Source of the DNA: Verrucomicrobiota bacterium
Lineage (GTDB): Bacteria > Verrucomicrobiota > Verrucomicrobiia > Palsa-1439
Reading direction: 5' to 3'
DNA: 36,834 nucleotides
Assembly: GCA_016871575.1 (NCBI GenBank)
Contig: VHCW01000003.1
Coordinates: forward strand, 1 to 36,834
The notes under the pieces are model-generated. The model ran no database searches. It was not told where the DNA came from and was given only the letters and a program-made list of their open reading frames with translations. Of the stretch, positions 1 to 36,834 are shown piece by piece. Positions within the stretch are counted from its first letter, which is position 1. Every line of letters starts with the position of its first letter. The position numbers and the translations under genes are program-made.

Positions 1-536
1 GAATGCTCCGGTTTTGTTCCGGGTGGAAATGTCGGGTACTGTTGTGGCAGCAAAGCCATCTGGACTTCGCGGGCCAGCAGGAGGTCGGCTTGGATTTGTT
101 CGTTGTGGGCACGCAGTTCGCGGGCGTAACGGGCGAGTTCGGCCTCGGTGCGTTTGCGTTCGATGGCGTAGCGGACGGTGCGGATGATGAGTTCGCTGTC
201 GGCCCAGCCCTTGATGAGATAGTCCTGCGCGCCGGCGCGGAGGGCGGCAATGGCTTTCTCGTCGCTGGAGGAAGCGGTCAGCACGATGATGGGAATGTCG
301 GGAGCTTGTCGGCGGGTTTGGACAACGGTGTCGAGGCCGGTGGCGTCGGGAAGAGCGAGGTCCACGAGGGCGACATCCACGCCGCCGGCGCCAAGGCGTT
401 CGAGGCCCTTGGCGAGACGGTCGCACCAGATCAACTCGAACGGCGCGGTGTGGACGTCGGAGAGCATTTCGGAGAGCAACCGCGCGTCGCTGGGATTGTC
501 TTCGATGAGGAGGAGGCGGATGGGTTGGCCGTTCAT
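1..536 (-). CDS. Response regulator, receiver domain plus start of a PP2C/SpoIIE-type phosphatase (partial)
   Basis: Partial gene running off the left edge; 178 codons are visible from ATG at 536. Residues about 6-120 are a CheY-like receiver. The acidic pair is E12/D13, the phospho-acceptor is D59 (in VDLALPD), the conserved Thr is T87 and the Lys is K108. A helical linker follows, then residues 151-163 (LLLAREVQMALLP). That is the signature helix preceding RsbU/SpoIIE-type PP2C serine phosphatase domains, so the missing part is probably such a phosphatase (family knowledge plus inference). The start codon overlaps the upstream kinase stop (ATGA, 533-536), so the two are translationally coupled. 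The tandem kinases at 533-4540 are its likely phosphodonors. A partner-switching output (anti-sigma or anti-anti-sigma target) is plausible but no such gene is visible. Confidence 0.85.
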   Translation of the reverse strand, partial: MNGQPIRLLLIEDNPSDARLLSEMLSDVHTAPFELIWCDRLAKGLERLGAGGVDVALVDLALPDATGLDTVVQTRRQAPDIPIIVLTASSSDEKAIAALRAGAQDYLIKGWADSELIIRTVRYAIERKRTEAELARYARELRAHNEQIQADLLLAREVQMALLPQQYPTFPPGTKPEH

Positions 537-2083
537 AGCGGATTGTTTCCTTGCGCGGGCAGCTTGAAATGGAACGTGGAACCCGTGCCGGGCGTGGACT
601 CGACCCAGATGCGGCCGCCGTGGCGCTCGACGATTTTCCTGCAGAGCGCCAGGCCGATGCCGGTTCCGGAGTATTCTTCGAGCGTGTGCAGGCGTTGGAA
701 GATGACAAAGACGCGCTGAAAATTTTTCGGGTCAATCCCGATGCCGTTGTCGCGGACGCGGAACGTCCACTCATTGCCGCACCGTTGGGCGGTGAGGCAG
801 ACTTCCGGCGGCTGCGGCCCGTGGAACTTGATGGCGTTGGCGATGAGGTTTTGGAAAAGCTGGGTCAGTTCCGTGGCATCGCCGTGGATGACGGGCAACG
901 GATCGCAGGTGACGCGGCCCCGTTTCTCGGCGATGGCCGGCTGGAGGTTGCTGATGACGGTCTGGACAATGGCATTGCAATCGGCGGCCGCAAAGGGCTG
1001 TCCGCGGCGTCCGACGCGGGAATACTCGAGCAGGTCGCGGATGAGGTTGCGCATCCGGCCGGCGCCATCCACGGCAAATCGGATGTACTCGTCGGCGTCG
1101 GGATCGAGACGGCCGGCGTAGCGATGCTGGAGCAACTGGAGGAAACCGGAGATGACGCGGAGCGGTTCCTGCAAGTCGTGGCTGGCGACGTACGCGAATT
1201 GTTCCAGCTCGACGTTGGAAAGCCGGAGATTTTCCTCGACGTGTTTGCGTTCGGTGATGTCCAGCGCCACGCAGGTCAGGCCGATGACCGCGCCGCGCGG
1301 GTCGCGCAGCGGTTCAACGGTCACGTCATAAAAACAGGCGACTCCGCCATGCGTCAACGGCAGTGTCACGCGCCCGCCGATGCCGGTTTCGAGGACGCGG
1401 CGCTTGAACTCCGTGAGGCTGGCGCCTTCTTCCGGTGAAAGCAACTCGGCATCGGTCTTGCCGATGAAGTCGCCTGTGGGAAATGGCGCCTGGGGATAAT
1501 GGATCCACGTGTAGCGCAGTTGCACGTCGTGCTGGAAGAAGGCGATGGGGGCATTGGTGACGGCGAGGCGGAACCGTTCCTCGCTTACGCGGAGGGCTTT
1601 TTCGACGCGGGCGTATTCGTCGAGCTGCACTTGGAGCGCGGCATTGGCGCGCGCCAGTTCCGTGGTGCGTTGCGCGACAAGGTGCTCGAGGCGCTCGTTT
1701 TCTGCGGCGAGTTTGCGCTCGGCGTGTTTGAGCGGGGTGATGTCGCGCACAATCGCCTGGACAACGCGTTCGCCGGTGGACGGGTCGGTGATGAGAAAGG
1801 AATCGTGGAGGACCCAGCGATCATCGCCCTTGAGCGTCTTGAAATGATATTCGTAGTCGTGGATTTCGCCGGTCTGCTCCAATACACGACGGATGACGCC
1901 CGGTGGCTGGACATACGCGAGAACCTCGTCGAGGCGTTTGCCGATGAGTGATTCGGGCGGGCCATCCCAGTCAAGCAAACGCACCAGACCGGGATTGGCC
2001 ATGAGGATGCGCCCCTCGTCAAAGGTGTAGCAATGCACACCTTCCTGGGTGAACTCCAACAGTTTGCGGTAGAGTTCTTGCAT
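533..2083 (-). CDS. Soluble PAS-PAS sensor histidine kinase
   Basis: 516 aa, no membrane segment. PAS 1 covers about residues 5-118, a coiled-coil linker about 118-168 and PAS 2 about 168-282. HisKA follows with phospho-acceptor H302 in ASHDLQEPLR. The HATPase domain has an N box (QNLIANAIKF), G1 (DNGIGID), an F-box region and G2 (GTGIGLAL). The HisKA type (ELEQFAYVASHDL) resembles that of phytochrome-like and PAS kinases. The start is 9 bp after the stop of the HAMP kinase gene, and the stop overlaps the response-regulator start by ATGA. Its catalytic core is clearly paralogous to the 815-aa kinase beside it, which suggests a tandem duplication. The PAS ligand is unknown. Confidence 0.93.
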   Translation of the reverse strand: MQELYRKLLEFTQEGVHCYTFDEGRILMANPGLVRLLDWDGPPESLIGKRLDEVLAYVQPPGVIRRVLEQTGEIHDYEYHFKTLKGDDRWVLHDSFLITDPSTGERVVQAIVRDITPLKHAERKLAAENERLEHLVAQRTTELARANAALQVQLDEYARVEKALRVSEERFRLAVTNAPIAFFQHDVQLRYTWIHYPQAPFPTGDFIGKTDAELLSPEEGASLTEFKRRVLETGIGGRVTLPLTHGGVACFYDVTVEPLRDPRGAVIGLTCVALDITERKHVEENLRLSNVELEQFAYVASHDLQEPLRVISGFLQLLQHRYAGRLDPDADEYIRFAVDGAGRMRNLIRDLLEYSRVGRRGQPFAAADCNAIVQTVISNLQPAIAEKRGRVTCDPLPVIHGDATELTQLFQNLIANAIKFHGPQPPEVCLTAQRCGNEWTFRVRDNGIGIDPKNFQRVFVIFQRLHTLEEYSGTGIGLALCRKIVERHGGRIWVESTPGTGSTFHFKLPAQGNNPL

Positions 2084-2092
2084 GGCCGTAAC

Positions 2093-4540
2093 CTACTCAA
2101 GAACCGGGGTCACGCCAGTGATTTTCCCGGCGGGGATGCTGAAGAAAAAGGCGGCGCCCTTGTCCGGCTCGGACTCGACCCAGATGCGGCCGCGGTGGCG
2201 CTCGACGATTTTTTTGCACACGGCCAGCCCGATGCCGGTGCCGGGGTATTTGTCGCGGGTGTGGAGTTGTTGGAAGAGCACGAAGATCCGGCTGAAATGT
2301 TTCGGGTCAATGCCGATGCCGTTGTCGCGGACGCTGAAGACCCAGTCTGGCCCGTCGCGCCGCGCGGCGATCTCGATGTGCGGCGGCTCTTCCGGCCGAC
2401 GGAACTTGATGCCGTTGGCAATCAGGTTTTGGAAAAGCTGGCTCAACTGCACGTCGTCACCCTTCACGCTGGGCAGCGTCCCCGCGATGGAAACGGCGGC
2501 CTGGCTCTCGCGGATGGCGATGTCGAGGTTCTGGAGCACCATCTGGACAACGCGGTTGCAGTCCACGGAGACAAACTCCTTGCCGCGGGTGCCGACGCGG
2601 GCGTATTGGAGGAGGTCGGTGATGAGTTGTTCCATGCGACGTGCGCCGTCCACGGTAAAGCCGATGTAGCGGAGGCCGTCGGCGTCGAATTTGTCCTGAT
2701 ACTGGCGTTCGAGCAATTGGATGAAGCTCGTGATCATCCGCAACGGCTCGCGCAAATCGTGGCTGGCGACGTAGGCGAATTGTTCCAGCTCGGCATTGGA
2801 ACGGGCGAGGGCCGCGGCGGTCTCTTTCAGCCGGTTTTCGGCGCGGCGTTTCTCGGTGATATCCTCGCCGGAACTGAGCACGCCCTGGATTTCCCCGCGT
2901 TCGTTGTACAGGAGAATGTTGTGCCAGGCGATGAGCCGTTCCTGGCCGGTTTTGGTCAAAATGGTGTTCTCATGGAACTCCACTGCCTCCATCGCGCCGG
3001 TCATCAGCTTGCAAAACGTGGCCAAGACCTCATCGCGGTTGGACGGCGGGAGAAACCGTTCAAACCAGTTCTGGCCGAGAATCTCCGCTTCGCTGTAGCC
3101 GAGAATCTGGCAGCCCATCTTGTTGATCAGACGCACGGTCTGGTCGGCATTGATCACCACGAGCATGACGCCGGCCACGTCGAGATAGGTCTGCGCGCGG
3201 TCGCGTTCCTGGCGGGCCGATTCCTCGGCGTGCTTCAACTCGGCGGTGCGATCCGCAACCAGTTCTTCCAGGTGATCGCGGTGCCGGCGCAGGTCGTCCT
3301 CGGCTTCGCGTCGCTGCACCAGACGCCACATGCCCTGCATCATGAGCGTCAGTTGGCGCACGTCGGCCTCGTTGTACGGCTCGTCCTTGTTGCCGACGCC
3401 GGCGACGATGACGATGCGCTCGCCATCGAAGATGGGAGCGTTCACGTGACGGAGGACGGGGACATGGCCTTCAGGATAGCCCTTTTTCAACGGATTGGGC
3501 GCGGCGTAGTCATTGGTGATGACCGGCTTGCGTTGGCGGACAGCCTCACCCCAGAGACCGGTGGTTTCGATCGGATAGACGCGCGGTTTGTCCGTGATGG
3601 CGCACTCGGCCATGGCTTGCGAGGACCAGGAGTACATGGTCAGGACCGTCTCGTCCTCGTTCATGAACGCGAGGTAGCCGATCTTGCTGCCGGTGAGCGT
3701 GACGACTGTTTCCAGCGCGAAGTCGGCCAGTTGTTTTACGGTAACGTCCTCGCCCATTTGGTTGAGTGTGACCAGCGCCTCCAACCGCTCCTCGTCCAGC
3801 CGCAACGCGGCCAGCGCCTGGTCGCGCTCGGCAATGCGCTGTTGCAGCGACTCGGCCATCGAGTCAAACGCCCGCGCCAGCGTGCCGATTTCGTCGTTGG
3901 TGGTGTTGTCAATCTTGTGCTCGAGCCGGCCGGCGGCCAACTCTTCAGCGCCCCGTTGCAGGCTGCGGATCGGACGGGCGACGTGGTAGCTCAGCAACAA
4001 CAACGCCACGCCCATGCCGGCTGCTGTGGCTGCGATGAACAGAATCGTCAGCACATAGGACCGGCGCCGGGTTTGAATGCGCATGGTTTCAGCGGCGTGC
4101 GACAGGCTGGTGGCCAGCGACATCAGCGATTGCGATTCGGTCAACAACCGGCCCACCAGATGAGTTTCCAAGTCCTTCGGCACGGCAGGATCGCTCCGGG
4201 TGAGTTCAGCAAACAACTTGTCCAGTTCCGCCACTGTCCAGCGCGCCCGTTCCAGCATCCTGCTGTCGGAATCGCCGGGGAACCTCACGCCGGACAGCAA
4301 GTTGTTCAACGTGGCATGCTTCCGGCGCCACTGCTCCTGGGTGCGCGCGTTGCGCCGGTGCAGGTGCTCGTAGGTCAGTACGTTCAACTCGTACGTGCCG
4401 TGCGCCACATCTGTCGCAACCGACTCGCGCTGGGCATGGCTGTGAACGACCCGGTTGAAATGCAGCAGCATGCCGCCAACCGTCAGCATCATCAGCAACG
4501 GCAGCAGCACAACCAGGCGGAGTTTGGTGGCAATGTTCAT
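2093..4540 (-). CDS. Membrane sensor histidine kinase (periplasmic domain-HAMP-GAF-PAS-HisKA-HATPase)
   Basis: 815 aa. TM1 lies at about residues 8-27 and TM2 at about 162-184, enclosing a helical periplasmic domain of about 135 residues. HAMP spans about 185-240, GAF about 250-408, PAS about 445-563 and HisKA has H594 in ASHDLREPLR. The HATPase domain has QNLIANGIKF, DNGIGID and GTGIGLAV. It autophosphorylates on H594 and presumably passes phosphate to the receiver protein at 1-536. It starts 3 bp after the stop of the TauA/NMT1-like binding lipoprotein gene, so the binding protein may present ligand to the periplasmic domain (inference from spacing). The start ATG at 4540 is the first Met before TM1. 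Confidence 0.93.
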   Translation of the reverse strand: MNIATKLRLVVLLPLLMMLTVGGMLLHFNRVVHSHAQRESVATDVAHGTYELNVLTYEHLHRRNARTQEQWRRKHATLNNLLSGVRFPGDSDSRMLERARWTVAELDKLFAELTRSDPAVPKDLETHLVGRLLTESQSLMSLATSLSHAAETMRIQTRRRSYVLTILFIAATAAGMGVALLLLSYHVARPIRSLQRGAEELAAGRLEHKIDNTTNDEIGTLARAFDSMAESLQQRIAERDQALAALRLDEERLEALVTLNQMGEDVTVKQLADFALETVVTLTGSKIGYLAFMNEDETVLTMYSWSSQAMAECAITDKPRVYPIETTGLWGEAVRQRKPVITNDYAAPNPLKKGYPEGHVPVLRHVNAPIFDGERIVIVAGVGNKDEPYNEADVRQLTLMMQGMWRLVQRREAEDDLRRHRDHLEELVADRTAELKHAEESARQERDRAQTYLDVAGVMLVVINADQTVRLINKMGCQILGYSEAEILGQNWFERFLPPSNRDEVLATFCKLMTGAMEAVEFHENTILTKTGQERLIAWHNILLYNERGEIQGVLSSGEDITEKRRAENRLKETAAALARSNAELEQFAYVASHDLREPLRMITSFIQLLERQYQDKFDADGLRYIGFTVDGARRMEQLITDLLQYARVGTRGKEFVSVDCNRVVQMVLQNLDIAIRESQAAVSIAGTLPSVKGDDVQLSQLFQNLIANGIKFRRPEEPPHIEIAARRDGPDWVFSVRDNGIGIDPKHFSRIFVLFQQLHTRDKYPGTGIGLAVCKKIVERHRGRIWVESEPDKGAAFFFSIPAGKITGVTPVLE

Positions 4541-4543
4541 GGC

Positions 4544-5530
4544 TCAACGCACAATCGTGACCGCTTCGGGTTTTACTGCATCCAGCACCGTCGTGTCGAG
4601 CAGGCGCAGATAGTTCGGAAGCGGCCTCGCCGTCACGAGTTTCTGGTCGAGCATCCATTTCGCCTCTTCCTCGAACTGCGGCAACAACGATTGCTCCAGC
4701 CCCACCCGAAAATAAACCTGCCCCCACTCCGCCGACAACCGGGCCAGCGGCATCCCCACGCGCCTGGCCACGATCTGCCTCGCATCCGCGGGCGCGCGCC
4801 GCACAAACTCCTCCGCCCGCAACAGCCCGCGCACCAACCGCCGCGCCGCTCCAGGATGCTGCTGCAACCACGCCGCCGAGGCCGCAAGGTGCTGCGACCG
4901 CACGTACACGCCGGGCGCTCCCAGCACCACCACTTTCTCACCAAGCCGGTCGGCGGCCTCGGTCACATACGGTTCGCGCGTCGAAATGGCGTCCACCTCG
5001 CCATTGACCAGCGCCGGCACCAGATCCTCGATCTTCTGAAACGACAACGCCACGGCGCCGTCCACCATGCCGTTGTGCAACAAAAACAGGTGCAGGAAAA
5101 AGTGGACAGACGAAGCCCGTTGCGTCGCCACTCGTTTCCCGCGCAAGTCCGACCCCTTCTCGATGCCGGCGTCCTTGCGCGCCACGACCCAATGGAGGTT
5201 GCCCACCGACGCGACGCTGGCGAACACGCGAAAATCCTGCCGCTGAAAACTCTCCGCCACCACCGGCACCTCCGCCGTCGTCGCCACGTCCACCGCCCCC
5301 GTCAGCATTGCCGAGAACGCGCGCGCCCCGCTGGCGTAGGGGACGACACTCATCTCCAGTCCCTCGGCGGCAAAATAGTCCTTCTGGAGCGCAATGATGG
5401 AAAGCGCGGCGGGCGCTTCCAGCGCCAAGCCGAATCGGACCGGCTCCCGCTCAAGTTGTGTCTGCGGGGGACCACAACCAACGGCCACAAGCAGCACGGC
5501 CCATAACACTTTCTGTGTAGTGTCTTTCAC
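4544..5530 (-). CDS. ABC-type substrate-binding lipoprotein, NMT1/TauA-SsuA-like
   Basis: 328 aa, GTG start. The N-terminus is a lipoprotein signal with its Cys in LLVAVGC at about residue 19. The mature part has the two-lobed periplasmic binding fold of the nitrate/sulfonate/taurine/pyrimidine class: the first strand region FGLALEAPAALSIIALQKDYFAAEGLEMSVV, an Ala/Gly-rich turn, and the DLRGKRVATQ element near residue 125. Such proteins normally feed an ABC permease, but no permease or ATPase gene is adjacent; the next genes are two kinases and a response regulator. It is therefore more likely a ligand sensor or sensor co-receptor here (inference). The ligand cannot be named from sequence. 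No clear Shine-Dalgarno precedes the GTG; see the promoter entry. Confidence 0.85.
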   Translation of the reverse strand: MKDTTQKVLWAVLLVAVGCGPPQTQLEREPVRFGLALEAPAALSIIALQKDYFAAEGLEMSVVPYASGARAFSAMLTGAVDVATTAEVPVVAESFQRQDFRVFASVASVGNLHWVVARKDAGIEKGSDLRGKRVATQRASSVHFFLHLFLLHNGMVDGAVALSFQKIEDLVPALVNGEVDAISTREPYVTEAADRLGEKVVVLGAPGVYVRSQHLAASAAWLQQHPGAARRLVRGLLRAEEFVRRAPADARQIVARRVGMPLARLSAEWGQVYFRVGLEQSLLPQFEEEAKWMLDQKLVTARPLPNYLRLLDTTVLDAVKPEAVTIVR

Positions 5531-5540
5531 CCGTCAGTAT

Positions 5541-5567
5541 GTTATACCCGAGGCGGCCTGCTGCCAA
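5541..5567 (-). promoter_or_regulatory. Candidate promoter of the signalling operon
   Basis: On the minus strand, TTGGCA (5562-5567) and TATAAC (5541-5546) lie 15 bp apart and resemble -35 and -10 boxes; the spacer is shorter than the usual 17. The -10 ends only 10 bp before the GTG at 5530, so a transcript started here would have almost no leader. Prediction by eye only. Confidence 0.35.
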
Positions 5568-5846
5568 TCACTTCTTGCGGTAGGGGGAATGAAGGTTGAA
5601 GTAAACGCCGCACAACGGCTTCGCCCCGTCGGTCTCGCTCAGGATGATCGTGACGTGCCCGTCCAGCGCAATGCCGTGACGCAAACCCGCCGCCCGCGTC
5701 TCGAACGCCTTGATCGCCTTCTCCAGCAACGATTGCAGGCTCTTCAAGAATTGGTCCGGCGTCTTCTCGATGCAGACGACATATTTTTCATAATGACGGA
5801 GGGCGTCCGCCAGTTCCTTTTGAAAATCTTCCACCTTCAAACTCAT
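5568..5846 (-). CDS. Hypothetical protein (92 aa)
   Basis: Not recognised. It is a small soluble protein with no signal peptide or membrane segment. The N-terminal half is helical and charged (about residues 1-52, with LEKAIKAFETR). The C-terminal half looks like beta strands (HVTIILSE, LCGVYFNLH). The ATG at 5846 has an AGAAG-like weak ribosome site about 10 nt upstream. It is on the same strand as, and just upstream of, the binding-lipoprotein gene, with 37 bp between, so it could be the first gene of that operon. The candidate promoter inside that gap suggests otherwise. Amino-acid composition looks like real coding sequence; function unknown. Confidence 0.6.
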   Translation of the reverse strand: MSLKVEDFQKELADALRHYEKYVVCIEKTPDQFLKSLQSLLEKAIKAFETRAAGLRHGIALDGHVTIILSETDGAKPLCGVYFNLHSPYRKK

Positions 5847-5929
5847 GATGCCGTTCTTCTAAACCACCGCTGCCCGTCATGCAAGCTTGCACAAGCCGCC
5901 GGGACCGGCTACAGTCGCGCCGACGTTGC

Positions 5930-6019
5930 GGAGGGGTGGCAGAGTGGTCTAATGCGCACGCCTGGAGAGCGTGTGGGGTCTAACGGCCCTCGCGAGTTCG
6001 AATCTCGCCCCCTCCGCCA
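5930..6019 (+). tRNA. tRNA-Ser(GGA)
   Basis: Acceptor GGAGGGG (5930-5936) pairs with CCCCTCC (6009-6015). The discriminator is G6016 and CCA is encoded at 6017-6019. The anticodon arm is CACGC-CTGGAGA-GCGTG with anticodon GGA. A long class-II variable arm and a T-arm GCGAG-TTCGAAT-CTCGC are present. The length and long variable arm are typical of tRNA-Ser. Confidence 0.97.
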
Positions 6020-6057
6020 CTTTTTGTGCCGTCGAATGTCAGACTGAGGAACACGCA

Positions 6058-6372
6058 ATGAGATTGCCAACAAGATGCGCCCTCGCAATCGCGGTGATAT
6101 CCATCGGCGCCGGCTGCGAAACAACTCCGCCGCCACGGGTCGTCAAACTTCCGCCCGGCTATTCCGTGCCGGCGCCAAGCCCCGACGACATCAAGACGCT
6201 GGCCAAAGCGGGCATGTCAGACGAAGTCATCCTGAGCCAGATCCGCAACACACGCGTGGTGTATCGCCTGACAACCACAGAGATTCTCGATTTGAAGGAA
6301 GCTGGCGTGAGCCAGAGAGTGATTGATTTCATGATCAACACACCGAGTTTGTATCCCCCATCACGCCCCTGA
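6058..6372 (+). CDS. Small lipoprotein with helical KAGMSDEVI-type motif
   Basis: 104 aa. The start ATG at 6058 is set by GAGGA at 6046-6050 (7 nt spacing); a longer in-frame reading from 5971 would overlap the tRNA and is wrong. The signal peptide is followed by a lipobox-like IGAGC (Cys about residue 17), then a Pro-rich linker. About residues 43-95 hold two related helix-loop units, LAKAGMSDEVILSQI and DLKEAGVSQRVIDFM. This repeated motif is common in small Verrucomicrobia/Planctomycetes lipoproteins of unknown function (from memory, not searched). It stands alone between tRNA-Ser and the convergent sugar-isomerase gene. Confidence 0.82.
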   Translation: MRLPTRCALAIAVISIGAGCETTPPPRVVKLPPGYSVPAPSPDDIKTLAKAGMSDEVILSQIRNTRVVYRLTTTEILDLKEAGVSQRVIDFMINTPSLYPPSRP

Positions 6373-6438
6373 AAACCCTCCGAGACGTTAGTAGAGCTTG
6401 TCGCATCCCGGCTATCGCAACCGAATGACGAATCACGC

Positions 6439-7386
6439 TCAGGCGAGCGCTTCCCTGCAATACTGGACGCACTTGCCCACTTCGGCCACGGCGTTGGAAT
6501 CGGGCGGGATTTTGTATTCCAACTCGATGTCGGCCGGGAATGTCCATTTCTCCTTCCTCATGAGTTGGAGAACCTCCTTGATCGGCGTTTTCCCTTGTCC
6601 CCACGGCAGGTTGCCGCCGTCGGCAGTACGGTCTTTCAGGTGAAGGCTGACGATGCGATCGTGATATTTTTCAATCACCGGTATCGGCGACAGCCCCTTG
6701 GTGCCGGCGAAGTAGTGGCCGATATCGAAATTGAAGCCGACGTATTGGCCGTATCCGAGAATCGGATCGGTCTGGTTCATCACGGGGCAGTTGGCCGTGT
6801 GGTTGTGGAACGCAATCCAGATTTTGTGTTTGTCGGCGAACGGCGCCAGTTTTTGGGCGACATCATCCCTGCGCTCAGTGGTGATACCAACGCAACCCAG
6901 CGCCTTGGCGATTTGGAAATTGAAATCAATCTCCTCATCGGACTGGCCGAACGGCGTCTTGTGGATGTGAATGGTCACGCCGGCGTTGTTGTAGATCTTG
7001 CGCAGTTGCCGGCATTTTGCGAGTTGGGCTTCGCGTTCGGCATCGGTCGGTTTCGCCGCCGGTTTGGGCGGGGGAGCTTTGCGGCCGCGGCCGCCGGCGG
7101 CGCTGATGCCGGCAAATTCCTGGATGGGACCGCCCATCAATTCCACCTCGCTGAGGCCATTTTGAAGGAGCGCCTTCAACGTGTCGTCCGCCGAACTGAT
7201 CATGCTGCGGTAGCTGTAAGTGATGCAACCGATGCGCACGCCGTGGAAAACGGAATTGGGTCTGGCGGAAGTCGCGGTCGCTCCCCTGATTTGTCTCGGC
7301 ACGAGGGCGCAAGCCGCCAACGCGGCTGCGCGACCGAGAAATTCGCGTCTGCTGGTTCGTTCGCTGGTGATTGTTCTGGTTTTCAT
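6439..7386 (-). CDS. Tat-exported sugar phosphate isomerase/epimerase family protein (TIM barrel)
   Basis: About 315 aa from the ATG at 7386. A further upstream start (7437) is open, but the 7386 start gives a normal Tat signal: twin-arginine SRREFLG followed by a hydrophobic Ala/Leu stretch. The rest matches the xylose-isomerase-like/AP-endonuclease-2 TIM-barrel family: an early GCITYSYRS strand, HIHKTPFG, IAFHNHT with metal-ligand-type His, FNFDIGHYFAG, and VSLHLKDR near the C-terminus. It probably isomerises or epimerises a sugar or inositol in the periplasm; the substrate is unknown. It is the last gene of the minus-strand carbohydrate block, about 100 bp after the mutarotase-like gene. 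Confidence 0.85.
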   Translation of the reverse strand: MKTRTITSERTSRREFLGRAAALAACALVPRQIRGATATSARPNSVFHGVRIGCITYSYRSMISSADDTLKALLQNGLSEVELMGGPIQEFAGISAAGGRGRKAPPPKPAAKPTDAEREAQLAKCRQLRKIYNNAGVTIHIHKTPFGQSDEEIDFNFQIAKALGCVGITTERRDDVAQKLAPFADKHKIWIAFHNHTANCPVMNQTDPILGYGQYVGFNFDIGHYFAGTKGLSPIPVIEKYHDRIVSLHLKDRTADGGNLPWGQGKTPIKEVLQLMRKEKWTFPADIELEYKIPPDSNAVAEVGKCVQYCREALA

Positions 7387-7485
7387 GGCACGGTGAAGCT
7401 GCCAAATGCGAACTGCGATGTCAACCGGCATTACCATCGCGATAACATGAGCCGTTCAAACCGCGAGGGATCCCTTCGTGCGCGG

Positions 7486-7881
7486 TTATGGCAGGTGATA
7501 GACCTCTTCGGCGTCGGACCAGGTTTGGCCTTTGAGGGCGGCATCGGGGAGCGGTTGCTGGCACGGATCGGTTTCCTTCCACCAACGTTGCGTTTCGGGA
7601 TCGGCAGCCATCCGCTTCATGTCGGCGTCGAAATCCTTGCCGGTGTATTCGAGGTAGCTGAACAGGTAGAGTTTGCCTTCGATCTCCTTGACGTAAATCG
7701 AGTAGTTCTGGATGTGGCATTCCTTGAGGAGCTTGTTGATGCTCGGCCATGGGTTGGCGTGGAGTTGTTTGTAGTAAGAGGCTTTCTCCGTTTTCAAGCC
7801 GGTGACCCACGCGTAACGTTTCGGCTGGGGCGCGGCGCAACCTGCCAGCACGACAACGAGCAACAAGACGACAGATTTCAT
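7486..7881 (-). CDS. L-rhamnose mutarotase-like lipoprotein (RhaM/DUF718 family)
   Basis: 131 aa. A strong ribosome site (AAGGAG) lies 5 nt before the ATG at 7881. Residues 1-15 are a lipoprotein signal with VLAGC (Cys15). The remaining ~115 aa match RhaM in length and pattern. H41 in the LHANPWPSI segment aligns with the catalytic His of E. coli RhaM, the RWWK element (W100, W101) is kept, and the C-terminus EVYHLP resembles EVFYLP. RhaM interconverts alpha and beta anomers of L-rhamnose and is cytosolic in E. coli; a lipid-anchored copy is unusual. It lies 13 bp after the SSS symporter stop, so it may equilibrate sugar anomers for uptake (inference). The sugar may not be rhamnose. Confidence 0.87.
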   Translation of the reverse strand: MKSVVLLLVVVLAGCAAPQPKRYAWVTGLKTEKASYYKQLHANPWPSINKLLKECHIQNYSIYVKEIEGKLYLFSYLEYTGKDFDADMKRMAADPETQRWWKETDPCQQPLPDAALKGQTWSDAEEVYHLP

Positions 7882-7894
7882 GGTTCTCCTTCTG

Positions 7895-9505
7895 TTAGCG
7901 GAACACGATGTACAGTCCGACCATCACGACAAACAACACGCCGGCCAGCACTTTGTAGTTGCCGATGCCGGGCCAGCCGCGAAAACTCAGCGACTCCAGC
8001 GGATGCGCCCAGACGAGGCGCCCGCTTTCCTCGGTGTGCTCGTGCGGCTTCCGCCACGAGATCACCGCGAGGATCACCGAGCAGAACGCAAACAGATAAA
8101 ACGTCGCCATCATCGAGGGCACGTTCCAGCCGGTCTGTTCCTTGAACCAGTCGAGCAGGAACACGACAAACCCGAGGCCGGTTCCGATATACAACGTCAG
8201 TTGCGCCGCCCGGCCCGACGCGCGCCGCCAGAACACGCCCCACAGGAACACCGCCGTGATCGGCGGCGCGATGTAACAAATCACCGCCGTGACCCCCTGA
8301 AAAATACTCTTGAAATGACTGATGAACGGCGACCAGATGATCGCTGCCACCATCGCGACAAACGTCACCCAGCGTCCGATCACCACCAGCCTGTGATCGG
8401 GCACGTCGGGCTTGAATCGTTTATAGAGGTCGTAGCAGAACAACGTCGCGATGGAGTTGAGCGCGCCCGACACCGTGCTCATCAACGCCGCCAGCAACGA
8501 TGCCGCCACCAAGCCTTTCAAGCCAACCGGCAGCAGATGCCCGATCATGAATGCGTACGTGTCGGCCGAGTCCGCCAATTCGTTCGGCAGTTTGCCCTGC
8601 TGGATCAGCGCGTAGCAGAGCAACCCCGGCAACACGAAGATGAACACCGGCAATATCTTGATGAACCCGGCGAACAGCGGCCCGACGCGCGCGTGGTTTT
8701 CGTCCTTTGCGCCGAGCACACGCTGCACGATCGTCTGGTCGGCGCACCAATACCACAGCCCGATCACCGGGTAGCCGAGGAACACCGCATACCACGGCAA
8801 CGTCGGCGATTCCTCCGCGCTGCGCAGCACGGTCAGCTTGACCGGCTCCACCACGTCACTGAGCGCCATCCAGCCGCCCACTTGCCAGTACGCAATGACT
8901 GTGATGCAAATCGCGCCGGCCAACAGGATGACCGTCTGGATGGATTCGGTCAGCACCACCGCCAGCAGGCCGCCGACGATGGTGTACAGCCCCGTCAACA
9001 CCGAGGTCACGATGATGCTCGTGTAGATGTTGATTCCGAACAGTCCGCGCAACACCACCGCGCCGGTGTAGAGCGAGAACCCGATGTGAATGAAGATCGC
9101 CGAAATGATCGAGAGCACCGCCAGCCAGTCCCGGCACGGGCGATTGTAGCGTTTCTCCAAGAAATCCGGCAACGTGGTGACGCGCGAGCGAATGTAGAAC
9201 GGCGCGAAGAACAACGAGAGCGCGATCAGTGTGAACGCCGCCATCCACTCGAAGTTCCCGTACGCCAGCCCGTTGACGTAGCCTTCCTGCGCGAGGCTCA
9301 CGAGATGGATGGTCGAGATGTTCGTCGAGAACAACGCCGCGCCGATCACCACCCACGTCAACGTCCCGCCGGCGAGGAAGTAATCCTTGCTCTCGCCCGA
9401 CGGCAATCGCCGCTGCCGCCATCCGGCCCAACAGCCCAGTCCCACAATGCCCACCAGATAGCCCACGATCACCGCCAAATCCCAAGCGCCAATGTTGATC
9501 TTCAA
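7895..9505 (-). CDS. Sodium:solute symporter (SSS family), TTG start
   Basis: 536 aa with about 13-14 hydrophobic helices. SSS/SGLT-like features include VGLGCWAGWRQRR, the FLAGGTLTW segment after TM1, ISTIHLVSLAQEGY, RYNRPCRDWLAVLS and the ALNSIATLFCYDLYKRF segment. It imports a sugar or organic solute with Na+. I place the start at TTG 9505. Its TTGA overlaps the stop of the upstream lipoprotein gene (9502-9504), and GGAGAGG sits about 7 nt before it. An ATG at 9532 is in frame but lies inside the upstream gene, before this ribosome site. Neighbouring mutarotase and isomerase genes suggest a sugar substrate. Confidence 0.92.
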   Translation of the reverse strand: MKINIGAWDLAVIVGYLVGIVGLGCWAGWRQRRLPSGESKDYFLAGGTLTWVVIGAALFSTNISTIHLVSLAQEGYVNGLAYGNFEWMAAFTLIALSLFFAPFYIRSRVTTLPDFLEKRYNRPCRDWLAVLSIISAIFIHIGFSLYTGAVVLRGLFGINIYTSIIVTSVLTGLYTIVGGLLAVVLTESIQTVILLAGAICITVIAYWQVGGWMALSDVVEPVKLTVLRSAEESPTLPWYAVFLGYPVIGLWYWCADQTIVQRVLGAKDENHARVGPLFAGFIKILPVFIFVLPGLLCYALIQQGKLPNELADSADTYAFMIGHLLPVGLKGLVAASLLAALMSTVSGALNSIATLFCYDLYKRFKPDVPDHRLVVIGRWVTFVAMVAAIIWSPFISHFKSIFQGVTAVICYIAPPITAVFLWGVFWRRASGRAAQLTLYIGTGLGFVVFLLDWFKEQTGWNVPSMMATFYLFAFCSVILAVISWRKPHEHTEESGRLVWAHPLESLSFRGWPGIGNYKVLAGVLFVVMVGLYIVFR

Positions 9506-9873
9506 GGCTTGCCCTCTCCTTTCACAAGCCACACTTCATCTCCGGTTCGCGGATCGCCTTCGAGGATGTCGGCCACCACGAAGCGACCACGCGCCGATTC
9601 CGTCAAGCCCAACATCGCCACCGGTTGACCGCGCCGATGGACCGTCAAACGACTGCCCGGCGCCGGCGGCGTCATTCGTCCAAAATCCACCACCACGAAC
9701 CGGTGCGCGGCGTTGACCTGAGCGATCTTCCCCGGTTCCGCCGTCACCGGCGTGATGACCGGTTCGATGACCGGCGCTTTGGCCGGAGGCGGCGCGGCGG
9801 CGGGTTTGACGCGAAGTTTCGCGCAACCTGCGCCGAGCCACAACACCACGAGGATCAGTGGCGCGTATCTCAT
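9502..9873 (-). CDS. Small lipoprotein of unknown function
   Basis: 123 aa. The lipoprotein signal ends with LGAGC (Cys17), followed by a Pro/Ala-rich linker to about residue 45. The C-terminal ~75 aa form a compact all-beta-looking domain (KIAQVNAAHRFVVVDFG, GSRLTVHRRGQPVAMLGLTE, RFVVADILEG, GDEVWLV). From memory, similar small domains recur in Verrucomicrobia, but I know no function. Its end carries the GGAGAGG ribosome site and overlapping TTG start of the symporter gene, so the symporter is translationally coupled to it. It starts 6 bp after the PQQ-propeller gene stop. Confidence 0.8.
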   Translation of the reverse strand: MRYAPLILVVLWLGAGCAKLRVKPAAAPPPAKAPVIEPVITPVTAEPGKIAQVNAAHRFVVVDFGRMTPPAPGSRLTVHRRGQPVAMLGLTESARGRFVVADILEGDPRTGDEVWLVKGEGKP

Positions 9874-9879
9874 CAGGTT

Positions 9880-11178
9880 CTACTTGGCGGATTCGATCCG
9901 GTAAAGGTGAGTCTTGGAAAGAGAAGGATGTGTTTTGGTACGAATGAACAGCGCGTTGTCGGACACGGCGGGCGACGCCATGCAACCGATGTCGAGAGTG
10001 TTCGTCGCGAGCAACTTGAAGGTGCGGCCCGGTTTCACGACAAAACCCTTGCCTTGTTGGTTGAAGAAATAGAGCCGGCCGTCAGCATACACCGGCGAGG
10101 ACGCAAACGTGCCGCCCAACCGCTCCGACCAGACCTCCTTGCCCGTGGTGACTTCCAGACAGGTGGCGATGCCATCGTCGCGCACCATGTAGAACAAATC
10201 GCCCACAACGATGAGCGACGCCGTCTTGGCAACGCCTTTGTCGAGTCGCCACACCTGATGGGTGTCAGTCACGTCGCCGTTGCCGTCGGGACGGATCGCG
10301 CAGAGTTCCGTCTTCCCAAAGCCGCTGATGAGCAACACAAGCCCGTGGCTGAAAAGCGGGATCGGCGCCGCCGACCATGCGTCGGGAAACTGGAACCGCC
10401 AAATTTCTTTGCCGGTGCGCGGATCGTAGGCGTAGGACGCCTTGGCGCCGGCGCTGAGCATCTGGAGCTTGCCGTTGACGGTGACGATCATCGGCGTGCT
10501 GTGCGCCTTGCGCCGGTCGCCGTCTTTCGCGAGCTTGGTGTCAATGTGTTCGTCGTTCCACGCCACCGAGCGGTTGGTTTTCCAGACGGTCTTGCCGGTC
10601 TTCTTGTCGAGCGCGACGTGGTACTGCACATCCACGCCGTCCATGCTCAGGATCAGGAGGTTCTCGAAAAGAACCGGCGACGAGGACGGGCCGCGATAAT
10701 GCCGGCAAGGGAGGTCATCCCGTTTCCAGAGCGTCTTGAACGTCTTGGTGTCCAGGCAGGCCGTGCCGTACACGCCGAAGTGAACATAAACGCGCCCCGG
10801 CTCGATGACACAGGACGGCGTGCCGTAACAATTGACGTTGACGGCATTGTAGAGTGACTCGGGGTTGTCGCAGTGGAAGATTTTTTCGTTGAAGAGGATT
10901 TTGCCGGTGTTCGCGTCGAGGCAGAGGACGAAGAAATCATTGCCTTCGAGTGTGGCCGTGGTGATCCAGACCTGACCGCCCATGATCGCCGGCGTGGACC
11001 AGCCGCGATGGGGAATCTCGGTCTTCCACTTGATGTTCTCCGTCTCGGACCAGGTGAGCGGCAGTCCCGTGGCTTTGGCGTGTCCATTGCCGGTGGGACC
11101 GCGGAACTGCGGCCAGTCGGCCTGCGCGGCCACCACCAAGAGAAGAAGTGTGCAAATCGTTTTCATGCTGTGAAACAT
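9880..11178 (-). CDS. Secreted PQQ-type beta-propeller protein
   Basis: 432 aa from ATG at 11178, chosen because GGGAG lies about 6 nt upstream; an in-frame ATG at 11166 would also give a good signal peptide. Sec signal (KTICTLLLLVVAAQA), then the mature start DWPQFRGPTGNGH. Repeated propeller blades follow, with motifs such as CLDANTGKILF, ALDKKTGKTVWK, YDPRTGKEIWRF and LEVTTGKEVWSE. These are PQQ/BamB-like repeats of a type abundant in Planctomycetes-Verrucomicrobia. Whether PQQ is bound or the propeller is purely structural is not shown by sequence. It is first in the carbohydrate operon, so a role in the periplasmic handling of sugars is plausible. Confidence 0.9.
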   Translation of the reverse strand: MFHSMKTICTLLLLVVAAQADWPQFRGPTGNGHAKATGLPLTWSETENIKWKTEIPHRGWSTPAIMGGQVWITTATLEGNDFFVLCLDANTGKILFNEKIFHCDNPESLYNAVNVNCYGTPSCVIEPGRVYVHFGVYGTACLDTKTFKTLWKRDDLPCRHYRGPSSSPVLFENLLILSMDGVDVQYHVALDKKTGKTVWKTNRSVAWNDEHIDTKLAKDGDRRKAHSTPMIVTVNGKLQMLSAGAKASYAYDPRTGKEIWRFQFPDAWSAAPIPLFSHGLVLLISGFGKTELCAIRPDGNGDVTDTHQVWRLDKGVAKTASLIVVGDLFYMVRDDGIATCLEVTTGKEVWSERLGGTFASSPVYADGRLYFFNQQGKGFVVKPGRTFKLLATNTLDIGCMASPAVSDNALFIRTKTHPSLSKTHLYRIESAK

Positions 11179-11776
11179 AGTCGCTCCCGTCGCCACTGCA
11201 AAGCGAAAATGGTCACTGCACGATCAAGCGAGTTTGTGAAGGAAACACGATGGGCGCGCGGTGTTCGCGTTGTGTCGGGCGACGGTCTGCGACACGTTGC
11301 GACGGAAAACGACAGCGGAGTTACTACGATTCTGACGACAAGGTTTCGGTGCGGTATTGAGTTTGCGATGGCGGGGGTATGAGGGCGAAGTGGGGGCGGG
11401 GGGGCTGTATTGAGTGATGGGAACCTCCGGTAACTCCACTATGGCGACAATTTGCTGTAGGCCGACTCTGCGAGTCGGCGAAATCCCCAGCAAAAACGCC
11501 GCTTCGCAGAAGCGGCCTACAATAGCCATCTCATCAAACCGAGTTACCGGAGGTAACCTGATGGCTTGCGAGAGGCTCTTTCGGAAAAAATTTCGGTCGG
11601 TCGGTGCGGTCGTGGTGATCGCGGATGGTCCCGCCGAGAAAGCGTAAAGCGGGTTGTTTCCATCCGTCGAAAACAGCGGCGCGGATTGGCTTGAATCGAA
11701 CGGGGCGCGGCGGTAGGCTGGCGGCAGTGTAGTTGCAATGAAAGTCATCATTGAGAGAGACCAGCAAAAGTAATTG
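11179..11776. other. Gene-free stretch between PQQ-propeller and FGE-domain genes
   Basis: Nearly 600 bp with no convincing gene on either strand; the longest open frame (11224-11751, minus) has biased, low-complexity composition and no family resemblance. The clear structure is the inverted repeat at 11423-11554. A G-run-rich segment (about 11375-11404) precedes it. The last ~100 bp presumably carry the FGE-domain gene's promoter, but I see no convincing boxes. Confidence 0.7.
11423..11554. repeat. REPIN-like inverted repeat with two 57-bp arms and two hairpins
   Basis: Left arm 11423-11479 and right arm 11498-11554 are exactly 57 bp each, in inverse orientation, separated by 18 bp. Each arm (right arm reverse-complemented) starts ACCTCCGGTAACTC and ends TGTAGGCCG plus a hairpin with loop CTGCG. 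The middle 19 bp differ. The left hairpin is 11461-11479 (GCCGACT/AGTCGGC), the right 11498-11516 (GCCGCTT/AAGCGGC). The GTAG tetranucleotide next to each hairpin is the sequence that RAYT (TnpA-REP) transposases recognise at REPs. No RAYT gene is in the window. Confidence 0.85.
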
Positions 11777-13213
11777 ATGCGAACTGCTATGAGCTTGGTA
11801 CGACTACTGATTATAGTGCTTTTTGTGGCAGAAGCATACGGGCAAGCGGTGCATTTGAAAGTCGCATCGGAACGGAGACGTGCTGTAGGTTTTCATGTGG
11901 CGGACGACGTTCAAGATACTCCAAGTTCAGCCTCTCCTTACCCTGTTCCTGATACATTTTTCCCCGGTAGTGTCCTCACATCGCGTCACAAACGTCGAGA
12001 GACAGTCAACATTACACTGATGAACATGCATACCAGTGCATTTGAGTATCATGTGGAGTGGGCATTTATGGTCTCCCCTGTGACCGTCGGGGATGATGAG
12101 CAGTGCTATCTTCAAAGTACGAATGTGTTTCTGAAAAGATATGAGTCCATAGGTTTTTCGGTGAGGTCGCCTGATGTTTCGTCCTACGAACACACCCTCT
12201 TGCAACAGAAATACTCAAGCGAAGACGGTTCAACGAGGACAAGTAAAAGCGCTCTTGGATTTACCGGATTATCTCTTAGCGGTTATGTTGTACGAGTAAT
12301 AGCTGGGGAGAAGGTCATAGCTATCGAAGCGTCAGACACTCCGCTCAAGCAGAAATACCGAGATTCAAAAGCGGTTTGGCCTAAGCCAATGGCAGGCGGC
12401 GCAAGTCCAGAGGATAAACGGCTGGAAGCCACTGTTGCGCCGTTGCTGTTGAATAAACAGCCGACAGCACCGGCGACCAAACCCACAGTCGCACCAACGG
12501 CGAGTCCAAGCGTGCCGTCAACTCCGTTGAAGGAAATGACGGTTGAACTTGGCGACGGCGTGAAGATGGAATTCGTCCTCATCCCCGCCGGCATGTTCAT
12601 GATGGGCGAGAAGCAGTCAACCCGCAAGGTGACGATCAGCAAGCCGTTTTACATGGGCAAGTATGAGGTCACACAAAAGCAATGGGAGAAAGTCATGGGC
12701 AATAATCCGAGCCGGTTTAAGGGCGCGAAGAATCCAGTGGAGTCCGTGAGTTGGGAAGATTGTCAGAAGTTCTTGGAGGCGTTGAAAGGAGAAGTTCCAA
12801 GCCAGACGTTCCGGCTGCCGACGGAAGCCGAGTGGGAGTATGCGTGTCGAGCTGGCTCTACGACGGACTACTGCTATGGAGATGACACTGACAAGTTGGG
12901 TGACTACGCTTGGTTCAAAGGCAACACCGGCGGCAGATCATATCCCGTTGGTCAGAGGCGACCGAATACCTGGGGCTTATACGACATGCACGGCAATGTG
13001 TACGAATGGTGTCAGGATTGGCATGGGGAGTACAGTGCCAAATCTGCCACTGATCCGACCGGTGCCGCATCCGGGGCGAACCGTGTGTTGCGTGGCGGTT
13101 CGTGGCTCTTCGGTGCCACGTCTTGCCGCTGTGCCGACCGTGGCGCCCGCGTCCCGTCGCTTCGCGGCTACCACTTCGGTTTGCGTGTGGTGATGGATGT
13201 AGGGAAGGAGTAA
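11777..13213 (+). CDS. Secreted protein with C-terminal FGE/SUMF1-type domain and unknown N-terminal domain
   Basis: 478 aa. ATG at 11777 is preferred; a TTG at 11774 and ATG at 11789 are alternatives. A signal peptide (LLIIVLFVAEAYGQ) is followed by an unrecognised domain of about 200 aa and a Pro/Thr/Ala linker (about 225-250). From about residue 255 it is a formylglycine-generating-enzyme-like domain: FVLIPAGMFMMGE, MGKYEVTQKQWEKVMG, FRLPTEAEWEYACRAG, DMHGNVYEWCQDW, RVLRGGSW. At the active site only one of the two catalytic cysteines is present (C450); the first is Phe (F445). It is therefore probably not a true sulfatase-activating enzyme. The first half has clearly lower GC than its neighbours, suggesting transfer. 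A repeat-rich, accessory-looking setting. Confidence 0.88.
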   Translation: MRTAMSLVRLLIIVLFVAEAYGQAVHLKVASERRRAVGFHVADDVQDTPSSASPYPVPDTFFPGSVLTSRHKRRETVNITLMNMHTSAFEYHVEWAFMVSPVTVGDDEQCYLQSTNVFLKRYESIGFSVRSPDVSSYEHTLLQQKYSSEDGSTRTSKSALGFTGLSLSGYVVRVIAGEKVIAIEASDTPLKQKYRDSKAVWPKPMAGGASPEDKRLEATVAPLLLNKQPTAPATKPTVAPTASPSVPSTPLKEMTVELGDGVKMEFVLIPAGMFMMGEKQSTRKVTISKPFYMGKYEVTQKQWEKVMGNNPSRFKGAKNPVESVSWEDCQKFLEALKGEVPSQTFRLPTEAEWEYACRAGSTTDYCYGDDTDKLGDYAWFKGNTGGRSYPVGQRRPNTWGLYDMHGNVYEWCQDWHGEYSAKSATDPTGAASGANRVLRGGSWLFGATSCRCADRGARVPSLRGYHFGLRVVMDVGKE

Positions 13214-13227
13214 CGCAAAGTTGCACT

Positions 13228-13269
13228 GGCGCGTTTCTGGTGACAGGGCGCGACCAACGCGAGCTTGCG
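13228..13269 (+). repeat. Direct repeat, left copy (flanks hicBA)
   Basis: 42 bp. It matches 14040-14082 at about 39 of 43 positions (three substitutions and one indel). The shared core includes CTGGTGACAGGG and AACGCGAGCTTGCG. It starts 15 bp after the FGE-domain gene stop. Confidence 0.85.
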
Positions 13270-13296
13270 CGGAGCGGATGGCGGAAGGGTGGTTGG

Positions 13297-13530
13297 TTAG
13301 CCGAAGATGTTGTGGGGGAGATCGAAGCGGCGGATGATTTGACGGAGGATGCCGGGCTTGACGTCGTGGCCTTTGTGGTAGGGGATGGGACAGGCGCGAC
13401 GCTGGCCGTGGATGTCGGGGTGCTCGATCATGCGGTGGGAGCCTTTCCCACGGTTCTCGTAGAATTGAAACCGGGCATCGTGTGCGCGCAGGATGCGGAA
13501 AACGTCGTCGGGTTTCTTGGGTTTAGGCAA
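13297..13530 (-). CDS. hicA: HicA-type mRNA interferase toxin
   Basis: 77 aa. HicA/YcfA double-stranded-RNA-binding-like fold: an N-terminal helix (PDDVFRILRAHD), strand with YENRGKGSHRMIEHP where H32 is the expected catalytic His, then CPIPYHKGHDVKPGILRQIIRRFDL. The start is TTG at 13530; the first ATG inside is past the catalytic His. It overlaps the end of hicB by 8 bp, with antitoxin first and toxin second (the classic order is hicA then hicB, but reversed pairs are known). HicA cleaves mRNA unless bound by HicB. All key features are intact, so it is likely functional. Confidence 0.92.
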   Translation of the reverse strand: MPKPKKPDDVFRILRAHDARFQFYENRGKGSHRMIEHPDIHGQRRACPIPYHKGHDVKPGILRQIIRRFDLPHNIFG

Positions 13531-13909
13531 GGGCAGGCTGGACGGGTTGGAATTTCTGGTGGCGGGCAGCTTTCAAGTCCTGCTTGCTGAAAGTGACGAT
13601 AGTGGCCTTGGCGCCGAGTTTGATGGACTTGTCGGGCTGAAGTTCGTGTTTCAGGGCGGCGATGTTGGCGGCTTCCCAGCGTTTGACATATTCAGGCGGC
13701 GCTTGGAATGGGATCAGGCTATCGTCGCCTTGTTGGGCGGCGAAGGAAAGTTGCGATTCGATCATCTGACCAAGTTCGTCGAGGGCGGCTTTTTCAGTTG
13801 CGCCGTAGCCGACAAGGTCTAATTCCAAGGCATGAGCGACAAACTCGCCGTCTTCACGGGTGATGAGGACGCGGATTTGAAAGTCGTAGTGGTGTGTGTT
13901 GATGCTCAT
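13523..13909 (-). CDS. hicB: HicB-type antitoxin
   Basis: 128 aa from ATG at 13909. Frame upstream stays open to 14134 but crosses the repeats and has unlikely composition. Residues about 8-70 are the HicB partial RNase-H-like fold (YDFQIRVLITREDGEFVAHALELDLVGYGATEKAALDELGQMIESQLSFA). The C-terminal part is longer than in minimal HicB and ends in a basic segment (SKQDLKAARHQKFQP); I see no clear HTH or ribbon-helix-helix. It neutralises HicA and usually represses the operon. No Shine-Dalgarno is visible. A duplicated palindromic word lies 40-72 bp upstream (13949-13981) and could be its operator. Confidence 0.9.
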   Translation of the reverse strand: MSINTHHYDFQIRVLITREDGEFVAHALELDLVGYGATEKAALDELGQMIESQLSFAAQQGDDSLIPFQAPPEYVKRWEAANIAALKHELQPDKSIKLGAKATIVTFSKQDLKAARHQKFQPVQPALA

Positions 13910-13948
13910 AGACAGGTGTAAGATTGCACAAGATGGCATAGGCAGGCA

Positions 13949-13981
13949 AGCACGAATGCACCGCGACAGCACGAATGCACC
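13949..13981. promoter_or_regulatory. Duplicated near-palindromic word upstream of hicBA (candidate operator)
   Basis: AGCACGAATG at 13949-13958 and again at 13968-13977, each followed by CACC, 19 bp apart (about two helical turns). The core GCACGAATGC has GCA/TGC symmetric ends. Position 40-72 bp before the hicB ATG fits an autoregulatory operator, but binding is unproven. An outer CACAAG (13927-13932) and CTTGTG (13981-13986) are also inverted around it. Confidence 0.4.
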
Positions 13982-14039
13982 TTGTGAAAATAGCGGCTGG
14001 CAGTTGGTGGGCGGTGTGGCATGATGGTGGTTGAAACTT

Positions 14040-14082
14040 GGCGTGTTCCTGGTGACAGGGGCGCGAGCAACGCGAGCTTGCG
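14040..14082 (+). repeat. Direct repeat, right copy (flanks hicBA)
   Basis: 43 bp, same orientation as 13228-13269. Together the copies bracket hicA, hicB and the candidate operator, about 770 bp apart. The right copy is about 120 bp from the 3' end of tRNA-Arg. Confidence 0.85.
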
Positions 14083-14205
14083 TCGGGGTGCGGCGGGACA
14101 ACTTCGTTGTGGCGACGTGGCCGAATGGCGACAAGCTGAAAGCAAGAGTTACGACAGGCGACTTTCAGGCGAAGATGCCACTCGCTGCAAGTGCTTGAAA
14201 ATGAA

Positions 14206-14282
<77 letters not shown>

Positions 14283-14320
14283 AACCGTTCGTTTAGTATG
14301 TCATTTTGGAGGGAACGGCA

Positions 14321-14351
14321 AGCAGTATCACCGCGACAGCAGTATCACCGC
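14321..14351 (+). repeat. Short imperfect tandem repeat before tyrA
   Basis: AGCAGTAT-CACCGCGAC-AGCAGTAT-CACCGC: a 17-bp unit repeated 1.8 times. The spacer CACCGCGAC is the same one found between the duplicated words at 13949-13981, although the repeated word differs. Confidence 0.7.
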
Positions 14352-14411
14352 AGACCACATTGCCCGCGAGGATTGCCAAACGAAATGTTTGCTGCTACAA
14401 CAACCGCCGCC

Positions 14412-15257
14412 ATGTTCCGCAAAATCACCATCATCGGCCCCGGATTGCTCGGCGGCTCCATCGGCCTCGCTGCGCGCCACCGCAAGCTGGCGCAACGCGT
14501 CGCGCTCTGGGCGCGCCGGCCCGAAGCGGCGGATGAAGCGTGGAAACTCGGCGCGGCGGATGAAGCGGGCACCGATTTGCACAAGGCCGTGGCCGATGCC
14601 GAGTTGGTCGTGCTGGCAACGCCCATCGGCGTGATGGAAACGCTGGCGCAACAGTTCAAGCCGGCCTTGGCGGAGAACTGCATCGTCACTGATGTCGGCA
14701 GCGTGAAATACCCGGTCGTGGCGGCGCTGGGCGGGTTGCTGCCGCGATTTGTCGGCTCACATCCGATGGCCGGATCCGAACAGTCCGGCATCGAGGCGGC
14801 GCGCCGTGATTTGTTTGAGAAAGCGGCCTGCATCGTGACGCCGACGGAAACAACCGACAAGGCGGCGTTGCAGACGGTGTATGATTTCTGGAAGGCCATC
14901 GGCTGCAATGTGCGAACGCTTTCGCCGGTGGAGCACGACGAGATCGTGGCGCGGATCAGCCACCTGCCGCACCTGGTAGCCGCGGCGGTGGTCAACATCG
15001 TCTGCAACAACGGCTCGCACCCGCTGGAGTTTGTCGGGCCGGGCTTCAAGGATTTCACGCGAATTGCCGGCGGTCCGCCGGAGATGTGGACGGAAATCTG
15101 CCAGCAGAACCGGCAGGAAATCGGGCGGGCGCTGGAATCGTTGATCGAGGAACTCGGCAAGATGCGGGCGGCGTTGGAGAACAACGACGGCGTCGAACTG
15201 AAGGCGATGTTGAAACGGGCGAAACATTTCCGGGACGAACTGAGGTTCCGCGTATGA
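14412..15257 (+). CDS. tyrA: Prephenate dehydrogenase (or arogenate dehydrogenase)
   Basis: 281 aa from ATG 14412. An in-frame ATG at 14385 is possible, but the 14412 start places the Rossmann motif correctly. G9-x-G11-xx-G14 (IIGPGLLGG) binds NAD(P). GSHPMAGSEQSG near residue 115 is the conserved TyrA substrate-site segment, and EHDEIVARISHLPH near residue 173 is the second conserved His region. It oxidatively decarboxylates prephenate to 4-hydroxyphenylpyruvate in tyrosine synthesis. There is no fused chorismate mutase or ACT domain, so feedback control is not evident. It overlaps cmk by ATGA (15254-15257). In many bacteria tyrA and cmk sit beside aroA; aroA is absent here. Confidence 0.94.
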   Translation: MFRKITIIGPGLLGGSIGLAARHRKLAQRVALWARRPEAADEAWKLGAADEAGTDLHKAVADAELVVLATPIGVMETLAQQFKPALAENCIVTDVGSVKYPVVAALGGLLPRFVGSHPMAGSEQSGIEAARRDLFEKAACIVTPTETTDKAALQTVYDFWKAIGCNVRTLSPVEHDEIVARISHLPHLVAAAVVNIVCNNGSHPLEFVGPGFKDFTRIAGGPPEMWTEICQQNRQEIGRALESLIEELGKMRAALENNDGVELKAMLKRAKHFRDELRFRV

Positions 15258-15925
15258 CGGTCGTGGCGGTGGACGGGCCGTCGGCGAGCGGCAAAAGCAC
15301 GATCTCGCGGATGCTCGCGCAACGGCTCGGGTTCATCTACGTGGACTCTGGCGCGATGTACCGGACCGTGACGTGGAAAGCCTTGGAGGAAGGCTTGGAT
15401 GTAAACGACACGGCGCAGGTGATCGCGATGCTGGATCGGATCAGGATTCACTTCGACATTTGCGACCAACAGGTCCGAATGTTCATTGATGGCATTTTCC
15501 CCGGTGAGACCGTGCGCGAGCCGCGCGTGGCGGAGAAAGTCAGCATCGTGGCGGCGATACCGGAGGTCCGCCGCGTGTTGGTGGCGCACCAGCGGTCGTT
15601 GACCCAGTTCGGCAGCCTCGTGATGGAAGGGCGCGACATCGGCTCGGTCGTGTTCCCGAACACGCCCCATAAGTTTTACATTGACGCGAATCCCGAAGAG
15701 CGGGCGAAACGACGAAGGAAAGATTTCGAGGCGATGCAGATTGCGACAAGCACCGATGGCGTGGCGCAGGCGTTGGCGCAGCGCGACAAGCTCGACTCGA
15801 CGCGGGCGACCTCGCCCTTGCAGGTCGCTCCCGGCGCAACCGTGGTGGACAATTCCATCAATCCGCCGGAGCGAACCGTCGAGATCATCCTCGAACAAAT
15901 CACACGCCAGCAGCGCGCGCAATGA
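15254..15925 (+). CDS. cmk: Cytidylate kinase
   Basis: 223 aa, typical of the short Cmk form. Walker A at G8-T16 (GPSASGKST), then YVDSGAMYR (substrate-binding segment), the NMP-binding insert, MEGRDIGSVVFP and the lid region RAKRRRKDFE, and RDKLDSTRATSPL near the end. It phosphorylates CMP and dCMP with ATP in the cytosol. It starts within the tyrA stop (ATGA) and its own stop overlaps the start of the acyltransferase gene (ATGA at 15922-15925), so the three are coupled. The tyrA-cmk-plsC arrangement recalls the common aroA-cmk-plsC-rpsA order. Confidence 0.96.
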   Translation: MTVVAVDGPSASGKSTISRMLAQRLGFIYVDSGAMYRTVTWKALEEGLDVNDTAQVIAMLDRIRIHFDICDQQVRMFIDGIFPGETVREPRVAEKVSIVAAIPEVRRVLVAHQRSLTQFGSLVMEGRDIGSVVFPNTPHKFYIDANPEERAKRRRKDFEAMQIATSTDGVAQALAQRDKLDSTRATSPLQVAPGATVVDNSINPPERTVEIILEQITRQQRAQ

Positions 15926-16560
15926 ATCAAGGCACTCTTTGGTATCAATTCTGCCGGGGCATTTACCGCCTCTATTTCCGCCTTTATCATCGCGGCGCGA
16001 TTCGCCACCGTGAACGCCTGCCGATGGAGGGGGGCGTGATTCTCGCCGGCAATCACGTTAGCTTTCTGGATCCGCCATTGTTCGGCGGGGCATGCCGGCG
16101 CGAGGCGTTTTACATGGCGCGCGACACGTTGTTCCGTCATCCGCTTGCCAACTGGATTCTGCGAAGCTGGAACTGCGTGCCGATCAAACGCGAAGGCGGC
16201 GACATCGGGGCGATGCGCGCGGCGTTGCGAATGCTCGGCGAAGGCAAAGCGGTGCTGATGTTCCCCGAAGGCACACGCAGCAAGGACGGCCAACTCCAGG
16301 AGGCGCGCGCCGGCATTGGGATGATCGTGGCGCGTTCACGGGCCACCATCGTGCCGATGCGGATTTTCGGGGCTGACAAGGCGATGCCGCGCGGCACCTC
16401 GTTCCCGCGCCCGGCAAAACTGACGATCACGTTCGGCGAGCCATTTCAATATCCGTTTCCTGCCAACTTCGATGAACTGCGGGGCGAAGCGTTGAAGGCG
16501 GTCTATCTCGACGTGGGCCGCGAGATTATGCGACGAATCGCGGCGTTGACGGCGGACTGA
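15922..16560 (+). CDS. plsC: 1-acyl-sn-glycerol-3-phosphate acyltransferase
   Basis: 212 aa. The acyltransferase motif I is H45-VSFL-D50 (HX4D), motif III is FPEGTRSKDG at about residue 114, and VPIKREGGDIGAM supplies the intermediate motif. The VPMRIFGADKAMP segment matches motif IV. It acylates lysophosphatidate to phosphatidate at the membrane in phospholipid synthesis. The N-terminus has one modestly hydrophobic helix. Start overlaps cmk stop by ATGA. A second acyltransferase activity is encoded by the Aas-like gene at 34453-36579. Confidence 0.93.
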   Translation: MNQGTLWYQFCRGIYRLYFRLYHRGAIRHRERLPMEGGVILAGNHVSFLDPPLFGGACRREAFYMARDTLFRHPLANWILRSWNCVPIKREGGDIGAMRAALRMLGEGKAVLMFPEGTRSKDGQLQEARAGIGMIVARSRATIVPMRIFGADKAMPRGTSFPRPAKLTITFGEPFQYPFPANFDELRGEALKAVYLDVGREIMRRIAALTAD

Positions 16561-16867
16561 AACAGTTGTCGCTGCGGGTTGAAATGTGGCGCGCAACGGA
16601 ACGTTGAACGAAGGCGAACCATGGTTCATCCAAAGGGCAGTTCGTAGTGAGCCAGGCAGCGAAGCGGAATGGCGTTGCGAGGGATCGCTTGATCCAGACG
16701 AACCGCACTCCGTCCCGAAACGGCGCGGGACTGCGTGCGTTACTACAAACGTCTCCGTTCGGCGCAGGTCTCTGACCGCGCCGTGGGGATTGAGGAGGAG
16801 ACCTTCGGTCAGGGGAAGTGCGCGGTCTGGAGACCGGCGCACAACAAGGAGGCGCACAACAAGAAAA
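16561..16867. other. Gene-free convergent intergenic stretch
   Basis: No credible gene. It holds a perfect 12-bp palindrome GAACCATGGTTC (16616-16627) and, from 16756 to 16851, one copy of a ~95-bp multi-hairpin repeat. No clear poly-T terminator is seen. Confidence 0.7.
16756..16851 (+). repeat. Multi-hairpin repeat, copy A (intergenic)
   Basis: 96 bp. It matches the reverse complement of 24616-24710 over most of its length: shared blocks are CGTTCGGCGCAGGTCTC, TGACCGCGCCG, GGAGACCTTCGGTCA, GTGCG, GGAGACC and GCACAACA. Built from several GGTC/GACC hairpins. Lies in a convergent intergenic region. Confidence 0.88.
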
Positions 16868-17845
16868 TCACGGGGTGTAGGTCAGGAGTTCCAACCACTG
16901 GCGTCCCTGTTCGGTCAAGGACCAGCCGCGCTTGTCGCGTTGCACGAGGTCGCGGCAACCGTTGCGCGCCAGTTCGGATTCGTCCACGCGGGCAACCGAC
17001 GGCAGTCGCCGTCCCCCGGTGTCGCTGCGCGGCCAGACGGCGATGGGCGTGCCCCACGCTGTCGCGCCGATTTCGTAGGCGGCCACCACGCCTTTGGGGG
17101 CGGGCTGGATTTGTTCGGGATGAAGCGTGAGCCACGGAAACGGTTTTGCCGGTACGAAAACGGTGAACGCGATTTTTTGGCGCGCGGCGTACTCGGCAAA
17201 ATTCAATTTCGGATTCGCCCCGGCGGCCAGCAACAACGCGGCAGGATCGAGTCCGTAGAGGTTGAGGCCGTTGAAATTGCCGAATGGCGGGGCTTTCGGG
17301 TCGCGGCGCGGATACCAGATGTGAAAATGGGTGTTGAGAAGGAAGTTGACCTCGAAATGCAGGTGGGCGCGTTCGCGCGGGATGCCTTCCTTGTAGTTGG
17401 TGGAGCGGCCGAGCGTGCCGAGCCGCTGGTTTTTGGTGACGGCCATCCCGGCGTTCAATCCCGGCGCGACATCCGCGAGGTGTGCGTACAAGGTGTACAC
17501 CTCGACGCCGTCCCAGCGGTGCGCGAGCACAACGTAGCGTCCATAATTGGAGAGACCGGATTTGGCGTTGATGAAGGCAACGACGCCGTCGGCGACAGCC
17601 CGGACTTCGTCGAGGGCCTCGCCGCGTTTGTCCCGTCGCAACGGGCGGATATCAATGCCCTCGTGAAACCGTCGGCCGCCCCGGCGGGCGCAGCCGAAAG
17701 TGGCGCTCGGGATACTGCCCTCGGCGGTCGGCTGGTAAAACGCGGCGAGGTCGCCGCGGCGCAAGGCATCGTTGTCAGTCGGCCAAGCGAGGTCCAACGC
17801 GGTCGCGGTCAACGGCACGAGGCAAAGCAACCACCAGCGCGTCAT
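16868..17845 (-). CDS. Secreted M23-family metallopeptidase (LytM domain)
   Basis: 325 aa from ATG 17845, which overlaps the preceding gene's stop (TAATG); an ATG at 17851 is also in frame. A Sec signal (WWLLCLVPLTATALD) precedes a LytM domain with zinc-site residues H61 and D65 (RFHEGIDI) and H161/H163 (AHLHFEV). YTLYAHL supplies the further conserved His, so the site is intact. It probably cleaves peptidoglycan cross-bridges or is a divisome/envelope factor. The C-terminal third (about 195-325) is an extra region without recognised family, ending in a wHTH-like 'LTEQGRQWLELL' segment. Coupled to the SecD-head-like lipoprotein gene, hinting at envelope work. Confidence 0.92.
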   Translation of the reverse strand: MTRWWLLCLVPLTATALDLAWPTDNDALRRGDLAAFYQPTAEGSIPSATFGCARRGGRRFHEGIDIRPLRRDKRGEALDEVRAVADGVVAFINAKSGLSNYGRYVVLAHRWDGVEVYTLYAHLADVAPGLNAGMAVTKNQRLGTLGRSTNYKEGIPRERAHLHFEVNFLLNTHFHIWYPRRDPKAPPFGNFNGLNLYGLDPAALLLAAGANPKLNFAEYAARQKIAFTVFVPAKPFPWLTLHPEQIQPAPKGVVAAYEIGATAWGTPIAVWPRSDTGGRRLPSVARVDESELARNGCRDLVQRDKRGWSLTEQGRQWLELLTYTP

Positions 17846-18321
17846 TACCATAGCGCGTTGCGTTTTTTACTGGCGCGGTTGATGGATTCGACGACTTTCT
17901 TGGCTTCCTCCTCGCTGAAGTCGCCTTCGAGAAGGAAAATGCCGTTGTTGATTCGTTTGTCCATGAACCACGCCGCCACGGCCCGGCCATCGAGGAAAAT
18001 CACCAGGTAACGCCCCCGGCTGCGCGTCGTCAATTCATCCAGCCTCATGCCGCCGTTGGGTTCCATGCGCAACATGATCGCGGGTCCCCCGGCTGTCGGG
18101 TAGATTTCCGCCGCCGCGATGTCGCGCTCGGTAAAGACCGGAAACCGCTCGACTTGCAAGGTCAATCCCGTTTTGGGCACAGCGACCTCGCGGTAAAGTT
18201 TGTTGGGCAGCGACGTGCTGGTTTGTTCGTGGAACCGCAGCGTCGTCTGCTCCTTCTCGTCGAACGTCGCGCAGCCCGACGCCAACAGGCAACCGATCAA
18301 GAACAATTTATACGTTTGCAT
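17845..18321 (-). CDS. Lipoprotein resembling the SecD P1-head domain
   Basis: 158 aa. Signal peptide with lipobox LASGC (Cys17). The C-terminal ~110 residues (LREVAVPKTGLTLQV, LRMEPNGGMRLDELTTRSRGRYLVIFLDGRAVAAW, NNGIFLLEGDFSEEEAKKVVESI) resemble the periplasmic head subdomain of SecD. That subdomain has the same strand 'LAIVLDG' and a final 'GNFSxEEA' helix. A free lipoprotein form is known in some lineages with unclear role. It is first in a two-gene operon with the M23 peptidase (TAATG junction). Resemblance is by eye only, not proven. Confidence 0.75.
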   Translation of the reverse strand: MQTYKLFLIGCLLASGCATFDEKEQTTLRFHEQTSTSLPNKLYREVAVPKTGLTLQVERFPVFTERDIAAAEIYPTAGGPAIMLRMEPNGGMRLDELTTRSRGRYLVIFLDGRAVAAWFMDKRINNGIFLLEGDFSEEEAKKVVESINRASKKRNALW

Positions 18322-18366
18322 GGCGCGCGGACTTTATGCTACGTTCAGCGCCGTTACAATCAAATC

Positions 18367-21300
18367 ATGAGCCTCGATCCACGATTCCTCCAAGGCGAAG
18401 GCGTTGAAGTGTTCACCGGCAACGAGCTGCTGTTCAAGGGCGCGTTGGAGGCGGAAGGCGGCACGCATTTGTTCACGGGCTACCCCGGCTCGCCCATCTC
18501 CGGTGTGTTTGACGCGATGGAAGCGTGCGGGCCGTTGCTGCGCGAAAAAGGCATCCGCGCCTGTATCGCCAACAACGAAGCCCTCGCTGCCGCCATGCTC
18601 AACGGTTCCCAGATGGGGCCGTTGCGCGCCCTTTGTCTCATGAAATCCGTCGGCTTTCACGTCGCCGCCGACGCGCTGGCCCTCGGCAACCTCGCCGGCG
18701 CGCACCCCGAAGGCGGCGCGCTCGTCGTCATCGGCGACGACCCGTGGAGCGACTCGACGCAGGTGCCGGCCGACTCGCGTTATCTCTGCAAACATCTTTT
18801 CATGCCCGTCCTCGAACCGGCGACCAACCAGGAAATCAAAGACTGGGTTGACCTCGGTTACAAACTTTCCCGCGAAGCGGGTCTTTACCTCGGCTGCATC
18901 ATCACCACCAACCAGGCCGACGGCGGCGGCAGCGTCACCGTCCTCCCCAATCAGTACCCCGACATCAACACCGCCCGCCGTTACGCGCTCGACACGGCGG
19001 CGATTGACCTGAACCGCACCGTCCTGTTGCCGCCGCGCACGTGGATCCGGGAAACAGATTTCCCGCGCCGCTTCGACCTGCTTTACAACGCCGCCCGCCG
19101 GCTCGGCGTCAACCGCATCGTCAACCCCCGCGCCAACCAGCGTTGGCGGGCCGAGATCGGATTCGTCGCCACCGGTCTGGGCTACAGCTATCTCGTCCAC
19201 GCCCTGCGCGAACTCGGCGTCGCCGGGCAAGTCCCGATCCTCAAGCTCGGCGTCAGCTACCCGATTGACCCGCAACTAGTCGAGGAATTCACCCGGCACG
19301 TCCGCAACATCTTCGTCGTCGAGGAACGCCGCGGTTTCATGGAAGAGCAGATCAGCGCCATCATTCACCGGCTCAACCAGGCCGACACCGGCGCCGCCAG
19401 CCGCACCAACGTCTGGGGCAAACGGTTCCCCGCCGACCTGCCCGGCATTCCGTCCGCCCGCGGCCTCAATCCCAGCATCATCATCGAACGCCTCGCGCCG
19501 CTCGCCGACGTCTTCAACGATCCCGACCTCACGATTGACCGCCGGCAAGTCGAGCGCGCCGCCTCCTTCGCCCGCGCCGCGACCGACAAGCCAACCCATC
19601 TCGTCCCGCGCACGCCGACCTTCTGCCCCGGTTGTCCGCACCGCGACTCCGCCAGCCTGCTCGTCCAGATCAAAAAAGATTTCATGGACGCCGACTACAT
19701 GCGGCGCACGCACCGGCGCGGCCCGGTGGACGTTCTTTTCCACGGCGACACCGGCTGCTACACGATGTTGATGTTCGAGCCAACCAGCGACCTCATGCAC
19801 AACTACAGCGGCATGGGACTCGGCAGCGGCACCGGCGCCGGCATTGACCCGTTCATCACGAACAAACAGGTCGTCTTCCTCGGCGACTCGACCTTTTTCC
19901 ACAGCGGGATGCTCGGCATTTCCAACGCGCTCGAACAAGGCCAGGACATCACCTTCGTCATCCTCGACAACCAGACCACCGCGATGACCGGCCACCAGCC
20001 CACCCCGCAAAGCGGCGTGGACATCACCGGCGCGCCCGCCTACCGGCAAAATATTGACCGCATCGTCAATGCGTTGCTCGATCAACACATTCCCGTCACG
20101 CGCGCCGACCCCGGCGACCGCGACGCGTGGCGCATCACGCTCGAAGACACGATTCTCCGCGACGGCGTCAAGGTGGTCGTCGCTGACAAGGAATGCGGCA
20201 TCACGCGCCAGCGGCGCGAGACCCGCGCGGAACGCCGCGAAATCAAGGAACACGGTTTCCTGCGCAAGAAACGCTTCGTCAACGTCAACCACGACGTTTG
20301 CGAGTTCTGCCTCGAATGCACCAAGGTCACCGGCTGCCCCGGCCTCACCATCACCGGCACGCCGTTCGGCCCGAAGATGCAGACCGACCTGAGCTGGTGC
20401 GTCGCCGACACCGCCTGCGCGAAGATTTACGCCTGCCCGGCCTTCGAGGAAATCACCATCGTCCGCAACCAGAAACCGCCCGCGCCGATTGACCAGATTG
20501 ACCTCACCGGCATCCCGTTGCCCGCCACGCGCGCGTTCGATGATGTCTGGCATTGTTACCTCGCCGGCGTCGGCGGCATGGGCATCGGCGTCTGCACGGC
20601 CACGCTCGTGCGCGCCGGGTTCAAGCAGGGTTATCACGTCCAGTTCTGCGACAAGAAGGGCCTCGCCGTCCGCAACGGCGGCGTCTATTCGCACGTCAGT
20701 TTCACGAAAGGCGACGACGGCATCTGCAACGTCATTCCCTACGGCCAGGCCGACCTGCTCATTGGCGTGGATCCGCTCGAAGCCGCCCGCAGCCTCGACC
20801 CCGCCGGCAACCAGCGTTGCGGCAGCCCGGAACATACCGCCGCGGTCGTCAACACCTACAAGACGCCGACCATCCTGACCTTGCTCGGCAAACACGACTT
20901 CAACGTCGCCGAGTGCGAGGATTTCATCCGCCGCGCCACGCGCGCCGACGATTACTTCGGGCTGAACATCAGCGGCATCAGCGAACACTTCTTTGGCACG
21001 AAGCTCTACGCCAACGTCGTCATGCTCGGCATCGCGTTCCAGCGCAGCCTGCTGCCCGTGTCGCTCGACAACATCGAGTGGGCGCTCCGCGAAACGATGG
21101 GCGGCGCCGCCGACAACAACATCAAGGCGTTCCACCTCGGCCGCAAACTCGTCCTCGACCCGCCGCTCGCTCACCGGCACGAGTTCCACGAAACCTACGA
21201 GCAGTTCATCGTCGAACGCATCGAGGTCATGAAACGCAATCACCGGGCCCGCGACCGTTGGGTCAAGGAATTCGAGGACCTCATCCATCGCAGCGAACAG

Positions 21301-21996
21301 AGCATCCATCTCGGCGAACAAATCGAGCGCGACCTCGTCTGGCGGCTCTACAACCTCCTCGAATACGGCGGCACCAACGCCTACGCCCGCCAGTACCTTG
21401 ACCTCGTCGAGCGCGTTTATCGCCTCGACAACCGCGACCGCGAACACGCCGCCACCAAGGCCGTCATCTGGAACCTCTTCAAGGCGATGGCCATCAAGGA
21501 CGAGATTTTTGTCGCCCACCTGATGACCAGCGAGGAAAAAATACGGCGCGACAACCACCGCTACCACGTTGACGAAAAACGCGGCGACAAAATCATCTAT
21601 CACCACCTCAATCGCCCGGAGTTCGTCCTCTTCGGCAAGACCATCCGCTTCAAGATCAGCCCGAAACGCTGGCAACTGAACACTCTCAAACACATGCGCT
21701 GGCTCCGCGCCGTCCTCCCCAACTGGCACCGGCCCGAACGCAAATTCCGCGACTGGTACATCCGGCTCGTCGAGGATTTCTGCCACGTGTTGCCGACGCT
21801 CGGCGCCGACCGCGCCGCCTATGACCGCTGGATCGAGGCGCTCCGTTGCGTCGAGCAACTCCGCGGCTACCGCGAAATCCGCTACCCGAAGATGGACGAA
21901 GCCCGCCGCCGCGCCGAGGAACTCGTCCGCCACGGCGTCCGCCCCGCCGGCCGCGCCCCGCAACACGAACGGAAACCAAAGCGCGCTGAGCCGTGA
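18367..21996 (+). CDS. Fused indolepyruvate ferredoxin oxidoreductase (alpha-beta-type, with C-terminal DUF6537-like region)
   Basis: 1209 aa from ATG 18367. The N-terminal half is the pyrimidine/TPP-binding part: TGYPGSPISGVF near residue 38, and GDSTFFHSG at about 505 with LDNQTTAMTGHQ (Mg/TPP site). A Fe-S region has C645-xx-C648-xx-C651-x5-C657P. A second cluster follows, C678-x5-C684-x5-C690P. From about 728 is the IorB-like gamma domain (YLAGVGGMGIG, FCDKKGLAVRNGGVYSHV). From about 950 a helical region matches the DUF6537 tail of fused IORs. It decarboxylates aryl pyruvates to acyl-CoA, reducing ferredoxin. It begins 45 bp from a divergent lipoprotein gene; a TACAAT box at 18355 is a candidate -10. 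Confidence 0.93.
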   Translation: MSLDPRFLQGEGVEVFTGNELLFKGALEAEGGTHLFTGYPGSPISGVFDAMEACGPLLREKGIRACIANNEALAAAMLNGSQMGPLRALCLMKSVGFHVAADALALGNLAGAHPEGGALVVIGDDPWSDSTQVPADSRYLCKHLFMPVLEPATNQEIKDWVDLGYKLSREAGLYLGCIITTNQADGGGSVTVLPNQYPDINTARRYALDTAAIDLNRTVLLPPRTWIRETDFPRRFDLLYNAARRLGVNRIVNPRANQRWRAEIGFVATGLGYSYLVHALRELGVAGQVPILKLGVSYPIDPQLVEEFTRHVRNIFVVEERRGFMEEQISAIIHRLNQADTGAASRTNVWGKRFPADLPGIPSARGLNPSIIIERLAPLADVFNDPDLTIDRRQVERAASFARAATDKPTHLVPRTPTFCPGCPHRDSASLLVQIKKDFMDADYMRRTHRRGPVDVLFHGDTGCYTMLMFEPTSDLMHNYSGMGLGSGTGAGIDPFITNKQVVFLGDSTFFHSGMLGISNALEQGQDITFVILDNQTTAMTGHQPTPQSGVDITGAPAYRQNIDRIVNALLDQHIPVTRADPGDRDAWRITLEDTILRDGVKVVVADKECGITRQRRETRAERREIKEHGFLRKKRFVNVNHDVCEFCLECTKVTGCPGLTITGTPFGPKMQTDLSWCVADTACAKIYACPAFEEITIVRNQKPPAPIDQIDLTGIPLPATRAFDDVWHCYLAGVGGMGIGVCTATLVRAGFKQGYHVQFCDKKGLAVRNGGVYSHVSFTKGDDGICNVIPYGQADLLIGVDPLEAARSLDPAGNQRCGSPEHTAAVVNTYKTPTILTLLGKHDFNVAECEDFIRRATRADDYFGLNISGISEHFFGTKLYANVVMLGIAFQRSLLPVSLDNIEWALRETMGGAADNNIKAFHLGRKLVLDPPLAHRHEFHETYEQFIVERIEVMKRNHRARDRWVKEFEDLIHRSEQSIHLGEQIERDLVWRLYNLLEYGGTNAYARQYLDLVERVYRLDNRDREHAATKAVIWNLFKAMAIKDEIFVAHLMTSEEKIRRDNHRYHVDEKRGDKIIYHHLNRPEFVLFGKTIRFKISPKRWQLNTLKHMRWLRAVLPNWHRPERKFRDWYIRLVEDFCHVLPTLGADRAAYDRWIEALRCVEQLRGYREIRYPKMDEARRRAEELVRHGVRPAGRAPQHERKPKRAEP

Positions 21997-22265
21997 AGCC
22001 GCTCGTTGTCCTCCTGCTGGTTGAGCTTGTGATAAGTGTCGTTCTTGGACAATGCGGGACCGTTCACCGTCGAGAGTTCGACAACGCATTTCACGCGTGG
22101 CAGAAAGACCCAACACCAAGACACCAAATGGAATTACGACGGCAGAGACGTATCAATGAGTTTTATCGCTTGGGTTTCTCTGCGGTCGTATTTGGCGGCT
22201 TGGGATCCTTGACGTTGCTTGCGTGGAAAGTGCGTAAGCGGTGCCGACACCATGCTTGCATGTAA
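21993..22265 (+). CDS. Small two-helix membrane protein (hypothetical)
   Basis: 90 aa, GTG start at 21993 overlapping the oxidoreductase stop (GTGA). Hydrophobic helix at about residues 3-19, basic helical middle (MELRRQRRINEFYRL), second hydrophobic helix about 60-78, and a basic tail (KVRKRCRHH). Not recognised. The GTGA overlap and good hydrophobic pattern support a real gene, but no ribosome site is evident and it could be a chance open frame. Confidence 0.5.
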   Translation: MKPLVVLLLVELVISVVLGQCGTVHRREFDNAFHAWQKDPTPRHQMELRRQRRINEFYRLGFSAVVFGGLGSLTLLAWKVRKRCRHHACM

Positions 22266-22266
22266 G

Positions 22267-22551
22267 ATGCCCCTGCGGCATATTCGAGCCGTGAACAGAC
22301 CAACAACAGTGGAAGCACTCTCCGGCTACAGGATTCGTGTCTCGTATCCCGACGGTGTCGTGGGCGTCATTGACCTGTCTGCCGACGTCGGCAAGGGTGT
22401 CTTCGCGCCGCTGGCCGACGAAGCGTTCTTCCGCACGGTTCACATCGGGCGTTACGGACAAATTACATGGTCGGAAGACATTGAAATCTGTTCGGACGCG
22501 GCGTACTTGGAAATCACGCGCAACGCACCTGCTGAGGCGCTCCATGCCTGA
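22267..22551 (+). CDS. DUF2442-family protein
   Basis: 94 aa from ATG 22267. Matches DUF2442: short N-terminal strand (IRAVNRPTTVEALSGYRIRVSYPDGVVGVIDLSADV), then GVFAPLADEAFFRTVHIGRYGQITWSEDIEICSDAAYLEI. This is a small beta-rich fold often found next to DUF4160 proteins. The function is not established; many such pairs are annotated as putative toxin-antitoxin systems (inference). The gene overlaps the next by 8 bp. An upstream start at 22219 is open but less likely. Confidence 0.85.
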   Translation: MPLRHIRAVNRPTTVEALSGYRIRVSYPDGVVGVIDLSADVGKGVFAPLADEAFFRTVHIGRYGQITWSEDIEICSDAAYLEITRNAPAEALHA

Positions 22552-22804
22552 AGTGTGTCGCTTCTACGGCATCCTCATCCGATTCTACTACCGCGATCAT
22601 CCTCCCCCACATTTTCACACCATCTACGGTGAACACGAAGCGCTGATTGAAATCGAAACCGGCGTGATTTACCGGGGCACGCTGCCCAAGACGGCTTTCG
22701 AGCTTGTCAACAAGTGGCGTCTCTTGCATCTCCAAGAATTGCGGGCCGAGTGGGAGCGTTCGCGTCAACGGCTGCCATTGCTGCCGATCACTCCGTTGGA
22801 CTGA
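22544..22804 (+). CDS. DUF4160-family protein
   Basis: 86 aa. ATG 22544 has GAGG 7 nt upstream; it overlaps the DUF2442 gene by 8 bp. DUF4160 features are clear: EVCRFYGILIRFYYRDHPPPHFHTIYGEHEALIEIETG with the conserved HPPPHFH cluster, then a C-terminal helix (WERSRQRLPLL). The pair DUF2442-DUF4160 recurs across bacteria and behaves like a mobile two-gene cassette; which is toxin, if any, is unclear. It sits between the oxidoreductase and the beta-solenoid gene with only 10 bp to the latter's start. Confidence 0.88.
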   Translation: MPEVCRFYGILIRFYYRDHPPPHFHTIYGEHEALIEIETGVIYRGTLPKTAFELVNKWRLLHLQELRAEWERSRQRLPLLPITPLD

Positions 22805-22814
22805 CAAGAGCGCC

Positions 22815-25283
22815 ATGAGAATTTCCGTCGTGTGCATCCTGTGGCTCGCATTCGGCACCATGGGCTTCACCGAGGCGGCGCTCGATGCCACCGACTTGGC
22901 CTATGTCCGGCAGGCGCTCACCAAACTTCACATGTTACCACACGATCTCGGCTTCAAGAAAGACGTTGCCGATTCCACCTTCGTGATGCCCGAAGCCTAC
23001 CGTTTCCTCCGCGATCCGCTGGCACTCCCCACCTACGCTCACGGTATCCTGACCAATCTTCAGGCTGTCGCTTCGCTGCATGGTAGGGGCGAGCCGCCGG
23101 CTCGCCCGCTGACTCAACCTGTTCGCCCGGCGGACGCGCCGGCGGCGCGTCCCTACCTTCCTCCCGCCGTCCAACTCATCTACGACACCGCCCTCGCCAT
23201 TGAACCATCGCTCCCGAAACCGGACCGCGCCGCGTTCGACGCGTGGGCGCTGTCGTTTCTCAGCGACAAAACCGACCAACGACGGCTCGCTCCCGAACTG
23301 TTTCGACGGGACGAAGCGCTCGAATTGCAGGACGACGAGCTTGCCAACGCCATCCTCGATGTTCCGCTCGACCGTGCGGCGTTGTTGTCGGCGTTTGACA
23401 AACTCTTGAAGGCCGTGGAAACGGCCATCCCGTTGCTCGCCACCAACGATTTCACCCGCGACACGCCGCTCGGCAAGATCATCTGCACCAGCAAATCGCG
23501 CCAGACCTTCACCAACGAAGCGTTCCTCATCATTGCCACCGGCAACGACAACATCTTCCTCAACTCCGCCGGCGGCGCGAACGGTCTGGAGGGGCGACCA
23601 ATCTCCATCGTCATCGCCACCGGGCACGGCAACCGATACGTCTCCACCAACATCGTTGCACAGGGCGCCGGTCTTTTTGGCATCGGCATCCTCGCCGACT
23701 GCGGCTCCAACGCGACGTTTACCGCGCGCCACATCGCGCAGGGCGCGGGCTTGTTCGGTTGCGGCGCGCTCATCGCCGGCAAAGGCCGACAGCAGTTCGA
23801 GGCCGACACGTTCTGTCAGGGCGCCGGTTTTTTCGGCGCGGGCATTCTCCGTCAACGCGGCGGCGACACGTCGTACCGGGCCGCCAACAAGGCGCAGGGT
23901 TTCGGCGGCGTCGCCGGCTACGGCGCGCTGCTCGACGAGTCCGGCGACGATTCGTATTTCGCCGGCGGGAAATATCCGTGCGCATGGACGCCGGGGCAGC
24001 ATTTCTCGCTCTCGCAAGGATTCGGGTTCGGAATGCGACCATTTGCCGGCGGCGGCATCGGCGTTCTCTGCGACCTCGACGGCAACGACAGCTACGAAGC
24101 CGGGGTCTATGGCCAAGGCGCAAGCTACTGGTACTCGGTCGGCCTTTTGCTCGACCGCAACGGCAACGACACGTACAAGGCATTTCAATATTGTCAGGGC
24201 GCCGGCATTCACCTCAGCAGCGGCGCATTGATTGATTGGCGCGGCAACGACACCTACGCCGCGCGCGCCATCTGTCAGGGCGGCGCGCACGATTACAGCG
24301 TCGGCCTCTTGATTGACCGCACCGGCAACGACACCTACACCGGCGACAGCACGGCCCAAGGCGCGGCGATTCACAATTCGTTTGCGATGTTGCTCGACCG
24401 TTGCGGCGACGACCGCTACGTCGGCACCGACCCGAAACAATCGCAAGCCTCCGGCCACGATGGCGGCCGTCGCCAGTACGGCTCGATCGCGCTGCTGCTC
24501 GACCTGGCCGGCAACGATTTCTACTCGCAAGGCTGGACGAACAACGCAGCGTGGACGAAACCGTTTTACGGGGCTGGCTTGGATTGCGAGGCGCGCCCGG
24601 TGTTTTGGACTGATGCTCCTGTTGTGCGAGGGTCTCCTGACCCCGCACAAGGCATGACCGAAGGTCTCCAACGGAGTGACGCGGCGCGGTCAGGAGACCT
24701 GCGCCGAACGAGGTGCGCGCCGGTGGACGTGCATCATCCGGTGGAGCGCCTGATCCGCCGGGCGATCAGCGACGAAGGCGCGGAGGCGGCCAACAAGGAA
24801 TTGAAGGCGCGGGCGGCGGAGGTGTTGCCATACCTGTTGACGCGCGTGGACACGCCAAACGTATCGCTTCGCTCGAAGGTGGAGGAATTGGTGGACATCG
24901 TCGGCACCAATGCCGCGCCGATGCTGGCGGAGGCCATCCGTTCGGCAAAGAGCGACGAGGCGGCGCGCGTCTGCTGTTATTTCCTCGCACGGTTTGAAAC
25001 AGCGACCAATGCAATCCCTGTGGTGCTGCCGTTGTTGTCGCGCGAGAAGACACGGGCAACTGCATTCTATACGCTTGGTCATTTGCGGGCGCGGGAAGCG
25101 TTCGAGGCCGGATTGGCGGCCTTGGGCGACAAGGACGAGTTGGTACGGTTGCGCGCCGCGCAGGCGTTGGGCCGGATCGGCGACCGACGGGCGGAGCCGA
25201 AGTTGAAGGCAGCCTTGCGCGACGAGTGGTGGACGGTGCGGTTCGCTGCCGAGGAAGCATTGGCGAAGATTGGCAAACAATGA
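22815..25283 (+). CDS. Secreted beta-solenoid repeat protein with C-terminal HEAT repeats
   Basis: 822 aa from ATG 22815 (AAGAG upstream), with a signal peptide (ISVVCILWLAFGTMGFTEA). The N-terminal helical part runs to about residue 225. About twelve repeats of ~26 aa follow (about 234-590), each of form I/V-G-x-L-x-D-x-x-G-N-D-x-Y...Q-G-A-G, e.g. VGLLLDRNGNDTYK then FQYCQGAG. This looks like a parallel beta-solenoid; it is not the RTX nonapeptide. The C-terminal ~180 aa are HEAT repeats (LGDKDELVRLRAAQALGRIG). Two palindromic elements sit inside the coding frame at 23082-23157 and 24616-24710. It ends in ATGA with the GT39-like gene. The function is unknown; probably an extracellular scaffold. 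Confidence 0.85.
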   Translation: MRISVVCILWLAFGTMGFTEAALDATDLAYVRQALTKLHMLPHDLGFKKDVADSTFVMPEAYRFLRDPLALPTYAHGILTNLQAVASLHGRGEPPARPLTQPVRPADAPAARPYLPPAVQLIYDTALAIEPSLPKPDRAAFDAWALSFLSDKTDQRRLAPELFRRDEALELQDDELANAILDVPLDRAALLSAFDKLLKAVETAIPLLATNDFTRDTPLGKIICTSKSRQTFTNEAFLIIATGNDNIFLNSAGGANGLEGRPISIVIATGHGNRYVSTNIVAQGAGLFGIGILADCGSNATFTARHIAQGAGLFGCGALIAGKGRQQFEADTFCQGAGFFGAGILRQRGGDTSYRAANKAQGFGGVAGYGALLDESGDDSYFAGGKYPCAWTPGQHFSLSQGFGFGMRPFAGGGIGVLCDLDGNDSYEAGVYGQGASYWYSVGLLLDRNGNDTYKAFQYCQGAGIHLSSGALIDWRGNDTYAARAICQGGAHDYSVGLLIDRTGNDTYTGDSTAQGAAIHNSFAMLLDRCGDDRYVGTDPKQSQASGHDGGRRQYGSIALLLDLAGNDFYSQGWTNNAAWTKPFYGAGLDCEARPVFWTDAPVVRGSPDPAQGMTEGLQRSDAARSGDLRRTRCAPVDVHHPVERLIRRAISDEGAEAANKELKARAAEVLPYLLTRVDTPNVSLRSKVEELVDIVGTNAAPMLAEAIRSAKSDEAARVCCYFLARFETATNAIPVVLPLLSREKTRATAFYTLGHLRAREAFEAGLAALGDKDELVRLRAAQALGRIGDRRAEPKLKAALRDEWWTVRFAAEEALAKIGKQ
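23082..23157 (+). repeat. REPIN-like palindromic element inside a coding sequence
   Basis: 76 bp. Terminal inverted repeats GGTAGGG (23082-23088) and CCCTACC (23151-23157), two hairpins: 23087-23107 (9-bp stem GGGCGAGCC/GGCTCGCCC, loop GCC) and 23132-23152 (9-bp stem GGACGCGCC/GGCGCGTCC, loop GGC). GTAG at each end is the RAYT/REP mark. It encodes a Pro/Arg/Ala-rich peptide in the host frame. Confidence 0.88.
24616..24710 (-). repeat. Multi-hairpin repeat, copy B (inside a coding sequence)
   Basis: 95 bp, reverse orientation to copy A at 16756-16851. Hairpins of GGTC/GACC type. It is read in frame by the host gene, adding about 32 residues between the solenoid and HEAT parts. Confidence 0.88.
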
Positions 25284-26563
25284 CGCAGGGTTTACACTGG
25301 GGGCCAACCATGAAATGCTTGAATAGCCCGCTGCCAGCCGAAGAACAGGATCCCATCGAGGAAACGTGCCTGCGGGTGTTTCCGTCGGCGCGCTCGCTGG
25401 CGGCGAGCCTTGTGGTGGTCTTGGCGGTCGCGCTCGTGTGGCGGTTGCTGACGTTTGCCGGGCCGGAGCGGACCGGTTACGACGAGGCGGTGTACCGGGC
25501 GTATGCCCAATTGATTGGCGAACGCGGCTTGGAAGGCATCCGCGCAGCCGTTGCCGCGTGGCCGCAAAATGAGTTCCTCAACAAAGGCTCTCTCCCATAC
25601 CGGCTGTTTTATTTGTTGCCGTGCGTGGGCATCTGCAAGTTGCTCGGCGGCTACACAACGTCGCACATCGCCGTGTTGTCGCTGCTCTTCGGTCTGGCCA
25701 CGGTGGTCGTGACACTCTTGCTTGCGCGACGGTGGGTGGGGCCCGTGTATGGGTTGTTGGCAACGTTGCTGGTGGTGGTCTCGCCGCTGGGCACGTTGTT
25801 GTCGCGGCGCGCGTTGCAGGACACTTGTTTTGCGTTTCTCGTGGCGCTTGCGTTGTTGTTGTTCGACCGGTATTGCCGGGGCGAACGACGGCGGTCGGAT
25901 TTGTGGTGGCTGGGCGCGGCGCTGGTGGCCGGGTTTCTGACGAAGGAAACGATGCTCTTCCTGTACCCGGCGTTTCTGCTGGCAGGATTGTGGGTTGCGC
26001 GCGACGGTTGGCGCGACAAACTGCCGGTAGTTGTCCCGTTTGTTGTCGCGCCGGTGATTCATCTGGCTGTGGTGGTATGGTTGAGCGGCGGATTCCAAAT
26101 CTGCCTCGACACCTATCGCAGCTACGCGGCGATGCAGGAAAAAATCCCCTACGCGCTCGCCTACCAGAACGGCCCCTGGTTCCGGTATCTGGTGGACCTG
26201 ATGCTGGTGTCGCCGCTGACGATGCTTCTCGCCGTGATCGGCGCGGCGTTGCCATCGCGTTCTCCGCGCGCCGTGCTCGTGTTCACCTTGGCGGCGCTCG
26301 CCGTGATGAGCGCCATCAGCATCCTCAACGTCCGGTTCATTTTGTTCCTTGACCCGTGCCTGCGGATGTACGCCGTGCTGGGGGCTGTCGCGCTGGCCCG
26401 GCAGGCATCGGCGACGCCACGCCTGCAATGCGCGGCGATGCTGTTGTTGTTTGTCGTGGTGATTGGCGGCGATTTGTTCCAGTTTTACCGGTTGTTCGAC
26501 GCGGCGGGTGTCTATGACCCGGTCACGGCGGAACTGATCCGCGCCAACGGTTTTGTGCAATAA
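25280..26563 (+). CDS. GT39-like membrane glycosyltransferase / ArnT-PMT-type
   Basis: 427 aa from ATG 25280, overlapping the preceding stop by ATGA; an ATG at 25310 with GGGGG before it is an alternative. About 10 hydrophobic helices. The first long loop has GYDEAVYRAYAQ, the acidic motif typical of dolichyl/undecaprenyl-phosphate-sugar transferases (ArnT, PMT, GT39), followed by NKGSLPYRL and LTKETMLFLYPAF. It would transfer a sugar from a lipid-linked donor on the outer face of the membrane. Donor and acceptor unknown. The operon partners are a secreted solenoid protein and the tandem DUF4838 protein, so it may glycosylate a secreted product (inference). Confidence 0.82.
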   Translation: MTQGLHWGPTMKCLNSPLPAEEQDPIEETCLRVFPSARSLAASLVVVLAVALVWRLLTFAGPERTGYDEAVYRAYAQLIGERGLEGIRAAVAAWPQNEFLNKGSLPYRLFYLLPCVGICKLLGGYTTSHIAVLSLLFGLATVVVTLLLARRWVGPVYGLLATLLVVVSPLGTLLSRRALQDTCFAFLVALALLLFDRYCRGERRRSDLWWLGAALVAGFLTKETMLFLYPAFLLAGLWVARDGWRDKLPVVVPFVVAPVIHLAVVVWLSGGFQICLDTYRSYAAMQEKIPYALAYQNGPWFRYLVDLMLVSPLTMLLAVIGAALPSRSPRAVLVFTLAALAVMSAISILNVRFILFLDPCLRMYAVLGAVALARQASATPRLQCAAMLLLFVVVIGGDLFQFYRLFDAAGVYDPVTAELIRANGFVQ

Positions 26564-26564
26564 A

Positions 26565-29500
26565 ATGAACTCTCTCCTCCTCGCAGCGGTTTTGTTGGTC
26601 GAACAGGGACGACCGGTGGCGACCATCGTCGCGCCGGCCGACGGCCCGGCGGCGTTTGCGGCCGGTGAAGTCCAACGTTGGGTGTGCGATATCTCCGGCG
26701 CATTGTTGCCCATCGCCCAAGAAGCGAAGCCACCCCGGATCATCTTCCGCGTGTCGCCCGGCGCGGTGCGCGATGACGGGTTCCGTTTGTCGGCGCGCGA
26801 TGGCGATGTGGTTATCGAGGCGAGTCAGTCGCGCGCCTGTGTCTATGGCGCCTACAGCCTGCTGGAACAACTCGGTTGCCGGTTTTACGGGCCGGGGCCG
26901 GTCAGCGTGGTGATGCCCAAGCAGGCAGACCTTTCGTTGCCGGCGTCGCTAAACTTGAAACGGGAGCCAACGTTCAGAAGCCGTTTGGTGTCGGGCAGCA
27001 GCTTGATTCCGGAAGCGTTTCCGACCGGCGGCACGCCGGTGGAACACGTTCAGTGGGGGTTGAGTCATACCCGCGCCACGGCCGATGAGGCGGAACTCGA
27101 CCGCCTCAACCGGCTCGGCTTGCTTCAATACCGCTTCGTCCATCTCTGGCCGGAACTGTTGATCAAACAGTTCTTCGCCGATGGCCGTCCGCCGGAACCC
27201 GCCAACTTTACCGGCCGAGAAGATTGGTTGCCCGACGACGGGACAGGCAAACGTCGCGCCAACAAGAAATGCCTGTGCTTCTCCAACCCTGACGCGCTGG
27301 CGTGGTTTACGGACAATGCCGCCAACTGCATCCTCACCGACTATCGCGCCGCCGAGTTGATCAGCCTGTGGCCGCCCGATGGCGCGTCCATTCTGCTTTG
27401 CCGGTGCGCGAAATGCGCGGCGCGCGCGATGAATCCAACAGACTGGTATTTGCTGACGCAGAACCTCATTCGACAGCGATTGACTGAAAAAGGCTGGCGA
27501 GGCCGTTTCGGTTGGATCGCCTACCACGGCACCGAAGAGACGCCGGGCAAGATCGAGTTGTTCGACCGCGGCGCAGGGATGGATTTCCTCTATGGACCCC
27601 GGCCGCGTGGCGGCACGCTCCACGGGCCGTTCACAGCCGACCATCCTCTCAACATCAAGTACCGCGACAACCTCAAGTCCTGGCAGGATTATCTGGCCGC
27701 GCAGCGTTACGCCGGCACGCGGACTGTTTTCGAATATTACTACGACTTGCGGCTGATGCTGATGTCGGCGACGGGACGGGCGTTTCTTGTCCCGAAACAC
27801 GACGTGCTGCAAGAGGACATGCGGTTCTATCGCGCGCAAGGGTTCGACGGTTTCTTTGACTGCTGCCCGCCGTTTGCGGCGTTCTGGCCCGACCCGCTCA
27901 ACCGCTGGCTGTATCACCGTTTGCTGTGGGACCTGAACCTCGACGTGGCCGCGGCGCGCCGGGATTTTTTCGCGCACTACTACGGCGCGGCGGCAGAACC
28001 GGCGCGCGCAGTCCGCGAGGAAATGGAAAAGCTGATGTTCGAGCCGCCAACCGAGGCGGTCGTCGCAGCAATCCGCAAGGCCGCCCTGCGCGTTGATCCA
28101 CAAGCGACGAACGACCCGATGTCGCGAATCCGGCTGCAAGCCCTGCGGCTTTGGGTGGATTACTGCTCGTTGTGCAAAGAAAGCGAGTGTCACGAACAGC
28201 CGGCCGGCGATGCGCAACGCGGACTGGCTGCGGAGAACGCGATTCAAGAGTTGTTGCAAAAGCATCAAACGTTTCTGGTTGAGAACCGTTTCATGACCGC
28301 GCGCGACGTGGATTGTCTCGCCAAGGAGATTCCCGACCGCCATCGCGCGCGCTGGCGCAGCCCGAAAACCAAGACCGATAACAAACGCGCGACGTTCACC
28401 ATCGCCGAGAACGGCCAAGCACGCTGTGTGATTTATCATCCTGCGGATGCGCCGCTGACCGTCAAGGAAGCGGCCATCGAACTCCGACGGGTGCTGAAGA
28501 AAGCGACGGGCGCAGACTTGCCAATCGTGAAGGAGCCGCGTTCGCCTATGATTGGCATGGGCACCACGGACGCAGGCATTCCGGAAGAAGGTTTCCGCAT
28601 CGAAACGCGCAATGGCAATCTTTTCATCGTTGGCCATGATTCGACGGATGGCGCCAGCAATGGGACGTGGTTCGGAGCGATGGAGTTTTTGGAACGATTC
28701 GTCGGCGTGCGCTGGTTGTTGCCCGGCGACGCGGGCGAGGATGTGCCGGAGCATCGCACGCTTCGTATTCCGGCGACGACACTTCGCGGCGCGCCGGATT
28801 TCGCCTATCGTTCGCTGCCGTATCTGAACCACTCACAACAGGTCGTGCCCGAATGGGCCAAGCGGATGCGCGTGACCACGCAAGGCATGAGCCGCCCGAA
28901 TTGCGCGTTGACGTTGAATCACTCGCATTTCTGGGAGAGCGCGTTCGATGCCGCCACGCTCGCGGCGCATCCGGAATTTCTGGCGCTCATCAAGGGCGTC
29001 CGCCGCCAGCCATCGAAGAGCGACGCGCGAACGTTCAAGCTTTGCACGACGAATCCCGAATTGGTCCGCGCGTTCGCCGGGCGCGTCTGCGCGGTGATTG
29101 AAAAGAACCCGCAGAAGCGGCATTTCTCGCTCTCGCCCTCGGACGGCGACGGCTGGTGCGAGTGCGCCAAGTGCCGGGCGCTGGACGAGCCATGCGATTG
29201 GACGGGCAGCAAGCAGTACGGCGGCGTCTCGCTGACGCGTCGCATCCTGACGTTCTACAATGCCGTGGCGCGCTTGGTTCGTGAAAAGCACCCGGACAAA
29301 CAACTCTGCGGCTACATCTATGCCCGCTACACGTATCCGCCGAACGAACCGATTGCCGTCGAGCCGAACGTGACGCTCGTGCTCGCGCCGCGCGCCTATT
29401 ACGGCTGCACGCTCTATCGCGGGGAATTGCAGCAGGAGTTTCACAAGTTGATTGCCGCGTGGAGCGCTTGCGCGCCCGGTCGGCTGGCTTATTACGATCT

Positions 29501-30191
29501 ACCCACCAAACTCATCGGACACGCCGGCTACTCTTGCGCGCCGTTGCCCGTCGGCGTGCCGATCCTGAAAACCATTTTCCCGACGTTGAAGAAGCACAAT
29601 GTCCTCGGCGCCTACTATTATGGCATCGAATCGTGGGGCACCGCCGGCGCGCACAATTACATCGTCGCCAAACTGCTCTGGAATGCCGGCGCGAATGTGG
29701 ACGCGTTGTTCGACGAGTGGTTCGACCGCGCCTACGGCCCCGCCGCCGCGACGCCCATGAAGCAACTCTACCGGCAGCTTGATGACAAACTCGCCGCCTA
29801 CAAGCGCGCCACCGGCGATTTCCAGTGGCGGTTCACGCCGGAGATGGTGCTGGGAGTGCAGGCGCCGCTGTTCGACGAGATGGAATCGCTCTACGCCGAG
29901 GCGTTGTCAAAGACCGCCACGCCGGCGCAGCGCAAACGGTTGGAGATGTTCGGCGACAACATGATCGTGTTCCACTATCACCTGCGCAAAGTCGGCAAGC
30001 TCGCCACACCGGAGCGTTCCCGTTTCTATCGCAACGACGATGACTTCCGTACATTTGCCGAGGTCAACCGCGGGTCGCTGGCGTTACTTCAGAGCCAGAA
30101 AGCCGGCACGCCGAGCATCGAGGAGTTTCTCCGTCCAAAACTCATTCCGAAATCATCGGGCAAGCGGCCCACCGAAACGGATGGCCGGTGA
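26565..30191 (+). CDS. Tandem DUF4838 protein (two fused modules)
   Basis: 1208 aa from ATG 26565, which starts 1 bp after the GT39-like gene stop. The N-terminus is signal-like but short. Module 1 runs about residues 20-600, module 2 about 602-1208. Each has an N-terminal alpha-glucuronidase-like strand-helix part: DDGFRLSARDG with YSLLEQLGCRFYGPG in module 1, EEGFRIETRNG with FLERFVGVRWLLPG in module 2. Each also has a DUF4838 region with a Cys motif (CRCAKCAARA, CECAKCRALD). DUF4838 proteins are predicted glycoside-hydrolase-like but uncharacterised (established knowledge as far as I know). The two-module fusion is unusual. Good candidate polysaccharide-handling enzyme. Confidence 0.9.
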   Translation: MNSLLLAAVLLVEQGRPVATIVAPADGPAAFAAGEVQRWVCDISGALLPIAQEAKPPRIIFRVSPGAVRDDGFRLSARDGDVVIEASQSRACVYGAYSLLEQLGCRFYGPGPVSVVMPKQADLSLPASLNLKREPTFRSRLVSGSSLIPEAFPTGGTPVEHVQWGLSHTRATADEAELDRLNRLGLLQYRFVHLWPELLIKQFFADGRPPEPANFTGREDWLPDDGTGKRRANKKCLCFSNPDALAWFTDNAANCILTDYRAAELISLWPPDGASILLCRCAKCAARAMNPTDWYLLTQNLIRQRLTEKGWRGRFGWIAYHGTEETPGKIELFDRGAGMDFLYGPRPRGGTLHGPFTADHPLNIKYRDNLKSWQDYLAAQRYAGTRTVFEYYYDLRLMLMSATGRAFLVPKHDVLQEDMRFYRAQGFDGFFDCCPPFAAFWPDPLNRWLYHRLLWDLNLDVAAARRDFFAHYYGAAAEPARAVREEMEKLMFEPPTEAVVAAIRKAALRVDPQATNDPMSRIRLQALRLWVDYCSLCKESECHEQPAGDAQRGLAAENAIQELLQKHQTFLVENRFMTARDVDCLAKEIPDRHRARWRSPKTKTDNKRATFTIAENGQARCVIYHPADAPLTVKEAAIELRRVLKKATGADLPIVKEPRSPMIGMGTTDAGIPEEGFRIETRNGNLFIVGHDSTDGASNGTWFGAMEFLERFVGVRWLLPGDAGEDVPEHRTLRIPATTLRGAPDFAYRSLPYLNHSQQVVPEWAKRMRVTTQGMSRPNCALTLNHSHFWESAFDAATLAAHPEFLALIKGVRRQPSKSDARTFKLCTTNPELVRAFAGRVCAVIEKNPQKRHFSLSPSDGDGWCECAKCRALDEPCDWTGSKQYGGVSLTRRILTFYNAVARLVREKHPDKQLCGYIYARYTYPPNEPIAVEPNVTLVLAPRAYYGCTLYRGELQQEFHKLIAAWSACAPGRLAYYDLPTKLIGHAGYSCAPLPVGVPILKTIFPTLKKHNVLGAYYYGIESWGTAGAHNYIVAKLLWNAGANVDALFDEWFDRAYGPAAATPMKQLYRQLDDKLAAYKRATGDFQWRFTPEMVLGVQAPLFDEMESLYAEALSKTATPAQRKRLEMFGDNMIVFHYHLRKVGKLATPERSRFYRNDDDFRTFAEVNRGSLALLQSQKAGTPSIEEFLRPKLIPKSSGKRPTETDGR

Positions 30192-30201
30192 TGATTGTCC
30201 T

Positions 30202-31275
30202 TCATGTCCAGAGCGACGCGTACCGCCGGGCATAGGCGGCGAGCGAGTATTCCCTCATCACCACTTGATGATTGTGCGCGATCAGCTTCCTGGGCGGGCG
30301 CGCCAGGAATGTTGCGAGCCTTTCCGGATCCGGCTCGCGATACAAATGCCGCAGATCCATCCCGGCCGCGGTGAAATCGCGGGTGACATCGGGGATGTCG
30401 CGTCCGACCACGAGTTTGCCGCAGAGCCAGCCTTCGAGGAAAGCATAGCCGAACCCTTCCTGCTTCGAGGTCGTCAGAATCGCTTCCGCGGCATGAAACA
30501 ACGGCAGCGGATTATCAAACATCTTCCCCACGCCAATCACCACCGGCAGTTTCTCTCGTCGAACCCGGCGCTTGAGTTGCGCGCTGTATTCGCTGTCGGT
30601 GTCCAGACTGATGACCAGTTGCCAGCCGCGCATCTGCGCAATGAGCGACACGGCTTCGGCGTTGTTCTTCCGCGTCATCACCTTCATGGGCGACAAGAGG
30701 AATGGTTTGCGCGGGTCGAACTGGCAGCCCTGCACGCGCGCATAGGCGGCGATAATCGGGCGCGCGTCCAACCGGCAGGGTTGCGCGAAGAACTGGTCGT
30801 CAACGGGATTCGGCAGCACAACAATTTTTCCTCTCGCGATGCCGCGCGCCGCCAGTTTTTCGGCATCGGCGGTGGTGAGCGTGGCCCAGCGGACGTTCGG
30901 CAGGTCGTAGTAACACATGGCCTGCCAGCCGGCGTGTTGACGGAGAGAACGCAACTGCGCCGGGCGGTTTTCTTCCGGGAAATCGTGGACCTGGTTGAGG
31001 ATCGTCACGCGACCGGTCTCCGCGAGCCGTTTGACGGCGCACGTGAGCGCGGGATTCTTGCCGAGGCCGGCGTTGTGGGTGTGCAGGATGCCGGCGCGCG
31101 GAAGGCGGGAAAGATACTCGCGCGCCCGGCGCGGGAACGTCCGCGGATCATCGTCGTAGCCGAAATCAGCGAGCACCCGCACCTCGTGCGCGCCGGCAAG
31201 CGCGCGTTGCGCGTTGCGAATGACGGTGGTCACGCCGCCGGGTTTGAGATGGTAATGGAGCATGGTGATTTTCAT
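30202..31275 (-). CDS. GT4-family glycosyltransferase
   Basis: 357 aa from ATG 31275, whose ATGA overlaps the HAD gene stop. N-terminal Rossmann-like part begins KITMLHYHLKPGGVTTVIRN, a typical GT4/GT-B start. C-terminal donor-binding part has SPMKVMTRKNNAEA and the EX7E motif EGFGYAFLE. It transfers a sugar from a nucleotide donor to an unknown acceptor in the cytosol. It is transcribed with the HAD gene, divergent from gpgS. By analogy with mannosylglucosylglycerate clusters it might extend glucosyl-3-phosphoglycerate (inference only). Confidence 0.87.
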   Translation of the reverse strand: MKITMLHYHLKPGGVTTVIRNAQRALAGAHEVRVLADFGYDDDPRTFPRRAREYLSRLPRAGILHTHNAGLGKNPALTCAVKRLAETGRVTILNQVHDFPEENRPAQLRSLRQHAGWQAMCYYDLPNVRWATLTTADAEKLAARGIARGKIVVLPNPVDDQFFAQPCRLDARPIIAAYARVQGCQFDPRKPFLLSPMKVMTRKNNAEAVSLIAQMRGWQLVISLDTDSEYSAQLKRRVRREKLPVVIGVGKMFDNPLPLFHAAEAILTTSKQEGFGYAFLEGWLCGKLVVGRDIPDVTRDFTAAGMDLRHLYREPDPERLATFLARPPRKLIAHNHQVVMREYSLAAYARRYASLWT

Positions 31276-31946
31276 AGAAGCTCCAGTACTTGCGGCAGTT
31301 GCTGGATGTCGCCGCCGGGGCCGAACAGGAGCGCGTGGAAACCGGTTTGCCGGGCGGGCGCGATGTCGTTGACGGGCGAATCGCCCACGAACAGGCATTC
31401 CGCCGGCGCGATGCCGTCGCGGGCGAGGATTTGCGCGGCGCGTTGAAACGCGGCGAGGTCCGGCTTGGCAACGCCGAGGTCGCACGACAGGAACGTCAAC
31501 GCCGGATCGAAGATGTTGTCGCCGATCAATTCTGAAAGTTCGATGCGGGTGTAGAACTGTGCGTTGGAGATGATCCCTTGGCGCAGGCCGCGCTCCCGCA
31601 ACGCGAGCGTTGTTGTCCGCGCGCCCGGCATGGGCTGTTTCGGGTTGGCCTGCCGCTCGAAGTAAAGGGCGATCTCACGCGGCGGCGCGTGGGGAGCAAT
31701 CTCCTGCCAGACTTCCTCGATGCGGATTTCCGGATGGGCGACGCCGTCGGGACGATGCGCCGCGATGGCCGTGAGAAAATTCCGGTGCAACTGTTCGGCG
31801 GGGGGATCGAGATGAAACTCGCGGGCGGTTTGCTCGAAGGCCGCCCGCAATTCGTTCTCGCGGCGCACCAACGAATCGAGGTCGCCGCGCGGCGCGGCGA
31901 GCAACGTTCCATAGACGTCCCACAAGATGGCTCGGAATTTTTCCAC
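31272..31946 (-). CDS. HAD-superfamily hydrolase
   Basis: 224 aa, GTG start at 31946. Motif I is D10-V-Y12-G-T, motif II Ser/Thr in IISNAQ, motif III Lys in GVAKPD, motif IV FVGDSPVNDI. The nucleophile D10 is present, but the second motif-I Asp of most HAD phosphatases is Tyr, as in haloacid-dehalogenase-type members. It may be a phosphatase of unusual type or a dehalogenase-like hydrolase. It lies divergent to gpgS (47-bp gap), so it could dephosphorylate glucosyl-3-phosphoglycerate, though the Tyr weakens this. It overlaps the GT4 gene by ATGA. Confidence 0.88.
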   Translation of the reverse strand: MEKFRAILWDVYGTLLAAPRGDLDSLVRRENELRAAFEQTAREFHLDPPAEQLHRNFLTAIAAHRPDGVAHPEIRIEEVWQEIAPHAPPREIALYFERQANPKQPMPGARTTTLALRERGLRQGIISNAQFYTRIELSELIGDNIFDPALTFLSCDLGVAKPDLAAFQRAAQILARDGIAPAECLFVGDSPVNDIAPARQTGFHALLFGPGGDIQQLPQVLELL

Positions 31947-31993
31947 CGAAAAAGGTTGCCGGTTTTTCGTTGCCGGTGCAAACTCTTTCTGAC

Positions 31994-33214
31994 ATGAGCG
32001 ATTTCCACCAAAGCGGCGTGATTACAACGTTTCATCGTCTGGGCGCGACCTACAATCTGGAAGCCGCCGAGCAGAAGCTCATGGAGTACACGAGCCAGCG
32101 TCCGCTCGCGTTGATCCTGCCGTGCCTGGCCAGCGAGATGGAGCGGCCCGCGCTGAAGAACATCGTCGCGCACCTGAAAAAAGTTCCGTACGTGGCGCAA
32201 ATCGTCATCGGCCTGGACCACGCCGACCGCAGCCAGTTTCACCAGGCGCAACGCTATTTCGGGCGGTTGCCGCAGGAGGTTCGCATTTTGTGGCGCGACG
32301 GCCCGCGCCTGCACCGGCTCGCGGAATTGATGCGCGCGAACGACATCTCGGTGGGCGGCCCCGGCAAGGGCAGCAACATGTGGCTCGCCACCGGGGCGGT
32401 GTTGGCGGACGACAAATGCAAGATCATTGCGCTGCACGACTGCGACATCGCCACGTACAACCGCGAACTGCTGGCCCGGCTGGTGTTCCCGCTGGCCAAC
32501 CCCAGCATGGATTACGTCTTCTGCAAAGGCTTCTATGCCCGCGTCGCGGACCGTCTCTACGGGCGCGTCACGCGGCTCCTGGTGACGCCGCTGATTCGCG
32601 CCTTCCAGAAAATCCTGGGACGGGACATTGATTTGCTGAACTTTCTCGACAGCTTCCGTTACCCGCTGTCCGGCGAGTTCTCGATGACCACCGACCTCGC
32701 CCGCATCAACCGCATCCCGGCGGACTGGGGATTGGAGATGGGCGTGCTCTGTGAAGTGTTCCGCAACATCACCATCCGCCGCATCTGCCAGGTGGACCTC
32801 GCCGACACCTACGAGCACAAACATCAATCCATCTCCGCCGACGACACCGCCCGCGGCCTGACGAAGATGAGCCTCGAGATCGCCAAGTCGCTCTTCCGCA
32901 ATCTTGCCACCGAGGGCGTCGTTCTCTCCGATGCCCATTTCAAGACGCTCACCGTCCGTTATCTGCGCGCCGCGCAGGATGCCGTCAAACAGTACGAGGA
33001 TGACGCCGCGCACAACGCGCTGCCGTTCGACCGCCACGATGAATTGCGCGCCGTGGCCGCTTTCACCAAGGCCATCCGGCTGGCCGCCGAGGAATACCTG
33101 CGCGACCCGCTGGGCATCCCGCTGATCTCCAACTGGAACCGCGTGACATCCGCCATCCCGGATTTCTATGCGCAACTGAAGGAGGCGGTGAATCTCGACA
33201 ACAAAGGAGGCTGA
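31994..33214 (+). CDS. gpgS: Glucosyl-3-phosphoglycerate synthase-like glycosyltransferase (GpgS family)
   Basis: 406 aa from ATG 31994. GT-A fold of the GpgS/MpgS type: early SGVITTFHRLG, ILPCLASEM, then G122-PGKGSNMW and the metal-binding D149-C-D151 in LHDCDIATY, FCKGFYAR and the C-terminal YPLSGEFSMTTDLARI segment. GpgS joins glucose from a nucleotide sugar to 3-phosphoglycerate, first step to glucosylglycerate, an osmolyte or glycolipid precursor. The family assignment is firm, the exact product less so (mannosyl relatives exist). It leads a plus-strand operon: a TTG-started oxidoreductase gene with AAAGGAGG overlapping its end, then aas. Confidence 0.87.
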   Translation: MSDFHQSGVITTFHRLGATYNLEAAEQKLMEYTSQRPLALILPCLASEMERPALKNIVAHLKKVPYVAQIVIGLDHADRSQFHQAQRYFGRLPQEVRILWRDGPRLHRLAELMRANDISVGGPGKGSNMWLATGAVLADDKCKIIALHDCDIATYNRELLARLVFPLANPSMDYVFCKGFYARVADRLYGRVTRLLVTPLIRAFQKILGRDIDLLNFLDSFRYPLSGEFSMTTDLARINRIPADWGLEMGVLCEVFRNITIRRICQVDLADTYEHKHQSISADDTARGLTKMSLEIAKSLFRNLATEGVVLSDAHFKTLTVRYLRAAQDAVKQYEDDAAHNALPFDRHDELRAVAAFTKAIRLAAEEYLRDPLGIPLISNWNRVTSAIPDFYAQLKEAVNLDNKGG

Positions 33215-33217
33215 CGA

Positions 33218-34453
33218 TTGCCCACCACAAACCGCCACCCCAACCTGTTGATCATCGGCGCCTCCGGCAGCGTCGCCCGCGCCTTCCTCCGCCGGCTGGG
33301 CGGACAGCGATGTCATTTCGGACGTCTGGTGTTGCTCGATAAAAACCGCCGGGTGCTCGACGCCCCGCACATTGACCACCAGCGCCTCGACTATCGGTTT
33401 GTCCGCCGGCATCTCTCTTTGCCAGAAGATGAACGATGGTTCGCGCGTCTGCTCGACAAGCACCGCATCCAGATTGTGCTCGACGTGTCCACGCATCCCA
33501 CCTTGCCCATGCTGTCCGCCGTGGACGCGGCCGGCGTTTCCTACGTCAACACATCGCTCAATGATGACGATCTGGAAGTCGGCGACCTAGTGCGCCGCAT
33601 TCATCCGCGGCGCGACAAACCGCGACGCGCCCCGCACATCCTTTGCAGCGGCATGAATCCCGGCGTCGTCAACATGCTCGTCCGGCACGGCGTCGAGCAC
33701 TTTGGCAAACCACGCCAGATCGTGCATTTCGAGTATGACACCTCCACGCCCGTCGAGGGCTGGCGCCCGATTATCACCTGGTCCAAACACGAGTTCCTGA
33801 CGGAAACCACCTGGAACCGCACGGGACTTTACAACGGCAAATCGCTCCAACGCAGCCCCGCCAACGCCATCGAACACCGCGAACCACTGCACAATTGGTT
33901 GCGCCCCGTCTCCGAAATGGATCATTGCCCCGAAGCGTTTCTCGTGTTGCACGAGGAAAACCTGACCGTCGGGCGCACACTCGGTGTTCCCTCCCGTTTC
34001 CTCTACGCCATTCATCCGCGCACCATGCGCCACCTCATCGCGCGGCACCGCGAAAAAGGCACGCTTCACGCGCGCGACATCGAGCAAGTGGACAACGTCA
34101 CGGAACGCCTCGAAGGCACCGACTTCATCGCTGTCTGCCTCGAATACCCGCGCCAGCGCGTCTATTACGTCAACCAGTTCCCCAACAGCGCCGTCCTCGG
34201 CGCCAATGCCACCTGCGCCCAAGTCGCCGTCGGCGTGTTCGCCGGAGTGTTTACGCTGCTCTACGACAACCTCAAGCCGCGCATCCATTTCGTCGAGGAC
34301 ATCTACGACACGCTCTACAAGCGTTTCGTCTTCGCCAACCTCCGCATCGAACAATTCATTTGCGGACGGCGCAAAGGCCGCTGGGTCGTGCGCGAGCACA
34401 TTCCCGAACTCCGCGTGCGCGCCCCCCACGACAAGGCGCCCGCCGTGCTCTGA
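33218..34453 (+). CDS. Saccharopine-dehydrogenase/homospermidine-synthase-like oxidoreductase
   Basis: 411 aa, TTG start at 33218 fixed by AAAGGAGG (33203-33210), 7 nt upstream and inside the end of gpgS. Rossmann motif G14-A-S-G17-S-V-A near the N-terminus, then DVSTHPTLPMLSAVDAAGVSYVNTS and CSGMNPGVVNMLVRHG, the pattern of saccharopine dehydrogenase and homospermidine synthase. True bacterial homospermidine synthases are about 60 residues longer, so the substrate is uncertain. The C-terminal part has ANATCAQVAVGVFAGVF. Stop overlaps the aas start (TGATG). Why it sits between gpgS and aas is unclear. Confidence 0.82.
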   Translation: MPTTNRHPNLLIIGASGSVARAFLRRLGGQRCHFGRLVLLDKNRRVLDAPHIDHQRLDYRFVRRHLSLPEDERWFARLLDKHRIQIVLDVSTHPTLPMLSAVDAAGVSYVNTSLNDDDLEVGDLVRRIHPRRDKPRRAPHILCSGMNPGVVNMLVRHGVEHFGKPRQIVHFEYDTSTPVEGWRPIITWSKHEFLTETTWNRTGLYNGKSLQRSPANAIEHREPLHNWLRPVSEMDHCPEAFLVLHEENLTVGRTLGVPSRFLYAIHPRTMRHLIARHREKGTLHARDIEQVDNVTERLEGTDFIAVCLEYPRQRVYYVNQFPNSAVLGANATCAQVAVGVFAGVFTLLYDNLKPRIHFVEDIYDTLYKRFVFANLRIEQFICGRRKGRWVVREHIPELRVRAPHDKAPAVL

Positions 34454-36579
34454 TGAATGCGCCCGCCGTGTTGCTGCGCTGGTGTTTGTCGGTCTGTTGC
34501 CGTTTCCGCGCCCACAACGAAGCGGCGCTGGCCGCGCCCGGCCCGGTGCTGCTGATCCCGAACCACGCCTCCTGGCTCGACTGGCTCTTCGTGGGCGTCT
34601 GCCTGGAAGACGACTGGAAATTCGTCGTCTCGCGCGAGATCGCCGAGTCCACGTGGTTGCGCCGGCGCATCATGCTCAACCGGCGCACGTTCCTCATTGA
34701 CCCCGCCTCGCCCTACGCGCTGAAACATCTCGCCGAACACCTCCGCGCCGGCGGACGGATCGTGCTCTTCGCCGAGGGACGCCTCTCGCGCACCGGCGCG
34801 CTGATGAAATTGTACGACGGCACCGGGTTCCTGCTGCACAAAACCCGCGCCACTGTCATCACTTGTTACCTGCGCGGCGTCGAACGGATGCAGCGCTCGC
34901 CAAGTCCCGGCCCGAAATGTTGGTTCCCGACTGTCACCGCGCATTTCAGCGAACGATTGACGCCGCCCGTACTGGCGCAGACCACCATCGCCAAGGCGCG
35001 CGCGGCGCTGACCGACTGGGTCCGCGACAAAATGGTGGCGCAACGGTTCGCCGTCGAGTCCGCTTTCGGTCCGCCGACCATTCCCGCTGCGATCTGGGAG
35101 GCCGCCCGCCGGCAACCGGAAAAAATCATCCTCGAAGACACCTCGCGCAAGACGTTGAGCTACCGGCGCTTGTTGATCGGCGCGGAACTGCTGGCGCGGC
35201 AGTGGCGCAGACGCATCTCGCCGGACCGCGAGCGCATCGGCGTGTTGCTGCCGAACGTCAATGCCGCGCCCGTCGTGTTGCTCAGCCTGTGGGCGCTCGA
35301 CAAAACGCCCGCGCTGCTCGGTTATTCCGCCGGCACGGGCACGATGCTGGCCTGCGCGCGCCTGGCGGGATTGAAACAGGTCATCACCTCGCGCGTATTT
35401 CTGGAGCGGATCCGGCTCGATGCCGGGCCGTTGCAAGGCGCCGGGCTGGAACTGATTTATCTTGAGGACGTGCGGCCCGCCATCGGGCGGATCGAAAAAC
35501 TGCGCGCGTGGTTTCGCGTCGTGTTCCGCCCCGATGCCGGCGATTGTTCAGCGGACCATACGGCGGTCGTGTTGTTCACGAGCGGCTCGGAGGCCGAACC
35601 GAAGGGCGTGGAACTGTCGCACGCCAATCTGCTCGCCAACATCCGCCAAGTGCTGGCCGCGACCGACATTCAGGACAGCGACCGTTTGTTCAATTGCCTG
35701 CCGATGTTCCACAGTTTCGGCCTGGTCATCGGCACGCTGGCGCCGCTGGTGCGCGGGCTGTATCTGTTTCTCTATCCGTCGCCGCTGCATTACCGGCTCG
35801 TGCCGACAACGATCTACGACACCGACTGCACCGTGTTCTTCAGCACCAACACGTTCCTGCGCGGCTACGCGCGCAAGGCGCATCCGTACGATTTCCGCAG
35901 TGTCCGTTGCCTGTTCGCGGCAGCGGAGAAACTTCAGGAAACAACCGCCGTGTCATGGGCGCAGCGATTTGGCCAGCGCATCCTCGAAGGCTACGGCGCG
36001 ACCGAGTGCGCGCCGTGCATCAGCGTCAACACGCCGCTGACCGCCAAACCGGGTTCCGTCGGGCGGTTGTTGCCGGGCATCGAATACCGGCTGGAACCGG
36101 TGGAAGGCTTGGAGGAAGGCGGGCGATTGTTCGTGCGCGGCCCCAACGTCATGCGCGGCTACCTCAATGCCGACGCGAATGCCCGTTTCCAATCGTTGGG
36201 CGGCTGGTACGACACCGGCGATGTCGTCCGTGTGGACGCCGACGGCTACCTGTACATTCTCGACCGGGTCAAACGTTTCGCCAAGGTCAGCGGCGAGATG
36301 GTCAGTCTCACGGCAGTCGAGGAGGCGTTGGCGGGCGCGTTTCCGCAATACGGGCTGCGCTGTCAGGTGGCGATTGTGAGCCGGCCCGATGAGGCGAAAG
36401 GCGAAGCGTTGATCGCCGTGACCAACGAACCACACCTGACGCTTGACGAAATCCGCCACGTCCTGCGAGCCAAGGGCATGAGCAACCTGTGTGTCCCGCG
36501 CGAACTCCGTCGCGTCACCGCCATACCCAAGCTCGGCAGCGGCAAGACAGACCTTCGCGCGCTCGCCGTGATGATTTGA
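34453..36579 (+). CDS. aas: Bifunctional acyltransferase/acyl-ACP synthetase (Aas-like)
   Basis: 708 aa, close to E. coli Aas (719). Residues about 1-215 are a PlsC-type acyltransferase with H38-ASWL-D43 and FAEGRLSR (E108). From about 220 is an AMP-forming acyl synthetase: P-loop LFTSGSEAEPKG (about 371-382), GYGATECAP (about 513), WYDTGDVV, LYILDRVKRFAKVSGEMVS and catalytic Lys in LGSGKTD near 697. It activates free fatty acids and re-acylates lysophospholipid in E. coli. The LplT flippase usually beside it is missing. Overlap with the oxidoreductase stop (TGATG) puts it in the gpgS operon. Substrate could be something else (inference). Confidence 0.92.
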   Translation: MNAPAVLLRWCLSVCCRFRAHNEAALAAPGPVLLIPNHASWLDWLFVGVCLEDDWKFVVSREIAESTWLRRRIMLNRRTFLIDPASPYALKHLAEHLRAGGRIVLFAEGRLSRTGALMKLYDGTGFLLHKTRATVITCYLRGVERMQRSPSPGPKCWFPTVTAHFSERLTPPVLAQTTIAKARAALTDWVRDKMVAQRFAVESAFGPPTIPAAIWEAARRQPEKIILEDTSRKTLSYRRLLIGAELLARQWRRRISPDRERIGVLLPNVNAAPVVLLSLWALDKTPALLGYSAGTGTMLACARLAGLKQVITSRVFLERIRLDAGPLQGAGLELIYLEDVRPAIGRIEKLRAWFRVVFRPDAGDCSADHTAVVLFTSGSEAEPKGVELSHANLLANIRQVLAATDIQDSDRLFNCLPMFHSFGLVIGTLAPLVRGLYLFLYPSPLHYRLVPTTIYDTDCTVFFSTNTFLRGYARKAHPYDFRSVRCLFAAAEKLQETTAVSWAQRFGQRILEGYGATECAPCISVNTPLTAKPGSVGRLLPGIEYRLEPVEGLEEGGRLFVRGPNVMRGYLNADANARFQSLGGWYDTGDVVRVDADGYLYILDRVKRFAKVSGEMVSLTAVEEALAGAFPQYGLRCQVAIVSRPDEAKGEALIAVTNEPHLTLDEIRHVLRAKGMSNLCVPRELRRVTAIPKLGSGKTDLRALAVMI

Positions 36580-36591
36580 CGGAGCCGCGAT

Positions 36592-36834
36592 TCAATCCTC
36601 GCCGAAACACTCGGTGAGCAGCGCCTGCAACCGGCGTTCGAGGACGCTGTAAGAATAGTGTCGCCGGCCCAGCTCGAAATTGCGCTCGGTCATCTCGGCG
36701 GCATACGCCTTGTCTTCGAGAACCCGGCGCGTTTCCTCCACCGTCTGGTCCGTGATGAACCCCTCGAACTCGATGACGCGAAATCCCCTCGGTTTGATGT
36801 CAATCGCGAAGATGGAATAGTTGTTCACGAACAA
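36592..36834 (-). CDS. C-terminal end of a probable GT4-type glycosyltransferase (partial)
   Basis: Only the last 80 codons lie in the window, running off the right edge, so the true start is outside. The visible part (LFVNNYSIFAIDIKPRGF, FEGFITDQTVEETRRVL, NFELGRRHYSYSVLERRL) looks like the end of GT4 sugar transferases. In those, a 'VFVNxYSVxxxDI...GF' strand and final 'HFSYxVLExRL' helix are common (from memory). It ends 12 bp from the aas stop, convergent. No terminator is visible in that gap. Confidence 0.65.
   Translation of the reverse strand: MFVNNYSIFAIDIKPRGFRVIEFEGFITDQTVEETRRVLEDKAYAAEMTERNFELGRRHYSYSVLERRLQALLTECFGED

Follow-up and report, generated by a model that had tools for sequence, protein, structure and literature searches.

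The stretch of DNA analysed here, hereafter the window, comprises positions 1–36,834 of contig C3 (VHCW01000003.1; 101,937 bases) of assembly GCA_016871575.1, a genome of 5.19 Mb in 257 contigs that is 95% complete. It contains a toxin–antitoxin gene pair, hicBA, which together with a tandem-repeat element (element A) is enclosed by two copies of a direct repeat, R1 and R2 (Table 1). On the far side of R2 lie a tRNA-Arg gene and a second version of element A, termed element B, the complete order being R1-hicBA-A-R2-tRNA-Arg-B. A sequence-only reading of this locus had described direct repeats of ~42 bp, in the same orientation and close to a tRNA gene, that enclose hicA, hicB and a candidate operator; all of this is indeed found there, the candidate operator being element A. 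The left neighbours (an AP_endonuc_2 TIM barrel, an L-rhamnose mutarotase, an SSF symporter and a PQQ propeller) look like an ordinary sugar-catabolism set.

Table 1. Features of the hicBA locus, with positions given in the window
Feature	Position	Strand	Evidence and remarks
Repeat copy R1	13227..13269	+	BLAST, alignment; just past the FGE-sulfatase-domain gene, whose stop is at 13213
hicA, putative toxin gene	13297..13530	-	Pfam PF07927, E 1e-10; TTG start; 77 aa
hicB, putative antitoxin gene	13523..13909	-	128 aa; upstream of hicA; HicB-like predicted fold
Element A	13945..13981	-	Tandem repeat GGTG-X-TGCTGTCGCGGTG-X-TGCTTGCC, X = CATTCG; 35 nt upstream of hicB start
Repeat copy R2	14039..14082	+	BLAST, alignment; 123 nt from tRNA-Arg 3' end
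tRNA-Arg (anticodon TCT)	14206..14282	-	Next-best place in own genome 81% alike (40 of 55 candidates scored)
Element B	14317..14349	-	Framework of A with X = ATAC; 34 nt upstream of tRNA-Arg 5' end
Synteny breakpoint	14350..14372		Homology starts at 14363 (G006, G010), 14368 (G001) and 14373 (G003)

The hicBA operon and its relatives

Judged from sequence and a predicted structure, the gene pair looks like a genuine hicBA operon. The product of hicA carries the HicA toxin domain with its conserved histidine (H32), which is invariant in the four sequences compared, and the GxGSH and IPxHK motifs are kept in three relatives, save for one F in place of S. The two genes are adjacent and coupled, the end of hicB overlapping the start of hicA by 8 nt. 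For the HicB sequence no family was found in Pfam, NCBIfam or PADLOC at E≤0.001. Its AlphaFold (AF2) model, built on a four-sequence alignment, has a pLDDT of 69, and HicB structures head the lists retrieved with it by both Foldseek, where the best E value is 7.8e-3 and no match attains E≤0.001, and VIA-align (Z 7.2, rmsd 4.3, 89 aligned), pointing weakly to a partial RNase-H-like HicB fold. Since a VIA-align Z score under 8 may reflect a common arrangement, the name HicB rests on the fold and the operon together. The model displays no separate C-terminal DNA-binding domain, residues 110–128 being modelled with low confidence. HicA may act as an RNase-type toxin that would be neutralised by HicB.

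The distribution of HicB was followed in a family sample of 10 other genomes, in a class sample of 384 genomes (the window's own and 383 others) and in public collections, which may omit the window's own genome. No match was found in any of the 10 family genomes, and four of the 383 other class genomes contain one, the relatives being 35–51% identical. Among public genome contigs, 281 candidate stretches yielded HicB at 10 loci, six of which are titled as Verrucomicrobia groups; only the three best of these 10 (L108–L110) were compared in full, and they proved to be the same places as the class relatives L090–L092. None of 77 candidate stretches in viral contigs was confirmed, and plasmids and phages gave no match to HicB. 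The distribution of hicBA is thus patchy, and the operon was probably acquired.

The gene order is the same in L090, L091 and L092, the three clear relatives. In L090 and, if a GTG start is taken, in L091 hicB and hicA overlap by 8 nt, and in L092 they are separated by a 3-nt gap. Repeats bracketing hicBA were found in none of the three, nor does any of them (3/3 checked) carry an A-like repeat of at least 10 nt within 160 nt upstream of hicBA. In L093, where the match is partial (49 residues), a weak 21-nt family of 71–76% identity is present on both sides. Bracketing by repeats is thus no trait of the clear hicBA relatives.

Two interleaved duplications

R1 and R2 lie on the same strand, 812 bp apart, and share 40 of 44 aligned columns (90.9% identity, with three mismatches and one gap); their longest identical run measures 15 nt. 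Local alignment of the two intergenic stretches that hold them scored 67; over 500 dinucleotide shuffles the score averaged 18.5 and never exceeded 31. The repeats are accordingly real. Beyond their edges, a weak likeness at low stringency extends for 7–9 nt leftward and ~15 nt rightward. In the whole 5.19-Mb genome R is present twice (BLAST, E≤0.001), both copies being at the hicBA locus, and the exact gapped R core was retrieved from one of the 384 class genomes, namely the window's own (two matches), and from none of the 383 others. A common dispersed element, which the earlier reading had named as a finding that would refute it, is therefore rejected.

Further searches were performed with parts and models of R. 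A 26-base R pattern with three mismatches detects only R1, because R2 carries an extra base. With an HMM derived from both copies, other matches in 1.34 Mb of the genome's own sequence appeared only at E≥0.35. The right half of R (15 nt, three mismatches) occurs seven times in the window and 4.1 times in shuffles, which is no excess; R has no Rfam match at E≤1, and its core was not found in viral contigs. Comparison of the DNA from 13190 to 14206 with 28 genomes, the own one included, gave a single row from elsewhere at E<0.001, a 35-nt match inside hicA that was taken as chance.

Direct repeats at short range are no rarity in this genome. When 70 stretches totalling 1.34 Mb, with some overlap, were scanned for pairs of at least 35 bp and at least 85% identity within 2 kb, 30 rows were obtained; three of these were double-counted via overlapping loci, and the R pair is among the 30. 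Many of the 19 pairs inspected are coding; at least four others (L137, L149, L180 and L185) are palindromes that are apparently non-coding by eye, and mechanically called ORFs overlap some of these.

Palindromic repeats are located at 10999 and 11325 in L137, at 8782 and 8946 in L149, at 2310, 11546 and 12392 in L185, and at 4333 in L175, several of them forming local pairs. They have a common centre like GTGAAATA(GG/CC)TATTTCAC and arms of two kinds, GCCACATCA or GCCAAAAG. In L180, a near-identical palindrome is found before (5233–5268) and at the end of (5920–5955) an ArsR-like gene, named by eye, and the two copies are perhaps candidate paired operators. In L169 (12139–12213 and 13727–13801), the start of a guaA-like gene, named from the sequence MEQIIILDFGSQYTQVIAR, occurs a second time 1.6 kb upstream of the complete gene.

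The duplication of A and B is interleaved with that of R and had been overlooked in the sequence-only reading. The gapped framework of A and B was found in one of the 384 class genomes, at two places in the window's own genome, and in none of the 383 others; a reversed-pattern control gave no matches. The bare 13-nt core occurs twice in the own genome, as does its reversed control, so that it is the longer framework, together with the nearness of the two sites, that counts. The gapped alignment of A with B is modest, with a score of 36 and a maximum of 30 in 500 shuffles. Likeness ends abruptly at the edges of A and B, and near those of R, and the order of the elements matches that of two units which differ in cargo and are alike at their ends. 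No sigma-70-like promoter was recognised at A or B, the region 13100–14500 containing 0 such sites.

On the + strand R can be folded into a hairpin whose loop is GTGA, albeit not significantly so, either as RNA (z -1.73 and -1.08) or as DNA (z -1.25 to -0.55). On the - strand, from which hicBA and the tRNA are transcribed, RNA folding is worse than on the + strand and likewise not significant (z -0.41 and +0.15). R contains no T run and no promoter-like site, and an intrinsic terminator is rejected, the two terminator-like sites found (1.8 expected) both lying outside R.

The FGE-sulfatase-domain gene preceding R1 (11774–13213) resembles two true targets of diversity-generating retroelements (DGRs) of the same genome. 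Its 3' end is similar to a DGR variable region and differs from the template repeat (TR) TR16 at 27 of 33 A and 16 of 108 other sites, and from TR156 at 25 of 29 A and 20 of 108 other sites; so many non-A differences do not suit a current target of either TR, and the gene is without the end common to most of its paralogs. It is possibly a former or remote DGR target. The two DGRs themselves, at C16:8443–11195 (L096) and C156:4747–6602 (L098), comprise FGE-sulfatase-domain targets, Avd (NF033474), RT and TR, and their variable regions differ from the TR at 14 of 33 A and 5 of 109 other sites (C16), and at 19 of 29 A and 3 of 113 other sites (C156). In the excerpt of PMC3240598, the phage DGR hairpin has a 4-nt GRNA loop; the hairpins after the C16 and C156 targets have an 8-bp stem and a 3-nt GAA loop, so that the GRNA rule is not strict in this genome. 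C103:15779–15946 may be a remote target served by the C156 TR (19 of 23 A, 3 of 89 other sites), and a third, stronger reverse-transcriptase match is located at C5:71229–71852 (L105; PF00078, E 5.9e-41).

The tRNA-Arg and tyrA junction

Homology to four relatives starts 13–23 nt outside B. The accessory nature that the sequence-only reading ascribed to the stretch is thus upheld at its right edge, homology to the four relatives starting only from 14363–14373. In all four of these genomes (G001, G003, G006 and G010; 4/4 compared) the divergently oriented neighbour of tyrA belongs instead to one homologous gene family, assigned to GHL10 by Pfam in G001, and no GHL10-type gene was found at E≤1e-5 in the window and the own-genome sample. 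The tRNA-Arg(TCT) gene and tyrA reside on different contigs in the six of seven relatives in which both were found; in the seventh, G002, no tyrA was found. The flanks of tRNA-Arg in the seven relatives have nothing in common with the window beyond the tRNA itself. In five of the seven, as judged by eye from the DNA, tRNA-Arg is followed by a lipoprotein-like gene; the flank in G001 is cut by the contig end, and that in G006 contains a tRNA-Ser-like sequence. When the contexts of tRNA-Arg and hicBA are compared with those in the relatives, both are thus out of the relatives' context here. A plasmid search with the DNA sequence returned 205 records, the best 10 of which all match over the tRNA.

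Elsewhere in the window, a stretch beside a tRNA-Ser gene (6183–6346) is 76% identical at the DNA level to C97:1958–2121 of G001, inverted relative to tyrA. It has no Rfam match, and the ORF lying over it (5971–6372) has no Pfam match.

Origin of the locus and comparison with known systems

What the analysis shows is the repeats and the confinement of these to the locus within the searched data, the order of the elements, the operon and the synteny break; the order of events, the roles of A, B and R and the activity of HicA and HicB are inferred. We consider it moderately likely that an ordinary hicBA operon was acquired at a rearranged tRNA-Arg/tyrA junction and that R and A/B are likely leftovers of the rearrangement, the R copies going back to an old, private duplication of a short element. 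On this view the lineage would have gained the operon at a junction that had been rearranged and also holds a relocated tRNA-Arg gene next to tyrA. R and A/B would frame hicBA and tRNA-Arg alike, as R1-hicBA-A and R2-tRNA-B, both read leftwards, as if hicBA had settled within a duplicate of the elements that surround the tRNA-Arg gene. These elements would most likely be remnants, perhaps kept for regulation, rather than working recombination sites.

This account is consistent with the HicA domain, the HicB-like fold and the gene order common to three relatives, with a framework of R and A/B that is private (0/383) while hicBA is patchy (4/383) and the tRNA-Arg/tyrA context changed, and with the lack of HicB matches in plasmids, phages and viral contigs and the placement of A 35 nt, and of B 34 nt, upstream of the respective gene. 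It accommodates other observations less easily. Had a longer segment been duplicated passively, more likeness should have survived a divergence of 9% past the edges of A/B and R; the A/B score is modest (36 versus 30), and the 13-nt core is no commoner than its reversed control. Neither a sigma-70-like promoter at A/B nor A-like repeats in the relatives (3/3 without) were found, HicB is unrecognised by Pfam, NCBIfam and PADLOC, and its structural match is middling. In addition, the relatives' contigs are drafts and, the genome being in 257 contigs, the locus may be misassembled.

The sequence-only reading regarded the locus as a cassette of hicBA and its operator, inserted by recombination between R1 and R2 and losable through it. 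This reading is supported in part: the R copies bracket hicBA and A exactly, and the locus is lineage-specific, both in its junction and in the patchiness of hicBA (HicB in 0 of 10 family and 4 of 383 class genomes). Movement or loss via the repeats, however, is without support, and we regard the cassette as unlikely. The Pfam scan, which covered 33 of the window's 205 mechanically called ORFs, revealed no recombinase, integrase or transposase family among these 33, and R was found at no other site in the own genome, nor its exact core in the 383 other class genomes. According to PMC12074656, recombination requires at least 23–27 bp with RecA/RecBC and 44–90 bp with RecA/RecF; the 15-nt identical run in R falls below the former figure. 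RecA-independent slippage deletion between the copies is possible. None of the three clear hicBA relatives is bracketed, and the second copy of A, which is located outside the bracket, is left unexplained by the cassette. Because the R flanks are rearranged in the relatives examined, no empty site exists for comparison.

It is also quite unlikely that the elements are regulatory sites kept by selection, A and B serving as operators or activator sites and R as a hairpin common to the hicBA and tRNA-Arg units. The position of A and B just upstream of both units and the GTGA-loop hairpin of R would fit such a role, and elsewhere in the genome a palindrome pair flanks the ArsR-like gene; but the folding of R is not significant as RNA or DNA, R has no T run, A and B coincide with no sigma-70-like promoter, the relatives are without A-like repeats, and the HicB model has no separate DNA-binding domain.

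A mobile or accreting array of two units would consist of R, cargo and A/B, with hicBA and tRNA-Arg as the cargo and B as the outer end abutting the old chromosome. The interleaved order with its fairly sharp element edges, the near-equal distances to the genes (35 and 34 nt), the synteny break 13–23 nt past B and the displacement of tRNA-Arg relative to the relatives all suit this idea. No third unit was found in the genome or the class sample, though, and there is no recombinase in the scanned window ORFs and no attC core site. We therefore hold such an array to be distinctly improbable, and judge in the same way the notion that hicBA and tRNA-Arg(TCT) are equivalent cargo of one unit, travelling or co-regulated between a 5' A/B and a 3' R. 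To our knowledge, no such TA/tRNA cargo unit has been described.

That R1 is the hairpin following a DGR variable region, and R2 a stray copy of it, is highly improbable: the FGE gene is similar to a pair of true DGR targets (27 of 33 A versus 16 of 108 other differences to TR16) and the R1 hairpin starts within 20 nt of the stop codon, but the GTGA loop misfits the 4-nt GRNA loop in the excerpt of PMC3240598, though strictly so do the GAA loops of C16 and C156, the R1 stem is imperfect as DNA, unlike the C16 and C156 hairpins, and R2 has no variable region beside it.

As it stands, the preferred account, that of acquisition at the rearranged junction, makes the locus a bounded example of an acquired hicBA. 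The operon is of a known kind and the junction lineage-specific; any novelty could lie solely in the double framing, which is unusual. If the two-unit array were real, a tRNA gene and a TA pair would use one set of flanking elements, which would offer TA modules a possible route to settle beside a tRNA without a tRNA-specific integrase. The locus also counsels caution, in that a local repeat pair around a gene does not alone make a mobile cassette.

In a literature search, no arrangement of hicAB with direct repeats and a tRNA stood out among the matches listed. Integron attC core sites have the form RYYYAAC ... GTTRRRY. The locus resembles integron gene cassettes in that a short cargo, the size of a TA module, lies between similarly oriented imperfect-hairpin sites, but neither R copy contains an attC core on either strand and no array of further cassettes is present; an integron cassette is rejected. 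With elements integrated at tRNA genes the locus has in common its nearness to such a gene. Here, however, R2 lies 123 nt off the tRNA without overlapping it, and within 12500–15000 no stretch of the tRNA exceeding 9 nt is repeated; integration at a tRNA att site is rejected on these grounds. The scanned ORFs include no integrase.

The Salmonella wzy locus, which according to the excerpt of PMC12074656 is excised between flanking direct repeats of 113 bp, is likewise a single locus between two direct repeats; the repeats described here are 44 bp long and 91% identical, with an identical run of at most 15 nt and no observed excision. The operon itself is nearest to Class 2 of PMC10865869, characterised in the excerpt of that source by the hicBA order, a HicB without a DNA-binding domain and a HicB length of 63–103 codons. 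At 128 aa the HicB of this locus is longer than that range, and it is unrecognised by Pfam, whereas the position of hicB before hicA, the gene overlap and the lack of a recognisable DNA-binding domain are common to both; the locus is a small reversed-order module, here with a HicA of 77 aa and a HicB-like fold.
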